Below are positions 1 through 64,000 of a stretch of DNA of 64,000 nucleotides, one piece after another. The notes below the pieces were generated by a model. The model was not told where the DNA came from, made no database searches, and saw only the letters and a program-made list of their open reading frames with translations. Made by a program: the position numbers and the translations under genes. The number at the start of each line of letters is the position of its first letter. The first letter of the stretch is position 1. This stretch comes from Kiloniella laminariae (lineage in GTDB: Bacteria > Pseudomonadota > Alphaproteobacteria > Kiloniellales > Kiloniellaceae), in NCBI RefSeq assembly GCF_027214005.1, contig NZ_JAPWGY010000001.1, forward strand, positions 372,001-436,000, in the 5' to 3' direction.

Positions 1-405
1 GGGCAGTTCCAGGCCGATCTGTGGCATCAGATAAAACATGGCGATGCCGATAACAAAAGTAGAAATCAGCACCCCCAGTGTGGCCATTAAAGTGATGGCA
101 TACTTGCGCTGGAGCAGGTCATCGATATCAACATGAAGGGCCCCGGCAAAAAGCAGAAAACTGAGCATCCCTTTCATCAGGGTGTCGTGGAAATCAATCT
201 GGGCAAGCGAGAGATGAACAGCGGCCTGGATGCCGAGAGTTGGGAGCAACTGGTCAAGCAACATGACGATAATAGAAGCTGCCAGAGCGATAACCACCAG
301 GCCAATGGAGATGGGCATACGCAGCCAGCGATGATTGATATACCCAAAAAATGCGGCGAGGGTTATGGTGATGGCGGCAATATTAAACAGGGAGAGTGTC
401 TGCAT
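1..405 (-). CDS. Cation/proton antiporter, CPA1 (NhaP-like), N-terminal part
   Basis: The reverse strand is open from an ATG at 405 to the window edge, giving the first 135 residues of a membrane protein whose rest lies outside. Hydrophobic helices are visible at about residues 5-23, 31-51, 80-92 and 103-127. The segment FLLFAGALHVDIDDL (83-97) matches the LLFxAAxxxDxxxL pattern of CPA1 sodium(potassium)/proton antiporters, which exchange monovalent cations for protons across the inner membrane. The gene is divergent from dgkA, sharing a gap of about 150 bases. Assignment to the superfamily is fairly safe; the transported ion cannot be read from this fragment. Confidence 0.7.
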   Translation of the reverse strand, partial: MQTLSLFNIAAITITLAAFFGYINHRWLRMPISIGLVVIALAASIIVMLLDQLLPTLGIQAAVHLSLAQIDFHDTLMKGMLSFLLFAGALHVDIDDLLQRKYAITLMATLGVLISTFVIGIAMFYLMPQIGLELP

Positions 406-556
406 CGTGGGTATGGAAATCCGGAAAATCAGGTAGAGGAAATCGGGTTAGAGCTTATAGCAGAAGTTTTTCCTGTGCAGAAGCTTTGGCTGGACAGGGT
501 TCGTGTTTCCACCTATCTGGTTTGACATAACAGATAACACAATCGGGAACCGGGAT

Positions 557-922
557 ATGGCTATTACAGACTTTGCAGCGATCGGGCGCGCTTTTCGGGT
601 CAGTTGTAAAGGGCTCTCGCATTGTCTTCGGCACGAACGGGCGGTTCAGCAGGAGGCCGTCTTGTTTATTCTGTTGACACTGGTTGCAGCTTTTCTGGCA
701 GAGAGCGCCTGGCACTGGTTGCTGTTAACGGCTCCGTTGATTCTGATACTGATTGTTGAAGTTCTTAATACGGGGCTTGAAGCTGCAATTGATCGTATTG
801 GTCCAGAGCATCATGAGCTTTCTGGATTGGCCAAGGATTGTGGTTCAGCTGCTGTCTTGCTTTCCATGCTGCTGGCGGGTCTGGTTTGGGGCGTTTTCCT
901 GTTCGAGCGTTTTTTCAGGTGA
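557..922 (+). CDS. dgkA: Diacylglycerol kinase, prokaryotic DgkA type
   Basis: This 121-residue protein is the size of E. coli DgkA, the small inner-membrane kinase that phosphorylates diacylglycerol to phosphatidic acid with ATP and so recycles diacylglycerol released from phospholipid headgroup transfer. Family residues are present: E27 and E33 in the N-terminal amphipathic region, the EVLNTGLEAAIDR motif with E68, N71 and E75, and the AKD motif at 92-94. Three transmembrane helices lie near 35-48, 53-70 and 97-118. The reading frame opens further upstream, but the ATG at 557 follows a purine-rich GGGAAC element and gives the canonical length. It converges on the ABC importer operon with only 32 bases between them. 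Confidence 0.93.
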   Translation: MAITDFAAIGRAFRVSCKGLSHCLRHERAVQQEAVLFILLTLVAAFLAESAWHWLLLTAPLILILIVEVLNTGLEAAIDRIGPEHHELSGLAKDCGSAAVLLSMLLAGLVWGVFLFERFFR

Positions 923-954
923 GCTTGTCAATACTGCGGGGTTGGCTCTTTTGC

Positions 955-1950
955 TCAGGCGAGTGTAGCAGCATGGTGGCAGGCGATCTCTCCATGTCCT
1001 TCGAATTTTTTTAACAGCGGTTTCTCCTGACGACAGATTTCTGTGGCGTGGGGGCAGCGACCATGGAACGCACAGCCAGGCGGGATGTTCATCGGGCTTG
1101 GCAATTCTCCGCTGAGAGGCGGTATGCTGGTCTTGTGATCGGGATCGATCGAGGGAGCCGCATTGAGCAGGGCGCGGGAATAGGGATGGACAGGGCTGGA
1201 GAAGACACTGTCAGAGGCACCAATCTCGACAATGGAACCAAGGTAAATTACCGCCACCCGATGTGACACATGCCGGACCAGCCGAAGGTCGTGGGCAACA
1301 AACAGGATCGTCAGACCCAGGCGATCCTGAAGATCCAGCAAGAGGTTGACCACCTGCGCCTGCACCGAGACATCCAGCGCGGAGACCAGTTCATCGGCGA
1401 TCAGGATTTCCGGTTCAACACTCAACGCCCGGGCGATAGCAACACGTTGGCGTTGTCCCCCGGAAAACTCGTGAGGCAGCTTTCCAGCCGCATCACGGGG
1501 AAGGGAGACAAGATCAAGCAATTCGTCGATCCTGTCCGGGATTTCGGCTTCCGGGCGCATCTTATGAACGGAAAGTGCTTCGTGTAGAACCTGACCGACG
1601 GTCATACGGGGGTTCAGCGATGAATAGGGGTCCTGAAACATCATCTGGACACGGCGGTTGTAGTCACGTTGCTCTGCTCTGGTTTTATGAGAGACGTTCT
1701 GGTTATCAAACAGAATTTCCCCGCCTTGAGGAGGGTACAGTCCGACAAGACAGCGGGCCAATGTTGACTTGCCACAGCCGGATTCACCGACAACACCAAG
1801 AGTTTCTCCCCGTTCAAGATGGAGGTCGATGCCGTTGAGGACCTTGATAAAGCGGGGTGCACGGCGCAACAACAGATCGACAAGTGGCGGATTTGTCTTG
1901 AAGTGATGGGTCAGGTTTTTGACCTGAAGCAGAGGCTGGGTGTCAGTCAC
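955..1950 (-). CDS. Peptide/nickel-type ABC importer ATPase 2 (DppF/OppF family)
   Basis: This is the second ATPase of a dipeptide/oligopeptide/nickel-type importer and powers uptake at the cytoplasmic face. Walker A GESGCGKST is at residues 55-63, the signature FSGGQ at 162-166, Walker B ILIADE at 182-187 and the switch histidine at 220. The C-terminal oligo_HPY region carries a CxxxGRCPxAxxxC cysteine motif typical of this subfamily. The usual Pro after the catalytic Glu (DEPxSALD) is Leu here (DELVSALD). The GTG start overlaps the TGA of the upstream ATPase gene (GTGA), so the two are translationally coupled. It is the last gene of the five-gene operon. Substrate is unknown; at 331 residues it has family-typical length. 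Confidence 0.93.
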   Translation of the reverse strand: MTDTQPLLQVKNLTHHFKTNPPLVDLLLRRAPRFIKVLNGIDLHLERGETLGVVGESGCGKSTLARCLVGLYPPQGGEILFDNQNVSHKTRAEQRDYNRRVQMMFQDPYSSLNPRMTVGQVLHEALSVHKMRPEAEIPDRIDELLDLVSLPRDAAGKLPHEFSGGQRQRVAIARALSVEPEILIADELVSALDVSVQAQVVNLLLDLQDRLGLTILFVAHDLRLVRHVSHRVAVIYLGSIVEIGASDSVFSSPVHPYSRALLNAAPSIDPDHKTSIPPLSGELPSPMNIPPGCAFHGRCPHATEICRQEKPLLKKFEGHGEIACHHAATLA

Positions 1951-3014
1951 TGTGAATTTCCCGACAGAAAATTTTGTGGGTTAAAGCAGGCCAGAGCGAC
2001 TTTTTCACTGGTCTGGAGAAGATCAGGTTTTTCTTCTGAGCAACGAGGTGTTGCCGCAAGACAGCGTGGCGCAAAGCAGCAGCCAGAGGGACGGTTGCCC
2101 AACCCGGGGGGAATTCCGGGGAGAGAATAGAGTTCGCTGCGCGGAGGTACATTTTCGGGTACAGAACGCAACAGGCCAATCGAATAGGGGTGCCGGGGAT
2201 TGCGCAGGATATTTCGCACCGGGCCAACTTCGACCAGTCTTCCCCCATACATAACAGCGATGCGATCACAGGTCTGTGCCGCGACGCCAAGATCGTGGGT
2301 GACCATGATGACAGACATGCCCATTTCGCGAGAGAGCGCGAGGATGAGATCAAGGATCTGCTGCTGGATCGTCACATCCAGGGCGGTGGTCGGTTCATCT
2401 GCCAGCAGAAGTTCCGGTTCCGAGGCCAGGGCTATGGCGATCATGACACGTTGGCGCATTCCGCCTGAGAATTGATGCGGATAGTCACCAAGGCGTGCTG
2501 CGGCAGAGGGAATGCCGACCAGATCCAAAAGCTCGATGGCTTTTTTCTTGCGCTCTGTCCGATCGAGCTTTGTGTGGGCTTTGAGGTTTTCGGTAATTTG
2601 CAGACCGACAGTCAAAAGAGGGTTGAGTGAAGACATTGGCTCCTGAAAGATCATCGCGATTTCCCGGCCGCGAATTTTCTGTAATGCCCGGTTGGTGAGG
2701 GTGTTCAGATCTTGTTTTTTCCAGAGAATTTCTCCCTCAACCTGGCCATAACGCTTGGTCAGGCCGAGGATAGAGCGCAGAGTGATGCTTTTTCCTGACC
2801 CGCTTTCGCCGACAAGCCCGAGAATTTCACCGGGCTTTACCGCAAAGGATACCTTGTCAATCGCCAGCAGACTGGATTGACCATGACCAAAAGACATGGA
2901 GAGATTGCGAACTTCGAGCAACCCGGGGGGATTGGCACTTTCCGGGTCGGTTGCTGCCGCTCCGTTTTGTGTCTGCCCGGCCCCTGTGGCTGGGTCTGAT
3001 GAATAGTGGCGCAT
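1947..3014 (-). CDS. Peptide/nickel-type ABC importer ATPase 1 (DppD/OppD family)
   Basis: This 355-residue protein is the first ATPase of the importer. It shows Walker A GESGSGKS near 69-76, the signature FSGGMRQR, Walker [13 protein letters not shown] and a C-terminal cysteine-containing oligo_HPY region. The open frame extends 26 codons further upstream, but the ATG at 3014 has AGAGG directly in front (inside the end of the permease gene) and removes an implausible extension. An unusual stretch of about 30 residues rich in Ala, Asn and Gln precedes the ABC domain. The gene starts one base past the permease stop and its own stop overlaps the next ATPase start. Confidence 0.93.
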
Positions 3015-3015
3015 G

Positions 3016-3873
3016 TTATCCTCTTGGTCTGAGCAGATCGGCGATGCCGTCACCAACCAGCGAGAAGCCAAATCCGGTAATGACAATGGCAATGCCAGGC
3101 ATCAGGCTGAGCCACCATGCCGTGGTAATAAAGTTCCTGCCTTCGGCAATCAGTACGCCCCATTCCGCTTCTGGTGGCTGGGCGCCAAGACCCAGATACC
3201 CCAGAGAGGACCCAAGCAGAATGGCAAGAGCCATATCGGTCATCCAATAGACGATGACAGGGGTAATGGCGTTGGGCAGGAGGTGGCGGAAAATAATCCG
3301 GCTGTCAGAATACCCCATAACCTTGCCGGCAGAGGCATAGTCATTGGCCATCTGTGCCATGATTTCCGCCCGCATCAACCGGGCATAATAAACCCAGCCG
3401 ACAAGGGTAATGGCGATGTACATATTGATCAGGCCAGGGCCGAGCACGGCGACAACGGCGATAACGAGCACAAGAAAGGGAAAGGTGATGATGGCATCAA
3501 CACACCGTCCGAAAATGATATCGGCAACTCCGCGGTAATAGCCGACAACCGCCCCGACCAAAACGCCAGTGATCAATGAGAAGATCGTGGCGAGAAAGGC
3601 CATCTGCATGTTAACCGAATAGGCCCAGATCACTCTTGAAAGGGTATCGCGACCCAGATTGTCTGTGCCAAAGAGGTGTAGGGCTGTCGGCGGTGACTGG
3701 AGGGCTGTGAAATCAAATACATTGGGGTCATAGGGGGCAAAGAAAGCGGGAAACGTCGCCAGTATCAGAGAAAATCCGAGAATGGTCAGTCCGGCGATAA
3801 AACCGGGTTGTAACCCTTGAAGACGTTTGAAAAAGCTGAAGCGTTTTTTTCGGGCAAGTGATGCATCTGTCAT
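3016..3873 (-). CDS. ABC importer permease 2 (DppC/OppC family)
   Basis: This inner-membrane permease of 285 residues has about six transmembrane helices. The motif HLFGTDNLGRDTLSRV after the first helix is typical of OppC/DppC permeases. The cytoplasmic EAA loop reads YASAGKVMGYSDSRIIFRHL and contacts the ATPases. The C-terminus GDGIADLLRPR is also canonical. It pairs with the upstream permease to form the channel; its ATG overlaps the upstream TGA (ATGA), which indicates translational coupling. An N-terminal cytoplasmic basic stretch (ARKKRFSFFKR) fits the positive-inside rule. Confidence 0.94.
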   Translation of the reverse strand: MTDASLARKKRFSFFKRLQGLQPGFIAGLTILGFSLILATFPAFFAPYDPNVFDFTALQSPPTALHLFGTDNLGRDTLSRVIWAYSVNMQMAFLATIFSLITGVLVGAVVGYYRGVADIIFGRCVDAIITFPFLVLVIAVVAVLGPGLINMYIAITLVGWVYYARLMRAEIMAQMANDYASAGKVMGYSDSRIIFRHLLPNAITPVIVYWMTDMALAILLGSSLGYLGLGAQPPEAEWGVLIAEGRNFITTAWWLSLMPGIAIVITGFGFSLVGDGIADLLRPRG

Positions 3874-4811
3874 GATGGGCGAAGCCTTGGGTCCAGCCAG
3901 GACTGGATCATGTCTGTGAGAAGAAAAACAAGCGATACCAGTACAGCAAAGGTCAGGGTCAGCCCCTGGATGAGGGGATAGTCGCGGGCAAAGATGGCAT
4001 CCAGCATCAGCCGACCAACACCGGGGACAGCAAAAACCGTTTCTGTTACCAGGGTGCCACTCATGAGATTGCCAATAGAGAGACCAAGTAATGTCACGGT
4101 TGAGACGAGGGCATTCCGAAGCACATGACGGCGAAGGATCAGTCCTTCAGACAGGCCTTTGGCCCGGGCAAACTGGACATACTCTGCATCAATGACCTCA
4201 ATGATCGAAGAGCGCAGGTTGCGCATGATGATCGCGGAGGTATAGAGGGCGACGGTCAGAGCAGGCAGGAGCAAGTGATACATGTGCTGCCAGAAAGTCT
4301 GACCATAGCCTCCGACCGGAAACCAGCGCAGGAACGCGGCCAGAAAAGTAAGAAGCAGCAGGCCGATATAAAAGACCGGCGTAGAGAGGCCGACCTGGAA
4401 CAGTCCACGAATTATGATGTCTGCCCGCTGGTTTTTGTTCAGGGCAGCAATTGCGGCTAGCGGCCCAGCAATCAGAAGGGAAAAAAGCACGGCATAAAGT
4501 GTGAGGAACACAGTGACAGGCAGACGTTCCAGTATCACGGTTGCAACGGGAGCCTTGAGCAGGATTGACTGCCCGAGATCTCCTGTGAGGACATTGCGAA
4601 CGAAATAGAAAAACTGGGTCCAGAGTGGTTCATTCAGGCCAAGGCGCTGTCGCAAGGCCTCGAGCTGGGCTTCTGTTGCTTTGGCATCGGCCATGGCGAT
4701 AGCTGGATCACCGGGCAACAGCCGGACCAGCAGAAAAATGATGACCATCACCAGAATAAAGGTGGGAATCATCTGTAACAGACGCGACAAGAGATAGGTG
4801 ATTGAAGACAC
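3870..4811 (-). CDS. ABC importer permease 1 (DppB/OppB family)
   Basis: This 313-residue permease begins with a transmembrane helix followed by the RLLPGDPA motif typical of DppB/OppB. It carries the EAA loop YVQFARAKGLSEGLILRRH and ends with LTDMIQSWLDPRLR, a family-typical tail. It forms the heterodimeric membrane channel with the next gene. The annotated start is GTG at 4811 with no strong ribosome binding site, so the exact N-terminus is uncertain. Between it and the solute-binding protein gene lies a 174-base gap holding a perfect 12-base-arm hairpin (4839-4883), which may set lower permease than binding-protein expression. Confidence 0.93.
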   Translation of the reverse strand: MSSITYLLSRLLQMIPTFILVMVIIFLLVRLLPGDPAIAMADAKATEAQLEALRQRLGLNEPLWTQFFYFVRNVLTGDLGQSILLKAPVATVILERLPVTVFLTLYAVLFSLLIAGPLAAIAALNKNQRADIIIRGLFQVGLSTPVFYIGLLLLTFLAAFLRWFPVGGYGQTFWQHMYHLLLPALTVALYTSAIIMRNLRSSIIEVIDAEYVQFARAKGLSEGLILRRHVLRNALVSTVTLLGLSIGNLMSGTLVTETVFAVPGVGRLMLDAIFARDYPLIQGLTLTFAVLVSLVFLLTDMIQSWLDPRLRPS

Positions 4812-4838
4812 AGTTTTGTCTCGCAGTGCAGGCAGGTG

Positions 4839-4883
4839 CCCGTTCTGAAGTGGTCCGGAAAATGGGCCTTTCTTCAGAACGGG
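4839..4883 (-). promoter_or_regulatory. Intra-operon hairpin between binding protein and permease genes
   Basis: Perfect inverted repeat CCCGTTCTGAAG (4839-4850) and CTTCAGAACGGG (4872-4883) with a 21-base loop. It sits after the solute-binding protein gene and before the permease genes on the reverse strand, and no U-tract follows it. By analogy with other binding-protein-dependent importers it may protect the upstream mRNA from exonucleases or partly terminate transcription, giving an excess of binding protein. That role is inferred. Confidence 0.65.
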
Positions 4884-4985
4884 AAGTCACCCTGTTGAGA
4901 GTCAGAGGGAAGGATCACTCGTTCTGATCCCTGACGTTTGGGTTCAGATCAATCATTGACCGATCTGGCAGAGATCACAGCCTGA

Positions 4986-6566
4986 TCACTGTTCTATCCA
5001 GGTGGACGAGAACTCGTTGCTTCCCAGTGGTGTCTGGACGTAACCCTTTACTGCATTGCCCAAAGCAACGGCAAAAGGTGTCTCGTACATGAAAATCAAA
5101 GGTGCTTCTTCGGCGTAGAGCGTTTGCATTTTTGCGTATTGTTCGGCGCGTTTTTCCAGATTGGTTTCCTTGTTCGAAGCCTCATAGAGACTGTTGAATT
5201 CGGCGTTGTTCCAGTCTGTACCAACTGCTTTTCGCGTCGGGTAATAGCCGAGCCATCCCGCGACCTGGGCAGGGTCGTTGACATCATTGACCCAGCCATA
5301 GGTATGGATATCGAACTCGCCCGAACGGTTTTTAGCACCCCGGGTGGCGCCATCAACCTGTTCGACTGAAAGCTTGATCCCGATCTGGGACCACATCTGC
5401 TGCAAGGCGGTAAAGATGATGGCGTCATCGGCCGATCCTGCCAGAGTGGTCAGGGAAATTTCTGTTCCCGGCTTGATCCCGGCTTTGGCTGCCAGGGCCT
5501 TTGCTTTCTCAAGGTCGTATTTGTAGAGCGGCTCGGTTCCGGTTGCCAGCTGGGTCGTCGAGGCCATCAGACCGGAAGTCATCGGTTTCCCGGCACCGTG
5601 CAGGATCAACTGGATCAGAGCCTCTTTGTTGGTGGCATAGTTGAGCGCCTGACGAGCTTCTTTACTGGCAAGAATATTATCCTCACCGTCTGCAGTTTTT
5701 TCCCGGGTATTGATCGGGCTGTAGATAATCCGGGTTGAGGGGAACAGCTCCATATTGATGTTTGAATCTGCCTTGAGTTCGGCTACCCGGGCAAAAGGAA
5801 TGAATTCGGCAGCATCTACTTCGCCGGCCTGGAGCTTCAGGATGCGGGTTGCATCATCGGGAATGACAAGAAAATCAATGGCATCAAGGTAAGGCAACGG
5901 CTGGCCGTCTTCGCCCTGACGCCAGTAGTGCCTGTTGGCAACAAAGTTCATTGAGGCGCCCCGTTGATGATCCTTGAGGACAAAGGGTCCTGAACCCACT
6001 GGTGCTGATATACTCAGTGCTTGGGCTTTTTCCTGATCTGTCGTGCCGCTTGCTGTATCAAAGGCATCTTTCGAGACAATCGCGGTGTTGAAGGTTGCCA
6101 GCATAAGAATGATGGTGGGGTCGGGATTTTTTAAAGTGATGGTTATGTCCCGATCATTCGCGGTGACACTTTCGATGGAGCCGAGAAGCCCTGCCCAGGG
6201 ACCAAGGTCCGGATTTCTGGCCCGTTCCAGGGAAAAGATTACATCCTGTGCCTCGATGTCGGAACCGTCAGAAAACCGAATTCCTTCACGCAAGGTCATC
6301 TTCAATTCAAGCCCGTCACTGGACAAGCTGTAGGAAGACGCAAGTCCGGGAACGACTGTTTTTCCATCGGCTTCGGTCCGCAACAGGGTGTCATAAAGAT
6401 TGGACACCATCCAGATATCGGGGTTTCGGTCGGCATAGATCGGGTCAATCAGGGTTGAGTCATCGTAGCGGGCAAAGGTCAGGGTGCCGCCACGTTCGAC
6501 CGCTTGAGCCGGAGTCATGGCTGTGACTGAAAGTGCCGCAACAGCAGCAAACAGTACATTCTTCAT
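4986..6566 (-). CDS. ABC importer solute-binding protein, family 5 (DppA/OppA type)
   Basis: This 526-residue periplasmic protein has a clear signal peptide ending at AQA (residues 21-23) before VERGGTLTFARYDD. Its length and motifs such as WMVSNLYDTLLR, the central YWR and VNDVNDPAQV fit SBP_bac_5, which binds peptides, nickel chelates, opines or glycosides and delivers them to the permeases. A strong GGAGGCG ribosome binding site lies in front of the ATG. It is the first gene of the reverse-strand operon 6566-955. The upstream gap contains two long palindromes (6662-6692, 6707-6730) that probably bind a regulator. The ligand cannot be assigned from sequence alone. Confidence 0.93.
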   Translation of the reverse strand: MKNVLFAAVAALSVTAMTPAQAVERGGTLTFARYDDSTLIDPIYADRNPDIWMVSNLYDTLLRTEADGKTVVPGLASSYSLSSDGLELKMTLREGIRFSDGSDIEAQDVIFSLERARNPDLGPWAGLLGSIESVTANDRDITITLKNPDPTIILMLATFNTAIVSKDAFDTASGTTDQEKAQALSISAPVGSGPFVLKDHQRGASMNFVANRHYWRQGEDGQPLPYLDAIDFLVIPDDATRILKLQAGEVDAAEFIPFARVAELKADSNINMELFPSTRIIYSPINTREKTADGEDNILASKEARQALNYATNKEALIQLILHGAGKPMTSGLMASTTQLATGTEPLYKYDLEKAKALAAKAGIKPGTEISLTTLAGSADDAIIFTALQQMWSQIGIKLSVEQVDGATRGAKNRSGEFDIHTYGWVNDVNDPAQVAGWLGYYPTRKAVGTDWNNAEFNSLYEASNKETNLEKRAEQYAKMQTLYAEEAPLIFMYETPFAVALGNAVKGYVQTPLGSNEFSSTWIEQ

Positions 6567-6661
6567 AGTAGTCGCCTCCCAGGGCTTCTTGGCTATTTAT
6601 TTGTTTTGTTTTGATAAAAAGCAAAGTTTGCGGAATTGTCCGTTCTCATTTTGCTGTATTA

Positions 6662-6692
6662 TTGCATATTGGATATCGTATCCAATATGCAA
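6662..6692. promoter_or_regulatory. 31-base perfect palindrome, probable operator of the importer operon
   Basis: Arms TTGCATATTGGATA (6662-6675) and TATCCAATATGCAA (6679-6692) are exact reverse complements around a 3-base centre TCG. It lies 96-126 bases upstream of the solute-binding protein start. The ATTGGATA/TATCCAAT core resembles operators of GntR-family (FCD) repressors, but no GntR repressor of that type is encoded nearby, so the regulator is unknown. Confidence 0.75.
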
Positions 6693-6706
6693 AGAAGTGT
6701 GACGTA

Positions 6707-6730
6707 TTTATAATTGCTGTCAATTATAAA
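6707..6730. promoter_or_regulatory. Second palindrome upstream of the importer operon
   Basis: Arms TTTATAATTG (6707-6716) and CAATTATAAA (6721-6730) are exact reverse complements around CTGT. It lies 14 bases beyond the 31-base palindrome on the distal side. It could be a second operator or contain a TATAAT-like promoter element; which one is not decidable here. Confidence 0.5.
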
Positions 6731-6964
6731 TTTATCCCGGGAGGTAAATTGCAGGTTGAAAGTGTAAGCGGTCTGGTTTGAAAAGCTGCAGGAACAGGGG
6801 CTTGTGACTTGCCCGCAGCTTTTCGATTAATTGTATGCAGGCCATAAAAATTAAAGCGGTAAAATCAGAGCGGTAAATCAAGTATGGAAGGCGTGGCGAT
6901 TCCCCTTTCTGGCCAATAGAAAAAGCCAGGTTCCGGGAAAGCCAGGTTTCGGAAGAGAGAAAGA

Positions 6965-7465
6965 TTACCGCAACAAACCCAAATTGCCGGTGAAGCGGTT
7001 GACCAGCTTTTTACTGCCCATCAAGGCAATGCCGTGATAGGCGAGTTCAGATGTCGGCGTGGTGACAAGCACCTGGGCGTACTCATCATAATTGCGGGTT
7101 GTGCTGGTTGCATTGATCACATCCACGACCGTCAGGTCAGATTGACAAACCCTGAGTTTCTCGCGCAAGGCGAGCAGAGAGCTTTTTGTGCCCTTGAGGA
7201 TGGGAACGGGCAGGGTTGTGATGCCCAGATGAGAACTGCCTTCCCGGTCGGGCAGATCAGGACCGATTATTTCTGGATGCTGTCTGCCCAGCGACAGTGC
7301 CAGAACGGCTGCAGTATTGGCGATAACCCCCAGCGGCAGTTCCTGATCGATCACCAGAACACATTTTCTGTCAGCTTTCTCAGAAGAGAGGGTTTCAGGA
7401 CTGAGCGGGAGGATTCCTGGGGCGGGGCCGTTTTCAAACTGTTTGGGTTCTTCTGGTTGTTCCAT
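6965..7465 (-). CDS. DUF2000 family protein
   Basis: This 166-residue protein contains the DUF2000 core from about residue 33: KCVLVIDQELPLGVIANTAA, the LALSLG turn, and a later PTSELAYHGIALMGSKKLVN stretch. DUF2000 proteins are small cytoplasmic proteins of unknown biochemical function related to the peptidyl-tRNA hydrolase PTH2 fold. The first 30 residues are Pro/Glu-rich and probably disordered. The gene is divergent from a LysR-type regulator with a 122-base gap, and such pairs are often regulator and target. The ribosome binding site is weak, so the start is not certain. Confidence 0.75.
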   Translation of the reverse strand: MEQPEEPKQFENGPAPGILPLSPETLSSEKADRKCVLVIDQELPLGVIANTAAVLALSLGRQHPEIIGPDLPDREGSSHLGITTLPVPILKGTKSSLLALREKLRVCQSDLTVVDVINATSTTRNYDEYAQVLVTTPTSELAYHGIALMGSKKLVNRFTGNLGLLR

Positions 7466-7551
7466 GGGACGGTCTTTCTGTTTTTTTGCTTCTGGCCTGG
7501 AGGATAGGGGCCGGAAACAAGCTAGCCTTCGTTTGTGAAGTTGATAATATG

Positions 7552-7573
7552 GAACAGATGCATTTAACTGTTC
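7552..7573. promoter_or_regulatory. Dyad in the DUF2000/LysR divergent promoter
   Basis: GAACAG (7552-7557) and CTGTTC (7568-7573) form a perfect 6-base inverted repeat with a 10-base spacer, lying 15 bases before the LysR start in the divergent gap. LysR-type proteins often bind such interrupted dyads to repress their own gene and activate the divergent one. Binding is inferred. Confidence 0.4.
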
Positions 7574-7587
7574 TGAAAAGATAACTA

Positions 7588-8487
7588 ATGATTGATGATC
7601 TTCGTGCCATGGCGGTTTTTGCCAAAACGGTAGAAACGGGTTCGTTCCGGGCCGCGGCGAAGCTGCTGGGGCTTTCTCCTTCTGTTGTCAGCCACCATGT
7701 TTCCCAGCTTGAAGCCCGTTTGGGCGTGGCACTGCTTTATCGTTCGACACGCCGCCTGTCCCTTACTTCGGAAGGGGAGAAGATGTTCGAGGCAAGCAGG
7801 GAAATGATGACAGCAGCAGAAAGTGGTCTGGACGCAGTAGCTGGTAGTGCAAGTGAAGCATCAGGTAAATTGACCATCACCTTACCGGCAGGTTTTATCG
7901 GGGGGCCTCTGGTTGATGATCTGGCTGCCTTTGCTCTGGCTTTTCCCAGGGTCGAACTGGCCATCAGTTTTACTGATCATCAACAGGATCTGATCCGGGA
8001 GGGTATTGATCTGGCTGTTCGTGCCGGCACGTTGCAGGACAGCAGTCTGAAATCGAAAAAGCTTTTTGACCTTGGGCGAAAGCTGGTGGGCTCAAGGGAG
8101 TATTGTGCGGGAAGATCCCTGCCGAAACAGCCATCGGATCTGCTGGGGTGGAATTATATTGGCCTGCGGATGCGCCCGAACAACAAACTCCTGATTGATA
8201 GCAGCGGCAACCACGAACGAATTGATTATGTGCCGCGGATTGTTGTGGATGATATCCATGCGGTTTGCCAGTTCACGCTTGCTGGATTGGGCTTGTCATC
8301 TCCTCCGGATTATCTGGTGGATCAGGAACTGAGCAGGGGAACTCTTGTAGAGGTATTACCAGCCTGGAGGGTTGAAAATCTGCCTGTTTATGCGATCTGG
8401 CCACCCAATGCACCGCGGACCAGTCTGACATTCCGCTGTGTGGCATTTTTGGAAGAAAGGGTCAAGGAAAGGGGCCGGAGCGATTAG
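7588..8487 (+). CDS. LysR-family transcriptional regulator
   Basis: This 299-residue regulator has an N-terminal winged helix-turn-helix (about 1-60) with ETGSFRAAAKLLGLSPSVVS and the HVSQLEARLGVALLYRSTRRL wing typical of LysR proteins of the CrgA/AaeR branch. A LysR substrate-binding domain follows at about 90-295. It probably controls the divergent DUF2000 gene and itself through the gap 7466-7587. The ATG at 7588 gives the standard LysR N-terminus MIDDLRAMAVF. The inducer is unknown. Confidence 0.93.
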   Translation: MIDDLRAMAVFAKTVETGSFRAAAKLLGLSPSVVSHHVSQLEARLGVALLYRSTRRLSLTSEGEKMFEASREMMTAAESGLDAVAGSASEASGKLTITLPAGFIGGPLVDDLAAFALAFPRVELAISFTDHQQDLIREGIDLAVRAGTLQDSSLKSKKLFDLGRKLVGSREYCAGRSLPKQPSDLLGWNYIGLRMRPNNKLLIDSSGNHERIDYVPRIVVDDIHAVCQFTLAGLGLSSPPDYLVDQELSRGTLVEVLPAWRVENLPVYAIWPPNAPRTSLTFRCVAFLEERVKERGRSD

Positions 8488-8546
8488 AAAGTTTTTGGGA
8501 ATGCTTGTTCCGCTGTTGTTCCCTGAGTTTTGCCAAGCATCGTTTT

Positions 8547-8582
8547 ATGCCAGAAAGTTATGCTAGAAAGTTATGCCAGAAA
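8547..8582. repeat. 13-base tandem repeat, 2.8 copies
   Basis: The unit ATGCCAGAAAGTT occurs at 8547-8559, with one mismatch at 8560-8572, and partially at 8573-8582. It lies in the 241-base gap between the LysR gene and the next plus-strand gene. No coding or hairpin role is apparent. Confidence 0.8.
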
Positions 8583-8728
8583 CAGCAGGACAGCTACTGC
8601 GGAAGCACGCAATCTGGGGTGGTGAAACAGGATAAAGAAAGAAATGTCATCAATTTTGTGTAATTTAATAAGGATTGTTCTGGTAGGCTAGCTTGTCCTG
8701 CCAGCAAAGAATGTAGGGATTCGAACGC

Positions 8729-9490
8729 ATGCGCCTTAAAATATCTGTGATTTTGCTTCTGTTGGGAACAGTGTTCGGATCTGCTGTTTCTGCCAAGGAA
8801 ATCACGATTGGCATGGGAAATTTTGAACCCTATTACATTGCGAAAGGCCAGACCGGTATTTTTGCCGACATTATCACTGCGGTTTTCAAACGATTGCCGG
8901 ATCATGAACCAAAATTTGTTTTTGGCAGCCCCAACAACCGTTTGTGGCAGGATTTCAAGAAAAGAAAAGTCGACGCCGTTTCTAATCTGTTTGATTCTGT
9001 AGAGATCGATGGCTGTCGATCTGACCCGGTTTTCCGGTTTAGAGATGTCGCCGTAACCCAGAAAATTTCCGGGATTGCGCTGAAAGACATTGCTGATTTG
9101 CAGGGGCGAAAAATTATCGCTTTTCAAGGGGCGAAAGATTTTTTTGGTCAGGAATTTTCGGCTGTGGCAGAACAGAGCAGCTATTCCGAGGTATCAGAAC
9201 CCCGGCTTCAGGCTCAGGCATTGATTGACAGGCGGGTTGAGGTGAGTATTGGGGATCTCTTTATCTTTCTGAGCAGCCTTCAGAAAATGACGAAAAACAG
9301 AGCAGAGCCTACAGGTTTTCGGTTCCACGATATTCTGCCAGTGACCTACAGCAGAATGGGGTTTCATGATGTCGAGCTGTGCCAGGATTTTAATGCTGCG
9401 CTCAAACAGGTTCGGGACAGTGGTGAATACGAGGAAATCTATAAACGCTACCTCAATATCCTTGGGCATTCTCCTGTGCCCGGGATGTAA
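8729..9490 (+). CDS. Periplasmic solute-binding protein, family 3 (orphan)
   Basis: This 253-residue protein has a signal peptide (hydrophobic 5-19, cleavage after VSA near 22) and the bilobal family 3 fold typical of polar amino acid binding proteins. Recognisable pieces are FEPYYIAKGQTGIFADIITAV near the N-terminus, IADLQGRKIIAFQGA in the hinge region and a C-terminal LKQVRDSGEYEEIYKRY. No ABC permease or ATPase genes adjoin it, so it is either an orphan receptor feeding an importer elsewhere or a periplasmic sensor. It ends 22 bases before the convergent glyoxalase gene. The ligand is unknown. Confidence 0.85.
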   Translation: MRLKISVILLLLGTVFGSAVSAKEITIGMGNFEPYYIAKGQTGIFADIITAVFKRLPDHEPKFVFGSPNNRLWQDFKKRKVDAVSNLFDSVEIDGCRSDPVFRFRDVAVTQKISGIALKDIADLQGRKIIAFQGAKDFFGQEFSAVAEQSSYSEVSEPRLQAQALIDRRVEVSIGDLFIFLSSLQKMTKNRAEPTGFRFHDILPVTYSRMGFHDVELCQDFNAALKQVRDSGEYEEIYKRYLNILGHSPVPGM

Positions 9491-9512
9491 CAGCTGCCCT
9501 GTTTTTTCTCCA

Positions 9513-9961
9513 TCAGTCCTTTTCAACCAGCTCGATTTGATAGGCATCAGGGTCCTGAATAAAGGCGATAACTTCCTGATGTTTGTGTTCTGATCTCTGG
9601 AATATCATGGGCCCCGGTGCTTTGGTAATCTTGACACCATGAGATTGCAGATACTGGCAGGTAAGCTGGATATCCGATACGGCCAGGGCAAGATGCCCAT
9701 AGCCGTTCCCGGGGTGGTAGCCGGTTTGATCCCAGTTATGGGTCAGCTCCAGTACTGTGGTAGAGGTCTCGGTTCCATAACCAAGGAAGGCCAGGGTAAA
9801 GCGACCAGAACTGTAATCGTCCCGCCTGAGCAGTTTCATTCCGAGCAGATCACAGTAAAAAACGAGAGAGCGTTCCAGATCCCCACCCTGAGCATGCAGT
9901 GGAGTAATCGGGTTGGTAAGACAGAGGCCGGAATAGCTCTCTCGGTAAGGTTATCTGTCAT
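9513..9961 (-). pseudogene. gloA: Lactoylglutathione lyase (glyoxalase I), single-base frameshift
   Basis: Glyoxalase I converts the hemithioacetal of methylglyoxal and glutathione to S-lactoylglutathione. An intact ORF covers only 9513-9839, beginning inside the protein at MKLLRRDDY. Upstream in another frame an ATG at 9961 with AGGA in front encodes a fitting N-terminus ending LLHCMLRVG, and the lower frame resumes with DLERSLVFYCDLLG. The join falls in a run of four Gs (reverse strand, 9881-9884) where five would restore one frame. With the repair, all four metal ligands of the family are present: His of LLHC, Glu of VLELTH, His of GYGHLA and Glu of YQIELV. It may be a recent pseudogene, a slippage site or a sequencing error. 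Confidence 0.8.
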
Positions 9962-9990
9962 GACAGATTTGAATCCTTTTTACAGGGAGG

Positions 9991-10374
9991 TCAGGCAAAG
10001 GGCATTTCTCCCCGACCAAAAGACCAGTTTTCCCGTTTGGTTTCGATCAGGTTGATAAAGATATCTTCTTTTCTTAGACCGAGAGAGATGTTCAGCCGAT
10101 CCACGATTCCCTGGAATAGTGATTTTTTCTGTTCACTGCTCCGTCCTTCCGCAGCAGTGATCTGAACAAAAATCATTTCTTCCCCGTGCTCTATCCCAAG
10201 AAAGTTTTTGGGAAAGCGCAGACCCTGATTCGGCAGATGCTCAGTGAGGATCTGGAAATAATCGTCCTGGGGGACAGCAAAAGCCGAAACCAGTGCCTGA
10301 TGAACAGCTTGCGACAGGGCATCCCTATCTGCCTGTGACCTGCCTTGGCTGTGGGATATACGAACAAGGGGCAT
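9991..10374 (-). CDS. Tautomerase family protein
   Basis: This 127-residue cytoplasmic protein begins MPLVRISHSQGRS, giving the N-terminal proline (after Met removal) that is the catalytic base in the tautomerase/4-oxalocrotonate tautomerase superfamily. The pattern with HLPNQGLRFPKNFLGI and a second half beginning MIFVQITAAEGRSSEQKKSL fits the fused-repeat Tautomerase_2 (PF14552) group. AGGAG lies eight bases before the ATG. It belongs to a reverse-strand cluster with a second tautomerase and glyoxalase I, opposite a TetR regulator, which suggests a role with reactive carbonyl or enol compounds. The substrate is unknown. Confidence 0.82.
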   Translation of the reverse strand: MPLVRISHSQGRSQADRDALSQAVHQALVSAFAVPQDDYFQILTEHLPNQGLRFPKNFLGIEHGEEMIFVQITAAEGRSSEQKKSLFQGIVDRLNISLGLRKEDIFINLIETKRENWSFGRGEMPFA

Positions 10375-10428
10375 GATTTAATCTCCTGTATGGCTTGATG
10401 GGAATGGGCCGGGGCGTTTTCTGATTTT

Positions 10429-10857
10429 TTAGAAAGCGGGCCGCTGGCCACTCAGAACAGCGCCGAGCTCTTCGTTGCTGTAGGCGTGACCGTTGATTCC
10501 CCAAAGTCCATCCACGGCATGAACCACGTTGCCCCAGATCTGGTCTTTGGCGATTTTACCAGCGGCAGCTTCGTAAATCAGGTCTGTGCCGCGTCTGATC
10601 CAGGCCAGTTGCAGGTCACGGGTTGGCAGAACAATGGCCGGAACCTTCAGTTCAAAAATCGCGACTGCCGCGGGTTTGCCGCCAGAGAAGGTCCGGTTTT
10701 CAGGAATACTGGTGATCTCGCCAATCACGTTGGGAAGCAGGAACTGGTTATCGGACAGTCCGTTCAGCTCCATAAGGAGTGAGGTCAGGCCGGCAAAAAT
10801 TTTCTGCTCGGCGGCGGGTGTCAGAAGACCTTCTGTAATAATGAACTGTAATGGCAT
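10429..10857 (-). CDS. Tautomerase family protein, second copy
   Basis: This 142-residue protein starts MPLQFIITEGLL and has the features NQFLLPNVIG, RTFSGGKPAAVAIFELKVP and NVVHAVDGLWGINGHAYSNEELG, which I recognise from tautomerase-family proteins. The N-terminal Pro is again available as the base. The frame is open 21 codons further upstream, but the ATG at 10857 is preceded by AAGGAA and gives the family N-terminus. It is the first gene of the reverse-strand cluster and is divergent from the TetR gene, whose gap carries three repeated operator-like sites. Confidence 0.78.
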   Translation of the reverse strand: MPLQFIITEGLLTPAAEQKIFAGLTSLLMELNGLSDNQFLLPNVIGEITSIPENRTFSGGKPAAVAIFELKVPAIVLPTRDLQLAWIRRGTDLIYEAAAGKIAKDQIWGNVVHAVDGLWGINGHAYSNEELGAVLSGQRPAF

Positions 10858-10927
10858 GTATGTTTCCTTGGGTGGTTTGGGGCAGGAATGCCCTGGAAAG
10901 ACAGATTTTTTGTACGACAATCAAATA

Positions 10928-10997
10928 TAACGATCGATATATTGTTATATGTATGTAACGATCGTTATTTGTCAATATTAAAAAATAACGATCACTA
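10928..10997. promoter_or_regulatory. Three TAACGATC operator sites between tautomerase and tetR genes
   Basis: TAACGATCGATA (10928-10939), the perfect 12-base palindrome TAACGATCGTTA (10956-10967) and TAACGATCACTA (10986-10997) occur at 28- and 30-base intervals, about three helical turns, in the AT-rich divergent gap. The regular phasing suggests cooperative binding of the neighbouring TetR protein, which would then repress both directions. Confidence 0.75.
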
Positions 10998-11055
10998 TAT
11001 TTTATTGTATCTGATATCTAGAAAACCGGAGCCCCAGGAATTGAGACCGTCAAAA

Positions 11056-11706
11056 ATGCCCACCAAAAAAGTGAACGCAAAAGAAGTGAAACCGGAAAGG
11101 CCGAGCAAAAAAGAAGAAACCCATGCCCGAATGCTGGCGGCAGCAGGACGCAGTTTCCGGCGTAACGGTTTTGCCGGTATCGGTGTAGACGGGATCGCCA
11201 AGGCGGCGGGGGTAACCTCGGGTGCGTTTTATGCGCATTTCGGATCCAAAGATGCGGCGTTTTTTGCAGCGGTTGTTGCCGGACTTGATGAGGTTATTGA
11301 CGGTATACCCCGGTTCCAGAAAAAACACGGACCTGACTGGCTCCAGGCCTTTGCTGATTATTACCTCGGACAACCGCACCGCGATGATCTGGCCTGTGGC
11401 TGTGCCATGACCAGTCTGTCCCCGGAAATCGTGCGCGGCGGGGAGGAACTACACCAGCTATATGAGACAAAGATGTTTCTGATTGCCGGATTGATTGCTG
11501 CGGGCCTTGCGGGTGGAAACAGCGACCAGCGTCTGGCCCGAGCCTGGGGCTATCTCGGAACGCTGATCGGCGGCCTGACCATAACCCGGGCAATGCAAAA
11601 CCGGGACAGTGCAGAAACAATTGCCAAAGCGATCAAGTCGGCAGCGCTTGGCTGTGCCGGAGAGCCCGCCGCAGAGCCAACCGGGGGAGAAGGAAATGGG
11701 AAGTGA
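11056..11706 (+). CDS. TetR-family transcriptional regulator
   Basis: This 216-residue regulator has a TetR helix-turn-helix at about residues 22-66 with FRRNGFAGIGVDGIAKAAGVT and SGAFYAHFGSKDAAF. The C-terminal domain with ACGCAMTSLSPEI resembles TetR_C groups that sense small hydrophobic or electrophilic compounds. The frame opens further upstream through the operator region, but the ATG at 11056 gives a normal length and a basic N-terminal tail. It is divergent from the tautomerase/glyoxalase cluster, and the three operator sites in the gap are its likely targets. Its last codons overlap the start of the GNAT gene by 11 bases. Confidence 0.92.
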   Translation: MPTKKVNAKEVKPERPSKKEETHARMLAAAGRSFRRNGFAGIGVDGIAKAAGVTSGAFYAHFGSKDAAFFAAVVAGLDEVIDGIPRFQKKHGPDWLQAFADYYLGQPHRDDLACGCAMTSLSPEIVRGGEELHQLYETKMFLIAGLIAAGLAGGNSDQRLARAWGYLGTLIGGLTITRAMQNRDSAETIAKAIKSAALGCAGEPAAEPTGGEGNGK

Positions 11707-12271
11707 CAAAAAACACCAGCAGCCAGACAGTTTTTCAATCCGCGATGTGGAGGACGGGGATATGGCACCCATCCAGCAGATCTACGCCGATCAGGTGCTG
11801 ACCGGGGTTTCCAGCTGGGAGGAAGAACCGCCGACACTGGCGGAAATGTGCCGTCGCCGGGAGGCTATTGTCTCCGGGGGCTTTCCCTATCGCGTTGCCG
11901 TCAAAGCTGATCCGGGAGAGCCGGCGGGTGAGCGGGTTCTGGGCTATGCCTATGCCTCATCCTATCGGCCAAGGCCGGGGTATCGTTATACGGTGGAAAA
12001 TTCCATCTATGTCAACAAAATGGCGCGGGGACAGGGGATCGGCCGCCTGCTGTTACAGGATCTGATCAAACAGTGCGAAGCCAGAGGCTATCGCCAGATG
12101 ATCGCGGTGGTCGGAGATTCCGCCAACAGACCTTCGATTGATTTTCACCTCAGCATGGGCTTTGCGCAGGCCGGAGTCATCAAATCTATCGGCTTTAAAT
12201 TCGGTCGCTGGATGGACAGCGTGATCCTGCAACGCCCTCTGAACAACGGCGATGCCAGCCTGCCGGAATAG
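11696..12271 (+). CDS. GNAT N-acetyltransferase (phosphinothricin acetyltransferase-like)
   Basis: This 191-residue protein has the GNAT fold. Motif A is VNKMARGQGIGRLLLQDLI at about 110-128, where the RGQGIG loop binds the acetyl-CoA pyrophosphate. The opening pattern IRDVEDGDMAPIQQIYADQVLTGV and the ending DSANRPSIDFHLSMGFAQAGV fit the phosphinothricin/methionine sulfoximine acetyltransferase (Pat/MddA) group. ATG 11696 follows GGAGAAGG and overlaps the tetR end, so the two genes are probably co-transcribed. The true substrate is likely an amino acid analogue but is unproven. Confidence 0.88.
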   Translation: MGSDKKHQQPDSFSIRDVEDGDMAPIQQIYADQVLTGVSSWEEEPPTLAEMCRRREAIVSGGFPYRVAVKADPGEPAGERVLGYAYASSYRPRPGYRYTVENSIYVNKMARGQGIGRLLLQDLIKQCEARGYRQMIAVVGDSANRPSIDFHLSMGFAQAGVIKSIGFKFGRWMDSVILQRPLNNGDASLPE

Positions 12272-12319
12272 GGGGAGATCCCCGCTTTCAGTTCCGAGAC
12301 ATCTCCTTAAAACAAAAAC

Positions 12320-12361
12320 AGCCGCCCCGCGCCCTTTACAAGGAGCGACAGGGCGGCTTTC
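12320..12361. terminator. Rho-independent terminator between GNAT and vWA genes
   Basis: AGCCGCCC (12320-12327) pairs with GGGCGGCT (12351-12358), followed by TTT on the plus strand and by a T-rich stretch on the reverse strand. It lies between two convergent genes and may serve both. Confidence 0.75.
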
Positions 12362-12404
12362 CCGGGCTGGAGGGACCCGGCGGGGAAACTGATTAACTCC
12401 GGAT

Positions 12405-12448
12405 ATTCCCCGATTATTCCCCGATTATTCCCCGATTATTTCCCGGTT
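12405..12448. repeat. 11-base tandem repeat, four copies
   Basis: The unit ATTCCCCGATT is repeated exactly at 12405-12415, 12416-12426 and 12427-12437 and imperfectly at 12438-12448. It sits just beyond the stop of the vWA gene, in the convergent gap. Such arrays are prone to copy-number change. Confidence 0.9.
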
Positions 12449-12457
12449 GTTTTGGGA

Positions 12458-14191
12458 CTATTTTTTGGCGACTTCGAGGGAACTGGCCAGATCAACCAGA
12501 TTGAGAAACTCGCGGCGATAGCCAAAAGGATCTTCGCCCAGGGCTGACTTGGCCAGCTTGGCGGTATCGCTCAGGCTCATATCGCCGCTGTAGGGGCTGT
12601 CGCGCAGGATCTGCCCAAAGGAGGCAACAGCGGCGGAAAAACGGAATCGCTCGCTGGGGAACTGGTTCTCACTCAGGATCTGGTCGCGGTGGATTGGAAA
12701 CTCCATCAGCTTGCTGGTTTCTTCCTCAGGGGCTTTGTAGCGCACCCGCAAGAAGGCGAGCTCGTTATTGAGATTGGAAGCATCTGCCCCTTTGCCAGAA
12801 GTTCCTTCGCTTTCTCCCGGTTTTTGTCCATAACGCAATGGATCGACACTGAGCCCGTCTGACCCGACCAACGCGATTTCATAAAGCGCGGTGACGGTGT
12901 GTCCGGCGCCGATCTCCCCGGCATCGACTTTGTCGTTGTTGAAGTCCTCGCGCTGGAGCTGGCGGTTTTCATAGCCGACCAGGCGGTATTCGGCGACCAC
13001 TGACGGGTTGAACTCGACTTGCAATTTAACGTCCTTGGCGACGGTGATCAGGGTCGAGGACAGCTCTTCGACCAGCACCTTGCGCGCTTCGGACAGGCTG
13101 TCGATATAGGCGTGGTTGCCATTGCCTGCATCGGCGAGCTGCTCCAGCAGGTGATCGTTGTAGTTGCCCGTGCCAAAGCCAAGAGTTGTCAGGGATACCC
13201 CACTTTTGCGCTTGCCTTCGATCAGCTTTTTCAGGTCATCAAAATCGACGGTGCCGACATTTACGTCCCCATCGGTTGCCAGCAGAATGCGGTTGATGCC
13301 GCCCTTGATAAACTCTTTCTGGGCTTCGGCATAGGCGAGGCGGATACCCGCACCGCCATTGGTGCTGCCCCCGGCGGTCAACTGGTCAATCGCGGCCATG
13401 ATTTTGGCTTTTTCGGCCCCTGATGTGGCGGGCAAAACGACTTCGGTCGATCCCGCATAGGTAACCAGAGAAATCCGGTCTGCTGCCGTCATCTTGTTGA
13501 CCATCAGGCGAAGCGAGGATTGCAGCAGCGGCAGTTTGTCGGTGGCATGCATGGAGCCGGAAACATCGACCAGAAACACCAGATTGGCGGCGGGCCGCTG
13601 TTCTGTCGGAATGTCAAAGGCCTTGAGGCCGATGTGCACCAGTTTGGTCCTGGCATTCCAGGGCGTGGGCGCGACTTCGGTGGTGACGCTGAAAGGCTGC
13701 TCCCGGCTGTCGGGCAGGGGATAGTCATAGGAGAAATAGTTGATCAGCTCTTCGACCCGCACCGCATCCACTGGGGGTAGGTACCCGTCTTCGATAAAAC
13801 GCCGGGTGTTGGCATAGGCGCCGGTGTCGACATCGATGGAAAAGGTTGAAACCGGGTCCTTGACCACCTGCTTGACCGGGTTGTCTTCAGGACGCTTGTA
13901 ATTCTCACGGTTTTCTTCTGGCGCGGGAAAGGCGCTGTCGTAAAAAGACTGTCCAGTCGCAAGGGTCAGGGCACGGCCCTGTTCGGCTTCGAGGAGAGGT
14001 TCGGCAGATTGTTTGCTGATCGGGGCCACTGGCGGGGGCGGTAACAGCGAGGAGGTGTCGCGCTGGGCAATTTCCTGCTCGCGTTGTCCGCAAGCCGCCA
14101 CGAACAAGAGCGTTGATATGGCCACACTCCGCATAAGCACCTGCACCCTGCGGGATTGCCGGCCTGTTCTTCCATTCTGATCTGTTGCCAT
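12458..14191 (-). CDS. vWA-domain lipoprotein (YfbK family)
   Basis: This 577-residue protein has a lipoprotein signal, with the lipobox FVAAC placing the lipidated Cys at residue 34. A conserved YfbK N-terminal domain (about 105-195) includes TFSIDVDTGAYAN. The von Willebrand A domain begins at about 203 with FLVDVSGSM, which supplies the metal-ion-dependent adhesion site (D209, S211, S213). A DUF3520 C-terminal domain extends from about 400 to the end. YfbK proteins are envelope proteins of unknown function, sometimes labelled Ca-activated chloride channel homologues without experimental basis. The basic N-region before the signal is long (about 20 residues), so a later start is possible. 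A hairpin overlapping the ribosome binding site lies upstream. Confidence 0.9.
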   Translation of the reverse strand: MATDQNGRTGRQSRRVQVLMRSVAISTLLFVAACGQREQEIAQRDTSSLLPPPPVAPISKQSAEPLLEAEQGRALTLATGQSFYDSAFPAPEENRENYKRPEDNPVKQVVKDPVSTFSIDVDTGAYANTRRFIEDGYLPPVDAVRVEELINYFSYDYPLPDSREQPFSVTTEVAPTPWNARTKLVHIGLKAFDIPTEQRPAANLVFLVDVSGSMHATDKLPLLQSSLRLMVNKMTAADRISLVTYAGSTEVVLPATSGAEKAKIMAAIDQLTAGGSTNGGAGIRLAYAEAQKEFIKGGINRILLATDGDVNVGTVDFDDLKKLIEGKRKSGVSLTTLGFGTGNYNDHLLEQLADAGNGNHAYIDSLSEARKVLVEELSSTLITVAKDVKLQVEFNPSVVAEYRLVGYENRQLQREDFNNDKVDAGEIGAGHTVTALYEIALVGSDGLSVDPLRYGQKPGESEGTSGKGADASNLNNELAFLRVRYKAPEEETSKLMEFPIHRDQILSENQFPSERFRFSAAVASFGQILRDSPYSGDMSLSDTAKLAKSALGEDPFGYRREFLNLVDLASSLEVAKK

Positions 14192-14198
14192 GATTTTT

Positions 14199-14268
14199 CC
14201 TGCCCTGTCTGGTTTATGTCTCTGTTGCCGGAGACAGTAAAAGCAACCGTGGCGCGTATCAGGGCAGG
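14199..14268 (-). promoter_or_regulatory. Nested hairpin overlapping the vWA gene ribosome binding site
   Basis: On the reverse-strand transcript CCTGCCCTG (14260-14268) can pair with CAGGGCAGG (14199-14207), enclosing an inner TGTCTC/GAGACA stem (14231-14236 with 14217-14222). The 3' arm contains the AGG of the likely Shine-Dalgarno sequence, seven or eight bases before the ATG at 14191. Folding would hide the ribosome binding site. Confidence 0.5.
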
Positions 14269-14313
14269 AATAAGGTGATTTTGCGGCGGGTGAGAGTGTT
14301 CGATATTTTTTTC

Positions 14314-15228
14314 TTACACATCCCGCGTCAGTTCGAAAGTCAGGTCGCGGAGCCAGATATGGCCGGGGTCGCGGTCGTGGCGCTGGTGCCAGATCAGCTG
14401 GACCTCGATGTCGGGGATGGCAAACGGGACTTCGAAATGCTGGAGTTGATAGCGTTCGATAAAGGGGCCGGCCAGCTCCATCGTTGTGGTGGCAATCAGG
14501 TCACTGTCGGCGACCATCACCGGGCTGGCCATGTGGCTGGCGATTGAGGCGGCGACGTGGCGTTTATGTCCCAGTTGTTGCAGGATACTGTCAACATAAC
14601 TGTCGTGTTTTCCGCTGCCGGAATAGATGATATGGCGGGCGGCAAGGTATTGATCCAGCGAGAGTGACCCCTGAATTTCCGGGTGACTGTGGGCGGCGAT
14701 GACCAGATGACGGCTTTTGAACAGGCGGGCTGCGCGAAAGCGCGGCGGCAGTTCCCGGCAGACACAGGCGGCCATATCCATGCGTTGGTCCTCGATCATA
14801 TCAAGCAGACGGGGCAGGGGCTCGTGATAGAGGCTGAGGGCAAGGCCCGGCGCCTGTTCGGCAAAACGTTTCAGGATCATCGGGGCATAGCGGGCAACGG
14901 CGTGGTCAGGCAGACCGTAATGAAAATGCCGCTGCGAGGTCGCGGGATCAAAAGAGGAAGGCTGTTGCAGGGTCCGGGTAATCTGGCTCAGGGACTGTTG
15001 CAGGGGCAGGATGATCTCGTCTGCACGGGCCGTGGGTTCGACCCCGTTTTTTGCCCGGATAAACAACGGGTCATTCAGACTGTGGCGCAGGCGTTGCAGG
15101 GCGTGGCTGACGGCGGACTGGGTCATGCCCAGACGTTCGGCGGCACGGGTGATGTGGCGCTCGGCATAGATGGCCTGAAATATCCTGAGCAAGTTCAGGT
15201 CAACATCACTATTATCAGTTTTGTTCAT
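14314..15228 (-). CDS. LysR-family transcriptional regulator
   Basis: This 304-residue regulator begins VDLNLLRIFQAIYAERHITRAA and continues LGMTQSAVSHALQRLRHSLNDPLF, the helix-turn-helix pattern of the NodD/LinR/SyrM branch of LysR proteins. A substrate-binding domain follows at about 95-300. It is divergent from the DUF2306 gene with a gap of about 100 bases that contains CTGGA-N6-TCCAG (15250-15265), a plausible autoregulatory site. The vWA gene lies downstream on the same strand 122 bases away, and may or may not be co-transcribed. Confidence 0.92.
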   Translation of the reverse strand: MNKTDNSDVDLNLLRIFQAIYAERHITRAAERLGMTQSAVSHALQRLRHSLNDPLFIRAKNGVEPTARADEIILPLQQSLSQITRTLQQPSSFDPATSQRHFHYGLPDHAVARYAPMILKRFAEQAPGLALSLYHEPLPRLLDMIEDQRMDMAACVCRELPPRFRAARLFKSRHLVIAAHSHPEIQGSLSLDQYLAARHIIYSGSGKHDSYVDSILQQLGHKRHVAASIASHMASPVMVADSDLIATTTMELAGPFIERYQLQHFEVPFAIPDIEVQLIWHQRHDRDPGHIWLRDLTFELTRDV

Positions 15229-15331
15229 GATAAATATAATAGATATGATCTGGAATAATATCCAGGACTGGATAATCCTCTAGTGCATTCGCGTCCCGAA
15301 AGGGAGGAAGCAAGCAAGAGGAGATGCGCAG

Positions 15332-16077
15332 ATGGCACTGCAGGGTGACCAGATAAACCGCCCCGGAACTGGGGAAACGGCAGCAAACGGGCGAGAGATG
15401 GATAGATCTGGCTCGGATAAATATGGATCTGGCAAATCCGGCTTTGGCGGATTGGGAAAAAAATCGGTTGGCTGATCCTGACAGTATCGGCAACGGTCAT
15501 CGCCTTGCTCTCGACCCGTTTCCTTTTGCCTGATCCCCCGCATGTGGGGCCCGAAATCATGGAAAATTTCAATGCTCACAAGCCTGCGTTTCTGGCGCAT
15601 GTGTTGGGCAGCCTGATCGCCTTGTTGATCGGCCCTTGGCAGTTTGTGGGTTCTCTGCGAAATCGTTGGCCAGGGCTGCACCGCTGGAGTGGGCGCATTT
15701 ACATGATGGCTGTGTTGCTGGGTGGTGTTGGTGGCTTTATCGTTGCCTGGACGACTCTGGCTGGACCTGTGGCGGTGGCGGGTTTTGCCACGCTGGCGCT
15801 GATCTGGCTCTATGTCACGGGCAAGGGGTATCAGACTGTGTGGGCCGGACGCTACGCCGAACATCGCCGCTGGATGATCCGCTCTTTTGCTCTGACAGCT
15901 GCGGCGATTACCCTGCGCCTTGGTCTGCCGATAGCTCCGGCGTTGGGCTATGATTTCATGACGGGTTATATTATCCAGTCCTGGGCGGCCTGGGTAATCA
16001 ACCTGGTTGTGGCGGAACTTTATCTCTACCGAGAAGTGTCGAGGACCAGGGTGCCGGGTGATGGCGTGTCCGTTTAA
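15332..16077 (+). pseudogene. DUF2306 membrane protein, single-base frameshift
   Basis: The intact downstream frame (from about 15421 to 16077) encodes a polytopic membrane protein with HVLGSLIALLIGPWQF, LHRWSGRIYMMAVLLGG, the EHRRWMIRSFALT motif and four to five helices, matching DUF2306, a family of unknown function. That frame has no ATG or GTG before its first transmembrane helix. In another frame an ATG at 15332, seven to eight bases after AAGAGGAG, opens a hydrophilic 42-residue leader ending GGLGKK. The frames meet in a run of seven As at 15457-15463, and one additional A would fuse the leader to IGWLILTVSATVIALL. Recent inactivation, transcriptional slippage or an assembly error are all possible. 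Confidence 0.78.
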
Positions 16078-16113
16078 CAGTAAGCACGACTGTTGCATTA
16101 TATCTGGAATGTA

Positions 16114-16134
16114 ACCTCTGGTTTAATCTGAAGT
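16114..16134. promoter_or_regulatory. Imperfect dyad upstream of luxI, weak lux-box candidate
   Basis: ACCTCTGGTT (16114-16123) and AATCTGAAGT (16125-16134) are reverse complements at 7 of 10 positions around a single T, 36-56 bases before the luxI ATG and next to a TATATT element. Lux boxes are imperfect dyads of about 20 bases that often start ACCT, so this is a candidate only. Confidence 0.3.
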
Positions 16135-16169
16135 ATATTTTTCTCTCTTGTAAACCAAAGGAGAGAAAA

Positions 16170-16835
16170 ATGTTTTTCCAAATTGATCCTCAACAGCACA
16201 GCAATTTTAAAAGTCAGATCAACTCTATGTTTGCGCTGCGCTATCGGGTTTTCTGTGAACGTCTGGGTTGGGTCCCGGGGGAAAACCAGATGGAGCGAGA
16301 CAGTTACGATGACCAGTCTCCGACCTATCTGATCAAACAGGAGGGGGACGGTACTGTCTCTGCCTGTGTCAGGCTTCTGCCCTCGATGGGGGCGAATATG
16401 TTGCGGGATACCTTTCCCGCCTTGTTGTCTGGCAGGGCCTGTCCCGCTTCCCAGGACATCATGGAATCAAGTCGCTTTTCTGTCGATACTGCCCTGCTCC
16501 GTAGCCGGGGGGAGGCGGAATTGTCCAGAACGACCTATGAACTGTTTCTGGCCATGATCGAGTTTGGTCTGTCGCGGGGCTTGAGTAAAATCATTACCGT
16601 GACGGATTTGCGGATGGAGCGTTTGGTCAAGCGGGCCAACTGGCCCTATGAACGTCTTGGTGAACCACAACGACAGATTGACGGTCAGAAGGAAATCAAG
16701 GCGGTGGCAATCGCTGGAGAAATCTCTGTTGATGCTTTGCTTGCTGTCAGAGAAAAGGCTGAATTTTGGGAACCGGTACTTTTTCAACCTGTTGTCAGTA
16801 GTGTTTTTCCGGAAAACTATAAAATTGCCAGCTAG
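16170..16835 (+). CDS. luxI: Acyl-homoserine-lactone synthase, LuxI family
   Basis: This 221-residue enzyme joins S-adenosylmethionine to an acyl group from acyl-ACP or acyl-CoA to make an N-acyl-homoserine lactone signal in the cytoplasm. The LuxI invariant residues are visible: R24 and F28 (RYRVFCERLGW), W34, D44 and D47 (ERDSYDD), R68 (CVRLL), E99 and R102 (MESSRFSVD). GGAG lies in good position before the ATG. A luxR gene follows in tandem after 113 bases, the usual partner. The acyl chain cannot be predicted. Confidence 0.95.
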   Translation: MFFQIDPQQHSNFKSQINSMFALRYRVFCERLGWVPGENQMERDSYDDQSPTYLIKQEGDGTVSACVRLLPSMGANMLRDTFPALLSGRACPASQDIMESSRFSVDTALLRSRGEAELSRTTYELFLAMIEFGLSRGLSKIITVTDLRMERLVKRANWPYERLGEPQRQIDGQKEIKAVAIAGEISVDALLAVREKAEFWEPVLFQPVVSSVFPENYKIAS

Positions 16836-16891
16836 AATAATCGGTTGAAAAATCTCGGTTAACGAGTGATTCGTCACGTTATCACTTGTCG

Positions 16892-16933
16892 CGCCTTACC
16901 CTAGCAATATAGGGTGAGGCGTTCTCTTTTTTT
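16892..16933 (+). terminator. Terminator hairpin between luxI and luxR
   Basis: CGCCTTACCCTA (16892-16903) pairs with TAGGGTGAGGCG (16910-16921) with one mismatch and a 6-base loop, followed by TTCTCTTTTTTT. It would end luxI transcription, but lies only 15 bases before the luxR ATG at 16949, so luxR would depend on read-through or on a promoter inside the luxI end. It contains an ACCCT-N8-AGGGT dyad that recurs after luxR. Confidence 0.8.
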
Positions 16934-16948
16934 GTGGAAAGATATGGT

Positions 16949-17662
16949 ATGAAATACGCGGATCTGGTTTGGTCTGTTACGGAGCTGAAAAGGTGTAAAA
17001 CCACGCCTGACTTACGCGAAACATTTACTAAAGTTATTCACAAGCTTGGCTTTCAACAATTCGCCTACGTGCGTTTTACAAAAAACAGTGTAGCGGTAGA
17101 GGTGTCAATTTACACCTTTAGTGAAGCTTGGAAAATTGTCTATTTTCAGAAGGGGTACGACCAGATTGATCCGGTCTTTGTCGAGGCATTCAATAAAAAT
17201 GACACGTTTTTCTGGTCCGCTTGTATGCCGGAGTTTACAGGGGAGCATCAGGTTTTTTTTGATGAAGCGGCAAGCTATGGAATCTTTAATGGCCTGACGA
17301 CCCCCCTGAAGTCAGATGCAAAGGCAAAAGCCATTATGACGATTGCAGCTGCCAGAACGAAAGAAAACAAAAACCTAAAAGAACTGCCTGCCGGGATAAT
17401 GGCCTATGCAAAAGTTATTTCTGAATGTTTCCATCAAGTGGCACTTGATATTTTCAATGATCAAAATGTTCAGTTGAAATACCGGCAGAAACAAGTTCTG
17501 ACCATGGCCTCTTACGGGATGTCTTCGAGAGAAATTGCTGCGGCGCTTGATAAGTCAGAGGCTTATATTAACGAGCTTATCACTGGAATTTTGCACAAGC
17601 TTGGTACTCAATCTCGTCCGGCGGCTGTTCGTCGGGCTCAAGAGTTGGGATTGCTCGATTAG
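16949..17662 (+). CDS. luxR: LuxR-family quorum-sensing regulator
   Basis: This 237-residue regulator has an N-terminal autoinducer-binding domain (about 15-160) with the conserved ligand-pocket residues W61, Y65, D74-P75, W89 and G115, and a C-terminal LuxR helix-turn-helix (about 175-237) with MSSREIAAALDKSEAYINEL and LHKLGTQSRPAAVRRAQELG. It should sense the lactone made by the adjacent LuxI. The helix-turn-helix deviates from consensus: the usual TxRExEVL is KYRQKQVL and the recognition helix lacks the TVxxH pattern. A GTG at 16934 is also in frame, but GGAAAG with normal spacing favours the ATG at 16949. Confidence 0.93.
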   Translation: MKYADLVWSVTELKRCKTTPDLRETFTKVIHKLGFQQFAYVRFTKNSVAVEVSIYTFSEAWKIVYFQKGYDQIDPVFVEAFNKNDTFFWSACMPEFTGEHQVFFDEAASYGIFNGLTTPLKSDAKAKAIMTIAAARTKENKNLKELPAGIMAYAKVISECFHQVALDIFNDQNVQLKYRQKQVLTMASYGMSSREIAAALDKSEAYINELITGILHKLGTQSRPAAVRRAQELGLLD

Positions 17663-17692
17663 AAAATAACGCAGTTATTTACAAAAAACAGT

Positions 17693-17710
17693 ACCCTTAT
17701 TTCCTAGGGT
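17693..17710. promoter_or_regulatory. ACCCT-N8-AGGGT dyad downstream of luxR
   Basis: ACCCT (17693-17697) and AGGGT (17706-17710) repeat exactly the arms and spacing found at 16898-16915 just before luxR. Two identical 18-base dyads flanking a luxR gene suggest a shared protein-binding site, possibly LuxR itself. An unrelated perfect repeat AATAAC-GCA-GTTATT lies at 17665-17679. Confidence 0.45.
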
Positions 17711-17937
17711 TTGTCTTGGTGGATGTTTCTCTTAGTATACACACTTATTAGTTGATTGGGGTGGTAAGTCAACCTGGATGCCACATAACCTGCTCAATCC
17801 AGTTTTGGTTGTTGGTCAAAATCCGGGTGGGATTCAGTGAATTACCCTTTGCCCTGCTACTGATGGGCGAAGGTATTGTCAGGGGGACGGGGCCGGGCGC
17901 AAGTCAGTTGTCCCGAACAAAGTCGGAGATAAAAGGT

Positions 17938-18204
17938 ATGGTGGCAGGTGTAAAGGAAAGTCGGGCTTTGTTAACCGCGCTCGACGCCGTGTCTGCCATG
18001 AGCAGTAATGAATATCGACTCTTGAGAAACCTGCCGGTTCTTTTACTGCGTCCAGAGGAGTACTGCCTGGGTGATTTTGCTGAAAATCCGGGTGAGAAAT
18101 CAAAAAACCAGGCGTCTGCAAAACCGGCTTTGGCAAAAGAGGAAAGCCAGGGATGTTTTGTCGAATCCTGCGTGGCGAGTGCGATGGCCCGTCAGCAAGG
18201 TTGA
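17938..18204 (+). CDS. Small hypothetical protein downstream of luxR
   Basis: An ATG at 17938 preceded by GGAG (spacing about nine) opens an 88-residue ORF. The product has no signal peptide or membrane helix; the middle SSNEYRLLRNLPVLLLRPEEYCLGD is the most protein-like segment and the C-terminal third is rich in Lys, Ala, Ser and Cys. The frame is open further upstream to 17752, but the ATG with a ribosome binding site is preferred. I recognise no family. Its position after luxI-luxR and behind the repeated dyad makes it a possible quorum-controlled gene, but it may also be a chance ORF. Confidence 0.35.
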   Translation: MVAGVKESRALLTALDAVSAMSSNEYRLLRNLPVLLLRPEEYCLGDFAENPGEKSKNQASAKPALAKEESQGCFVESCVASAMARQQG

Positions 18205-18291
18205 ACTTGACAGAACCCGCCTGAGTTGGTGATCAGAGCAGCAAGCTCTGCGTAATATTTTATCGAGTGTTGTTCCTGATCTTTTCTATCA

Positions 18292-18325
18292 GAAAAATAC
18301 CGCAACAGCCCGAAGGCTGCTGCGG
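18292..18325 (-). terminator. Rho-independent terminator of the dimethylglycine dehydrogenase gene
   Basis: Read on the reverse strand, CCGCAGCAGCC, a TTCG tetraloop and GGCTGTTGCGG (18325-18300) form a strong hairpin with one wobble pair, followed by ATTTTTCT. It lies about 170 bases after the gene stop. Confidence 0.88.
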
Positions 18326-18350
18326 CAGTTGGTCCAGACTTGAACAGTCG

Positions 18351-18389
18351 CCACCCCTGTCCCCGTTTGGAGGCTGAAGACAGGGGTGG
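18351..18389 (-). other. Second perfect hairpin in the 3' region of the dehydrogenase gene
   Basis: CCACCCCTGTC (18351-18361) and GACAGGGGTGG (18379-18389) are exact reverse complements with a 17-base loop and no following U-tract. It lies between the gene stop and the TTCG terminator, and could stabilise the 3' end of the mRNA. Confidence 0.6.
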
Positions 18390-18496
18390 AACTGCCGGGC
18401 TTCAGGCCCGACTGGGCTCTACAAACCAGCAGGGGAGATCCCCATAATCTGGCAGAGGTGTGAAGGTGTGGACTGGCTGGCCCATGGCTGATCTGA

Positions 18497-20971
18497 TCAG
18501 ACCTTCACCCTTTCTGCCTTTGGATCGTAGAGCGGTTTCAGTGACAGGCTGGTTTTGAAACGCTCACAGGCAATTTCAACAGCGAAGTCATCTTCACTGA
18601 TCCAGTCCGCAGTAACACCGGCTTCGTTGTGGACATAGCCCATGCCGATGGTGGTGCCCAATGTGTGGCTGTACATGCCCGAAGTGACCTTGCCGACAAT
18701 CCTGTCACCTTTATAGATCGGTTCGTTGTGATACATCATCGCATCGGGATTATCGAGTTTGAGCGAGACCATACGCTTGCCCAAGGGTTTCCCCTTTTGT
18801 GCCAGCAGGGCGTCACGGCCGATAAAGCCGCCCGGTTTGTCCCAGGCCACGGCAAATCCAAGCCCGGCTTCGAGCACGGTTTCCTCGTCAGAGATTTCAT
18901 GACCCCAGTGGCGGAAGCCTTTTTCCAGACGCAGCGTGTTGACCGCGTGCATGCCGCCGGGCTTGAGGTCGAACTCTGCCCCAGCTTCCATCAGCGTGTC
19001 GTAGACATGAATGGCAAACTCGCTCGGAATATAAAGCTCCCAGCCCAGTTCCCCGACATAGGTGATGCGTCCGGCCAGAATGCGGGCATAGCCCAGATCG
19101 ATTTCCTGACAGGTGCCAAAAGGGAAAGCTTCGTTAGACAGGTCGGTCGGGGTGACCTTGTTCAGCAGCTTGCGGCTGTTCGGTCCCATCACCGCGAAGA
19201 GGGCATAGCCCGAAGTCACATCGGTGGCGATGCAGTGACTGTCTTCGGGAATATTGCGGGTCAGATAATTCCAGTCACGGTATTGGGTGCCGCCGGATGA
19301 CAGGACCATGAACTTGTTGTCTTCCAGCCGGGTGACGGTCAGATCCGCCTCGATCCCGCCGCGTTCGTTAAGCCACTGGGTGTAGACCATCTTGCCGTTG
19401 GCAACATCGACGTTGGCACCAGAGATGTTGTTGAGCACCTTGACCGCGTCTTTGCCCTGGACCATGAACTTGCCGAAAGAGCTCATGTCAAACAGGGTGA
19501 CGTTTTCACGGGCAGCTTTACATTCGGCGCCACAGTACTCATGCCAGTTCTGACGCCCCCAGGAGTATTCGTACTTTGGCTCGACGCCTGCGGGGGCAAA
19601 CCAGTTGGCCCGCTCCCATCCCGCCATCTCGCCGAAACAGGCATTGGCTTTTTCCAGACGGTCATGGATTGGTGAGCGTTTTATGTTGCGACTGGTTTTG
19701 GGCTGTTTGTAAGGCCAGTGCATTTCATAGAGCAGACCAAGGGCTTCGGTGGTGCGATCGTAAAGGTACTTGTCACCGCCCTGGAAGGGCTGGACGCGGC
19801 GGATATCCACATCCCACATATCAACCGGGCAGTGACCGCGCACGATCCAGTCGGCCAGCATCTTGCCCGCGCCCCCTGCAGACTGGATACCGGTCGAGTT
19901 AAAGCCTGCGGCGACATAGAAATTTTTCAGCTCTGGCGATTCACCCAGATAGAAACGGTTGTCGGGGGTGAAACTTTCCGGGCCGTTGAAGAAGGTGTGG
20001 ATCCCGGCGCTTTCCAGCAGGGGTATACGCGCCATGGCGTTTTCCAGAGCGGGGGTGAACTGGTCCCAGTTCTCTGGCAGTTCGTCAAAGCAGAAGCTTT
20101 CGGGAATGCCTTTGTGGCCCCAGGGAACGGCATTGGGTTCAAAGCAGCCGATCAACAGCTTGCCGGCATCTTCTTTGTAGTAGTTATAGCCATCGGGATC
20201 ACGCAAGGTTGGCAGCTTTGGCAGATCCGCAATCGGTTCGGTGACGATGTAATAGTGTTCTGCGGCATGTAGCGGCACATTGACGCCGACTTTTCTGGCG
20301 ATCTGTCGCGCCCACATGCCGCCACAGTTGACCACGACCTCGGCGGTGATTTCGCCCTGATCAGTGACTACTCCGGTAACTTTGCCACCAGCGGTGATCA
20401 CATCTTCAACCTTGATGCCTTCGATGATGGTTGCACCACCGATGCGCGCGCCCTTGGCCAGGGCCTGGGTTGTATCGATCGGGTTGGTCTGGCCATCACC
20501 GGGCAGGTACACACCGCCAATGATGTTGGAAACATCGGCGATGGGGTAATGCTCAAGCACCTGTTCCGGGGTGATGACCTCGACTTCCAGACCAAAATTC
20601 CGCGCCATGGAAGCGCCGCGTTTGAGTTCTTCCAGCCGTCCGATGGTCTGGGCGACAGAGACCGATCCCGTATGGCGCAACCCGGTTTCCTGCCCGGTTT
20701 CGGCGGCGAGGTTTTTGTAGAGATCGGCGGTGTATTTCGCCATTTTGGTCAGGTTTTCTGTCGCTCGCAGCTGTCCGACCAGCCCGGCGGCATGCCAGGT
20801 GGTGCCACAGGTCAGCTGTTTGCGTTCCAGTAGCACAACGTCTTTCCAGCCAAGCTTGGTCAGGTGATAGGCCACAGAGCAGCCGACGACACCGCCGCCG
20901 ATAATGACAACTTGGGCGTGGGCGGGAAGTTTTTTTGCAGCGGGGGCAGTTGAGGGGTGTTCTGTAGCCAT
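18497..20971 (-). CDS. FAD-dependent dimethylglycine/sarcosine dehydrogenase-like protein
   Basis: This 824-residue protein has the architecture of dimethylglycine and sarcosine dehydrogenases, which oxidatively demethylate N-methylated glycines and pass the one-carbon unit to tetrahydrofolate. The N-terminal DAO domain has the Rossmann motif [17 protein letters not shown] (21-37). TTWHAAG holds H60, which corresponds to the covalent FAD-linking histidine of the family. A FAO/GCV_T aminomethyltransferase domain with GCV_T C-terminal barrel fills about 430-815. The frame opens 121 codons further upstream across the regulator end, but the ATG at 20971 has AGGA in front and gives the family length. 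It lies downstream of an XRE-cupin regulator on the same strand. Dimethylglycine versus sarcosine is not resolved. Confidence 0.9.
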
Positions 20972-21119
20972 CTTTTGATCCTGTAACAAAACCTTGGGGG
21001 CTGATCCCGCCAAGGGCGTTGAAAACTTCTGCTTGGTTTCTGGTTTACGGCCTGTTGTCAGGTCTGATTTTGTTCTTTTTTGATCGTGGCGCTTCATGAA
21101 ACGGGGTAATAAAACGGGC

Positions 21120-21719
21120 CTAGTAAAACGGAGGAGACATGATCCAGATGACTTCTGCCACCTCTGGCCCGGGGTTGTGGGTACGGTGAAACTCGCCGCG
21201 GTTGATCTTGAAACTGTCGCCTGCATGCAGCGTGAAACTTTTATCGGCAATCTCGACGATAATGGTGCCGCTGACGACGTATCCGGATTCTTCAACCACT
21301 TCGCGGGCGATCTGGATCTCTCCGGTGGCGGCACCGGGCTGGAAGGTCCCCATGATCATCTCGACGTCGCCACCAAGGTCAGGGGAAAGCAGTTCCTCGA
21401 CCATGCCTGTGCCGGTAAAATTCAGCTTGCGGCGGTTTTGTTTACGCACAACATGGGCTTGTTCAGTCGGGTCTGCGACAGCGGTACCGTGAAAGAACCA
21501 GGAGTTCTGAACCTCGAGTGCTTCGGAGATCTTGTTGAGAATGGGAATGGAAACCGCTGAAATGCCCCGTTCGATCTGGCTGATGTAACCAACTGATTTG
21601 CCAATTTTTTCTGCCAGGTTCGTCACGGACATGCGCTTGGCTTTGCGCAGATCCCGGATCTGTTGCCCCAGAGTGACGGATTCTTCTTCAAGAGTGTTTT
21701 CTGCCTTGGGCCGCGCCAT
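21120..21719 (-). CDS. XRE-family regulator with C-terminal cupin domain
   Basis: This 199-residue regulator has an N-terminal HTH_3 domain (about 16-70) with [26 protein letters not shown] and a cupin_2 sensor domain (about 120-190) with EEILSPD-like, [20 protein letters not shown] and VIWIMSPP segments. This architecture is common for regulators of amino acid, polyamine and methylated-amine metabolism. It precedes the dehydrogenase gene by 148 bases on the same strand and is divergent from homospermidine synthase, so it may control either or both. A perfect palindrome upstream (21793-21820) is a likely operator. Confidence 0.92.
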
Positions 21720-22131
21720 TCAAGCTGTTTCCTGTATTCTGCTCCCCGAAGTGATCAGGGTTTGTTTTGCTGGAAATATAAAGGCAGAATTAAATGAAAA
21801 AACAAACACATTTTTTCATTAGTGTGAAAAAAAGAAAGAAAATTACATTTAATGAACTGTGGTTGTGCTGTTGAAATTATATTTCCGGGGCAGCAAAATC
21901 TTGCAATTGTTGCCTGCTTGTGGTCCAAGCGTCGCCAGAGTTGCCGCCGGGTAATGCAGGGTCTGTGAGCAGCAGGTTTCTGTCGGGCGTGTGATGACAG
22001 GATAAAGATTTTTGCGGTATTGCCACCTCCCGCGATCCGATACCTCCGTGGCATGGCTGCACTTGGGCGTAACATTAGAATCTGTCTTGCGTAACGGATC
22101 ACGCAGCTTGAGGGCAGTGGAGCAAAAAATC
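21720..22131. other. Divergent intergenic region between XRE-cupin and homospermidine synthase
   Basis: These 412 bases hold no convincing gene. The part next to the regulator is AT-rich and contains the palindrome listed separately; the part next to homospermidine synthase is GC-balanced and open in the synthase frame, but lacks a ribosome binding site and family similarity, so I treat it as non-coding leader. Confidence 0.6.
21793..21820. promoter_or_regulatory. Perfect palindrome upstream of the XRE-cupin regulator
   Basis: AATGAAAAAA (21793-21802) and TTTTTTCATT (21811-21820) are exact reverse complements with an 8-base spacer, 74-101 bases before the regulator start. A T-rich XRE-family operator is plausible and would allow autoregulation. 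Confidence 0.55.
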
Positions 22132-23565
22132 ATGACATACCCAGTATATGGAAAAATTTCCGGTCCCATTGTTCTGATCGGGTTCGGTTCTATTGGCCGC
22201 GGGGTTCTGCCCCTGATCGAACGCCACTTTGAATACGATTCCCATATGATCCATGTGATTGATCCTTCGGATGAGCATGCAAACTTTCTGGCCCAGCGCG
22301 GGGTGAAGTTTCACAAGAAGTCTTTGACCGAAGACAATTACCGCGAAATCCTTGATGGCTTTTTTGCCGCCAACACTTCTGGTGACAAACAGGGTTTTTG
22401 TGTGAACCTCTCCGTCGATACCGGCTCTCTCGATATCATGAAACACTGCCGGGATCTGAACACCCTTTACATCGATACGGTGGTCGAACCCTGGCCCGGT
22501 TTTTACTTCAACGAAGATGCTTCCCCGGCCGAGCGTACCAACTATGCCTTGCGTGAAACTGTGCGCGCTGAAAAGCGGGCCAATCCCGGTGGAACCACAG
22601 CCGTTTCCTGTTGTGGCGCCAACCCGGGCATGGTGTCCTGGTTCGTCAAGGAAGCGCTGATGCATATCGCGCGGGACACCGGGCAGGAATGTGAGCAGCC
22701 ACAGAACCGTGAAGGCTGGGCCAGCCTGATGCAGTCCCTTGGCGTCAAGGGCATCCATATTGCCGAGCGCGACACCCAGTATGTGCGCGAGCCAAAACCC
22801 ATCGGTACCTTTATCAATACCTGGTCGGTCGAGGGCTTCATTTCCGAGAGCTTCCAGCCTGCTGAGCTTGGTTGGGGCAGCCATGAAAAGTGGATGCCGG
22901 AAAATGCCCACAAACATGACAAGGGCTGTCAGGCCGCGATCTATATCACCTATCCCGGTGCCTTGACCCGGGTTCATACCTGGTGCCCGACACCTGGCCC
23001 CCAGTATGGTTTTCTGGTGACGCACAACGAGGCAATCTCGATCTCTGACTACTATACGGTCGGGGATGCAGCGACACCTGACTATCGCCCGACCTGTCAC
23101 TATGCCTATCATCCCTGTGATCAGGCCGTTCTCAGTGTGCACGAGATCTTTGGCTCGGGTGCGCAGCAGAAGGTTATGAAAATTCTGTCAGAAGACGAGA
23201 TCGTCGATGGTGTGGACGAGCTGGGCGTCCTGCTGTATGGCCATGCCAAGAACGCTTACTGGTATGGCTCCCGCCTCTCGATCAAGGAGGCCCGTACTCT
23301 GGCACCGTTCCAGAACGCGACCGGCCTGCAGGTCACCTCGGCGGTTCTGGCTGGCATGGTCTGGGCACTGGAAAACCCGGAAGCCGGGATTGTCGAGACT
23401 GACGAGATGGATCACAAGCGCTGTCTTGAAGTGCAGCGACCCTATCTTGGCCCGGTCGAAGGACATTACACCGACTGGACCCCACTTTCGACCCGTTGGG
23501 ATCATTTCAACGAAGAGATCGACACCAGCGATCCCTGGCAGTTCAGGAACATTCTGGCTTCCTGA
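22132..23565 (+). CDS. hss: Homospermidine synthase
   Basis: This 477-residue enzyme has the same length as the characterised bacterial homospermidine synthase. It makes sym-homospermidine from two putrescines (or putrescine and spermidine) using NAD+ as a catalytic hydride carrier, in the cytoplasm. The dinucleotide-binding motif VLIGFGSIGRGVLPLI is near residues 14-29, and family-typical stretches include VVEPWPGFYF, CCGANPGMVSWFVKEAL, HNEAISISDYYT and a C-terminal YTDWTPLSTRWDHF. Upstream open sequence is ignored because the ATG at 22132 follows GGAG and gives the canonical N-terminus. Homospermidine is a major polyamine in many alphaproteobacteria. It is divergent from the XRE-cupin gene. 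Confidence 0.95.
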   Translation: MTYPVYGKISGPIVLIGFGSIGRGVLPLIERHFEYDSHMIHVIDPSDEHANFLAQRGVKFHKKSLTEDNYREILDGFFAANTSGDKQGFCVNLSVDTGSLDIMKHCRDLNTLYIDTVVEPWPGFYFNEDASPAERTNYALRETVRAEKRANPGGTTAVSCCGANPGMVSWFVKEALMHIARDTGQECEQPQNREGWASLMQSLGVKGIHIAERDTQYVREPKPIGTFINTWSVEGFISESFQPAELGWGSHEKWMPENAHKHDKGCQAAIYITYPGALTRVHTWCPTPGPQYGFLVTHNEAISISDYYTVGDAATPDYRPTCHYAYHPCDQAVLSVHEIFGSGAQQKVMKILSEDEIVDGVDELGVLLYGHAKNAYWYGSRLSIKEARTLAPFQNATGLQVTSAVLAGMVWALENPEAGIVETDEMDHKRCLEVQRPYLGPVEGHYTDWTPLSTRWDHFNEEIDTSDPWQFRNILAS

Positions 23566-23591
23566 CTTTTCAAGTGATCTGAACATGGTAC

Positions 23592-23624
23592 AGGGCTCAT
23601 TTCCATCAGGAAATGGGCCCTTTG
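23592..23624. terminator. Terminator between hss and the MocR gene
   Basis: AGGGCTCATTTCC (23592-23604) pairs with GGAAATGGGCCCT (23609-23621) with one wobble pair and an ATCA loop, followed by TTTGTCC on the plus strand. It separates two convergent genes. Confidence 0.8.
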
Positions 23625-23675
23625 TCCTCTTGGGAGTTCCCAGTGAAACAATTTGCAGGGTCCGGCTTTGGATGA

Positions 23676-25079
23676 TTAGCGGGCGAGGGCGGTTACCAGT
23701 ACCTCGAACAGGCGCGGGGAAAGCGACTGGGCGACATTGAAACGCAGGAACCTGTTGGCATTGCCGGACTGGCTGAAAACATTACCGGGGGCAAGGATGA
23801 TATTCTGGGCAAGGGTTTTGCGGGCGATATCTGCGGCATCCTGTCCTTCGGGCAGGCTGCACCACAAAAACAGACCTGCACCGGGTTCGATCCAGGGGAT
23901 GATACCAAGGTTACCCAGGCGGTCACTGGTCTGTTTCATGGCCTGGGACAAACGCTTGCGCAGTTCTTCCATATGTTTCCGGTAACTGCCGTTTTGCAGA
24001 ATGTTGAGGACCAGCTCCGCCGAGAAGTGCCCGTTGCCAAAGGTGGTGGCGATCTTCAGGTCGATCAGGTTTTCAATCCATTCCGGGCGCGCGGCGATAA
24101 AACCGCAACGTACAGCAGCTGAAAGCGTTTTGGAAAAACTGCCGATGTGGACCACCCGCTCCAGCCCGTCTAGCGCAGCAAGGCGCGGGCTTGGGGCCTG
24201 TTCGAAATCGGCAAAGATGTCGTCCTCGATAATCCTGAGATCGTGCTGTTCCGCCAGCTTGAGCAGACGGTGAGCAACGGGGAGAGACAGACTTGCCCCG
24301 GTCGGGTTATGCAGGGCTGAATTGGTGATGTAAAGGCGGGGCGTATGGTTTTTCAGGGCCTGTTCAAAGAGGTCCAGGTCCGGGCCGTTGCGGGTGTAGG
24401 GGACACTGACAACCTTGACCCGATGCGCCCGCAACAGGGCGTGAAAATTGAAATAACAGGGATCGTCCAGCAGCACACAATCGCTGGGTTCAAGTAAAAA
24501 ACGGCAGAGCAGATCAATGGCCTGTGTGCCTGATTCTGTTAACAGGATCTGATCTGGGCTGGCATCGATCCCAACAGCATCCATCCGTCGGGCGAGCAGG
24601 GATCGCAGGGCGGGAAGCCCCAAGGGAGAACCATAATCTGTCAGGATCGCGCTGTTGCTGCGGGCGAGGGTTCTCAAGCCGCGGCGAAGGCTTTCTTCGG
24701 GCATCCAGTCGGGAGGCAACCAGCCACAGCCTGGCTTGAGAAAACTCTCGTCCGCTTCAAGCGATTGCCGGGACACCCAGAAGGGATCAACCGCGCGGTC
24801 CAGCTTCGGCCCGATTTCGGCAAGACTGAGGGGCGGAAGCTGGGTTGTGACATAAAAACCCGATCCCCGCCGGGGCTGGATGATGCCTTCGGCCACCAGT
24901 CGGTCATAGGCCTCGACAACCGTCGATTTTGATACCCGCAGTCTGTCGGCGAGATGGCGGATCGAAGGCAACTTTTCGCCAGAGGCCAGACTGCGCCCGG
25001 CGATGCGTTGCCGGATCACCTGCATGACCTGTACCACCAGGGTATCTGTTGACTCAGGTAAGGTTTCCTGGATTTTCAC
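23676..25079 (-). CDS. MocR-family (GntR-aminotransferase) transcriptional regulator
   Basis: This 467-residue regulator combines an N-terminal GntR winged helix (about 14-80, LPSIRHLADRLRVSKSTVVEAY) with a fold-type I aminotransferase domain (about 105-465). PLP-binding residues are present: N258 in HNPTG, D286 and the Schiff-base lysine K317 in HIGSFSKTLS. MocR proteins sense PLP or amino compounds and often control the divergent gene, here a DMT-family exporter. The shared gap contains three phased CAGTACA half-sites. The effector is unknown; PdxR, GabR and EnuR-like roles are all possible. Confidence 0.93.
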   Translation of the reverse strand: MKIQETLPESTDTLVVQVMQVIRQRIAGRSLASGEKLPSIRHLADRLRVSKSTVVEAYDRLVAEGIIQPRRGSGFYVTTQLPPLSLAEIGPKLDRAVDPFWVSRQSLEADESFLKPGCGWLPPDWMPEESLRRGLRTLARSNSAILTDYGSPLGLPALRSLLARRMDAVGIDASPDQILLTESGTQAIDLLCRFLLEPSDCVLLDDPCYFNFHALLRAHRVKVVSVPYTRNGPDLDLFEQALKNHTPRLYITNSALHNPTGASLSLPVAHRLLKLAEQHDLRIIEDDIFADFEQAPSPRLAALDGLERVVHIGSFSKTLSAAVRCGFIAARPEWIENLIDLKIATTFGNGHFSAELVLNILQNGSYRKHMEELRKRLSQAMKQTSDRLGNLGIIPWIEPGAGLFLWCSLPEGQDAADIARKTLAQNIILAPGNVFSQSGNANRFLRFNVAQSLSPRLFEVLVTALAR

Positions 25080-25097
25080 GGCGGCTTATTCCTGCTT

Positions 25098-25142
25098 TGT
25101 ACTGCTATTGTGTCCAGTACAGTTTGATTGAATTGTACTGGA
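25098..25142. promoter_or_regulatory. MocR operator candidates in the divergent gap
   Basis: Half-site TGTACTG at 25098-25104, then TCCAGTACA (25113-25121) and TGTACTGGA (25134-25142), the last two exact reverse complements with a 12-base spacer. Three copies of one heptamer in 45 bases between the MocR gene and its divergent exporter point to the binding site of that regulator. Confidence 0.65.
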
Positions 25143-25259
25143 TTGTATCTGGGGAGAAGCACCGGAGCAAGTTATAGACGATGGTGTAACAACTGCGGTG
25201 AGGCTTATGGCCGAGCGCAGGATGTAAAGGTGACACTGACAGAAGAAAGCGGTTTTCAG

Positions 25260-26144
25260 ATGAACAGCAAAAACAGCGGGTGGATCAACGGTTTTATCGG
25301 GATGCTGATTTTCAGTGGTTCCCTGCCAGCGACCAGAATAGCGGTGGCAGATTTTGATCCGGTGTTTCTGACATTGGCGCGGGCGAGTATTGCCGCGTTG
25401 CTGGCGCTTGTCGTCTTGAAGGCTTTTGCGGTGAAGCGTCCGGTGAAAGGCGATCTGGTTTCCCTGATTGTAGTCTCGTTCGGCGTGGTTATCGGTTTCC
25501 CCCTGTTAACCGCCTATGCACTGCAATACATTCCGACCACCCAGTCGATTGTCTTTGTGGGGCTGTTGCCTTTGATGACGGCGATCTTCGGCATCCTGCG
25601 CGGGGATGAGCGGCCCGGTCCAGCCTTCTGGATTTTCTCCTGTCTGGGCAGTGGGCTGGTGATCGGTTTTGCCCTCAGTCTGTCCGGTGTCACTTCGGCA
25701 GGGCCCCTGTCTCCCGAGGCGTTGATCGGCTGTGCCTTGATGCTGGTGGCGATTGTGGTCTGCGGCCTTGGTTATGCCGAAGGGGCCAGGCTGTCGCGTC
25801 GGCTGGGCGGGTGGCAGGTCATCAGCTGGGCACTGGTGCTCTCCATGCCGATTACGCTGCCTCTGACCTATGTCAGTCGTCCTGAATCTTTTGCCGGTCA
25901 AGGACAGCTTGCCTGGTTCGGGCTGGCCTATGTCTCGCTGTTCAGCATGCTGCTCGGCTTTGTTTTCTGGTACCGGGGACTGGCCCAGGGCGGTATTGCG
26001 GCGGTCGGGCAACTGCAGTTGCTGCAGCCGTTTTTCGGTCTGGTTCTGGCGGCAGTTCTGTTACAGGAAACCGTGGGCTGGGCAATGGTTCTGGTTGCTG
26101 CTGCCGTGGCGCTTTGCGTGACCGGGGCCAAACGTTTCGCCTAG
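25260..26144 (+). CDS. DMT-superfamily transporter (EamA family)
   Basis: This 294-residue inner-membrane protein has about ten hydrophobic helices in two EamA repeats; the second repeat ends with GGIAAVGQLQLLQPFFGLVLAAVLLQE, a typical EamA signature. Such proteins export amino acids or other metabolites. The frame is open from 25128, but that extension crosses the operator region; the ATG at 25260 gives a standard start (MNSKNSGWINGFIGMLIFSG). Divergence from a MocR regulator suggests induction by an amino acid or B6-linked compound that it then exports. Confidence 0.87.
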   Translation: MNSKNSGWINGFIGMLIFSGSLPATRIAVADFDPVFLTLARASIAALLALVVLKAFAVKRPVKGDLVSLIVVSFGVVIGFPLLTAYALQYIPTTQSIVFVGLLPLMTAIFGILRGDERPGPAFWIFSCLGSGLVIGFALSLSGVTSAGPLSPEALIGCALMLVAIVVCGLGYAEGARLSRRLGGWQVISWALVLSMPITLPLTYVSRPESFAGQGQLAWFGLAYVSLFSMLLGFVFWYRGLAQGGIAAVGQLQLLQPFFGLVLAAVLLQETVGWAMVLVAAAVALCVTGAKRFA

Positions 26145-26381
26145 GATAAATCAATAAGGGATATAAGGCTTGAATAGTTCTGTTTAATCAATTTTTCTCA
26201 TTTTTATAGTCCCATAGGCTATTGATTGTATAATTGTGCTCACTCAACTTATTCCCCTCGTGCAACTGTGGGTATTACCTGTCTCCCCAATTATATTGGA
26301 TGATAAGGTAAGCCGTTGATGCCAGACGGAAGGTGACTTGAGAAACCTTTAAAATATGATGTCCGAAAGTGTGATGCTCAG

Positions 26382-26648
26382 TTGGATACATACGAGAAAA
26401 TGCCCAAAGTAACATTGAGACAATACATAATATATTTTAGGAATGAGGATGAAAAACTCCTCGGAGAAACCGATCTTCCCTATATGGACATATCTGTATA
26501 TCAGAAATTATTTAAGATTGATTCTGATAATCCTATGTATGATTCTTACCCGATAGGCCAACTTGAAGCGCATTTCTTTAAGGACCAATTTGATTATGAA
26601 TTTGATTTAGAAAAGTGTTGTTATTTCTTTGAACAATCTTTGCCATGA
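26382..26648 (+). CDS. Small AT-rich orphan ORF, possibly DUF7683-like
   Basis: An 88-residue ORF with markedly AT-rich codons. It encodes an acidic protein rich in Tyr and Phe with YIIYFRNEDEKLLGETDLPYMD and DNPMYDSYPIGQLEAHF. The layout vaguely resembles DUF7683 proteins, often found near polymorphic toxin genes, but I am not certain. The start is unclear: TTG at 26382, ATG at 26400 (MPKVTLRQ) or an unseen upstream start, since the frame is open back to about 26337 without a good start codon. It could be the remnant of a longer gene or an immunity-like gene that lost its toxin. No mobile element is visible. Confidence 0.5.
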   Translation: MDTYEKMPKVTLRQYIIYFRNEDEKLLGETDLPYMDISVYQKLFKIDSDNPMYDSYPIGQLEAHFFKDQFDYEFDLEKCCYFFEQSLP

Positions 26649-26730
26649 AAGACTGATACATAGGTTATCAGCTTATTTCTCCAGACAAGAAAATGTTGGC
26701 GCAGAATAAACGTAAAGGGATTAACACAAC

Positions 26731-26758
26731 TGTAGGCGTACCAATTGATACGCCTACA
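26731..26758. other. Perfect 10-base-arm hairpin after the SDR gene
   Basis: TGTAGGCGTA (26731-26740) and TACGCCTACA (26749-26758) with an 8-base loop lie just beyond the stop of the reverse-strand SDR gene. There is no T-run on either side, so it is a weak terminator at best. Confidence 0.5.
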
Positions 26759-26767
26759 ATTCTTCTG

Positions 26768-27532
26768 TCAGGTCTTGTTTATGGAAACACCGCCATCAAC
26801 CAGCAGGGCGGTGCCGGTGACAAAGCTGGCATCATCCGATGCCAGATAGAGCGCTGACCGGGCAATCTCTTCCGGCTCTGCCAGACGCTTGAGGCCGTGC
26901 AGGCTCTTGATGAAAGCTTCCGTATCGGGGTCAGAAGCCACAGACCTGCCCATAGGTGTGTCGGTGCCGCCAGGCAGCAGGGCATTGACCCGCAGGCCCT
27001 GCGGTCCATGTTCGACAGCAAGGCACTGGGTCAGGCCGATCAGGCCGGATTTCGCGGCGGCATAGGCGGCCATGCCGGGCATGCCCGCGCTGTAACCGAC
27101 AAAGGTCGAGGTGAAGATCAAAGAAGCGTTTCTGCTTTTGAGCAGCTCCGGGATCTGGTGCTTGGATCCGAGAAAAGCCGAGGTGAGGTTGGTTTCCAGC
27201 GTATCATGCCAGCCGGAGAGGGTAACCTCGCTTGTCGGTCCCATGGCCCCGAGTGTTCCGGCGTTGTTAAAGGCAATATCCAGTCCGCCGTAAAGCCCGG
27301 TTGCGGTTTCGACCAGCGCTTTGGCATAGGCCTCGTCCTTGACATCTCCGGCTATGGCCACTGCCTGACTCCCTGCGTCTTTGATTTCTGTAACAAGAGT
27401 GTCCAGTTCGTTCTGACGGCGGGCGCCGACCACAACTCTGGCTCCCTCGGATGCAAAGAGCAGGGCGGTTGCCCGACCAATGCCCGAGCTTGCCCCGGTA
27501 ATAATTGCGACCCGATTTTCCAGTCTGTTCAT
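26768..27532 (-). CDS. SDR-family oxidoreductase
   Basis: This 254-residue classical short-chain dehydrogenase/reductase has the cofactor motif TGASSGIG (12-19), NNAG (89-92), catalytic S142, Y157 and K161 (YAAAK) and the C-terminal SFVTGTALLVDGG. It should catalyse an NAD(P)-dependent oxidation or reduction of a small alcohol/carbonyl. A basic residue pair after the glycine motif (ARRQ near 37-40) hints at NADP. The longer open frame upstream is rejected because AAGGAA precedes the ATG at 27532. It is divergent from ada with a 271-base gap. Substrate unknown. Confidence 0.9.
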   Translation of the reverse strand: MNRLENRVAIITGASSGIGRATALLFASEGARVVVGARRQNELDTLVTEIKDAGSQAVAIAGDVKDEAYAKALVETATGLYGGLDIAFNNAGTLGAMGPTSEVTLSGWHDTLETNLTSAFLGSKHQIPELLKSRNASLIFTSTFVGYSAGMPGMAAYAAAKSGLIGLTQCLAVEHGPQGLRVNALLPGGTDTPMGRSVASDPDTEAFIKSLHGLKRLAEPEEIARSALYLASDDASFVTGTALLVDGGVSINKT

Positions 27533-27702
27533 CTGATGAGTTCCTTTTGTCAGATTGGTTGGTGCCGATATGGCGTTGCTGCAGACTGGAGGTAGAAGAG
27601 GAGAAGAAAACTCCGGTTCTTGTCCGGTAATCCGTAATTTCCCCGACGTTGAACAAAGGCTCAAGATCGGGGTGGCGTGTTCGGCTGTTTCAGGGGAAAA
27701 TG

Positions 27703-27715
27703 AATTCAAGCGCAA
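27703..27715 (+). promoter_or_regulatory. Ada box upstream of ada
   Basis: AAT (27703-27705), a 6-base spacer TCAAGC and GCAA (27712-27715) reproduce the A-box/6 bp/B-box arrangement of the E. coli Ada operator, including the AAGCGCA core. It lies 89 bases before the ada ATG. Methylated Ada should bind here and activate the ada-oxygenase operon. Confidence 0.7.
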
Positions 27716-27803
27716 GATTCGGAGTTCGCAGCTCGGACCCGCGATCTAGTGTCATCCTTATGGCGATCCCGACAAAGGGAAGTGGAATAAGGAGACGCAG
27801 ACA

Positions 27804-28898
27804 ATGAGTGACAGATCACAGGTGAGACTATTGGAAAAGACCTCCGGTTTTTCTGATGAAAGCAGTCGTTGGGCCGCCGTTGTCGCGCGGGACAAGGCGG
27901 CGGATGACGTCTTTTTCTATTCCGTGCTGACCACCGGGGTTTACTGTCGCCCCTCTTGTGCTGCGCGTCTGGCGCGACGGGAGAATGTCGCCTTTTACGA
28001 CAGCTGTGCGGCGGCAGAAAAAGCCGGGTTTCGCCCTTGCAAACGCTGTCGTCCCAATGAGGAAAAACGCGAAGTCCGTCAGGCACAGGCGGTGGAAAAA
28101 GCCTGTCGTCTGATTGCCGAGGCCGAGGAACTGCCCGATCTTGAGGCGCTGGCGGAAGTCGCTGGGATGAGCCGCTTTCATTTCCACCGGGTGTTCAAAC
28201 AGCTGGTCGGGGTGACACCCAAAGCCTATGCCAGCGCACAGCGGGCCGAACGGGTCCGCGCTGAACTGCAACAAGGTGGCAGTATTACCGAAGCAATCTA
28301 TGATTCCGGATTTAACTCGAACGGGCGGTTTTATGCCAACACTGGAAAGCTGCTGGGCATGAAACCTTCGACCTATCGCAAAGGCGGCGAGCAGATGGAA
28401 ATCCGCTTTGCTCTGGGTGAGTGTTCATTGGGCTCTATTCTGGTTGCCGCCAGCGAAAAGGGGCTCTGTGCCATATCGCTGGGCGATGATCCGGAAGTGC
28501 TGGTGCACGAGCTGCAGGACCGTTTTGCCAAGGCAACGCTCAGGGGCGGGGAGGGCGCGTTCGAACAGTGGGTCGCACAGGTGATCGGCTTTGTTGATGA
28601 CCCTCGGGTTGGGCTTGATCTGCCACTGGATATCCGGGGCACGGCGTTTCAGCAGCGGGTCTGGCAGGCGCTGAGCGAAATCCCGCTGGGTACAAGGGTG
28701 AGCTATTCGGAGGTTGCCGAAAAAATCGGGGCGCCCAAGGCGGTGCGAGCGGTGGCTTCGGCCTGTGCTGCCAACCATCTGGCGGTTGCTATTCCCTGTC
28801 ACCGCGTGGTGCGCAACGATGGGGCGTTGTCAGGCTATCGCTGGGGCATCGAGCGCAAGCGCAGCCTGCTTGAACGCGAAGCGGGAACAGCGGCATGA
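27804..28898 (+). CDS. ada: Bifunctional transcriptional regulator/O6-methylguanine-DNA methyltransferase Ada
   Basis: This 364-residue protein is a full-length Ada. The N-terminal domain has the zinc cysteines C48, C52, C79 and C82 (GVYCRPSC and RPCKRCRPN), C48 being the acceptor for methyl groups from phosphotriesters. An AraC-type helix-turn-helix follows at about 95-195 (MSRFHFHRVFKQLVGVTPKAY). The C-terminal methyltransferase domain has the acceptor C332 in IPCHRVV with RAVASACAANH before it. It repairs O6-methylguanine and activates the adaptive response; an Ada box upstream supports autoregulation. Its TGA overlaps the ATG of the oxygenase gene. Confidence 0.96.
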   Translation: MSDRSQVRLLEKTSGFSDESSRWAAVVARDKAADDVFFYSVLTTGVYCRPSCAARLARRENVAFYDSCAAAEKAGFRPCKRCRPNEEKREVRQAQAVEKACRLIAEAEELPDLEALAEVAGMSRFHFHRVFKQLVGVTPKAYASAQRAERVRAELQQGGSITEAIYDSGFNSNGRFYANTGKLLGMKPSTYRKGGEQMEIRFALGECSLGSILVAASEKGLCAISLGDDPEVLVHELQDRFAKATLRGGEGAFEQWVAQVIGFVDDPRVGLDLPLDIRGTAFQQRVWQALSEIPLGTRVSYSEVAEKIGAPKAVRAVASACAANHLAVAIPCHRVVRNDGALSGYRWGIERKRSLLEREAGTAA

Positions 28899-29635
28899 GG
28901 GACGAAGCAGTCGTAAACCAGCACTCTGCGACCAGATCGGACAGCGGGGATCGCTTTTCAACAACAGATATTGCGCAGGATCTGAACAGAGATGGCTACG
29001 CCCTGCTGCCGGGGTTGCTGTCGGCCGAGGTTTGTCGGGATCTGTCCAGCGGCTACCCGCAGGCAGAGCAATTTCGCAGCCGGGTGGTGATGGCGCGCCA
29101 TGGCTTTGGGCAGGGTGAATATCAGTACTATGCCTATCCCCTGCCGCCGATCATCGCGCAACTGCGCCAGGATCTTTACCGGGTGCTGGCGCCGATTGCC
29201 AACAGCTGGCACGACACCATGGGAATTGAGGCGCGTTTCCCGGTCGAGCTGGCTGATTTTCTGGAACGCTGTCATCAGGCCGGGCAGCACAAACCGACGC
29301 CGCTGCTGCTGCAATATGGGGCTGGCGATTACAACTGCCTGCATCAGGATGTCTATGGCGAGCTGCTTTTCCCCCTTCAGGTTGCCTGTCTTTTGTCAAA
29401 ACCTGATGAGGATTTTACCGGGGGTGAACTGGTGCTGACCGAACAACGCCCGCGCATGCAATCCCGTGCCGAAGTCGTGCCGTTGTATCAGGGGGACGCC
29501 GTGATCTTTCCGGTACGTCATCGCCCGAAACAGGGCACCCGCGGCAGCTACCGTGTCACCATGCGCCACGGCGTCAGCCGCCTGCGCAGTGGACAACGCC
29601 ATACACTGGGTCTGATCTTCCACGACGCAGCCTGA
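28895..29635 (+). CDS. 2OG-Fe(II) oxygenase co-transcribed with ada
   Basis: This 246-residue protein has the double-stranded beta-helix iron site: H150 and D152 in CLHQDVYGEL, a distal histidine likely H209 (FPVRHRP) and a 2-oxoglutarate-binding arginine likely R220 (GSYRVTMRHGVS). It belongs to an uncharacterised prolyl-hydroxylase-like group (COG3826) often found with ada. The ATGA overlap with ada shows they form one operon, so a role in alkylation damage is likely, by analogy with AlkB, though it is not an AlkB sequence. It converges on murI with only seven bases between. Confidence 0.85.
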   Translation: MRDEAVVNQHSATRSDSGDRFSTTDIAQDLNRDGYALLPGLLSAEVCRDLSSGYPQAEQFRSRVVMARHGFGQGEYQYYAYPLPPIIAQLRQDLYRVLAPIANSWHDTMGIEARFPVELADFLERCHQAGQHKPTPLLLQYGAGDYNCLHQDVYGELLFPLQVACLLSKPDEDFTGGELVLTEQRPRMQSRAEVVPLYQGDAVIFPVRHRPKQGTRGSYRVTMRHGVSRLRSGQRHTLGLIFHDAA

Positions 29636-29642
29636 GTCTGAG

Positions 29643-30611
29643 TCAGCTTAACAGCGCCTGTTGCCAGTTTTCCTGCTGCCCGTTTTCGGTTGCGCTGACG
29701 GGCAGAAAGACTTCGGTTGCAGTGGCGATGACTTTTGGGTCTCCAGTGGTGTAGAGCAGCCGGGCCGCCGGATGGTTATCTTCGGGTTTGATGCTGTGTT
29801 GCAGACTGGCGAGGTGGCTGTGGCGGTGGAGGTAATCGCCGAGGCTGTCGGCGGAAATACTCGCCTGACAGAGCAGCGGGATCTGTTTTCCTGTCAGGCC
29901 TTTCGCGGCATCGTCAAACAGTTCTTTCAGCAGAGGGTAGTGGGTGCAGCCGAGCATGATCCAGCTGGGCAATTCCGGGCTCTGTTCCAGCAACTGGCTG
30001 ACATAACCTGTCACAAGGTTGCGCAGGGCTTCGGGACCTTCGCGGCCTTCGATGGCCGGAACAAGCGCGGGGCAGGCCTGCTGGACGATCTTGAGCCGGG
30101 GGGCACGCTTGTTGATTTCGACCACATAGGTCTGGCTGCGGACGGTGGCTTCGGTGGCAAAAATCGCTACGGTGCCTTCCAGATCTTGTTGCGGATGCTG
30201 TTCCCAGCGGATCCAGGGGCGGTCGGTAATGGCTTCGACCATCGGCACCAGTACACCGAGAATACGATTGTCTGGCGCACGGCTGGGCAGCCATTCCTGT
30301 TGCAGCTTGCGCAGGGCGATGGCCGAGGCGGTGTTGCAGGCAAGAATGACCAGACGACAGCCCTGGTTGAACAGAAAATCGACCCCCTCCCGGGTCATGT
30401 CATAGATCTCGGGACCAGATTTTGGGCCATAGGGCGCGCGGGCGTGATCGCCGAGATAGATAAAGTCCCGTTCAGGCAGGGAACTGCGCAAGGCCTGTAA
30501 AACAGTAAGCCCTCCCGAACCGGAATCAAACACCCCGATCGGCGCCTGTCCGACCTGAACAGGATCATCACAGTTGCCGGTCCCGATCTGGATTTCTTCT
30601 TTGGATGTCAT
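29643..30611 (-). CDS. murI: Glutamate racemase
   Basis: This 322-residue cytoplasmic enzyme converts L- to D-glutamate for peptidoglycan synthesis. The family motifs are clear: IGVFDSGSGGLTVL with the catalytic aspartate, the first catalytic cysteine in ACNTASA and the second in LGCTHYPLL. It is somewhat longer than the usual 265-290 residues because of insertions around IRWEQHPQQDLEG and at the C-terminus (EVFLPVSATENGQQENW). A GTG 12 bases upstream is in frame; the ATG at 30611 is chosen. A small membrane-anchored protein gene lies directly upstream on the same strand. Confidence 0.93.
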   Translation of the reverse strand: MTSKEEIQIGTGNCDDPVQVGQAPIGVFDSGSGGLTVLQALRSSLPERDFIYLGDHARAPYGPKSGPEIYDMTREGVDFLFNQGCRLVILACNTASAIALRKLQQEWLPSRAPDNRILGVLVPMVEAITDRPWIRWEQHPQQDLEGTVAIFATEATVRSQTYVVEINKRAPRLKIVQQACPALVPAIEGREGPEALRNLVTGYVSQLLEQSPELPSWIMLGCTHYPLLKELFDDAAKGLTGKQIPLLCQASISADSLGDYLHRHSHLASLQHSIKPEDNHPAARLLYTTGDPKVIATATEVFLPVSATENGQQENWQQALLS

Positions 30612-30637
30612 CGAAAAGATCACTCTGCTTTCATGGT

Positions 30638-31021
30638 TTATTTACAGAGATAGATACCAGAAATGGCAGGAATTTGACGATGATGATAGCTCAGTTGAAT
30701 TTCCGTATTATTTCTTTCTGGGGCGGGGTCTTTCCCGGCTCTGTTTTTGCTGAGCAGCGCACAGAATTCCTGCAGGCTGACCTCGAGTTCCTGGGCTTCC
30801 TGTTCCCCGCTGGCGAGGAAACGGATCTCCCGCGAGGAGAGGATTTCAACCTGGTCAAATCCCCGGGCGGTGAGAGAGCCGAAGGCCCCGATGGTCTCGC
30901 GGATGACCTGGCGGTTATCCTCTTCTGTTTCTTGGGGGGCAATAATAACAAGGCGATAGGCAATAAAAAACACCCCTCCAAGAAGGACCAAAGCGCCAAT
31001 CCGCCAGTATTTCTTTTGCAT
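30638..31021 (-). CDS. Hypothetical protein with one N-terminal membrane helix
   Basis: This 127-residue protein has a short basic start (MQKKYWR) and one hydrophobic helix at about 8-26, followed by a soluble, presumably periplasmic domain with no cysteine pairs except a C-terminal YLCK and one Cys near 87. It may be a signal anchor or an uncleaved signal. I recognise no family. It lies 26 bases upstream of the murI start on the same strand and is likely co-transcribed with it, which would fit an envelope role. Confidence 0.65.
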   Translation of the reverse strand: MQKKYWRIGALVLLGGVFFIAYRLVIIAPQETEEDNRQVIRETIGAFGSLTARGFDQVEILSSREIRFLASGEQEAQELEVSLQEFCALLSKNRAGKDPAPERNNTEIQLSYHHRQIPAISGIYLCK

Positions 31022-31306
31022 GGGGTCTCTTTTCGAGTGATCAGAAGTTTTCTTCAGGGATAATTACAAGGCAAGAGGCTGATTCGAAGGTCTTTTTTTT
31101 GCCATAAAAATATCAAAGCTGTATAGCCTTGTCCTGAAGATTACGCAACGGCTTGAGCCTGGCGTAAATCTCTGTAATATGGGCGCTGGAATGGAACTGA
31201 TCTCTGGTCAAGAGGGCAGGGTTTTGTTCACGATAAGAGGGGATGTCGTTTTATTCCTGTTTTGCTTGTATCGCAGTGTTGTGTGAAATATTTCTTGGTG
31301 TTGTAA

Positions 31307-32380
31307 ATGAAGTTAACTGACGGCGGGCGTGTCTTTTTTCTGCGCCTGATCTTCATGATATCTCTGGTGTTCTTGCACCCGGTGTTGGCGTTGGCTGACT
31401 TTGATGCCGGGCAGAAGGCCTATGATGCCAAGGATTATGCGGCAGCCTATCGCTATTGGCAGGTGAGCGCTGATCAGGGGGACCCTCAGTCCCAGCTTGG
31501 GCTGGCGCAGCTCTACCTTGCCGGGCGCGGGGTGCAAAAAGACAAGATTGTCGCTTATCTCTATTTTGCTCTGGCCTCTGACCAGAATATAGTCGAGGCA
31601 GGCAAGCAGAAAGAAAAGCTGGCCGAGAGATTCACCGACGAGGAAGTTCAGCTGGCCGAAACGCTCAAGGACAGCTGGGAACCAATCTTGCCAGCCGAGA
31701 CAGAGGCAACAGTTACGGACGAGATCGCCAGGCTGGAACAACAGTGGTTTGCAGCGGCCGAGGCTGGTGATGCGCCGGTCATCAAGGAAATGGTTGAAGC
31801 CGGATTTGATATCAATAGCCAGGATGTCGATGGCTGGACAGCGCTGATGCTTGCTGCCCTGAACAGTCATACTTCTGTCGCAGGTTTTCTGATTGAGTCC
31901 GGTGCCGATCAAAAAATTACCGATGGTCTGGGCATGACGGCCTTGATGGCGGCTTCGGTTGCCGGAGATGCTGATCTGGTCAAGCTGATGGTAAAAACCG
32001 GGGCCAATGTGGATCAGGTGGACAGTGCGGGACAGAATGCAGAATATATGGCCGAAGAAGCCGGGCATGTTTCGATTGCCCGTTATTTCTCCGGTATTGA
32101 ACTGCCTGAAGAAGATATTCAGAAAGCGCAGGAACTGTTGATCGTGCTTGGGTATCTGGAAGGTACGGCCGATGGGAAAAGCGGCCCCAAAACCATGGCA
32201 GCCGTCAAGGCCTTTCAGGAAGACAGCGGCCTGAAGCCAAACGGCATGATCCGCCAGATCCTGATGGAAACACTGACTGACAAGGTGACATCACTGGAGG
32301 CGTCTTCTCCAGAAGAAAACGGAATTACGACTGTTGAAGCCGGAAGTGAAGAAATTCTGGCGACCGGGGCGATCGAATAA
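31307..32380 (+). CDS. Periplasmic Sel1/ankyrin/peptidoglycan-binding repeat protein
   Basis: This 357-residue protein has a signal peptide (hydrophobic 10-28, cleavage near ALA 31). A Sel1-like repeat at about 38-75 (AYRYWQVSADQGDPQSQLGLAQLYLAGRGVQ in outline) is followed by about three ankyrin repeats at 148-255 (DVDGWTALMLAALN and LGMTALMAASVAGD). A peptidoglycan-binding-like domain near 268-320 (AQELLIVLGYLEGTADGKSG) ends with a low-complexity tail. The mix suggests an envelope scaffold that contacts protein partners and the cell wall. Function unknown. The gene stands alone between murI and gcrA. Confidence 0.85.
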   Translation: MKLTDGGRVFFLRLIFMISLVFLHPVLALADFDAGQKAYDAKDYAAAYRYWQVSADQGDPQSQLGLAQLYLAGRGVQKDKIVAYLYFALASDQNIVEAGKQKEKLAERFTDEEVQLAETLKDSWEPILPAETEATVTDEIARLEQQWFAAAEAGDAPVIKEMVEAGFDINSQDVDGWTALMLAALNSHTSVAGFLIESGADQKITDGLGMTALMAASVAGDADLVKLMVKTGANVDQVDSAGQNAEYMAEEAGHVSIARYFSGIELPEEDIQKAQELLIVLGYLEGTADGKSGPKTMAAVKAFQEDSGLKPNGMIRQILMETLTDKVTSLEASSPEENGITTVEAGSEEILATGAIE

Positions 32381-32751
32381 CCTGCTGTCGAGTTTTTTTG
32401 GGGATCACGTCTGGTTGATCAAACCTGGCCGGGATGGCACCGATGTCTGCCCGAATTCTGCTGTTCGCGCTGTATAGTTCTGATGAAAAAGCAGGCCGCA
32501 TGGATGAACAGCTGGTTGACAAGGCCGGGGCAAACAGGTAGCCGTCACCCTTCGTTTGAAGCAGGAAATTTCTGATCGTGGATAAACAATATAGTTTGTT
32601 CCCTGTAGAAAAAGGTTTTGTCAGATATTTCGGATGTGAGACTCGACTCGGGCTTTGTCATTCTATATGGTATCCCGTCATTCGCAGAGACTGGATATGC
32701 TGGTTTTCTGCTTCGATAATTGAATCCTTTCCACTCGTTAAGGCAGTCTAG
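32381..32751. other. Intergenic region upstream of gcrA
   Basis: These 371 bases contain no credible gene. Two abutting GACTC sites occur at 32640-32649 and a GAATC at 32722-32726, i.e. three GANTC (CcrM methylation) sites within 112 bases of the gcrA start. No hairpin terminator was seen after the ankyrin gene. Confidence 0.6.
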
Positions 32752-33492
32752 ATGAACTGGACAGAAGAGCGCATTGAGCTTCTGAAAAAACTATGGTCCG
32801 AAGGCCATAGTGCTTCGCAGATAGGTAAACTTCTTGGCGTTTCCAAAAACGCTGTGGTTGGTAAGGCACACCGGATGAAACTGGCAGCCAGACCTTCCCC
32901 TATCAAACGGGGTGAAAAAGACGAGACAGCGAAAAAAGATACCGCTGCCAAGGCTCAGACACCAAAGGTTGCCAAACCGGCAGCTGCGGCCAAAACTCCG
33001 GCGCAGTCCGAGGTTGCAACACCAAAAGCTAAACCGGCACCAGCTCCTAAAGCGGCTGTTCGCCCTGCTGCTCCAGCTCCGAAACCGGCAGCTGCACCGG
33101 CACCCGCTCCGGCGGCAAAATCTGTTGGCTTCGCTCCTCCGCCACCGGTCACGGCTGCTGAAGCTGCGGCGACTGCCAAGGCCGAAGACACGGCTCTACC
33201 AGCCAAGGCCCGGCGTAAAGCCAGTCTTGACGCGGCGGATCGCCGCCTTTTCAGTGGTGCGCTTGAAAAGCGCAAAGGGCCGAAGTGTCTCTGGCCGATT
33301 GGTGATCCTGGTGATGCAGACTTCCATTTCTGTGAAGCGCCGGCAGTACCAAGCAAGCCCTATTGTGCAGAACATTGTGCCCGGGCTTATATTACAAAAA
33401 GCAGTCGTGGTGGCGGGGGCTCACGCTCATCCACACCTTCGTCTTCTTCTTCTTCCTCATCTTCATCCTCTTCGTCTTCCGAAGCGGCCTGA
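32752..33492 (+). CDS. gcrA: GcrA-family cell cycle regulator
   Basis: The N-terminus NWTEERIELLKKLWSEGHSA continuing to KNAVVGKAHRMKL is the GcrA DNA-binding domain (about 1-48), the alphaproteobacterial cell-cycle factor that works with sigma70 RNA polymerase at CcrM-methylated promoters. A long Ala/Pro/Lys linker (about 50-150) leads to a C-terminal domain with GPKCLWPIGDPGDADFHFC and SKPYCAEHCARAY, where cysteines and histidines may bind metal. At 246 residues it is longer than Caulobacter GcrA (173) because of the linker and a C-terminal tail of more than a dozen consecutive serines encoded by TCN repeats. A strong terminator follows. Confidence 0.94.
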   Translation: MNWTEERIELLKKLWSEGHSASQIGKLLGVSKNAVVGKAHRMKLAARPSPIKRGEKDETAKKDTAAKAQTPKVAKPAAAAKTPAQSEVATPKAKPAPAPKAAVRPAAPAPKPAAAPAPAPAAKSVGFAPPPPVTAAEAAATAKAEDTALPAKARRKASLDAADRRLFSGALEKRKGPKCLWPIGDPGDADFHFCEAPAVPSKPYCAEHCARAYITKSSRGGGGSRSSTPSSSSSSSSSSSSSSEAA

Positions 33493-33504
33493 GATTGAAG
33501 CGAT

Positions 33505-33544
33505 ACACAAAAAGGGGTGCTTTTGCGCCCCTTTTTGTGTTTTG
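33505..33544. terminator. Strong terminator after gcrA
   Basis: ACACAAAAAGGGGTGC (33505-33520) and GCGCCCCTTTTTGTGT (33525-33540) form a 16-pair stem with one wobble and a TTTT loop, followed by TTTG. The A-rich 5' side also gives a T-run on the reverse strand, so it may end both gcrA and the convergent gamma-glutamyltransferase transcript. Confidence 0.9.
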
Positions 33545-33573
33545 TCACTCTGACCAAATCGGTTCCGGATCTT

Positions 33574-35199
33574 TTATATCACCTTGGCGATACCGCCTCG
33601 GCGCGGGTCTCCGGCGGCACTGACCTGCCCGCTTCCCGTACGGCTGAGAGTATGAACACCACCGAAAAAGAGATCTCGTCCAGGCCAGAGGCGATGAGAA
33701 CAGGCTTTGTTTTCCAACAAAGTGGCGATGAACTGCTTACATTCATCGGCATCAAATCCTCCTTCGATACTGGCAAGACCGCGCTCCACATGCAGACGGG
33801 GGGCTGTGACAGCGGCTGCGGCATCCATGTCGTATTCAATCAGATTGATCAACACCTGAAGAATGGCGGTCCGGATCCGGTTTGATCCGCCTGAACCCAG
33901 GACTGCAAGTTGCCCCTGGTGTCCACGGGCGAGCGAGGGGGCCATCATCGAGGAAATCCTGCTGCCCGTGGGCCAGTTGTGAAAACCTGCAGGATTGAGA
34001 TCTTCCTCTCCCAGCATGTTGTTCATCATAATACCGCTGCCGGGCAGAATGTAGCCACAGCCCTCGCCATTGGACAGAGTCAGGCTGGCGAGGTTTCCCT
34101 TGCTGTCGAGCACGCTGATATGAGTGGTCCCGCGCGGGTTGTGAGGATGTTCGGCAACTTCACGGCGGTAGCGTTCCAGAAAAGGAGGAGAAAACAGTTT
34201 TTGTGCGGCGTCTTTTTCTTCCTGTTCTGAGGCCGCTTCGTGCAGGGCACTTTCAACTCTGGCCTTGTTTGTCAGCGCCATGATGCGGGAAAGTTTTTCC
34301 AGATGACTGACTGTACCAAAGCCGGAAGGGGCAAAGGACTCTTCCTGGAGCAGGGCAAGAGCAAATGCAATCAGGATGCCGCCAGCCGAGGGAGGCGGGT
34401 TGGTATCTATTTGCCAGTTGCGATAGGTCAGGGAGAAAGGCTTGCGAATTTTCACCTGATAGCCTGAAAGGTCTGAGAGGGTAAGAAGTCCCCCCTGATC
34501 CCGGCAATCCCTGATCAACTGGCTGGCGATCTCGCCTTCATAAAACAGCCGCTCGCCTTCATGGGACAGAGCGTCCAGAAATCCGGCCAGCTCTGGCTGT
34601 TGTAACAAATTTCCTTCTTGCAACAGGCAATCAGGACGCTTGGCAAAAATGGCCTGGCTTTCTGCTCTGGCAAGGAAAATTGGCTGAATGATCTCGAACA
34701 GATAAGCCTCGGTCTGGCGCAGGCGGGTGCCTTCGCGGGCCAGTCGGATTGCCGGTTCCATAATCCGGGTTATGGGCAGGCTGCCAAGCTCCCGGTGGAT
34801 GGTAAAAAGACCGCGGATCTGTCCCGGTGTTGCCATCGCGCCCAGACCGATATGGAATTCCTGCTCTGTGGTTTTGAAACGGGCCGTTATCGGGGTGAAG
34901 TCGATCTGGTCAAGGGGGCGACGGTGCCGGGGTGTGTCGACAAAAAAATCATAGAGACGGCTTCGGCCCGGCAGGGTCTGGTGATTGTCTGCACCCTTGG
35001 CCAGAAGAAAGCCGCCACCGCCAAAAGAAGAAAGCACGGGTTCGACGACGGAAGAAGCACAAAGCGCCGCCAGAGCGGCATCAAAAGCTGTGCCTCCATC
35101 CCTCAGGATTTCCTCTGCTGCTGCAGCGGTGTCCGGGTGCCCGCAGGCGACAGCACCAAACTTTGCTATGCCGGAGTGAGTACTTTCTTTTGCTGACAT
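33574..35199 (-). CDS. Gamma-glutamyltransferase family protein
   Basis: This 541-residue protein has the Ntn-hydrolase gamma-glutamyltranspeptidase fold. EPVLSSFGGGGFLL lies near 53-66. The processing/catalytic threonine is T358 in RGTTHISVLD, where autocleavage would release the small subunit, and LSNGEGCGYILPGSGIMMNNM follows. The family hydrolyses or transfers gamma-glutamyl groups from glutathione and similar compounds. No signal peptide is apparent, unlike periplasmic Ggt, so a cytoplasmic role is likely. The frame is open far upstream of 35199, but that part has no family features; the ATG at 35199 follows GGGGG. Confidence 0.9.
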   Translation of the reverse strand: MSAKESTHSGIAKFGAVACGHPDTAAAAEEILRDGGTAFDAALAALCASSVVEPVLSSFGGGGFLLAKGADNHQTLPGRSRLYDFFVDTPRHRRPLDQIDFTPITARFKTTEQEFHIGLGAMATPGQIRGLFTIHRELGSLPITRIMEPAIRLAREGTRLRQTEAYLFEIIQPIFLARAESQAIFAKRPDCLLQEGNLLQQPELAGFLDALSHEGERLFYEGEIASQLIRDCRDQGGLLTLSDLSGYQVKIRKPFSLTYRNWQIDTNPPPSAGGILIAFALALLQEESFAPSGFGTVSHLEKLSRIMALTNKARVESALHEAASEQEEKDAAQKLFSPPFLERYRREVAEHPHNPRGTTHISVLDSKGNLASLTLSNGEGCGYILPGSGIMMNNMLGEEDLNPAGFHNWPTGSRISSMMAPSLARGHQGQLAVLGSGGSNRIRTAILQVLINLIEYDMDAAAAVTAPRLHVERGLASIEGGFDADECKQFIATLLENKACSHRLWPGRDLFFGGVHTLSRTGSGQVSAAGDPRRGGIAKVI

Positions 35200-35464
35200 C
35201 TGCCCCCGTTCTGGCTTGTTTGTTCTGATTGGCTTTATCGTCACTATTATTTCTGACATGCCGGGGCTGAGGGGTAAAGTTTCAAAGGAGGGAAAACGGG
35301 GGGCAGATTTATCGGGAAATAATGCCGTAAATAGGTAAAGCTCCCAATTTTGCCTGACTTTCGCCCGATTTATAGTGTTTCTGAAAAAAGGCTTCTGTCG
35401 GGTGGACCGTCCGGGTTGGTTCAGGTGTAGTCTGGAAGCAATGTTTGGTAAATGGAGGATCGTG

Positions 35465-35803
35465 ATGTCTGGGGTTATGAAACAATCAAGGAGCTGGTGT
35501 TTATCGACTCTTCCTGCTGTGCTTTTTGCCTTGGGGCTTGCGGTTTCTCCCTTGCTTTTGCAGTCCGCACAGGCACAGGAAGAAGAGAGCCCGGGAGAGA
35601 TGGCCCGGGAGAGCCTGGAGCTGATGATGAAATCACTCTCTTTGGTAATCGATGCCATCCCGCAGTATGAAATGCCCGTGATCACAGAAAACGGCGATAT
35701 TATCATCCGGCGTAAACAAAAGGATGATTGGGAAGATCAGGACGATACGTCCCCTGATGCAAAACCAACGGATCCCGAGAATCAGGATTCCACCAAGATC
35801 TGA
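35465..35803 (+). CDS. Small secreted hypothetical protein
   Basis: This 112-residue protein has a signal peptide (hydrophobic 15-32, likely cleavage after AQA at about 37). The mature part is acidic, with MARESLELMMKSLSLVIDAIPQYEMPVITENGDIIIRRK and a C-terminal Asp/Pro-rich tail. It resembles small alphaproteobacterial periplasmic proteins annotated only as hypothetical. GGAGG lies seven bases before the ATG at 35465, which decides this start over an earlier in-frame ATG at 35441. It is divergent from the gamma-glutamyltransferase gene. Confidence 0.75.
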   Translation: MSGVMKQSRSWCLSTLPAVLFALGLAVSPLLLQSAQAQEEESPGEMARESLELMMKSLSLVIDAIPQYEMPVITENGDIIIRRKQKDDWEDQDDTSPDAKPTDPENQDSTKI

Positions 35804-36004
35804 AGATGTGATCGGGCTGCTGTTTATGGGCTTAGGTAAAAAACCGGCTTGCGGCTTTGGTCAGAGGAGGCTATCCCCAAGATAACCGGGTGTGGTGCTT
35901 TTATATAAGTCTGCTGCCATTAAACCCGCTAGAATGAGGCTGTTCAGCTTGCCGAGTTGTTTTGCTGTGTCGGCCTTGCGTGTCGTGTAAGGAAGGGATA
36001 CCCC

Positions 36005-37267
36005 ATGTTTGACAGCCTCGGTGCTTTTGTCCCCGGTGGAAACATGACTTTTGAGGGGGCTGAAAAAGGACCGCTCAAGGGTTTTGGTTTCGCGGTCAAG
36101 GATATCTTTGATCTTCAGGGCTATGTTACCGGCTATGGGAACCCTGACTGGCAGAGCCGCCGCCGCCCGGCCAAGCTTCATGCCGAAGTGGTGCAGAAAC
36201 TTCTCGATGCCGGGGCTATGGTGATCGGCAAGACCATCACAGACGAATTTGCCTACAGCCTTAACGGCCAGAATATGCACTATGGCACACCCGCCAATTC
36301 GGAAGCGCCGGGACGTATTCCCGGTGGTTCTTCCAGTGGTTCGGCCTCAGCTGTTGCGGGTGGCTTGGTGGATTTTGCTCTGGGCTCTGATACAGGTGGC
36401 TCTATCCGGGTACCGGGCAGTTATTGCGGCCTCTTTGGCCTGCGCCCCAGCCATGACCGGATCAGCCGCGCCGGGGTGCTGCCGCTGGCTGAAAGTTTTG
36501 ACACCGTTGGCTGGTTTGCCCGCGATGCCTGGTTGTTGCATCTGGTGGGGGAGGTTTTGTTTGATGGCAAGGCGGATACAGATAAAAAACCGGAAAAGCT
36601 TCTGGTCGCGGTCGATGCCTTTGACTGTCTTGATCTGCGCTCGCGCGGTGCGTTGAAACCGCATCTGGAACGGCTGGAACAACGCTTGGGCAAGGCGGAA
36701 TATATTACGCTTAATCCGGATAACCTTTCTGTCTCCAGTCTCTATCCGCAAGGAGAGGCCCCCGCTGATCCGGCTTCGGGTGGTCTGGTCGGATTGGCCG
36801 ATATTTTCCGGGTGCTGCAGGGCCGGGAAATCTGGACAGCCTATGGCGACTGGATGACACGGGTCAAACCGCGTATTTCCCCGGATATTCAGCAACGCCT
36901 CGACTGGGCCGCAACCATCACTGATGAACAGGTGGCCGAAGCGGAGGAAAAACGGACGCTTTTCGTCCAACGACTGAACAGGCTATTGCCAGAAAAAGCA
37001 TTACTCTGCCTGCCTTCTGCTCCCGGCATTGCCCCGCGGATCAAGGAAGAGGCTGAAACGCTTGCGGCCCACCGCAGCAAGTTATTGGCGCTGACCTCTG
37101 CCGCAGGCCTGAGCGGCTGCCCGCAGGTCACCCTGCCGCTCGGCACCCTCGAAGGCTGTCCGCTGGGCCTGGGTCTGATGGCGGCAAGAGGATCTGATCT
37201 GGAACTTCTGGCTTTCGCCGAAAGTTTCTGTGGCGAAGAAGAGCAGCAATCCCTGAGCCAGTTTTAG
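36005..37267 (+). CDS. Amidase signature family protein
   Basis: This 420-residue enzyme has the Ser-cisSer-Lys triad of the amidase signature family: K32 in FAVKDIFD, S109 in PGGSSSGSASAVAGG and S133 in GSDTGGSIRVP. It hydrolyses an amide bond in an unknown substrate. It is close to the AtzE/GatA-like amidases but shorter than GatA and not next to gatB or gatC, so glutamyl-tRNA amidotransferase is unlikely. The chosen ATG at 36005 starts MFDSLGAFVPGG; an upstream frame extension has no ribosome binding site. It converges on apt. Confidence 0.92.
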   Translation: MFDSLGAFVPGGNMTFEGAEKGPLKGFGFAVKDIFDLQGYVTGYGNPDWQSRRRPAKLHAEVVQKLLDAGAMVIGKTITDEFAYSLNGQNMHYGTPANSEAPGRIPGGSSSGSASAVAGGLVDFALGSDTGGSIRVPGSYCGLFGLRPSHDRISRAGVLPLAESFDTVGWFARDAWLLHLVGEVLFDGKADTDKKPEKLLVAVDAFDCLDLRSRGALKPHLERLEQRLGKAEYITLNPDNLSVSSLYPQGEAPADPASGGLVGLADIFRVLQGREIWTAYGDWMTRVKPRISPDIQQRLDWAATITDEQVAEAEEKRTLFVQRLNRLLPEKALLCLPSAPGIAPRIKEEAETLAAHRSKLLALTSAAGLSGCPQVTLPLGTLEGCPLGLGLMAARGSDLELLAFAESFCGEEEQQSLSQF

Positions 37268-37295
37268 CAACTACTGTCGCCTTTTAACCAGGAAC

Positions 37296-37334
37296 AAAAA
37301 ATCCCTGTAGAATTGTTATAAAATCTACAGGGAT
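37296..37334 (-). terminator. Terminator of apt
   Basis: On the reverse strand ATCCCTGTAGA (37334-37324) and TCTACAGGGAT (37311-37301) form a perfect 11-pair stem with a 12-base loop, followed directly by a T-run and GTTCC. It sits 36 bases after the apt stop and before the convergent amidase end. Confidence 0.85.
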
Positions 37335-37369
37335 CGCAACTGCCATTAGGCAAGAGGACCAATCGGTCC

Positions 37370-37894
37370 TTATTCGTCGTACTGGATCAGCGTGGTGACG
37401 GGCAGTCCGGCGAGTTTTTCGCGGCCCTTGAGGAAGTTCAGCTCGATAATGCAGGCGGCCATGCGTACATCTGCACCAGCCTGTCTCAGCAGGGCAACGG
37501 CCGCTTCCATGGTGCCGCCCGTGGCGAGCAGATCGTCGAGCATGACCACGCGCTGACCCGGCTTGATGGCGTCTTCCTGAATCTCGATGGTGTCGCTGCC
37601 GTATTCCAGATCATAGCTATAGGGAATGGTCTTGCCCGGCAGTTTGCCTTTTTTGCGCACCATGATGAAACCCAGGCCCAGACGCAACGCCAGCGGGGCG
37701 GCGAGCAGGAAGCCACGGGATTCAATACCCGCGAGCACGTCGGGTTTTTCTTTTGCAATGATGGCGGCAAGGCGCTCGATGGTTTCGTGCCAGGCTTCCG
37801 GGTGGGCCAGCAGGGTCGAGATGTCATAAAACAGAATGCCGGGTTTGGGATAGTCTGGAACCGGGCGGATATGATTTTTCAAATCGATGGTCAT
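37370..37894 (-). CDS. apt: Adenine phosphoribosyltransferase
   Basis: This 174-residue cytoplasmic enzyme salvages adenine with phosphoribosyl pyrophosphate to AMP. It has the family features [18 protein letters not shown] at the N-terminus, [14 protein letters not shown], and the PRPP-binding loop [14 protein letters not shown] with the DD pair. Length and motifs match bacterial Apt closely. The ATG at 37894 is chosen over an upstream in-frame start. The upstream gap contains a GCAGAAT-N8-ATTCTGC dyad (37983-38004) that may be part of its promoter control. Confidence 0.96.
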
Positions 37895-38227
37895 CTGTCT
37901 CTGGGTTCCTTTTTGTCCCCGGCTGAACACAGCCAGAATAAGTCATGCCGCGGCCCATTGCTCTGGGCCAAGCGCGATTAATGCAGAATTGTGACGGATT
38001 CTGCAACAGAACCTTTTCCAGACCCTGCTGCGCCCGTTACCCCTTTGTTGTTACAAGCAGCGCCAGAAGTCCAGATCAGAAGACACAGCCAGATGTAACG
38101 GTCAGATGTTATGGCCAAGATACCAGGATAGAGAGATCACGATAGAGTGAGGAATGGTTGTTGTTGCGAAGGGGCTGTGGTGCAATCGCTTTCTGGAGTG
38201 TTCCAGATTTTACACAGGAGAAGCTTT
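37895..38227. other. Divergent intergenic region between apt and the DUF302 gene
   Basis: No gene seen. It contains two perfect dyads: GCAGAAT (37983-37989) with ATTCTGC (37998-38004), and TCTGGA (38192-38197) with TCCAGA (38202-38207), the latter about 10 bases before the DUF302 ribosome binding site. Confidence 0.5.
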
Positions 38228-38752
38228 ATGATCCGGCGTCGTTATGCGTTCCTTCATACCCTGGGTGGGCTGTTGTCTCTCGTTACCGGGCTTTTGATGG
38301 GGCTGGGCTTGCTTGTGGCGCCATCTTCTTTTTCTTCAGCATTGGCTGATCAGGGTTTTCCCCAGGACGGCATGGTTGTGGTCAAAACCGATAAGGCCTT
38401 TACTGTATTGGTTGCGGATCTGGAGAGAGCAATCAAGGAAAACAAGATGGGTCTTGTCACCCGGGCATCTGCAAGTGCGGGCGCTGCCGGGCAGGGCATC
38501 ACCATTCCTGGCAACATGGTGGTCGGTGTCTATCGTAATGATTTTGCCCGCCGTATGCTGGAAGCCTCCCTTCCGGCGGGTATAGAAGCGCCGATCCGGT
38601 TTTATCTGACCGAGAACGACGATGGCTCCGCAAGCCTGACCTACCAGAAGCCGACGGCGGTTTTTGCTCCCTATGGCAGTGCGGATCTTGATGTCATGGC
38701 TGCAGAGCTGGATGTGATTTTCGATGCGATTGCCAAGGAGGCAACACAATAG
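38228..38752 (+). CDS. DUF302 domain periplasmic protein
   Basis: This 174-residue protein has a basic N-terminus (MIRRRYAF), a long hydrophobic signal segment (about 12-36, likely cleavage after ALA near 41) and then a DUF302 domain (about 50-170) with VADLERAIKENKMGLVTRASASAG, VVGVYRNDFARRML and PIRFYLTENDDGSASLTYQKP. DUF302 proteins are small, often periplasmic and of unknown function. AGGAG precedes the ATG at 38228. Upstream open sequence is non-coding by the same criterion. Confidence 0.88.
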   Translation: MIRRRYAFLHTLGGLLSLVTGLLMGLGLLVAPSSFSSALADQGFPQDGMVVVKTDKAFTVLVADLERAIKENKMGLVTRASASAGAAGQGITIPGNMVVGVYRNDFARRMLEASLPAGIEAPIRFYLTENDDGSASLTYQKPTAVFAPYGSADLDVMAAELDVIFDAIAKEATQ

Positions 38753-38978
38753 TCCTCGCGGACTTTTCTGGTATAGCCGGACCGCCAGATTTAACAGGGG
38801 GTGGAGCTGATCGGCGGTGTTCTTGTCGGTTTGTTCTCCGGGCGTTAAAGAAGTTTACCCAAGCAGTGCTATCGCGTAGAAAATACTAGGATGTGCCGAG
38901 TGTTTCGCAAGCTTTCATTGTTTTTCTAATGGGCGAGACAGGCAGCATTCAGTTCTAATAGAAAACGAGACAGACACG

Positions 38979-39635
38979 GTGGGCAGGAAAAGCAGGACTG
39001 ATAACGGGGAAGAGTCAGTTCACATAGATCAGGTTGAAGATCAGTCCGAAGTCCTGTTTTGTGATTTTTCCGGCGGGGCGGTCGGGCATCGCTTGCGTTT
39101 TGGTGGCGGACGGGGACAGGATCTGCCCAAGGCGGCGGGTTTTACCAAAGGGCGCACACCAAGCGTTGTCGATGCCACAGCAGGTTTTGGCCGGGATGCT
39201 TTTCTGCTGGCTTCACTGGGTGCTGAAGTCACCTTGATCGAACGCTCGCCGGATGTTCATGCCATGCTTGAGGAGGGGATGGCACGGGCGCGGGAGGCTG
39301 ACGAGAAGGTGGCACAGATTATCGCGCGGATGACCTTGCTTTTCGGAGATGCAAAGGAAATTTTGCCGGGGCTTGCGCCAGAAGTTGTGATCGTCGATCC
39401 CATGCACCCTCCCCGCAAGACCAAAGCGTTGGTGAAAAAGGAAATGAGGGTCTTGCGGTCTTTTGTCGGGGCCGATCCGGATGCAGAAGAGTTGATGAAA
39501 GTCGCCTTGTCTGCTGCGGAAAAACGCGTGGTCTTGAAGTGGCCAGCCAAAGCAGACCCTCTGGCGGGAATCAGGAAACCTTCGCATCAGATTATGGGTA
39601 AATCGACACGTTATGATGTCTTTATGGTCGGATAG
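38979..39635 (+). CDS. rsmJ: 16S rRNA (guanine1516-N2)-methyltransferase RsmJ-like
   Basis: This 218-residue SAM-dependent methyltransferase matches RsmJ along its length: VLFCDFSGGAVGHRLRFGGG (25-44), the SAM motif VVDATAGFGRDAFLLASLG (63-81), EVTLIERSPDV and VDPMHPPRKTKALVKKEMR (138-156). RsmJ methylates G1516 of 16S rRNA. It starts with GTG at 38979, preceded by GAGACAGA; the N-terminus is shorter than in E. coli (250 residues), lacking its first about 30 residues, so a different start cannot be excluded. Confidence 0.9.
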   Translation: MGRKSRTDNGEESVHIDQVEDQSEVLFCDFSGGAVGHRLRFGGGRGQDLPKAAGFTKGRTPSVVDATAGFGRDAFLLASLGAEVTLIERSPDVHAMLEEGMARAREADEKVAQIIARMTLLFGDAKEILPGLAPEVVIVDPMHPPRKTKALVKKEMRVLRSFVGADPDAEELMKVALSAAEKRVVLKWPAKADPLAGIRKPSHQIMGKSTRYDVFMVG

Positions 39636-39963
39636 ATCGCGATTTTTGCGGGTAGTAAATTCATCCGGGCAAAGAAATATAACTTATTTTTACAACCTTT
39701 AAGTTGTTTCCCGGCTAAGATATTTTTTTCTTTTGTGATATAGTTGTGACATGTCCATTGCAGATGTAGCCCTTAACCTGATGTTATCTATTTGATAAAT
39801 ATAATTGTTACGCTTTGGGATTGAATGTTTTTTTATAAATACAGGGTAAATTTTATCTTGTTATTAAACATGAATTAACGGGACGCCCTGATAATAGGGC
39901 TGAAAGAGTCGGGATACCATTCCGGTATGTACCGACGCGTAGGTTGAAAGAAGCTGGAGAGCC
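39636..39963. other. AT-rich intergenic region with structured leader before DUF2336 gene
   Basis: No gene seen. The first 250 bases are strongly AT-rich and probably hold the promoter of the DUF2336 gene; ACAAC-N6-GTTGT just after rsmJ could be a weak terminator. The last 80 bases contain the structured leader listed separately. Confidence 0.55.
39885..39936 (+). promoter_or_regulatory. Two-hairpin leader upstream of the DUF2336 gene
   Basis: Hairpin 1: GCCCT (39885-39889) with AGGGC (39896-39900). Hairpin 2: GTCGG (39908-39912) with CCGAC (39932-39936), enclosing ATACC (39914-39918) with GGTAT (39924-39928). The set ends 27 bases before the ATG. It may be a regulatory 5' UTR; no known riboswitch class was recognised. 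Confidence 0.4.
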
Positions 39964-41073
39964 ATGAGTCTTACACAGCAAGATGTCGCCAAACTTCTGG
40001 CAGATCCGTCTCCCGTTGTGCGGGCACAGACGACGGCGAAAATCGCCTCTCATTTTGATTCCAAGGAATTTACGGCAGAAGAAAAGGCGATTGCCGAGGA
40101 TATCTTTCGGGCTCTGGTCAAGGATGCCGAAGTGGTTGTCAGAGAGGCTCTGGCCAACACGCTCAAGGCTTCCGAGGATCTGCCGCGGGATGTGGCCTTG
40201 GCTATGGCCCGGGATGTTGAATCTGTCTCCCTGCCGGTTCTGAAATATTCAGAAGTTTTTTCCGATGAGGATCTTATTGCCATTCTCAACTCTGAGGGAG
40301 CTGCCAAGCAGGAAGCAATCGCTCTCCGCAGTATTGTCTCTGAAGCTGTTTCAGACGCTGTTATCGATACGGGAAATGAAAGTGCAGTCGCAAAACTTGT
40401 CTCTAACGAAGGTGCGGCAATAACTGAAAAATCCTATGGCAGGGTGATGACCGAGTACAAGGAAAGTGAAATGGTTTCGGGATCATTATCCCGCCGTCCT
40501 TCCCTTCCGCCCTCAATCGCCCAACGCCTGATGAGTTCCCTGTCTGACCGCCTGCAGGAATATGTGGTTAGCAGGAAAGATCTCGATTTTGACCAGGCTT
40601 CCAATCTGATCCTGCAGGTTCGCGAACGGGCCACCGTTTCCCTGCTCAAGAACGGATCAAGCCATGCGGAACTGGTCAAGCTGGTCAAACAGCTGAACAA
40701 GAGTGGGAAGCTAACCCCGTCACTGGTCCTGAGGGCGCTTTGTACCGGCGATATGATGTTCTTTGAATGCGCCATGTCGGAAATGGCGGGTATTCCCCTG
40801 AAGAACGCGCAGGCCCTGATTCATGATGAAGGCGCGCTCGGCCTGAAGTCTCTCTATACCAAGGCCGGTATGCTGATGGCCTATTTCCCCTTTGTGAAGG
40901 CGGCGATCCGGGTGCATCGGGAAATGGATTACAGTGGTGAACAGAATGACCGCGAGGTTTTTGCCAGCCGCTTGCTTGAACGGCTTCTGACTGTTTTTGA
41001 ATTGCCGGACCAGGAACTCAGCCCGAACGAAGTGGAATATCTGGTGACCAAGCTTCAACAGTATTCTGCCTGA
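39964..41073 (+). CDS. DUF2336 domain-containing protein
   Basis: This 369-residue protein is a DUF2336 family member, a helical-repeat family largely restricted to alphaproteobacteria. The N-terminal third resembles HEAT-like repeats (SPVVRAQTTAKIASHFDSKEF, DAEVVVREALANTLKASEDLP, DVESVSLPVLKYSEVFSDEDL) and the remainder forms the DUF2336 core with GAAITEKSYGRVMTEY and LCTGDMMFFECAMSEMAGIP. No membrane helix or catalytic motif is seen, so a scaffold or adaptor role is likely. GGAG precedes the ATG. A clean terminator follows, making it a single-gene unit. Confidence 0.92.
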   Translation: MSLTQQDVAKLLADPSPVVRAQTTAKIASHFDSKEFTAEEKAIAEDIFRALVKDAEVVVREALANTLKASEDLPRDVALAMARDVESVSLPVLKYSEVFSDEDLIAILNSEGAAKQEAIALRSIVSEAVSDAVIDTGNESAVAKLVSNEGAAITEKSYGRVMTEYKESEMVSGSLSRRPSLPPSIAQRLMSSLSDRLQEYVVSRKDLDFDQASNLILQVRERATVSLLKNGSSHAELVKLVKQLNKSGKLTPSLVLRALCTGDMMFFECAMSEMAGIPLKNAQALIHDEGALGLKSLYTKAGMLMAYFPFVKAAIRVHREMDYSGEQNDREVFASRLLERLLTVFELPDQELSPNEVEYLVTKLQQYSA

Positions 41074-41093
41074 TTGAATAGATAGTCTATGAC

Positions 41094-41127
41094 AAAAAAA
41101 CGGTCCTGTTACAGGGCCGTTTTTTTT
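41094..41127 (+). terminator. Terminator after the DUF2336 gene
   Basis: CGGTCCTG (41101-41108) pairs with CAGGGCCG (41112-41119) with one wobble and a TTA loop, flanked by a run of As before and eight Ts after. Confidence 0.88.
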
Positions 41128-41260
41128 GTTAGCCGGGAGAGTGATTTATTTACCGCAGGGATCATTCTGCTTGATTGTATGCAGGGCAGATAATATCTGA
41201 TCAGTCAGGAGTGAGTCGCTTTTCCGTGACTCTTGTGAACATCTGTATCAGCGGGACGCA

Positions 41261-41503
41261 ATGCCAGGACCGGATTTATATGAAACCCTGTCTGTTATGG
41301 CAGGGGCTGCCGCAGTGGTGGGAGCAGCCGGATGGTGGGCGACCCGTCCGCGTGTTCCGGGAACAATTCGCTGGATCTCTCCGACTGCTATTCAGTTTCT
41401 TGGTGTGATTGTCTTTGTATTGATGGTGCCGCATTTGCTTGGACTGCTTGGGGGAGCGGATTTGCTGCAGGCAATCTCATCCCAGCGAGGGTACCGCGGC
41501 TGA
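41261..41503 (+). CDS. Small two-helix membrane protein
   Basis: An 80-residue ORF encodes MPGPDLYETLSVMAGAAAVVG followed by a first helix to about residue 27, a basic loop (TRPRVPGTIRW) and a second helix at about 43-62. GCGGGA lies seven bases before the ATG. I know no named family, but the organisation is that of a genuine small inner-membrane protein. It converges with the next gene with 26 bases between. Confidence 0.55.
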   Translation: MPGPDLYETLSVMAGAAAVVGAAGWWATRPRVPGTIRWISPTAIQFLGVIVFVLMVPHLLGLLGGADLLQAISSQRGYRG

Positions 41504-41529
41504 ACCTGTCATCAAACGTGGTTCAGGTG

Positions 41530-41916
41530 TCAGGGGGTATAAAAGCTCTGGGGAACCGGCATAAAATCCTCGTCTTCTTCGTCCACCCCTGTTAGGTCGC
41601 CGATCGGTTCGAGGTCGTTTCTTGTCCACCAGTAACGAAAACCCTGGGCGCGGAGCCAGCGCTCTACCCGAGCCAGATCGTTCCACTCGCGCCCGAAGCC
41701 TCTTGCGGAATTGATCCTGGCAAGTTGCCCGTCGACATAAACCAGAACCCCCCATGAAAAGGGATGTTTGCTCTGGTCGCCAAAGCCGCCGCCTTTTTGC
41801 TGTCGGTGAACCCGATAGACCACAGGGAAATCACCGAGCCTTGCTGCCGTTCGCAGAAAAGGCAGGTCGGATTGTGTAATGGCCAGGGTCACGCCTAACG
41901 CTACATCTTGATCCAT
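41530..41916 (-). CDS. Conserved hypothetical protein (GREWNDLARVERWLRAQGF type)
   Basis: This 128-residue soluble protein has a C-terminal half with WGVLVYVDGQLARINSARGF, GREWNDLARVERWLRAQGFR and YWWTRNDLEPIG, a pattern I have seen in short proteobacterial proteins of unclear function, some carrying doubtful plasmid-replication labels. The end is acidic (VDEEDEDFM). No catalytic or binding motif is obvious. AAGGAA lies somewhat far (about 13 bases) before the ATG at 41916. Function not assigned. Confidence 0.65.
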   Translation of the reverse strand: MDQDVALGVTLAITQSDLPFLRTAARLGDFPVVYRVHRQQKGGGFGDQSKHPFSWGVLVYVDGQLARINSARGFGREWNDLARVERWLRAQGFRYWWTRNDLEPIGDLTGVDEEDEDFMPVPQSFYTP

Positions 41917-42013
41917 GTTGTTGACAGGTTCCTTTTTTTACTACAGCATGATCCATGATGAATTTTAAGTAGTAGCATTCACAGAGATGCAGCGAAAGAG
42001 AATAGAGGTAAAA

Positions 42014-42595
42014 ATGGCTCGAAAGATTAACCCGGTCCCCAAGGGATACCATACATCTACACCGGTTCTTGTGGTGCAGGATGCAGCGGCAGCCATTGAG
42101 TTCTACTGTGAGGTCTTTGGAGCCAAAGAGCTTTCAAGGCTGGTCTCCGATGACGGTCTGACCATTTTAAGATCAGAGCTTAAAATCGGAAATTCTGTTA
42201 TTCTGCTCAATGATGAAATGCCTGCCTATGGGATTTTGTCCCCGGCTTCCCTGGGGGGAGCGTCAACCGCCTTGCAGCTTTATCTCCCCGAGCTGGATGC
42301 TGTCTGGGCGCGGGCAGTAAAAGCCTATTCCTATGTGTTATTGCCGCTGGAAGATGCCTATTGGGGTGAACGGACGGGAAAATTGATCGATCCGTTCGGA
42401 CATGTCTGGATTCTGAGTAAGAAGACTGAAGTCCTCAGCCAGGAAGAGATCAAAAAACGCGCTGCCCTGATCAGCCCTCTTGCTTTTGGGCAGGACAACA
42501 ATGAGAATGCTTCTGTTCAAAATTCTGAACAGCTTTCGCCTTCCGGGCAAGATGCTGTTCCGATTATTGATATCGCAATGGCATTAAACGGCTGA
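42014..42595 (+). CDS. VOC/glyoxalase-like protein (PhnB-like)
   Basis: This 193-residue protein has a vicinal-oxygen-chelate domain at about 12-135 in the PhnB-like style: TPVLVVQDAAAAIEFYCEVFGAKEL, ILRSELKIGNSVILLNDE and DAYWGERTGKLIDPFGHVWILS. A C-terminal extension of about 60 residues rich in Asn, Ser and Gln is not part of the domain. VOC proteins bind metals and small molecules as isomerases, dioxygenases or resistance proteins; the function here is open. GAGGT precedes the ATG at 42014. It lies 90 bases upstream of gabT and may be co-transcribed. Confidence 0.85.
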   Translation: MARKINPVPKGYHTSTPVLVVQDAAAAIEFYCEVFGAKELSRLVSDDGLTILRSELKIGNSVILLNDEMPAYGILSPASLGGASTALQLYLPELDAVWARAVKAYSYVLLPLEDAYWGERTGKLIDPFGHVWILSKKTEVLSQEEIKKRAALISPLAFGQDNNENASVQNSEQLSPSGQDAVPIIDIAMALNG

Positions 42596-42685
42596 GAATG
42601 GCCGACTGGCTGAGAAACCCCGATGCTTCCGAGAGGTGTATCAGGGAGGTTTTGCAGCCTTTCTCAATCAGGTAAGGAAATGATG

Positions 42686-43972
42686 ATGAACAATTCTTCA
42701 CTTACAACACGACGGGACAATGCGATTCCGCGCGGTGTGGCGACAGCAACAAACGTCTTTGCTGACCGGGCTGAAAATGCCGAGCTGTGGGATGTTGAAG
42801 GCCGTCGCTATGTTGACTTCGCCGGTGGGATTGCTGTGCTGAATACTGGACACCGTCATCCGGATGTCATGGCTGCGGTTCAACAGCAGTTGGCGCGTTT
42901 CACCCATACGGCTTATCAGGTCGTACCCTACGAAACCTATGTCGAGCTTGCTGAACGCCTCAACCGTCTGGCTCCGGGGCCAACCCCCAAGAAAACTCTG
43001 TTTCTGACCACGGGTGCCGAGGCCGTGGAGAATGCGATCAAGATTGCCCGGGCTCACACCGGGCGTCCGGGTGTAATTGCTTTTTCTGGCGGGTTTCATG
43101 GTCGGACCAACCTGACGATGGGCCTGACAGGGAAGGTCGTCCCTTATAAAGTTGGTTTTGGTCCTTTCCCGGGTGATATTTTCCACGTGCCATACCCGAT
43201 GCCCAATCACGGGGTCAGCGAAGAAGATTCACTTGATGCACTCAAGACTGTCTTTAAAGCCGATGTCGATCCTAATCGCATTGCGGCATTAATCATCGAA
43301 CCTGTGCAGGGTGAGGGCGGCTTCTATATCGCTTCGCCTGCCTTCCTTGGCAAGCTGCGTGAAATCTGTGATGAACATGGCATTCTTTTGATTGCCGATG
43401 AAATCCAGACCGGTTTTGCCCGGACTGGCAAGACCTTTGCTATCGAACATTCCGGGGTTGAACCGGATATGATTACCATGGCCAAAAGTCTGGCCGGGGG
43501 CTTCCCGCTTTCCGGCGTAGTCGGTAAGGCCCACATTATGGATGCTCCGGCTCCTGGTGGACTGGGCGGGACTTATGGGGGCAGCCCGATCGGTTGTGCT
43601 GCGGCCCTGGCTGTTCTGGATGTAATCGAAAAAGAAGGTCTGAATGGCAAGGCGATTGCGCTGGGTAAAAAAGCGACGGACCGGCTGCATGCACTGAGCA
43701 ATCGCAATGATGTTCCGGCTATTGGTGCTGTTCGTAATCTCGGAGGCATGATTGCTTTTGAGCTGATGAAGGACAAATCCGGGAACACGCCTGACCCCGA
43801 TATGGCCAAGAAGCTTTGTGCCAAGGCCCTGGAAAATGGTCTTATCCTGCTTTCCTGTGGTATATATGGAAACACGATCCGCATTCTGGTGCCTTTGACG
43901 GCCTCTGATGCTGTGGTTGATGAGGGACTTGATCTTCTGGAAGCCGCACTGGTTCAGTGTGCTGTGGGCTAG
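42686..43972 (+). CDS. gabT: 4-aminobutyrate aminotransferase
   Basis: This 428-residue class III PLP aminotransferase transfers the amino group of GABA to 2-oxoglutarate, giving succinic semialdehyde. Key residues align with E. coli GabT one position earlier: the TTGAEAVENA phosphate loop (108-117), E210 in EPVQGEGG (typical of omega-amino acid enzymes), D238 in IADEIQTGF and the PLP lysine K267 in MAKSLAGGFP. Three ATGs lie in a row (42680, 42683, 42686) after AAGGAA; spacing favours the last. GABA can arise from putrescine, which links it to the decarboxylase unit downstream. 5-aminovalerate is another possible substrate. Confidence 0.92.
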   Translation: MNNSSLTTRRDNAIPRGVATATNVFADRAENAELWDVEGRRYVDFAGGIAVLNTGHRHPDVMAAVQQQLARFTHTAYQVVPYETYVELAERLNRLAPGPTPKKTLFLTTGAEAVENAIKIARAHTGRPGVIAFSGGFHGRTNLTMGLTGKVVPYKVGFGPFPGDIFHVPYPMPNHGVSEEDSLDALKTVFKADVDPNRIAALIIEPVQGEGGFYIASPAFLGKLREICDEHGILLIADEIQTGFARTGKTFAIEHSGVEPDMITMAKSLAGGFPLSGVVGKAHIMDAPAPGGLGGTYGGSPIGCAAALAVLDVIEKEGLNGKAIALGKKATDRLHALSNRNDVPAIGAVRNLGGMIAFELMKDKSGNTPDPDMAKKLCAKALENGLILLSCGIYGNTIRILVPLTASDAVVDEGLDLLEAALVQCAVG

Positions 43973-44003
43973 ACAGTCTGCCGGTTAATGTGTTCTGCTA
44001 TGT

Positions 44004-44031
44004 CCCCGATCGGGAGTTTGTCTGATCGGGG
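44004..44031. terminator. Hairpin after gabT
   Basis: CCCCGATC (44004-44011) and GATCGGGG (44024-44031) form a perfect 8-pair stem with a 12-base loop. No T-run follows directly, so termination strength is uncertain. Confidence 0.5.
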
Positions 44032-44104
44032 GCGGGCAGTACAATCCAAATTATTATTTCTGATCTTTTTTTATGAACGATCGGGATAAATTGAAAAGAG
44101 ATAG

Positions 44105-44968
44105 ATGACACCGTTTTCGATCGCCGGGGTACAGATGTATGTATCCGCAAGTCAGGAAAATATCTCTGCCATGAAGTTGCGGGTTGAGGTTGCTCTTGCT
44201 CGTTTTCCCTGGCTTGACATGATCCTTTTTAGTGAGCTTTCCCCCTTCGGGCCGTTACAGGGAAATCACCCCGAAACAATTTCTTCGCAGATAGAGATTT
44301 TTCAGGAACTGGCTGCTCAGCATAAAATCTGGCTGATACCCGGCTCGATGTTTGAACGCCGCGAAACCGGTGTTTTCAACAGCTCGGTTGTGATCAATCC
44401 CAATGGCGAAATCGTTGGTCGCTATGACAAGATGTTCCCCTTTATGCCCTATGAAACCGGGGTCACTGGCGGGACAGAGTTCCTGGTGTTTGATGTTCCA
44501 CAGGTCGGGCGTTTCGGTTTTTCGATCTGTTATGATATCTGGTTCCCTGAAACGACCCGGACCCTTGCTGCCATGGGGGCGGAAGTCTTGTTGCACCCGG
44601 TACTGACAGGAACAACAGACCGGGATGTCGAGTTGGCCATCGCCAGGGCTACTGCGGCACAGTTCCAGTGTTATGTTTTTGATATAAATGGAATTGGGGC
44701 GGGTGGTATCGGGCGGTCCTGTGTTGTCGGTCCGGGTGGAAACATGCTCTACGAGGCCCGGGGCAGCGAGGAGATTATACCGATAGAGATCGATCTGGAT
44801 CTGGTTCGTCGTCAGCGCGCGCTGGGGCAAAATGGTCTGGGACAGGTTCTCAAAAGTTTCCGTGATCGCAATGTCGATTTTTCTGTCTATGACAGATCCC
44901 GTTTTAGTCACGATTATCACGATAGCCTGGGGCCTCTTCAGATGCCTCACCGCAATATTCACAGTTAA
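44105..44968 (+). CDS. Nitrilase-superfamily amidohydrolase
   Basis: This 287-residue enzyme has the Glu-Lys-Cys triad of the carbon-nitrogen hydrolase superfamily: E44 in FSELSPFG, K109 in GRYDKMFPF and C142 in SICYDIWFPE. Nitrilase-superfamily members hydrolyse amides such as N-carbamoylputrescine, beta-ureidopropionate or omega-amides. Here the neighbours are GABA aminotransferase upstream and an Orn/Lys/Arg-type decarboxylase unit downstream, so an amide or carbamoyl derivative of a diamine is a reasonable substrate guess, not a demonstrated one. It is followed by a perfect hairpin (44980-45014). Confidence 0.9.
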   Translation: MTPFSIAGVQMYVSASQENISAMKLRVEVALARFPWLDMILFSELSPFGPLQGNHPETISSQIEIFQELAAQHKIWLIPGSMFERRETGVFNSSVVINPNGEIVGRYDKMFPFMPYETGVTGGTEFLVFDVPQVGRFGFSICYDIWFPETTRTLAAMGAEVLLHPVLTGTTDRDVELAIARATAAQFQCYVFDINGIGAGGIGRSCVVGPGGNMLYEARGSEEIIPIEIDLDLVRRQRALGQNGLGQVLKSFRDRNVDFSVYDRSRFSHDYHDSLGPLQMPHRNIHS

Positions 44969-44979
44969 GTTTATCAATG

Positions 44980-45014
44980 CTGTCGGTTCATCTGGACTAC
45001 AGGTGAACCGACAG
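44980..45014 (+). promoter_or_regulatory. Perfect hairpin between the nitrilase and decarboxylase genes
   Basis: CTGTCGGTTCA (44980-44990) and TGAACCGACAG (45004-45014) are exact reverse complements with a 13-base loop, starting 11 bases after the nitrilase stop. No U-tract follows, so it is more likely an mRNA-stability or attenuation element than a full terminator. Confidence 0.55.
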
Positions 45015-45127
45015 TAATGGATTGTCCTAGAAGAAACGGAAGGAACAGCCCGACAAGAGGCTAAGGTTAATAAAAATCGGTACCCATAATCATGTTAAAA
45101 AAATAAGTTAGCAGGGAAGAGGGACAA

Positions 45128-47893
45128 ATGGCGAAAGCTAAAAAGATTTATAACCAGCAATCACTCAGTCATTATTACAACGCTTCACAATTTCGCATTG
45201 ATACCTGGAACAAATTAAAAAGCACGACCCGCCAGATTGCCAATGGCGGTACGAACAGGGAAAAAAATATTGAAAAAGTCCGGGAGCTGCTCGCCTATCT
45301 GGCTCCTGTAGAAATCTACTGGGCCTTCCCGGGATCCCAGGTTTTCCAACAATTGGTTCGCGACGAACAGCTTGAAGAATTTGATCTTCTGGCCAACAAG
45401 GTTTCCCGGATAGCTTCTGCCCTGCTCAGCGGGGAATACCGTAGAAAGCATATCGTTCTTGATGGGGCAGCCGAGACCGAAGCCGAGCGGGATTCCGGTA
45501 TTGAATCAACGCCCTATACCAGTTTTGATCGCGCCCGAAGACGCCCGTATTTTGAAGTGCTGATCGTTGATGATCTGACGCCTGCTCAGGCTGAATCACA
45601 ACGTGCAGCCCTGACCGGAATGCGCCGGGATGAAGACCGCTGCACCTATGCGCCGATTTTTGTCCCGAGCCTGGATGATGCCCTGATCGCGGTTTCATTT
45701 AACCACAGCATTCAGTCGGTGGTGATCCGTTTTAATTTTGATCTTCATTCTGAAAATGGTTTGCCAGTCCTGAGCAAGTACCTCAGGGACACCAAACTTG
45801 ACGGCATTGAAGATGTTGATTCCAGCGAATATGGAATCATTCTTGCCGATGCAATTTCTCGAATCAGGCCAGAGGTTGATCTGTTTCTGGTAACCGATCA
45901 GTCGGTCGAAGACGTGGCGGGCCGGGTCGGGAAAACCTGTCGTCGGGTGTTCTATAACAGCGAAGATTTCTTTGAGCTGCATCTGAATATCGTACGGGGT
46001 GTGGAAGATCGCTATAAGACACCGTTCTTTACAGCACTGAAGACCTATTCTTCCAAGCCAACGGGTGTGTTTCATGCCCTGCCGATTTCCCGTGGAAAAT
46101 CCATTATCAAATCCCACTGGATTCAGGATATGGGAGAGTTCTATGGCATAAACATCTTCCTGGCCGAAACCTCTTCTACCTCGGGCGGCCTTGATTCCCT
46201 GCTCGAGCCAAGCGGGCCGATCAAAGAAGCCCAGGATCTTGCTTCCAGGGCTTTTGGATCCAAGCAGACTTTCTTTGCCACCAACGGCACCTCGACCTGT
46301 AACAAGATTGTAGTTCAGGCGCTGGTCCGCCCCGATGATATTGTGCTGGTTGATCGCGACTGCCACAAATCCCATCACTATGGCATGGTGTTGGCCGGAG
46401 CCAATGTAGTCTATCTGGATTCCTATCCGCTCAGCGAATATTCCATGTACGGGGCGGTGCCGCTCAAGGTGATCAAGGAAAGCCTTCTGAAACTGCGCAG
46501 TGAAGGTAAACTTGACCGGGTCAAGATGCTGCTTTTGACCAACTGTACTTTTGACGGGGTTATCTACAACGTCCAGCGGGTGATGGAAGAATGCCTGGCG
46601 ATCAAGCCCGATCTGGTTTTCCTCTGGGATGAGGCCTGGTTTGGTTTTGCCCGTTTCGGCCCGACCTATCGCCAGCGTACCGCGATGTTCTCGGCGGCGC
46701 ACCTGCGCGAGAGATACAAATCGGAAAGCTATCGCGAAGAGTACACACGCTATCAGGATGAAACAGCGGACCTTGATCCGGACGATCATGAGGCCTGGCT
46801 CAGCCGCCGGCTTTACCCTGATCCTGATCAGGTGCGGATCCGCGCCTATGCGACCCAGTCTACACATAAAACGCTGACCTCTCTTCGTCAGGGGTCCATG
46901 ATTCATGTGCATGATCAGGATTTCAAATCCAAGGTCGAGGAGTCTTTTCACGAAGCCTATATGACCCATACATCGACCTCGCCGAACTACCAGATCCTTG
47001 CGTCGCTGGATGTGGGGCGCAGACAGGTCGAGCTGGAAGGCTTTGAACTGGTGCAAAAGCAGGTCGAGATGGCGATGGTTTTGCGCCAGACAGTGATGAC
47101 CCATCCGCAGCTTCGCAAATTTTTCCGGATACTGACCGTTGGCGATATGGTGCCGTCAGAGTTCCGCGAGTCCGGTATCCAGAGTTATTACGATCTGGAG
47201 CAGGGCTGGAATGATATCTGGAATGCCTGGGAAATTGACGAGTTCTGTCTTGATGCAACGCGTATCACACTCTATGTCGGCCAGACCGGGATGGACGGGG
47301 ATACCTTCAAGAACAAGGTCCTGATGGACAAATATGGTATCCAGGTCAACAAGACATCGCGTAATTCGGTGCTGTTTATGACCAACATCGGGACCACGCG
47401 AAGTTCTGTTGCCTATCTGATCGAGGTTCTGGTCAAGATCGCCAACGATCTGGAGCAGGAAATCGAGGACATGAGCCCGGCAGAACGCCGTATCCATGAC
47501 CTGAAGGTCAAATCGGTTGTTGAAGACCTGCCTCCGCTGCCTGATTTCTCGCGTTTTCACGATGCTTTCCGGCCCAGCGGTGATCAGCCGGGAGATGAAG
47601 GGGATTCCCGTACGGCCTTTTTCCTCTCCTATGATGCAAATAACTGTGAATACATGGGTCTCAATGACCGCTCGCTTGATGATGCCATGGAGGCGGGGCG
47701 GGATGTGGTTTCTGCTTCCTTTATCATCCCCTATCCACCGGGCTTTCCGATCCTGGTGCCGGGGCAGGTGGCAAGTATGGAAATCATCGAGTTCCTGCGC
47801 AATCTTGATGTGAAGGAAATCCACGGATACCGGCCCGAACTGGGGCTGCGGGTCTTTACCGAAGAGGCAATCCAACGCCAGATGAAACGTTAA
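45128..47893 (+). CDS. Large Orn/Lys/Arg-type PLP decarboxylase (divergent)
   Basis: This 921-residue protein is a fold-type I Orn/Lys/Arg decarboxylase. Key elements are LVDRDCHKSHHYG, D501 in LVFLWDEAWFGFA (contacts the PLP ring nitrogen) and the Schiff-base lysine K581 in QSTHKTLTSLRQGSMIH. Family members remove CO2 from ornithine, lysine or arginine to give putrescine, cadaverine or agmatine. It differs from the usual 710-760 residue enzymes: about 160 extra residues, with 80 residues between D501 and K581 compared with 37 in E. coli LdcI, the extra part highly charged (SESYREEYTRYQDETADLD). The N-terminal third has a receiver-like wing domain. A ribosome binding site GGAAGAGGGA precedes the ATG. 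It heads a tight operon with an ATP-grasp ligase and an Ntn hydrolase. The amino acid substrate is not predictable. Confidence 0.9.
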   Translation: MAKAKKIYNQQSLSHYYNASQFRIDTWNKLKSTTRQIANGGTNREKNIEKVRELLAYLAPVEIYWAFPGSQVFQQLVRDEQLEEFDLLANKVSRIASALLSGEYRRKHIVLDGAAETEAERDSGIESTPYTSFDRARRRPYFEVLIVDDLTPAQAESQRAALTGMRRDEDRCTYAPIFVPSLDDALIAVSFNHSIQSVVIRFNFDLHSENGLPVLSKYLRDTKLDGIEDVDSSEYGIILADAISRIRPEVDLFLVTDQSVEDVAGRVGKTCRRVFYNSEDFFELHLNIVRGVEDRYKTPFFTALKTYSSKPTGVFHALPISRGKSIIKSHWIQDMGEFYGINIFLAETSSTSGGLDSLLEPSGPIKEAQDLASRAFGSKQTFFATNGTSTCNKIVVQALVRPDDIVLVDRDCHKSHHYGMVLAGANVVYLDSYPLSEYSMYGAVPLKVIKESLLKLRSEGKLDRVKMLLLTNCTFDGVIYNVQRVMEECLAIKPDLVFLWDEAWFGFARFGPTYRQRTAMFSAAHLRERYKSESYREEYTRYQDETADLDPDDHEAWLSRRLYPDPDQVRIRAYATQSTHKTLTSLRQGSMIHVHDQDFKSKVEESFHEAYMTHTSTSPNYQILASLDVGRRQVELEGFELVQKQVEMAMVLRQTVMTHPQLRKFFRILTVGDMVPSEFRESGIQSYYDLEQGWNDIWNAWEIDEFCLDATRITLYVGQTGMDGDTFKNKVLMDKYGIQVNKTSRNSVLFMTNIGTTRSSVAYLIEVLVKIANDLEQEIEDMSPAERRIHDLKVKSVVEDLPPLPDFSRFHDAFRPSGDQPGDEGDSRTAFFLSYDANNCEYMGLNDRSLDDAMEAGRDVVSASFIIPYPPGFPILVPGQVASMEIIEFLRNLDVKEIHGYRPELGLRVFTEEAIQRQMKR

Positions 47894-47934
47894 GCCAATA
47901 CCGAAATACAACGCTATAAACAGGGAGGCTATTT

Positions 47935-49455
47935 ATGAATAATAAAGCCGTAAAAAAAGTTGTGAAAAAAGCAGTGGTTTCAGGGAAAAGCTCTACAGCG
48001 AAAAAAACAGCTAAAACGCTGAATAACATGTCGGAAATCCGGCGCTTTTTTCATCGGAACGAACAGCCGATTTTCTTTGTCTCAGCAACCAATTTCAATC
48101 TTCTGGGGATTGATGAGTGGTGCCGAAATTTCAAATACATCAGCTATATAGATTGTTTTGACGGACGCCATCCGAACGTGTTCGTGCCAAGCGAGGCGGA
48201 ACATCCCGAGTTTGAGTCCATTGAGGATATCAACGTCTATCTGCTGGAGCACAAGGAAGTCATTGACCTGATCAAGTCTTCCAAGAAAAAGCCCAAAGTC
48301 GTTTTCCTGATGTTTGACAAACGGATAGAGAAGATCTGTAAGGAACTGGGCATTGATGTCTGGTTCCCCAAAGCGGCCCTGCGCGAGAAGATTGATCACA
48401 AGATCGAAACCGTGCGCATTGGCAATGCTGCGGGTGTTCCTTCTGTGCCCAACGTTCTGAGCGTGGTAAAAAGCTGGAAGCACCTGCAGGAGGTGGCCAA
48501 GCCCATTGGAACCGATCTGGTCTTGCAGTCGGCTTTTGGTGATTCCGGCCATACGACGTTCTTTATCAAGAGCGAAAAAGACTTCAAACGCTACGAGCAG
48601 AAAATCGTCGGGCAGGGCGAAATCAAGATCATGAAACGGATCAACAACCGGGGATCTGCGATTGAAGCCTGTGCGACCAAAGCTGGAACTGTTGTGGGGC
48701 CGCTGATGACCGAGCTGGTCGGCTTCAAACAGCTGACGCCTTATCGCGGCGGTTGGTGTGGTAACGAGATTTTCCCAGGCTCTTTTGACGAGAAAATTCT
48801 TGAAAAAGCCCGTCGTTACACCGAGAATTTCGGGAATCAGCTGGTCAAGGAAGGCTACCGCGGCTATTTCGAACTCGACTTCCTGATCGACACGGACGAT
48901 GGCGAAGTTTATCTGGGCGAATGTAATCCAAGGGTTACCGGAGCCAGTTCCATGACCAACCATGCTGCTTTTGCTCATGCGGATGCGCCGTTGTTCCTTT
49001 TCCATCTACTGGAATTTTCGAACGTACCATTCAAGCTGGACGTCGATGAACTGAACGCGCGTTGGGCGGACAGCGAGAACATTGACGACTGGTGCCAGAT
49101 GGTGATCAAGCACACAGATGACAATGTGGATATTCTGACCGAGGCACCGGAAAGCGGTATCTGGCGTTTACTCCCTGATGGAACGGTGGAATATGACCGC
49201 TTTGATTACCACCGCCGTGCTGTAAACAGTGAGAATGAAGCCTTCTTCCTGCGTATATTGATGCCGGGTGATTATCGTTATGAAGGGGCGGATCTGGGAA
49301 TTCTTGTGACCAGGGGCAGGGCCATGAACAAGGCTTTCCAGCTCAATGCGAGATCAAAGCAGTGGATCGACGGGATAAAGTCAAAGTTCAAGGCTGTACC
49401 TTTGCCCACGGCAGAAGCCTTGCCGGTTTCTGATCCCGCTTTCAAGATCATGTAA
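47935..49455 (+). CDS. ATP-grasp ligase with lysine-rich N-terminal tail
   Basis: This 506-residue protein has an ATP-grasp ligase domain at about 135-345: KIDHKIETVRIGNAAGVPSV-like entry region, the nucleotide loop VLQSAFGDSGHTTFF, RGYFELDFLID, and the Mg-binding EVYLGECNPRVTGASSM. Such enzymes activate a carboxylate as acyl phosphate and join it to an amine or other nucleophile. The first 28 residues carry nine lysines in VKK/AKK patterns resembling histone-H1-like tails, unusual for a soluble ligase. The C-terminal about 130 residues are of unknown fold. It follows the decarboxylase by 41 bases with AGGGAGG in front, and precedes the C45 hydrolase by 33 bases. An amine from the decarboxylase as acceptor is my inference. 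Confidence 0.88.
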   Translation: MNNKAVKKVVKKAVVSGKSSTAKKTAKTLNNMSEIRRFFHRNEQPIFFVSATNFNLLGIDEWCRNFKYISYIDCFDGRHPNVFVPSEAEHPEFESIEDINVYLLEHKEVIDLIKSSKKKPKVVFLMFDKRIEKICKELGIDVWFPKAALREKIDHKIETVRIGNAAGVPSVPNVLSVVKSWKHLQEVAKPIGTDLVLQSAFGDSGHTTFFIKSEKDFKRYEQKIVGQGEIKIMKRINNRGSAIEACATKAGTVVGPLMTELVGFKQLTPYRGGWCGNEIFPGSFDEKILEKARRYTENFGNQLVKEGYRGYFELDFLIDTDDGEVYLGECNPRVTGASSMTNHAAFAHADAPLFLFHLLEFSNVPFKLDVDELNARWADSENIDDWCQMVIKHTDDNVDILTEAPESGIWRLLPDGTVEYDRFDYHRRAVNSENEAFFLRILMPGDYRYEGADLGILVTRGRAMNKAFQLNARSKQWIDGIKSKFKAVPLPTAEALPVSDPAFKIM

Positions 49456-49488
49456 GGTCGGGCGAATTCTGGCAGAAGTGTAGGCAAG

Positions 49489-50475
49489 ATGGATCTTGTT
49501 TTTGAAAAGCTCTATGAGACCAAAGCTGGTCCGGCCTGGAAGGATCTGTTTGATCGTTTGTGGCCGGCCTATGAAAAATGGTTTCTAAGCGAGGGCATTT
49601 CAGCAAGGCAAACCTATCTTGCCGGCCTTCGGGCGATGAAACGCTATATGCCTGAACTGGTGCCGACTTACGAGCATCTTTGTGAACTGGCGGGCGGTGG
49701 AGATCTTGCCGCCCGTTTCCTCAGCTTCTATCGTCCCCCGCTTTATCTTTCCGGCTGTTCCCAGGCGGTTTGGCTGGGGGATGAACCCATGCTGGTGCGT
49801 AACTATGATTATGCACCAGAACTCTGTGACGGGGTTTTGCTCGACAGCGCCTGGAATGGTCGGCGGGTGATGGCGATTTCTGACGGCATGTGGGGTGTTG
49901 TCGACGGTATTAATGATGCTGGACTGGCAATTTCTCTGACCTTTGGCGGGCGGCGGGTCGTTGGGAACGGTTTTGGTGTGCCGCTGATCCTGCGCTATAT
50001 CCTGGAATTTTGTGACACGACAAAAGAGGCCATTGCCGTTCTGCGTCGTATTCCCTGTCACATGGCCTATAACGTGACCTGTGTGGATCGTTCCGGGGCT
50101 TATGTCACGGTATATCTCTCGCCGGATCGGGACGTACTGGTCAAGGATACCCGGGTCGCGACAAACCATCAGGAGCATGTGGAATGGCACCTGCACGCAC
50201 GTGTAACCGCGACGGTCGAACGTGAACGGTTTTTGTTGCAGCGACTGACCATGCATGATGAACCGGCTGATAAATTTATCAGTGCCTTTCTCAAGCCCCC
50301 CCTTTATTCGACGAATTTCTCCCGCGGGTTTGGCACGCTCTATACCTCGGTCTACTGGCCTTTACGGGGTATTGTGGATATCCACTGGCCGGGTGCGGTC
50401 TGGTCGCACAGCTTTGCAGAGCCAACGATTGAAAAGCGCCAGATCCGCTATCCCGACCATGTACCGCTTTACTGA
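49489..50475 (+). CDS. C45-type autoproteolytic Ntn hydrolase/acyltransferase
   Basis: This 328-residue protein resembles the peptidase C45 (acyl-CoA:6-aminopenicillanate acyltransferase-like) family of Ntn hydrolases. The probable nucleophile is C90 in YLSGCSQAVWLGD, which would become N-terminal after self-cleavage, followed by LVRNYDYAPELCDG with the conserved R104, N105 and D107. Later pieces are VVDGINDAGLAISLTFGG and YNVTCVDRSGAYVTVYLSPD. The first 89 residues would be a removable propeptide or pro-domain. Family members cleave or transfer acyl/amide groups. As last gene of the operon after an ATP-grasp ligase, it could cut or exchange the amide made by that ligase. A very strong terminator follows. 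Confidence 0.87.
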   Translation: MDLVFEKLYETKAGPAWKDLFDRLWPAYEKWFLSEGISARQTYLAGLRAMKRYMPELVPTYEHLCELAGGGDLAARFLSFYRPPLYLSGCSQAVWLGDEPMLVRNYDYAPELCDGVLLDSAWNGRRVMAISDGMWGVVDGINDAGLAISLTFGGRRVVGNGFGVPLILRYILEFCDTTKEAIAVLRRIPCHMAYNVTCVDRSGAYVTVYLSPDRDVLVKDTRVATNHQEHVEWHLHARVTATVERERFLLQRLTMHDEPADKFISAFLKPPLYSTNFSRGFGTLYTSVYWPLRGIVDIHWPGAVWSHSFAEPTIEKRQIRYPDHVPLY

Positions 50476-50493
50476 CAGATAAAACCAACGATC

Positions 50494-50537
50494 AGAAACG
50501 AGCAGGCCCCGGAAAATTCCGGGGCCTGCTCGTTTCA
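50494..50537. terminator. Perfect 19-pair terminator between the C45 gene and the chemoreceptor gene
   Basis: The arms 50494-50512 and 50517-50535 are essentially exact reverse complements (core ACGAGCAGGCCCCGG with CCGGGGCCTGCTCGT) with A-rich flank on one side and T/A-rich on the other. It lies between convergent genes and probably terminates both. Confidence 0.9.
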
Positions 50538-50557
50538 AAAACACGGGAAAGATAAAA

Positions 50558-52255
50558 TCAGGCAATCCTGACTTTACTGAGGAAGGCTTCAACTTCCTTG
50601 CCGAGCTTGTCGGCATGGTCGGTCATCTCCAGGATCATTCCTTCGACAGCCTGTGCAGCAGAGCTGGTATTCTCTGCAGTGCTGCGGACACGATCGACGG
50701 TGTCTGTAACCTGTCCTGTGCTGTAAGAGGCTTCCTGCACATTTTGGGCAATATCATGCGTCGCCTGATTCTGACGCGAGACGGATTCAGAAATGGTACC
50801 GGCAATTTCGTCGATCCGGGTGATGATATCCTGGATCCCCTTGATCGCCCCAACGGCTGTCCCGGTGGCACTTTGCATCGAGGTGATCTGTTCCGAGATC
50901 TCTTCGGTTGCCTTGGCCGTCTGGGTCGCCAGGGATTTCACCTCCGAAGCCACAACGGCAAAGCCCTTGCCCGCTTCTCCGGCGCGGGCGGCCTCAATCG
51001 TGGCGTTGAGTGCCAAAAGGTTGGTCTGTTCGGCGATGTCGGAAATCAGGCCGACCACATCACCGATTTTGCGGGCTGCTTCTGAAAGACCCTCGACTTC
51101 CTTGTTGGTCTTTTCAATCTGGATCACAGCATCGCTGGCAACGGATGATGATTCCCGGACCCGCTGATCAATTTCCTCGATAGAAGAGGTCAGAAGCTGG
51201 GAAGCATTGGTAACCGCATTAACACTTCGCGAGGCGGTGTGGGAAATCTCGACGATGGCACGGGCTTCTTCACTGGTCGCAACGGCTACCGCCGCCATTT
51301 CCTGGGCTCCGGCGCTGGATTGAACCGCACTATCGGCAACTTTTTGGGTCAGGGCACCCACAGACTGCTCAAAGTTGAGGGCAAGGTCGCTCAGCATTTT
51401 CTGCTTCTCGTCTTGTGCCCGTCGCTGCTGTTCTTCCTGTTCACTCTGCATGCGCTGCCGTTCTGCGGCATTGCGATGGAAAACTTCCATGGCCTCGGCC
51501 ATATCCTTGATTTCATCGTTGAAACTTGGCTGCGGGATTTCTGTATCGGTTTTCCCGGTGGCCAGATCCATCATCGCGTTGGTCATCCGCCCAAGAGGGC
51601 TTGTGATACTGCGGGTGACGGCAATGGAAATGACAATGGTTGTAATCAAGGCAACGGCAATAATGGCGATCAGAAACTGGATGCGCTCAAGCAAAGCTGC
51701 ATCGAAATCGTCCATATAAACACCAGTACCAATAATCCAGCCCCAGTTTTTGGTGCTCTGCACGTAGGAGAGCTTTTCAACGGGCTCTTCCTGTCCTGGT
51801 TTGGGCCAGAGATAATCAACATAACCACCCCCCGAGGCCTTAACTACTTCGATGAAGGCGGGGAAGATCAGCTTGCCGTTTGGATCGGCCAGCGTACTCA
51901 GATCCTTGCCATCGAGAGCAGGCTTGACAGCATGCATAATCATTACAGAGTTAATATCATTCACCCAGAGATAATCGCCATCGCCATAGCGGATACCATT
52001 AATTGCCTGTAGCGCATTTTTTTGGGCATCTGCTTCAGACAGTTCGCCATTTTGAGCCCGGGCATGATAGCTGTCGGCAATACCAACCGCAGATTCAATG
52101 ATATGTTTGAGTTCCAGCTGTTTCTGGTTAAGCAGATCATTCCTGAGATTGTTGATGGAGAAACCGCCAACAATCAGGAGACCCAACGAAGAAACGATGA
52201 TCAGGGCGATCAGGCGATGCCCGATGCGAAAGCCCGCTTTTTTTATAAGTTGCAT
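50558..52255 (-). CDS. Methyl-accepting chemotaxis protein with Cache domain
   Basis: This 565-residue chemoreceptor has transmembrane helix 1 at about 14-34, a periplasmic single Cache domain at about 35-190 ([60 protein letters not shown]), helix 2 at about 192-213, HAMP at about 213-266 and a signalling domain to the end. The hairpin tip is [25 protein letters not shown] in outline, the near-invariant CheA/CheW contact. No C-terminal CheR pentapeptide is present. sCache_2 receptors often sense organic acids. It converges on the decarboxylase operon; a link is not shown. Upstream gap 52256-52441 holds its promoter. Confidence 0.95.
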
Positions 52256-52441
52256 TCTTCTTCCCGGTTTTTATGTGAAGCCAGGATTACGAAGATAAGT
52301 CATAAAGATTAAAATATCTTTTTCATCGAAAAATATTGTAACTATTGCCAAAGTACCTGTTCAGTACTGGCGGGTGAATTGTCGATATTTATCTTAAGAT
52401 ACTGTTTTTAATGTTGAATGGCAGAGTTTTGTGGACCGTAA

Positions 52442-53335
52442 CTAACCAATGAAAATGAGGCCGGTGCCACCGACTACCAGGACAGCGCCGATCCAGGCCC
52501 CTGCCGCCGGACGTTCTTTGGTCCGGAACCACATCATTGGTAACATCAGCACTGGCGTCGTCGCCGAGAGTGTTGCAACCACCCCGACATCACCCTGGGC
52601 CAGAGCGTAGAGGATCAGGGTCATTCCGACACACATGCCAAGAAAACCAGAGATGATCACAAGGCCAAGGGTTTCGCGATCCAGAGGGTTCTTCATCTTG
52701 AAGGCCTGAATACGGGTCGAGGCAAGGATGGTCAGGCCGAGTGCGGTGATACCAACGCGTAGCGCGGCAACGGCTACAGGGTCAGCACCTGCCGCCATAA
52801 CGGGCTTTGCGACAAGGGAACCAATAGACTGGCCCAATGCCGCGAGCAGACCCATTGCGACACCGATGATCAAGGGGCCTTTTATTTCCTCCCACTTGTG
52901 GAGCTGGGCACGCCGTTTGCCGTAAACGATCGCCAGAACAACACCGGCAATAACCAGCAAGGTTCCAGCAAGAGCAGAGGGCGAGAGCACTTCATCAAGA
53001 AATATCCAGCCCAGAAGAGTGCTCATGGGGGCGTTGGTGGAAAAGAGGATTGCTGTTCTGCGGGGGCCAAGACGATTAAGGGTTGCAAAGAGCGCGGTAT
53101 CCCCCAACAGGATGCCGATCAATCCGGATACCAGTACCTCGGCCAGCTGGTCTGGACGTATACTGTCCCAGCCGCCAAATATCGTGACATAGGCCGCCAG
53201 CATGACAAAAACCAGCTGCATGCGGATACGGTTAAAACCGATTGTACCAAGGCGTTCTGCCGGTGTGGTTGATACCATTCCCCCGATTGCCCATACGGCG
53301 GCTGCAGAGAGGGCTGCAATTTCAACAAGAAACAT
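52442..53335 (-). CDS. DMT-superfamily transporter (EamA family)
   Basis: This 297-residue inner-membrane protein has about ten hydrophobic helices in two EamA repeats. Signatures include LGDTALFATLNRLGPRRTAILFSTNAPMSTLLGWIFLDE in outline for the first repeat and GVVATLSATTPVLMLPMMWF for the second. The short charged loop KRRAQLHKWEEIKGP separates the repeats. DMT proteins usually export metabolites; the substrate is unknown. It is on the same strand as the chemoreceptor gene downstream with a 186-base gap, so co-transcription is doubtful. Confidence 0.88.
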   Translation of the reverse strand: MFLVEIAALSAAAVWAIGGMVSTTPAERLGTIGFNRIRMQLVFVMLAAYVTIFGGWDSIRPDQLAEVLVSGLIGILLGDTALFATLNRLGPRRTAILFSTNAPMSTLLGWIFLDEVLSPSALAGTLLVIAGVVLAIVYGKRRAQLHKWEEIKGPLIIGVAMGLLAALGQSIGSLVAKPVMAAGADPVAVAALRVGITALGLTILASTRIQAFKMKNPLDRETLGLVIISGFLGMCVGMTLILYALAQGDVGVVATLSATTPVLMLPMMWFRTKERPAAGAWIGAVLVVGGTGLIFIG

Positions 53336-53466
53336 CTGCTCACCATGTCAGGAATTTTGGTAATTATCGTGCCCGGACTCTACCTCGTCTAATATTTCTG
53401 GCAAGCGGATAAAATTTATCTTCCAGCATTAGATTTTGTAATCCAGGGCTGTGGTATTCAGTTAAA

Positions 53467-54180
53467 CTAGCTTTTGTTGCCATTTCGTGTGGAAGTACTG
53501 TCTTCTGCAGCGGGCGCATTTTTCGGATCCCAGATCCGCCACAGAGATATGGCTCCCCACAGCAGGGGGAGTGGAGCAAGCAGGGAATGCCAATGATTTT
53601 CCATCAGATTATTGATCAGGGCAAAGAAAATCAGGGCAGTAGTTGTCACCATAATGGTTTTGCTCAACCGGGATGGCGGTCCGATCAGGCGCTTGCGCTT
53701 TTGCTGAGTCTCAGAAAGAACATTTCCAGCTGGTGGGGCTTTGGCCCAGTCTGGTTCAATACCGACAGCTGTTGAGTGATGGCTATCCGGATGTGCCTTG
53801 TCTGACAGCCCTGTGTTTTCTGACCCGGCGGAATGAAGATGCTCTTCCTCAAGAATTTCCGCATCAATGATTTTGGTCCGGTACTGGTTTTCTGGGGATT
53901 TCTGGGCTGACCCGGCCTGGCGCGAAGGATATTTCCAGTTTTTGTCGAGCAGTTTGTCGAGCCATTGGCTGAACAGGTCGGCAAGAACAGCTGCTATGCG
54001 GACAGAAAGCCAGACTACAAGACCGATCGCCAGCATGATCCCGCCAAATTTGATGATTTCGAAACCAGCGGGAAATCGCTGATTTTTCAAAATAACAATA
54101 GCGATGAAGATCAGGGGAACGACAATGGCAAGACTGATGCTCAAACGGCTTACAGCTTGAGATGTCCGGATTATTTTCAT
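53467..54180 (-). CDS. Hypothetical four-helix membrane protein
   Basis: This 237-residue protein has two N-terminal hydrophobic helices (about 14-31 and 46-68), a hydrophilic central region of about 100 residues rich in Ser, Glu, His and Pro (about 80-175), and two C-terminal helices (about 176-195 and 200-217), ending in a charged tail. I recognise no family. The ATG at 54180 gives a basic start MKIIRTSQAVSR. It follows the lysE-like gene on the same strand after a perfect hairpin, so it is probably transcribed separately. Confidence 0.65.
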   Translation of the reverse strand: MKIIRTSQAVSRLSISLAIVVPLIFIAIVILKNQRFPAGFEIIKFGGIMLAIGLVVWLSVRIAAVLADLFSQWLDKLLDKNWKYPSRQAGSAQKSPENQYRTKIIDAEILEEEHLHSAGSENTGLSDKAHPDSHHSTAVGIEPDWAKAPPAGNVLSETQQKRKRLIGPPSRLSKTIMVTTTALIFFALINNLMENHWHSLLAPLPLLWGAISLWRIWDPKNAPAAEDSTSTRNGNKS

Positions 54181-54233
54181 GAAGCCATACCTGTTAGTCC
54201 CAGTGAGAAGAGCTTAATCGAACAGGATTGACA

Positions 54234-54257
54234 GAGGGTTAACGTTCGTTAACCCTC
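54234..54257 (-). terminator. Hairpin between lysE-like and hypothetical membrane protein genes
   Basis: GAGGGTTAA (54234-54242) and TTAACCCTC (54249-54257) are exact reverse complements with a CGTTCG loop. It lies after the lysE-like gene on the reverse strand. There is no long U-tract, so it may be a weak terminator or an operator for the next gene. Confidence 0.5.
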
Positions 54258-54294
54258 AACAGACTTGGTCCAGAATGCTTGTGTACAGCCCGTG

Positions 54295-54320
54295 CCTTGT
54301 CAATTGGCCTTGTCAATCGG
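54295..54320. repeat. 13-base tandem duplication after the lysE-like gene
   Basis: CCTTGTCAATTGG (54295-54307) is followed directly by CCTTGTCAATCGG (54308-54320) and a partial third copy ACTTGTC. It lies in the 3' untranslated region of the reverse-strand gene. Confidence 0.75.
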
Positions 54321-54335
54321 ACTTGTCTTTGGGAT

Positions 54336-54950
54336 TTATTGTTCGCTGAAGGCGAGCTTAAGACCAAAACCGGCAAAAGCGGCGGCTGTTGTGCGGCGGA
54401 ACCAGCGCATGAAAATATCGCTGCCCAACACTGCCTTGCGCAAGGCAGAGGCGCAAACCCCATAGATGCTGAAGACAACAAAAGTCATGGCCATAAAACT
54501 TCCCCCAAGCAGCAAGGTCTCTGCCGCCCAGGTCGGAGATGCCGGATCAACAAACTGGGGTAAAAAAGCAAGAAAGAAGATCGAAAGCTTGGGGTTAAGA
54601 ACATTGATCAGGATACCGCTTTTGACGATGCTGATCTTGTTGACTGGCAGATTGTCGGTGTTGTCTATTTTCAGGGGGCCCCTGGATTTCAAGGCCTGAT
54701 AGGCAAGATAAAGCAAATAGATCACGCCAAAAATCTTGATACCCTGAAACAGGATGGCGCTGGTATGAAGTATGGCAGCCAGACCAAAAATTGCAGCAAT
54801 GACGTGGGGGGCAATGCTCAGGGTACAGCCGAATGCGGCAAAGGTGCTGGAAACCCGTCCGGCCACAAGACCAGTGGCAATGGTATAGACCGCTCCGGTC
54901 CCGGGGATCAGAATGATGACAAGTGAAGTCAGGAGAAATTCAATACTCAT
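54336..54950 (-). CDS. LysE-family amino acid exporter
   Basis: This 204-residue inner-membrane protein has five to six hydrophobic helices and the LysE/RhtB signature near the N-terminus, VIILIPGTGAVYTIATGLVAGR in outline, followed by KIFGVIYLLYLAYQALKSRG and GILINVLNPKLSIFFLAFLPQFVDP, a strongly conserved stretch. Members export amino acids such as lysine, threonine or homoserine lactones' precursors. The substrate is unknown. It stands alone between the polyprenyl synthase gene and a hypothetical gene, all on the reverse strand. Confidence 0.93.
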   Translation of the reverse strand: MSIEFLLTSLVIILIPGTGAVYTIATGLVAGRVSSTFAAFGCTLSIAPHVIAAIFGLAAILHTSAILFQGIKIFGVIYLLYLAYQALKSRGPLKIDNTDNLPVNKISIVKSGILINVLNPKLSIFFLAFLPQFVDPASPTWAAETLLLGGSFMAMTFVVFSIYGVCASALRKAVLGSDIFMRWFRRTTAAAFAGFGLKLAFSEQ

Positions 54951-55158
54951 GGCTGGCCTTCAGGAGGATAGAGTATAAGGCAGGGACCAGCCTTCTCTCC
55001 CTGTCAGGAGTTATCCAGCTGCGTGTTGTATGTGACGCTTTCTTTCTATCGGAAAGTGCAGGAAGCCTAGTGTAGCCTGAGAGGAAACACAAGAGGCCAG
55101 CCTCTGTTCCAGGGGTTGGGGTGTTATTGCCAATATCAGCAGATGACAAGAAGCCGGA

Positions 55159-56217
55159 TTAAAATTCGCGCGAGATAGAAAACTCGACAGCTTTGACCAG
55201 GGCATTTTTTTCCGGGCTGTCAGGGAAAATGGCAAGAGCATCAATGGCCTTTTGCACATATTCACGGGCCAGAGACATACTGTCTTCAAGCGCATTGTGT
55301 TTGTGCATCAGGGCAATCGCGTGGTCCAGATCCCTGTCGCTCTGGTCAAGCTCCTCGATCACGCGTTTCCAGAAAGCGAGTTCTTCGGCGTTATTCCCGG
55401 CCGTGGCTTTTTCGTAAGCCAGTATGATCGGCAGGGTCATTTTTCCTTCGCGGAAATCATCGCCGACAGTCTTGCCCAATGCAGCCTGTTTGGCAGAGTA
55501 GTCAAGAATATCGTCAACCAGCTGGAAGGCGATGCCGAGATACTGTCCATAGGCTTCCAGCGCATCGGCTTCGTTCTGCGGGCGGTCAGCAACCACTGCA
55601 CCGAGCTGGCAGGAGGCAGCAAAAAGTACGGCGGTTTTGCCACTTATGACCTTCAGATAGGCATCGCGGTCTGTTTCCAGGTCATTGCTGGTCATCAACT
55701 GCTGGACTTCACCTTCGGCGATCACGGCAGAAGCATCAGAGAGAATGCGGATGACTTCCAGCGAGCTGTCGCGGGACATCAACTGAAAGGCGCGACTGAA
55801 GAGGAAGTCACCAACCAGAACCGATGGCTTGTTTCCAAAAAGAGCATTGGCCGTATCGCGACCACGACGCAGATCACTTTCATCAACCACATCATCATGC
55901 AGCAGGGTCGCGGTGTGAATAAATTCGATACAGGCGGCGAGGCCGAGGTGACGATCACCTTTGTAACCGCAAAGTCTGGACGAAGCGAGGGTGAGAAGCG
56001 GGCGCAGGCGTTTGCCACCAGCCGCAATAAGGTGCCCGGCTAATTGAGGTATCAAAACGACGTCTGATTGCATGTGTTTCATGATCAGGGCATTGACGGC
56101 CTTGAGATCATCTGACACGAGATCAAGCAGAACATCCATGCCGTTTTGGGCCTGGCTGTTCTTTGACGGAGTTGCACTCTGATCAGCTTTTACATCCGCA
56201 GCGATGGCCACGTTCAT
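55159..56217 (-). CDS. ispB: Long-chain polyprenyl diphosphate synthase
   Basis: This 352-residue enzyme elongates isoprenyl diphosphate for the ubiquinone side chain. The first aspartate-rich motif DDVVD is at 108-112 in LLHDDVVDESDLRRG, the second DDILD at 235-239 in QLVDDILDY, and GGKRLRPLL (67-75) is the substrate-binding region. Small residues (A103, with T102 and H101) before the first motif are compatible with a long product such as octaprenyl or decaprenyl. The N-terminal about 25 residues are an extra low-complexity segment. Alphaproteobacteria usually make Q-10, so decaprenyl is likely by clade, not by sequence. Confidence 0.92.
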   Translation of the reverse strand: MNVAIAADVKADQSATPSKNSQAQNGMDVLLDLVSDDLKAVNALIMKHMQSDVVLIPQLAGHLIAAGGKRLRPLLTLASSRLCGYKGDRHLGLAACIEFIHTATLLHDDVVDESDLRRGRDTANALFGNKPSVLVGDFLFSRAFQLMSRDSSLEVIRILSDASAVIAEGEVQQLMTSNDLETDRDAYLKVISGKTAVLFAASCQLGAVVADRPQNEADALEAYGQYLGIAFQLVDDILDYSAKQAALGKTVGDDFREGKMTLPIILAYEKATAGNNAEELAFWKRVIEELDQSDRDLDHAIALMHKHNALEDSMSLAREYVQKAIDALAIFPDSPEKNALVKAVEFSISREF

Positions 56218-56475
56218 CCCCTAATATCTGCTACCGGCACAGGGCCGGACCCGTGGTTTCCGTGACCCAGAATTGATCAAAGATCACGCAAGTTCGTTCT
56301 TATAGGAAGCGGGGAAGCGAGTAAACCGGATAACAGCTTTTTTATTGGAGAAACCGGGTATCTGAAAGGCTTTTTGCGCGGGTGCTGTTTCGGAGCGGGG
56401 GATTTTCCATTGGTGGAAAAGCCCCCGGCGATGAAAGAGGGCAGCAGAGGCTTTGGGGTTCCTCTTTGAGGATTA

Positions 56476-57249
56476 CTACTCAGGTTTTTCAACAAGAAGC
56501 TGGTCAGGGATCTGGATTGAAAGGCTGGAGTTCTTACGTTTGAGGAATGCGAGCAGCAGATCAGGATAATCTGGCCTAACAGCTGATTTGACGGAGGAGC
56601 GCAAACTCAAAGCCGTTCGATAATTCCTGACTTTAGGGGTGTTCTGGAAAAAATCAAAATCATAGAACATTTCAAAGACATCAAAGTATCTGAAGACTGG
56701 GGCGAAAGCGGCATCCACCAGACGAAAATGGTTGTCGGAAAAATAGCTGTGTTCCGTCAGGTTTTGCTCTAGCCACCTAAATTTTTCCGTTAACAGCTGA
56801 GCTTGCTCTTCCAGTTTTTGAGGGGTTGGGGCGCTATAGAAACCTGCAATTGCCGCAAGGATAGAAGACGCAAACTCGATCCAGGAGCGATGGCGTGCCT
56901 TGTGAAAAGGATCAGAAGGATGCAGGGAGGAACCCGAAGTTTCATCAAGATATTCACAGATCACCGAGGATTCAAACAGAACGCCTGTGGCAGTCCGGAG
57001 CAAGGGAACCTTGCCAAGGGGCGATATTTTCCTGAACCAGTCCGGCTTGTTTGACAAGTCTATATAGGTACGTTTGTGCGGTATGCCTTTTTCGGTCAGC
57101 AGGATAATTGCTCTTTGAACATAGGGGCAGAGGTTAAAGCTGACCAGTTCCAGCTCGTTATCACGCTGAACACGGGTATCGGCTCTGGCGCTCGCTTGTT
57201 CAGTTGTGGAGCCAGGATGCGCAGGGGGATTGGGGAGAGAAGCTGTCAT
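56476..57249 (-). CDS. Glutathione S-transferase family protein
   Basis: This 257-residue protein has a thioredoxin-like GST N-domain (about 33-110) with NLCPYVQRAIILL, where C41-P42 suggests an omega-class-like catalytic cysteine, then SPLGKVPLL and the glutathione-binding FESSVICEYLDE. An alpha-helical C-domain follows. An N-terminal extension of about 30 residues (Pro, Thr and Ser rich) precedes the fold, so the true start may be later. It is divergent from a LysR gene with a gap of 117 bases, a common regulator-target arrangement. Likely acts as thioltransferase or dehydroascorbate/glutathionyl reductase. Confidence 0.88.
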   Translation of the reverse strand: MTASLPNPPAHPGSTTEQASARADTRVQRDNELELVSFNLCPYVQRAIILLTEKGIPHKRTYIDLSNKPDWFRKISPLGKVPLLRTATGVLFESSVICEYLDETSGSSLHPSDPFHKARHRSWIEFASSILAAIAGFYSAPTPQKLEEQAQLLTEKFRWLEQNLTEHSYFSDNHFRLVDAAFAPVFRYFDVFEMFYDFDFFQNTPKVRNYRTALSLRSSVKSAVRPDYPDLLLAFLKRKNSSLSIQIPDQLLVEKPE

Positions 57250-57366
57250 GGTCGTCTTCCTTAAAGCGGGCGGGGTGCCCCGTCATTAGACTTGTTGATT
57301 GCCTCTCACTGATTTAATTTGTTCATATGTGTGTATCAATTATCCATTATTGGAGTTTTTCTTTGC

Positions 57367-58299
57367 ATGAATGAACAGGGTGAGTATTGGCGTGACCTGC
57401 GTACGGTGCTGGCAGTTGCTGAAGAGGGATCTCTTTCCGCGGCAGCGCGAAATCTTGGTATCAGTCATGCAACAGTGTTTCGTCATATAAACCAGATAGA
57501 AGAAAAACTGGTGGTCAAATTGTTTGAACGGGGCAGGGAGGGCTACAGTCTGACCGCCGCGGGAGAAAGGCTTGCTGCCCTGGCGGGCCGCTTTGACCAA
57601 GATCTGATCGGTCTGGAGCGCCAGATACAGGGACAAGAGATTGAGCCGGCAGGGCTGGTGCGGATCACGACAACAGACACTCTGCTGATCAATTTCCTTT
57701 CGCCTATGCTAGTCGCGTTGCAACAGCGCTTTCCCGAGATTGAGCTGGAAATCGACTGTTCAAACGAGATCGTCAATCTGAACCGCCGTGATGCTGATAT
57801 TGCCCTGCGTCCGAGCAAGGAAGCCGGAGATAATATGATCGGGCGTCGGCTTTCGGATATTGCCATGGCAATCTATTGTCACAAGAGTTATGCGCAACAA
57901 CATTTTCAAGGGCACATTCTTAGCGACCTGAAAGAGATCCCGCTGGCAATCTTGCAACAACAGATCTGGGTCGGACCTGGTGAGAAGCTGTTTTATCTGC
58001 CCCTTGCCAGGTGGTTGCGTGAACAAGGATTTCAGCCTTCTGTACGCAGCCGCCACAACAGCCTTTTGGCGGTCGCCGACGCAGTTCGGGCTGGCGCTGG
58101 TCTGGCTGTCCTGCCTTGTTTTATGGCTGATGAGGACGACAACCTGCTCCGAATTGCCAGGCCTTTGCCAGAACTGACCGGGGAACTCTGGCTGTTGACC
58201 CATCCTGATCTGCGTAATGTCGGGCGTATCCGGGCCTGCATGGATTTTCTGGCAGAAGAGGTGACCTCGCGGCGATCACTTTTGGAAGGGCGGCGATAA
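57367..58299 (+). CDS. LysR-family transcriptional regulator
   Basis: This 310-residue regulator begins MNEQGEYWRDLRTVLAVAEEG with the helix-turn-helix SLSAAARNLGISHATVFRHI and the wing QIEEKLVVKLFERGREGY. The effector domain spans about 90-300. The frame is open 16 codons further upstream, but the ATG at 57367 gives the normal LysR start. It is divergent from the GST gene and probably regulates it and itself. The long gap after it (58300-58902) separates it from the surface-glycan operon. Confidence 0.92.
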   Translation: MNEQGEYWRDLRTVLAVAEEGSLSAAARNLGISHATVFRHINQIEEKLVVKLFERGREGYSLTAAGERLAALAGRFDQDLIGLERQIQGQEIEPAGLVRITTTDTLLINFLSPMLVALQQRFPEIELEIDCSNEIVNLNRRDADIALRPSKEAGDNMIGRRLSDIAMAIYCHKSYAQQHFQGHILSDLKEIPLAILQQQIWVGPGEKLFYLPLARWLREQGFQPSVRSRHNSLLAVADAVRAGAGLAVLPCFMADEDDNLLRIARPLPELTGELWLLTHPDLRNVGRIRACMDFLAEEVTSRRSLLEGRR

Positions 58300-58902
58300 G
58301 AGTGACGTTTTAAATATAAAAGCTTTAATTATGATTGATCTGATTGTGATTTTTAATATCGCTATGGATTTTTAAGTAGCAAGGTTTTGTGATTGCGACG
58401 GGGATCACAGATACGCAATTGGATCTCGTCTCTCTTCTTCGGGCCACTTCGGGCCTCTTCGGGGGCGGACTGATCTTGCGTGACCAGATTATCTTTTTCT
58501 TGCGATGCCTGAATTCTGTTTTGAAAATTGTATATTATAACCAAAGATTGTAACTCCTTAAGATGTTATTTTCCCTCGGTAAATAACATTAAGCTGTATT
58601 TGATTTTTCAAAAAAACATCAAAACTAATTGAATTAGGTAGCGGTATTCGAATTTTTCCTATAGATAATACATGCGATTTTTCAATGAATTATCGTTTCA
58701 GTGTCGCAAATTGATCTTTTGATGCGTCAAAGAATACTTGCCAGGGAAGCCAGTTTTTTTGATGAAATATAGAGTTATTCTCAATTGCGGTCATAGATAA
58801 AAATTATAATTTCGAAAGCAGATTTCTGGTTTGTTAATTCGAAAATAAAACGCAGTGGTTGAATGTAAAAAGCTGACACTGCAGGCAGGGAGTTTGAATA
58901 AC
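58300..58902. other. AT-rich non-coding region upstream of the surface-glycan operon
   Basis: About 600 bases without a credible gene. The first part has a triple near-repeat around CTTCGGGCC at about 58435-58464; the second half (about 58540-58850) is strongly AT-rich and likely holds the operon promoter and regulator sites. No clear dyad or terminator stands out. Confidence 0.6.
58435..58464. repeat. Short 10-base repeat, about three copies
   Basis: TTCTTCGGGC, CACTTCGGGC and CTCTTCGGGG follow each other with a shared CTTCGGG core. It lies downstream of the LysR gene. Purpose unknown. Confidence 0.6.
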
Positions 58903-59904
58903 GTGACGAGAACAACCACGCCAGTATTGGTGACGGGGGGAGCGGGCTTTATCGGCTCTCATCTCTGCGAAGCATTAATTGCCCGAGGTGAGTATGTGCT
59001 TTGTGTCGATAACCTGATGACCGGAAGTCTGGATAATCTTGTGGATTTCATGCGACATCCGAGATTTGAATTTCGCCGACACGATATTACCGAGCCACTC
59101 GCCCTGGAGGTCAGTGCAATCTATAATCTGGCTTGTCCGGCATCACCTGTCGATTATCAACGCGATCCGGTGCATACGCTGAAAACCTGTGTCCAAGGTG
59201 CTCTGAATATGCTCGAGTTGGCGCGGAATTGTAATGTGCCGATCCTGCAGGCCTCGACCAGCGAAGTATATGGAGATCCATTACAACATCCTCAGGTGGA
59301 GAGCTATTGGGGGAATGTGAACCCTATTGGACCACGCTCTTGTTATGACGAGGGTAAGCGTTGTGCGGAGACGCTGTTTTACGATTATCACCGGATGTAT
59401 GGTGTTGATACCAGGGTGATCCGTATTTTCAACACCTATGGCCCCCGGATGCAGGTCGGCGATGGCAGGGTCGTATCCAATTTTATTGTCAGTGCACTGA
59501 AAGATATGCCTTTGACCATTTACGGAGATGGACAGCAAACCCGATCTTTCTGTTATGTGGATGATCTGGTTCGTCTTATTATTGCCTGTATGGATAACGA
59601 GAACAGGCATGGGGCGCCCATCAATGCGGGTAATCCGGAAGAGTACACAATGCTTGAACTGGCTGATCTGGTTCGTGAACTGGTCGGGGGTAACTCTTCG
59701 CTGACCCACCTTGCCTTGCCTGAAGATGACCCCAAAAAACGTAAACCGGATATTGAACAAGCCCGGGTGGTGCTGGATTGGGAGCCGGAGGTTTCTGTGC
59801 GTGACGGTCTGGCCCGAACCCGAGATTATTTCCGTACTGTTCTGGCGCGGAAGCCGTCGAAAGAAGAGAGCTTGCCAGAGATAAGAGAGTTTGCCCATGC
59901 CTGA
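58903..59904 (+). CDS. UDP-glucuronate decarboxylase (UDP-xylose synthase)
   Basis: This about 333-residue NAD-dependent SDR makes UDP-xylose from UDP-glucuronate. The Rossmann motif VTGGAGFIGSHL is near the N-terminus. The UXS-specific stretches are YNLACPASPVDYQRDPVHTLKT, STSEVYGDPLQHPQ, the catalytic YDEGKRCAE (Tyr and Lys) and IFNTYGPRM. The frame is open from a GTG at 58855, but GGGAG precedes the GTG at 58903, which I choose; the true start is uncertain. The next gene starts within the last codons (8-base overlap), so they are translationally coupled. First gene of the glycan operon. Confidence 0.92.
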   Translation: MTRTTTPVLVTGGAGFIGSHLCEALIARGEYVLCVDNLMTGSLDNLVDFMRHPRFEFRRHDITEPLALEVSAIYNLACPASPVDYQRDPVHTLKTCVQGALNMLELARNCNVPILQASTSEVYGDPLQHPQVESYWGNVNPIGPRSCYDEGKRCAETLFYDYHRMYGVDTRVIRIFNTYGPRMQVGDGRVVSNFIVSALKDMPLTIYGDGQQTRSFCYVDDLVRLIIACMDNENRHGAPINAGNPEEYTMLELADLVRELVGGNSSLTHLALPEDDPKKRKPDIEQARVVLDWEPEVSVRDGLARTRDYFRTVLARKPSKEESLPEIREFAHA

Positions 59905-60889
59905 CCTTCTACCTGTACTGGTTACCGGTGGTGCCGGATATGTCGGCAGTCATGTGTGCAAGCTGCTCCACCAGAACGGATTTTTGCCAATTACCTATGA
60001 CGACTTGAGCACGGGGCACAAAAAGGCTGTTCGATGGGGCCCTTTTATCAAGGGGGACATTGCAGATGGGGCAAAGCTCGACGAGGTGTTTGAGGAGTAT
60101 CAGCCTTTGGCGGTCCTGCATTTTGCAGCGAAAGCCTATATCGGTGAGTCGATGCTTATGCCGGCGGAGTATTACAGAATAAACGTGGCGGGAACGCTTT
60201 CGTTGCTTGAGGCAATGCGGCGGGCCAGAATCATGAAAATGGTTTTTTCCAGCAGCTGTGCGACCTATGGCATCCCCGCACGGCAACCGATTACTGAAGA
60301 AGAAATCCAGGCGCCGATTAACCCTTATGGCCAGACCAAACTGACTGTCGAGAAGATGCTGCAGGATTATGCCGTTGCCTATCAGTTTTCTTCGGCAATC
60401 TTGCGTTATTTCAATGCCGCAGGTGCCGACCCTGACGGGGAAATCGGTGAGGATCACGATCCGGAACCGCACCTGATCCCAAACGTTCTGAAGGCGCTGT
60501 CAGGGGGGGAGCCATTGGTTATCCATGGGGCAGATTATCCAACAACTGACGGAACCTGTGTCCGGGATTACATTCACGTCAACGATCTCGCGACAGCACA
60601 TGTAGCGGCTCTCAGATCCTTGCTTGAAGGGGAGCCCTCATTTGCCTGTAATCTAGGCACGGGACGGGGTATTTCGGTTCTTGAAATCATGACTGCTGTT
60701 GAAAAGATCACAGGAAAATCTGTGCCGCACAGCTTTGGTCCTCGCCGTCCTGGAGATCCTGCAGAGTTGGTCGCTTTGACAGCAAAAGCACACGATCTGC
60801 TTGGATGGAAACCTTTACATAGTGATCTCGAAACCATCATTCAAACGGCCTGGCAATGGCATCAATACCAACTGGCCAACCAGTCCTAA
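59897..60889 (+). CDS. UDP-hexose/pentose 4-epimerase (GalE family)
   Basis: This 330-residue SDR epimerase has VLVTGGAGYVGSH at the N-terminus, VLHFAAKAYIGES, SSSCATYG and the catalytic NPYGQTKLTVEK with Tyr and Lys, then ILRYFNAAGADPDGEIGE, TRDYIHV-like VRDYIHVNDLA and a C-terminal ALTAKAHDLLGWKP. It interconverts UDP-glucose and UDP-galactose in GalE, and UDP-xylose and UDP-arabinose in the related Uxe enzymes. Its coupling to a UDP-xylose synthase, the arrangement known from Sinorhizobium Uxs/Uxe, makes UDP-arabinose formation a strong possibility. galE proper cannot be excluded. Confidence 0.92.
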   Translation: MPDLLPVLVTGGAGYVGSHVCKLLHQNGFLPITYDDLSTGHKKAVRWGPFIKGDIADGAKLDEVFEEYQPLAVLHFAAKAYIGESMLMPAEYYRINVAGTLSLLEAMRRARIMKMVFSSSCATYGIPARQPITEEEIQAPINPYGQTKLTVEKMLQDYAVAYQFSSAILRYFNAAGADPDGEIGEDHDPEPHLIPNVLKALSGGEPLVIHGADYPTTDGTCVRDYIHVNDLATAHVAALRSLLEGEPSFACNLGTGRGISVLEIMTAVEKITGKSVPHSFGPRRPGDPAELVALTAKAHDLLGWKPLHSDLETIIQTAWQWHQYQLANQS

Positions 60890-60920
60890 TGACGACTGAC
60901 ATTCAAAGGGTAGAAATACC

Positions 60921-61898
60921 ATGAAGATTTCTGCAATTGTTCCTTGTTACAACGAGGAAGAAAACCTCGACGCTGCTTATGAGGCATTCACTCAGGCTTT
61001 GTCGCCCTATGAGGATTACGAGATCATCTTTACCGATGACGGCAGCACAGATCGCTCGCTGGAGATCATCAAGTCTTTTGCTGCCAGGGACAACCGTGTC
61101 AAATATATCGCTTTCTCCCGCAATTTTGGCAACTGTGCGGCGTTTCGGATAGGCTATCGCTATGCGGTGCATGACTGGTGTATTCAGTATGACTGCGATC
61201 TGCAGTCACCGCCTGAAGAGTCCTACAAACTGATTGAAAAAGCGCAGGAAGGCTATGATGTTGTCTTTGGTATTCGCCGGGATCGTGACGATCCGCTGTA
61301 CCGGGTCTGGGGCACAAAGATCCAGCAGTTTATCGCTGGAACTCTGTTTGGCATCGAAGTTCCCGTTGGGGCGTCGGTCTTTCGGGTTATGCGAACAGCC
61401 GTTGCCCGGGATGTGATCAACTATCCGGCACGCGCCCAGTATTTTATCGTGACCGTGCCTAAAGTCACCCATAACTATATTTCTGTTGAAACCGATCATC
61501 ACGCCCGCAGGGCCGGAGAGTCCAAATGGACGCTCTACAAAATGTTCCAGCACAGTTTTGATCTGTTCCTTGGCTTCTCGACCATGCCGCTGACGGCCCT
61601 GTGGCTTCTGGCCGGGATTGCTGTTTTTACGGCCATGGTTGGCGGTTTTATCGGCAGTGAAGCTGTGGCCTACGCCGGAGCGGCTATCGCTGTGGGGAAC
61701 CTGTTCGGGCTGGCGATTATGGGGGAATATATTAAACGCCCCTTCAGTAGCAATTTGCCCTACAAACAGGTCTATGTCCGGGAAAGCAATATCCCGGCCT
61801 GTCAGACTGATTTTAACACCCGCGACTTGCTGCAATATGGCATGCCGGCACCTGTTTCTACCCCGACCCTGGTTGCCTCGGGCGAGGGCAAGCGATGA
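60921..61898 (+). CDS. Polyprenyl-phosphate glycosyltransferase, GT2 (GtrB/ArnC-like)
   Basis: This 325-residue family 2 glycosyltransferase has ISAIVPCYNEEENL, the nucleotide-sugar motif DDGSTD (39-44), metal-site DCDLQSPP (91-98) and RRAGESKWTLYKMF, a pattern typical of dolichyl/undecaprenyl-phosphate sugar transferases. Two C-terminal transmembrane helices lie at about 221-243 and 250-270. Such enzymes move a sugar from UDP to undecaprenyl phosphate at the inner membrane. Given the upstream genes, the sugar is plausibly a pentose. It overlaps the next gene by four bases (ATGA). Confidence 0.9.
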   Translation: MKISAIVPCYNEEENLDAAYEAFTQALSPYEDYEIIFTDDGSTDRSLEIIKSFAARDNRVKYIAFSRNFGNCAAFRIGYRYAVHDWCIQYDCDLQSPPEESYKLIEKAQEGYDVVFGIRRDRDDPLYRVWGTKIQQFIAGTLFGIEVPVGASVFRVMRTAVARDVINYPARAQYFIVTVPKVTHNYISVETDHHARRAGESKWTLYKMFQHSFDLFLGFSTMPLTALWLLAGIAVFTAMVGGFIGSEAVAYAGAAIAVGNLFGLAIMGEYIKRPFSSNLPYKQVYVRESNIPACQTDFNTRDLLQYGMPAPVSTPTLVASGEGKR

Positions 61899-63241
61899 TG
61901 GAAACTGACATTCTTGAGCGGCCCATAAATGGTCAGGACGGGGGGCAAGGGGATCTGCTTGCTTCTGCTTTTTCATCTGAACAAGTAAAGGCGGGACATG
62001 CGGCAGGGAAAACGATCCTGATCCTGGGGGCGAGCCCGGATCAGTTGCCGCTTTATCAGGCGGCGAAAGCTGCTGGGGCTTATGTTATCGGTGCCGATGC
62101 CAATCCGAACTCCATGGCACGACCGCTTGCGGACAGGTTTCTGTTGCTGAAAAGCAGATCAGCTGAAGATATCATTATCCAGCTCGATGGACAGGCACTG
62201 GACGGTGTTGCATCGCCGGGAAATGATTCCTTTCATCAGACAATTTATGACTTGTGCCGACATTACGGCCTTCCCAATCCCCCCAGTTTTTCTGCGGTAG
62301 CTGCATCTTGTGACAAAGGTTTCTTTTCGTCCCAGGCACAGGAAATGGGTATTTTTGCTCCGACACATTGCGAGTCAAAAGATCCGGAGGTGTTGAAGGC
62401 TTTTGCACAAGCGCGCGCCTTGCCACTGATCGTCAAACCTGCTGACTCCTCAGGCAGCAAGGGTTTGAGCTTTCTCCAGGATCTGGATCAGTTTCAGGCG
62501 ACTTTTGACAAGGCGTCATCGACGTCTCCCACAGGACTGGTCATTATCGAAGACTATGTGACAGGTGACCAGTTCGGGGTAGAAGCCTTTCGACTTGATG
62601 GGCGCTGTGTGTTGACAGCCGTAAGTCAACGTGGACATACCGGGCCGCCTGATTTTCTGGTGACTCGACACAGTGTTGGCTTTCCTTTACCCGGGGTGCT
62701 TGAAGCTGATCTGGTTCCAGCGATTGATCGCATAGCCGATGCGTTGGATATTACAAATGGTCCCTTGAATTTTGATCTTATTCTGGCTCCGGATGGACGT
62801 ATTTGTTTCATTGAGATGGGGGCTCGTTTGTCCGGAAACGGGTTCCCGGCACTGGTAAGAGAGACTTATGGAGTTGATACTCAGGACTGGGTGTTGCGCT
62901 TGGCTTTGGGCATCGATATTGCGCCGCCTGAACAGTTTCTCCGGCCCAAGGCATATGGAATTCAGCAAATCCTGACAGCAAAGAAGTCGGGATGGCTGGA
63001 TGGAGTATCTGGTCTGGAAACATTGCGCGAGCACCCTGCTTACAAACAGGATACTCTTTTTGTGAAGTCGGGGGACCAAGTCCAGCAGTTCAAGCGAACG
63101 ATCGATCGTCTGGGAGTGGTCTTGTTGGCACATGAAGATATGTCTTTGGTCAACGAGGCGTTATCTCGTCTTGAAACCACTGTTACTTTCGTCATTGGTG
63201 ACGATAACCTTTCCCCAAATTTATCCGGAAATCAGGAGTAA
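61895..63241 (+). CDS. ATP-grasp enzyme in the glycan operon
   Basis: This 448-residue protein has an N-terminal Rossmann-like preATP-grasp part (TILILGASPDQLPLYQAAKAAG, about 40-61), an ATP-grasp domain with LPLIVKPADSSGSKGLSF (about 173-190), GLVIIEDYVTGDQFGVEAF and the metal-binding ICFIEMGARLSGNGFPALV, and a C-terminal carboxylase-like region. It is likely an amino acid or acyl ligase that forms an amide. Within a sugar-nucleotide and lipid-sugar operon it may decorate a glycan or its lipid carrier. Starts in an ATGATG at 61895, coupled to the glycosyltransferase. Substrates unknown. Confidence 0.87.
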   Translation: MMETDILERPINGQDGGQGDLLASAFSSEQVKAGHAAGKTILILGASPDQLPLYQAAKAAGAYVIGADANPNSMARPLADRFLLLKSRSAEDIIIQLDGQALDGVASPGNDSFHQTIYDLCRHYGLPNPPSFSAVAASCDKGFFSSQAQEMGIFAPTHCESKDPEVLKAFAQARALPLIVKPADSSGSKGLSFLQDLDQFQATFDKASSTSPTGLVIIEDYVTGDQFGVEAFRLDGRCVLTAVSQRGHTGPPDFLVTRHSVGFPLPGVLEADLVPAIDRIADALDITNGPLNFDLILAPDGRICFIEMGARLSGNGFPALVRETYGVDTQDWVLRLALGIDIAPPEQFLRPKAYGIQQILTAKKSGWLDGVSGLETLREHPAYKQDTLFVKSGDQVQQFKRTIDRLGVVLLAHEDMSLVNEALSRLETTVTFVIGDDNLSPNLSGNQE

Positions 63242-63244
63242 TAA

Positions 63245-63967
63245 ATGTCGCGCTCTACCAAGTGGTCAATTTTCTTTGGCCTTTGTGCTCTGATTCTGGG
63301 GGGCTATGCAATTCTGTTCCTGCCATCTGAGCGGGAAGTGAAAAGTCTGGGGATTTTCCTGTTCAAGTTAACGCCTTTCTCACTTGCTGCGTTGGCAATA
63401 GCCCTGTTTGATCCGGACTTATTTCGTCGGTTCCGGTTAACCGTACCCCTGTCATATCTTTGCTTTGCGGTGTTTTTCTTTTTCTACGTGCCGAAAATGT
63501 TTTTCGATGTGGCCTTCAGGGAAGCGGAGAACCTTTATTATATGACGCTTTTGATTGTGCCCTGTCTGATTCTGGCTTTCGCCCTGATCCATCGTATGGG
63601 CGGCGGGTCAACGGGGATGGTACTCCGCATTGCATTTGGGATGCTGGTGCTGATGCTTTCGGGGATTGAAGACCTTGCGTTTCTGACGATCAACCCGCAC
63701 GAAGTCGGTTCCAAGTACAACCCTATACCGGAAGTCTGGGGCTGGGCATCACACATGAAAGTCCGGCTTGGTCATTTCCCCAGCAAATATGAGGCTTTTG
63801 CTTTTATTGGCGTACACGTTGTTCTGGCACTGGTGATTGCCTTCTATCACTTCCGCTGGCTTCACCCTTTGGGACGATATTTCGGAGTTCAGGAGCTACA
63901 AGGGGGCAATTCTGATTCCGGTGTGGCTGGTTCCAAATCTTCAGGAGAGGTTTCGGCTGCTTCATGA
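63245..63967 (+). CDS. Polytopic membrane protein of the glycan operon
   Basis: This 240-residue protein has six to seven hydrophobic helices (about 8-26, 36-55, 64-83, 96-115, 123-140 and 185-205) with conserved-looking polar motifs KMFFDVAFREAENLYYM and GIEDLAFLTINPHE between them. It starts three bases after the ATP-grasp stop, preceded by an AGGAG. I recognise no family. It might be a flippase-like or acyl/glycosyl-transfer membrane partner of the operon. The tail (about 215-240) is Gly/Ser-rich and soluble. Confidence 0.8.
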   Translation: MSRSTKWSIFFGLCALILGGYAILFLPSEREVKSLGIFLFKLTPFSLAALAIALFDPDLFRRFRLTVPLSYLCFAVFFFFYVPKMFFDVAFREAENLYYMTLLIVPCLILAFALIHRMGGGSTGMVLRIAFGMLVLMLSGIEDLAFLTINPHEVGSKYNPIPEVWGWASHMKVRLGHFPSKYEAFAFIGVHVVLALVIAFYHFRWLHPLGRYFGVQELQGGNSDSGVAGSKSSGEVSAAS

Positions 63968-64000
63968 GCATTCACCGCATAGTGGTGCTTGAAGACCCGG
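63964..64000 (+). CDS. Start of a further glycan-operon gene (partial)
   Basis: An ATG at 63964 overlaps the preceding stop (ATGA) and opens a frame MSIHRIVVLEDP running off the window. The coupling is the same as for the upstream genes. Too short for identification. Confidence 0.5.
   Translation, partial: MSIHRIVVLEDP

Follow-up and report, generated by a model that had tools for sequence, protein, structure and literature searches.

The window, a 64,000-nucleotide stretch of the Kiloniella laminariae genome (contig NZ_JAPWGY010000001.1), contains a block of about 9 kb that occurs in this genus and consists of a small open reading frame, a VOC gene, a GABA transaminase gene and a core of four genes, here called nit, DEC, GRASP and C45. 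The block and the hairpin behind it are laid out as follows:

41530 to 41916, minus strand: small open reading frame of 128 aa that opens the block, read from the sequence
41987 to 42595, plus strand: VOC/glyoxalase-superfamily protein, 202 aa (Pfam Glyoxalase, 38.8 bits against a cut-off of 20.6; synteny)
42623 to 43972, plus strand: gabT, GABA transaminase family, 449 aa as listed (TIGR00700, 623.8 bits against 506.65)
44105 to 44968, plus strand: nit, nitrilase-superfamily carbon-nitrogen hydrolase, 287 aa (Pfam CN_hydrolase, 110.6 bits against 23.2)
45128 to 47893, plus strand: DEC, Orn/Lys/Arg-type PLP decarboxylase of the Rv2531c family, 921 aa, with K581 and D501 (Pfam OKR_DC_1)
47935 to 49455, plus strand: GRASP, ATP-grasp protein of the PRK06524 family, 506 aa, named 'biotin carboxylase' (NF005096; fold match)
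49489 to 50475, plus strand: C45, C45/AAT-family Ntn hydrolase or acyltransferase, 328 aa, with C90, R104, D107 and N226 (NF040521)
50495 to 50536, no strand: perfect 19-bp hairpin separating C45 from the convergent chemotaxis gene

The first-pass annotation had described DEC, GRASP and C45 as three adjacent genes with gaps of 41 and 33 bases, and these coordinates, all on the plus strand, were confirmed. It had also read the trio as one tight operon. The trio is indeed part of a functional unit kept in many genomes, but as an operon it is incomplete, since nit lies directly upstream: the operon has four genes, and six or seven in this genus, where gabT and the VOC gene precede it. Neighbourhood of the trio genes extends to relatives, with the order nit-DEC-GRASP-C45 on a single strand in 71 of 80 related loci and median core gaps of 55, 17 and 9 bases when the longest open frames are taken. 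Of 240 genomes sampled from the class, 7 have both DEC and GRASP, and each gene is found by itself in one more. The true start of gabT is probably further downstream than listed. The VOC gene, a part of the block in this genus, has a homologue in 6 of the 80 loci, and the small open reading frame has counterparts at the same block end in two further loci, L017 and L018, the L017 copy having no Pfam match.

The hairpin had been called a perfect terminator. Its 19-bp stem is perfect (z about -10), but no T run follows it on the 3' side (its three terminal T are base-paired) and it is not among the entries of a terminator scan of the sequence. Moreover, four congeners that do not have the operon show a related hairpin beside their copy of this chemotaxis gene; it was therefore not brought by the operon and predates it at this site.

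DEC belongs to the Pfam family OKR_DC_1 (PF01276; 250.3 bits, cut-off 27). In the alignment K581 falls on the PLP lysine of E. coli AdiA and CadA, and D501 on the aspartate within their D-[ES]-AW motif; in the ungapped rows of the 80 loci K581 is invariant (78 of 78), as is D501 (77 of 77), and both are found in 13 of 13 distant copies. Family score and alignment thus agree with the earlier description of a divergent Orn/Lys/Arg decarboxylase carrying these two residues. DEC has the PLP lysine, the motif aspartate and the HKS motif in common with AdiA, CadA and SpeF, the HMM alignment spanning residues 142-915, and differs from them by a longer N-terminal part and by Asn at the position of CadA E526. 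Assignment to LdcC, PRK15400 lysine decarboxylase or SpeF was rejected (198, 168 and 154 bits against 968, 1056 and 1310), as was AdiA by NF011603 (175.4 bits against 1167), a score that does not contradict the same activity. CadA E526 is an acid with a role in lysine- and ornithine-type decarboxylases. Because its position is occupied by Asn (N741) in 93 of 93 copies, 80 from the loci and 13 distant, Lys and Orn appear unlikely as substrates of DEC. The motif DEAWFGFARF of the window resembles DEAWYGYARF of AdiA, and its AR is variable among other DEC copies. DEC also keeps E609 where VvCadA has E391, a residue that matters for lysine according to one report (PMC6297170). Over residues 12-918 it matches M. 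tuberculosis Rv2531c, a probable amino acid decarboxylase (PDB 9n0n, 9n0o; 872 bits) and a member of the same full-length family, whose activity is described as unclarified in PMC12910592. DEC paralogues beside AspT-type antiporters form a clade of their own in the tree.

GRASP is a member of the PRK06524 family (NF005096, 750.4 bits, cut-off 684). It matches biotin carboxylases weakly in sequence and clearly in fold. The folds closest to its model (pLDDT 73, falling below 50 in the loops 202-205 and 268-275 and over most of 330-347) are biotin carboxylase, PurK and PylC at Z about 21, the amide ligase PylC tying at Z 20.9. K156, D315, E329, N331 and R333 are kept, R333 matching R292 of biotin carboxylase, and the Mg-binding residues D315, E329 and N331 (D/E ... 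E-x-N) are present in 94 of 94 copies. Fold and Mg-binding residues uphold the earlier call of an ATP-grasp enzyme, with an unusual site. K159 of E. coli AccC, the ATP lysine, corresponds to Q198, and AccC E296, the catalytic base, pairs with A337 if the alignment is extended ungapped by two positions; the latter column holds Ala, Cys or Ile, and never Glu, in 94 copies. GRASP was rejected as a biotin carboxylase, having neither catalytic base nor ATP lysine, and by these residues the family's name looks wrong. Because all 94 copies have Gln at the position of the ATP lysine, the use of ATP by GRASP is itself presumptive. The literature searched contained no mention of 'PRK06524'.

C45 exceeds the NF040521 cut-off of 85 with 181.6 bits, and its C90 is invariant, both across the related loci (79 of 79) and in distant copies (8 of 8); R104, D107 and N226 are also conserved. 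Penicillin V acylases and bile salt hydrolases, in which the mature chain begins at the nucleophile cysteine, align to the C45 model from about residue 90, so that score, conservation and model agree on the C45-type Ntn hydrolase with a C90 nucleophile that had been proposed. The nearest fold is isopenicillin N acyltransferase (Z 29.2); fold and nucleophile position are common to C45, this enzyme and N-acylethanolamine acid amidase, while identity of C45 to either structure is 13%. The nit residues E44, K109, E117 and C142 are found in 74 of 74 loci with the gene and in 8 of 8 distant copies. Its best NCBIfam match is the N-carbamoylputrescine amidase AguB (TIGR03381), an identity that was rejected at 83.8 bits against a cut-off of 410.25, and its profile matches, among others, a solved nitrilase also labelled beta-ureidopropionase. 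No active site of the trio proved degenerate, all three being conserved, though the site of GRASP is unusual.

The block is absent from four congeners, in which its flanks nearly adjoin as an empty site, and it lies at a different site in another carrier of the genus. GABA transaminase at no less than 84% identity is confined to operon carriers (3 of 9 genus genomes), which shows that it was gained or lost together with the core four in this genus. The operon is a recurrent, horizontally moving module of numerous bacteria from sea and soil, carried by Roseobacter-group and other marine Alphaproteobacteria, by some Beta- and Gammaproteobacteria and by rhizobial symbiotic plasmids, on which sigma54/NifA-like sites lie near it.

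The window's transaminase exceeds the TIGR00700 cut-off and misses that of the related NF005692 (660.9 bits against 724). GABA transaminases of at least 40% identity stand in the flanks of 16 of 80 loci, as well as in locus L030, and a semialdehyde dehydrogenase and a class III transaminase lie near the core in L141, L142 and L144. An HTH-cupin regulator is found in 21 of 80 loci, one scanned member being nearest PuuR (142.5 bits, under the cut-off of 211), a TAXI-TRAP importer in 37 and a glutamate-synthase-like gene in 15; R. leguminosarum has a Glu/Leu/Phe/Val dehydrogenase near the operon. Shinella and XES5 records place GRASP-C45 within a cluster of arginine catabolism genes (5-guanidino-2-oxopentanoate decarboxylase, SpeB-family ureohydrolase, D-amino acid dehydrogenase, RidA and a racemase-arginase fusion); in Shinella-type clusters DEC is absent near GRASP-C45 and a diamine is not obvious. 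On the XES5 plasmid, ArgO, ArgP, arginase and ornithine cyclodeaminase genes lie within 9 kb of DEC, and L148 carries, two genes ahead of nit, an agmatinase-family gene (185.7 bits, cut-off 174.3). Such genes occur in 8 of 9 genomes of the Kiloniella genus; because they are present with or without the operon, they lend no support to arginine in this genus. The core four share a neighbourhood with ectoine degradation (doe/eut) in L141, where they lie between DoeB/Lrp and DoeC/DoeD-like genes; DoeA, DoeB and EutB of that locus exceed their cut-offs. In Phyllobacterium, too, ectoine genes lie close to DEC, and in S. meliloti ml66 ectB does.

We propose, with a probability of roughly 0.3, that the operon is a mobile catabolic module converting a basic amino acid, most likely arginine, to a GABA-type omega-amino acid via an amide conjugate. 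DEC would decarboxylate the amino acid to an amine (arginine to agmatine), and GRASP, with ATP, would join the amine to a carboxylic acid, at a first guess glutamate, masking one amino group. A transaminase or aldehyde dehydrogenase would oxidise the free end. The core contains no oxidase and usually no aldehyde dehydrogenase, and this step is for that reason not encoded in the window's module; its own GABA transaminase or enzymes coded elsewhere might serve, as might the neighbouring semialdehyde dehydrogenase in some relatives. C45 would then cleave the amide, freeing the omega-amino acid and recycling the acid, nit would hydrolyse a primary amide or ureido group arising en route, and the GABA transaminase would take the product to succinic semialdehyde. 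Conserved order, tight spacing, the GABA transaminase linkage, the semialdehyde dehydrogenase and class III transaminase of L141, L142 and L144, the retained E609 of DEC and the PuuR-like regulator speak for such a pathway, and the Shinella/XES5 clusters, the XES5 plasmid genes, the L148 agmatinase-family gene and the AdiA-like DEC motif for arginine. The modelled folds, that of C45 (isopenicillin N acyltransferase) and the tie of GRASP with PylC, also speak for it. Against the proposal, the AR of the AdiA-like motif varies, GRASP has Gln for the ATP lysine, TAXI-TRAP and AspT neighbours fit an acidic substrate at least as well, Shinella-type GRASP-C45 pairs have neither DEC nor an obvious diamine, and the PuuR-like regulator is below its cut-off. 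The 'polyamine-like molecule' named earlier is still one possibility among several; the neighbours point to arginine, diaminobutyrate/ectoine and GABA.

GRASP might instead act first, forming a gamma-glutamyl amide from glutamate and an amine, whose alpha-carboxyl DEC would remove before C45 or nit frees GABA for the transaminase. BtrJ and BtrK of butirosin synthesis are an ATP-grasp/decarboxylase pair, which this order resembles. No oxidase would be needed, GRASP, DEC, C45/nit and the block's transaminase would each get a step, N741 in place of the lysine enzyme's acid would fit a neutral amide side chain, and the TAXI-TRAP, glutamate-synthase-like and R. leguminosarum dehydrogenase neighbours are possibly glutamate-related; we nevertheless hold this order to be unlikely, given the Shinella-type clusters without DEC and a cycle that lacks a clear purpose unless the amine itself is the target. 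Insect Ebony and Tan form a conjugation and release cycle, C45 is the family of Tan, and carnosine synthase is an ATP-grasp enzyme. A similar cycle, in which an omega-amino acid from DEC or another route is coupled by GRASP to an amine for storage or export and released by C45, would suit these families and the beta-ureidopropionase label among the nit matches, and the AspT-type antiporters next to DEC paralogues point to an acidic amino acid as the substrate. It is doubtful to a like degree: DEC retains E609, an acidic residue of the lysine enzyme, the AspT-linked copies are a separate clade, and importers with a GABA transaminase suggest breakdown.

Ectoine breakdown, with 2,4-diaminobutyrate taken by DEC to 1,3-diaminopropane and on to beta-alanine, would place the core four of L141 and the DEC copies of Phyllobacterium and S. 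meliloti ml66 in context, and one study reports less beta-alanine in R. leguminosarum bacteroids upon mutation of diaminobutyrate aminotransferase (PMC10228743). We consider it rather improbable, since ectoine genes are rare in other flanks (EutB-like and DoeD-like in 1 of 80 loci each) and absent from the window's block, and the Phyllobacterium DEC belongs to the AspT clade, without GRASP. Two ectoine papers (PMC5924519, PMC13188858) contain none of the terms decarboxylase, biotin carboxylase and ATP-grasp. It is very unlikely that GRASP is a bicarbonate-using carboxylase acting on urea or a guanidino compound, with nit and C45 hydrolysing the product. Biotin carboxylase and PurK, which use bicarbonate, are among its closest folds, R333 matches R292, and ureohydrolases, which release urea, are present in the arginine clusters, but the position of the base is never Glu, the ATP lysine is replaced by Gln and PylC ties in the fold search. 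Least credible is ordinary putrescine synthesis from arginine through agmatine and N-carbamoylputrescine with nit as AguB: that family tops the nit matches, yet far below its cut-off, agmatine deiminase (PF04371) was not found in the window's genome, and no role is left for GRASP and C45.

No described pathway with the trio, nor a homologous trio assigned to a known one, was found in the literature searched, in keeping with the earlier claim. The operon provides a pathway setting for Rv2531c-type decarboxylases, PRK06524 'biotin carboxylases' and this C45 subfamily, three families for which no assigned function was found. We tentatively suggest that ATP-grasp ligase, C45 hydrolase and Rv2531c-family decarboxylase may form an independently evolved, mobile second route of amine tagging and untagging, with a basic amino acid or its conjugate as the starting point and GABA as the product; in rhizobia, where it may have come under NifA/sigma54 control and lies in one strain beside nitrogenase genes, it might make or recycle a nodule-specific amide, possibly a new metabolite in root nodules.

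If true, the operon would be a non-homologous counterpart to the Puu pathway of E. coli, which ligates, oxidises, hydrolyses and transaminates. The likeness is one that we infer; none of the six proteins scanned had a PuuA-type or PuuD-type Pfam family. Both systems, on our reading, unite a ligase, a hydrolase and a GABA transaminase, and a PuuR-like regulator lies near some operon copies. The ligases are non-homologous, PuuA being glutamine-synthetase-like and GRASP an ATP-grasp protein, as are the hydrolases PuuD and C45; PuuB and PuuC are missing from the operon core, which adds its own decarboxylase and a nitrilase-family amidase.

The functional unit is a four-gene operon, nit-DEC-GRASP-C45, encoding a nitrilase-superfamily protein (nit), an Rv2531c-family Orn/Lys/Arg-type PLP decarboxylase (DEC), a PRK06524-family ATP-grasp protein (GRASP) and a C45-family Ntn hydrolase (C45). 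The first-pass annotation had described DEC, GRASP and C45 as one tight operon; all three lie on the + strand with intergenic gaps of 41 and 33 bases and are kept together in relatives, but the core includes nit as a fourth gene. The features in the window are as follows.

Before nit: VOC-family gene
Before nit: gabT, GABA transaminase (TIGR00700, 624 against a cut-off of 507)
44105-44968, directly upstream of DEC: nit, nitrilase superfamily
45128-47893, + strand: DEC (Pfam OKR_DC_1, 250 bits)
47935-49455, + strand: GRASP (NCBIfam PRK06524 'biotin carboxylase', 750 against a cut-off of 684)
49489-50475, + strand: C45, C45 family (181.6 against a cut-off of 85)
50495-50536: hairpin with a perfect 19-bp stem

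The four proteins were looked for in genome_contigs, and the loci analyzed are the best 80 of at least 584 relatives, which biases the set to close relatives. The order nit-DEC-GRASP-C45 occurs in 71 of the 80, on a single strand in all 71, the median gaps being 55, 17 and 9 bases (longest open frames used). Of the other nine, nit is missing from six (DEC-GRASP-C45) and C45 from one (nit-DEC-GRASP), several of these seven ending at contig edges; in L106 nit is displaced further downstream, and in L094 the order is upset solely by an over-long DEC frame starting before nit. By record titles the 80 best loci span about thirty genera, predominantly Roseobacter-group Alphaproteobacteria, and include the gammaproteobacterial carriers Granulosicoccus and Woeseia; beyond these loci, a Cupriavidus plasmid extends the range to the Betaproteobacteria. 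One record under the Firmicute name Oceanobacillus (L075) contains the complete operon in an alphaproteobacterial-type version; this genome is probably mislabelled. The co-occurrence check suggested in the first-pass annotation came out in its favour: in a class sample of 240 genomes GRASP was found in 8, DEC in 8 and both in 7, against 0.27 genomes expected by chance if the two were independent. GRASP was present in 11 of 398 genomes of a phylum sample, and the NF005096 profile, searched in 14 control genomes, scored above its cut-off in 0 and below it in 8. Homologues of the four proteins show correlated distances across 73 loci (r 0.72 to 0.90), as would be expected from joint inheritance, a pattern that vertical descent alone can also yield.

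Exceptions were counted against this reading. Within the class sample, one genome (G252, locus L153) has a truncated GRASP and C45 without DEC, and another (G239, locus L164) has DEC without GRASP. L142 has no recognised C45, the ORF in its place matching no family; L145 and L146 hold DEC-GRASP with neither C45 nor nit recognised, L128 holds nit-GRASP with DEC and C45 not recognised within 10 kb, and L027 carries C45-GRASP without DEC. DEC of L117 is split across two frames, and its C45 ends early before an IS element. Around the truncated GRASP and C45 of L153 (9017-10746) no DEC or nit was recognised nearby, and this copy is apparently decaying.

The operon moves as a block. GRASP scores above its cut-off in three of nine genomes of the window's genus, and a close orthologue of gabT (at least 84%) occurs only in the same three, a fourth genome having a homologue at 58%. 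In four operon-free congeners the flank before the block (matching up to 41463, or 41076 in one of them) and the flank after it (matching from 50557) nearly abut, at a spacing of 135 to about 570 bases, and the third carrier has the equivalent of 41567-50460 on a piece of 18.5 kb where neither window flank is matched. Because the flanks are nearly joined in the operon-free congeners and the stretch lies elsewhere in the third carrier, the block comprises a small ORF, the VOC-family gene, gabT, nit, DEC, GRASP and C45. A search for short direct repeats gave no 12-mers common to both block ends, and the 64-kb window contains no tRNA. The hairpin, initially read as a perfect terminator of the operon, does have a perfect stem, but no T run follows it, it is absent from the terminator scan list, and the four operon-free congeners carry an equivalent hairpin at this site. 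These counterparts rule it out as the operon's own terminator, and the hairpin predates the operon at this site.

The decarboxylase residues named earlier, K581 and D501, were confirmed by alignment: their counterparts in E. coli AdiA and CadA are the PLP lysine and the conserved aspartate. At the position of E526, an acid with a substrate-related role in CadA, SpeF has Glu, AdiA Thr and DEC Asn741 (80 of 80 loci and 13 of 13 distant copies). E391 of V. vulnificus CadA, which matters for lysine according to PMC6297170, corresponds to E609, kept in all 78 ungapped rows and in 12 of 13 distant copies (one Asp); E387 and E391 of that enzyme were the only usable residue roles in the CadA/AdiA literature consulted. 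The pattern of Asn741 and E609 makes lysine and ornithine less likely substrates, and arginine, diaminobutyrate or a conjugate with a neutral side chain would remain. The closest solved relative of DEC (residues 12-918, 872 bits) is a M. tuberculosis protein (PDB 9n0n, 9n0o) named Rv2531c in PMC12910592, a 2026 review which states that the structure study left the activity unclarified. S. meliloti SMa0680 and SMa0682, set aside as evidence of activity, are FixJ-regulated decarboxylases by name, their activity and identity with DEC being unsupported in the source text available. One DEC subfamily, which lacks GRASP, is paired with AspT-type antiporters (L120:10008-16471, L121:11959-18275, L129:8001-12520); it forms its own clade in the tree (support 100/96) and is possibly a decarboxylation-antiport system.

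For GRASP, comparison was made with AccC, in which K159 is the ATP lysine and E296 the catalytic base. AccC K116 corresponds to K156 and K159 to Gln198; in an alignment with a related biotin carboxylase domain E276, E288, N290, R292 and E201 pair with D315, E329, N331, R333 and M233, and E296 falls on A337 when the alignment is extended two positions past its end. All 94 copies examined share Q198, M233, D315, E329, N331 and R333. Since neither the base nor K159 is kept, a biotin carboxylase mechanism is unlikely. The GRASP model has a pLDDT of 73, with several catalytic loops below 50, and its fold matches to biotin carboxylase, PurK and PylC are tied (Z 20.9-21.3), so that carboxylase and amide ligase are not separated; PylC is an amide ligase, and carnosine synthase is an ATP-grasp enzyme. 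The proposed C45 nucleophile, C90, is invariant together with R104 and D107 (79 of 79 loci and 8 of 8 distant copies), and N226 is kept in all but one gapped row; we take the roles of these four to be those in other C45 enzymes. By fold, the C45 model (pLDDT 89) resembles the precursor of isopenicillin N acyltransferase, with Z 29.2 across 301 residues; its alignment with penicillin V acylases and bile salt hydrolases begins at about residue 90. In nit, E44, K109, E117 and C142 are present in 74 of 74 loci and 8 of 8 distant copies.

Neighbouring genes were counted in flanks that end at 9 kb, so the counts are lower bounds. A TAXI-TRAP transporter lies upstream in at least 37 of the 80 loci (adjoining nit in 36 and DEC in L106), an HTH-cupin regulator in at least 21, a GABA transaminase (40% or more) in at least 16, a glutamate-synthase-like gene in at least 15 and CaiB in at least 7. 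L141, from another class of the same phylum, has the order DoeA, DoeB, Lrp, nit, GRASP, C45, DEC, semialdehyde dehydrogenase, class III aminotransferase and EutB, with DoeA, DoeB and EutB above their cut-offs, and L142 has Lrp, nit, GRASP, DEC, semialdehyde dehydrogenase and aminotransferase. The genes of L144 are divided between the strands, DEC and GRASP on one and a partial gabT, semialdehyde dehydrogenase, C45 and nit on the opposite one; an Imm49-type immunity protein (L144:2953-3810) separates gabT/semialdehyde dehydrogenase from the operon genes. In Shinella zoogloeoides, in XES5 and in Sinorhizobium RAC02, GRASP-C45 sits without DEC in an arginine cluster that has a nit homologue (61%) near; XES5 has its DEC at a separate place on a plasmid, where ArgO, ArgP, arginase and ornithine cyclodeaminase are all found within 9 kb. 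An agmatinase-family gene above its cut-off lies two genes before nit in L148. The annotated alanine racemase at L119:15779-17566, in an arginine catabolic cluster, is a fusion protein in which the N-terminal domain of an alanine racemase is joined to a domain of the arginase family. A Roseateles-labelled plasmid (UNVERIFIED; L123, L127) shares its gene order around GRASP with the Shinella plasmid L119, and its organism label is doubtful.

On R. leguminosarum plasmids DEC-GRASP-C45 is followed by a peptide-type ABC transporter, amidase, MurR and serine hydrolase, and in one strain the operon is divergent from nifH. Promoters were scanned with the sigma54 (-24/-12) and NifA (TGT-N10-ACA) consensus patterns. 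In 5 of 5 scanned rhizobial plasmid copies with DEC and GRASP, a sigma54-type site that agrees with the pattern at 10 or 11 of 12 positions precedes DEC by 42 to about 240 bases, three of these sites being identical, from related strains and not independent; for its strand of the 21-25 kb locus it ranks first or within the top two or three. TGT-N10-ACA precedes it by 102-105 bases in three of the five (L116, L117, L169). The promoter sites are as follows.

L116:8958-9078
L117:8937-9054
L125:9159-9174
L169:6577-6696
L170:7167-7182

DEC copies without a nearby GRASP gave 9 (L122) and 8 (L127) matches and no upstream TGT-N10-ACA. This motif alone is as frequent in shuffles (L116, 4 against a mean of 2.6, with 23 of 100 shuffles reaching 4; L125, 2 against 2.7), so the NifA reading rests on its spacing, which suggests NifA control of rhizobial DEC and expression of these copies in nitrogen-fixing nodules. 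PMC8305402 was rejected as a NifA link: in the part available, the ATP-grasp gene Bphy_7724 sits near a heme-oxygenase-domain gene, with no tie to DEC or C45. Genes for two radical SAM RiPP maturation enzymes and a Glu/Leu/Phe/Val dehydrogenase are neighbours of the rhizobial operon (L116:2412-7675, L170:611-5915); in L170 a Nif11-type precursor is annotated alongside the maturation enzymes, and in L116 the dehydrogenase has sigma54-like sites too.

Many of these contexts converge on GABA or an omega-amino acid like it, and arginine is common to several, which is why we propose a tag-oxidise-untag route like the E. coli gamma-glutamylputrescine (Puu) pathway, tentatively and with a probability of about 0.3, with arginine as the leading candidate substrate. 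We infer the individual steps: DEC would decarboxylate its substrate to an amine, GRASP would join the amine to an acid by ATP-grasp chemistry, C45 and nit would cleave amides, and GABA transaminase would drain the product. What the data show directly is the conservation of the operon, its mobility, its residues and its gene neighbourhoods. The missing oxidation step is the weakest point of this route. A strong rival, unlikely in our estimate, reverses the first two steps, DEC acting on a conjugate made by GRASP as in BtrJ/BtrK; it requires no oxidase, and a conjugate with a neutral side chain is among the substrates that the DEC residues would leave. An Ebony/Tan-like cycle seems just as improbable, and a route through diaminobutyrate, another substrate compatible with Asn741 and E609, more improbable still. 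Ordinary putrescine synthesis was rejected as the main reading.

The open PMC literature searched, in which 'PRK06524' occurs in no paper, yielded no description of the trio or the four-gene operon, in line with the original claim of no described pathway, although subscription papers could hold one. The proposed Puu-like route shares the tag-oxidise-untag logic of Puu, whereas the operon's key enzymes differ from those of known pathways. Because its logic resembles known pathways, we class the operon with a known sort, the amine or amino acid catabolic operons, with different key enzymes.
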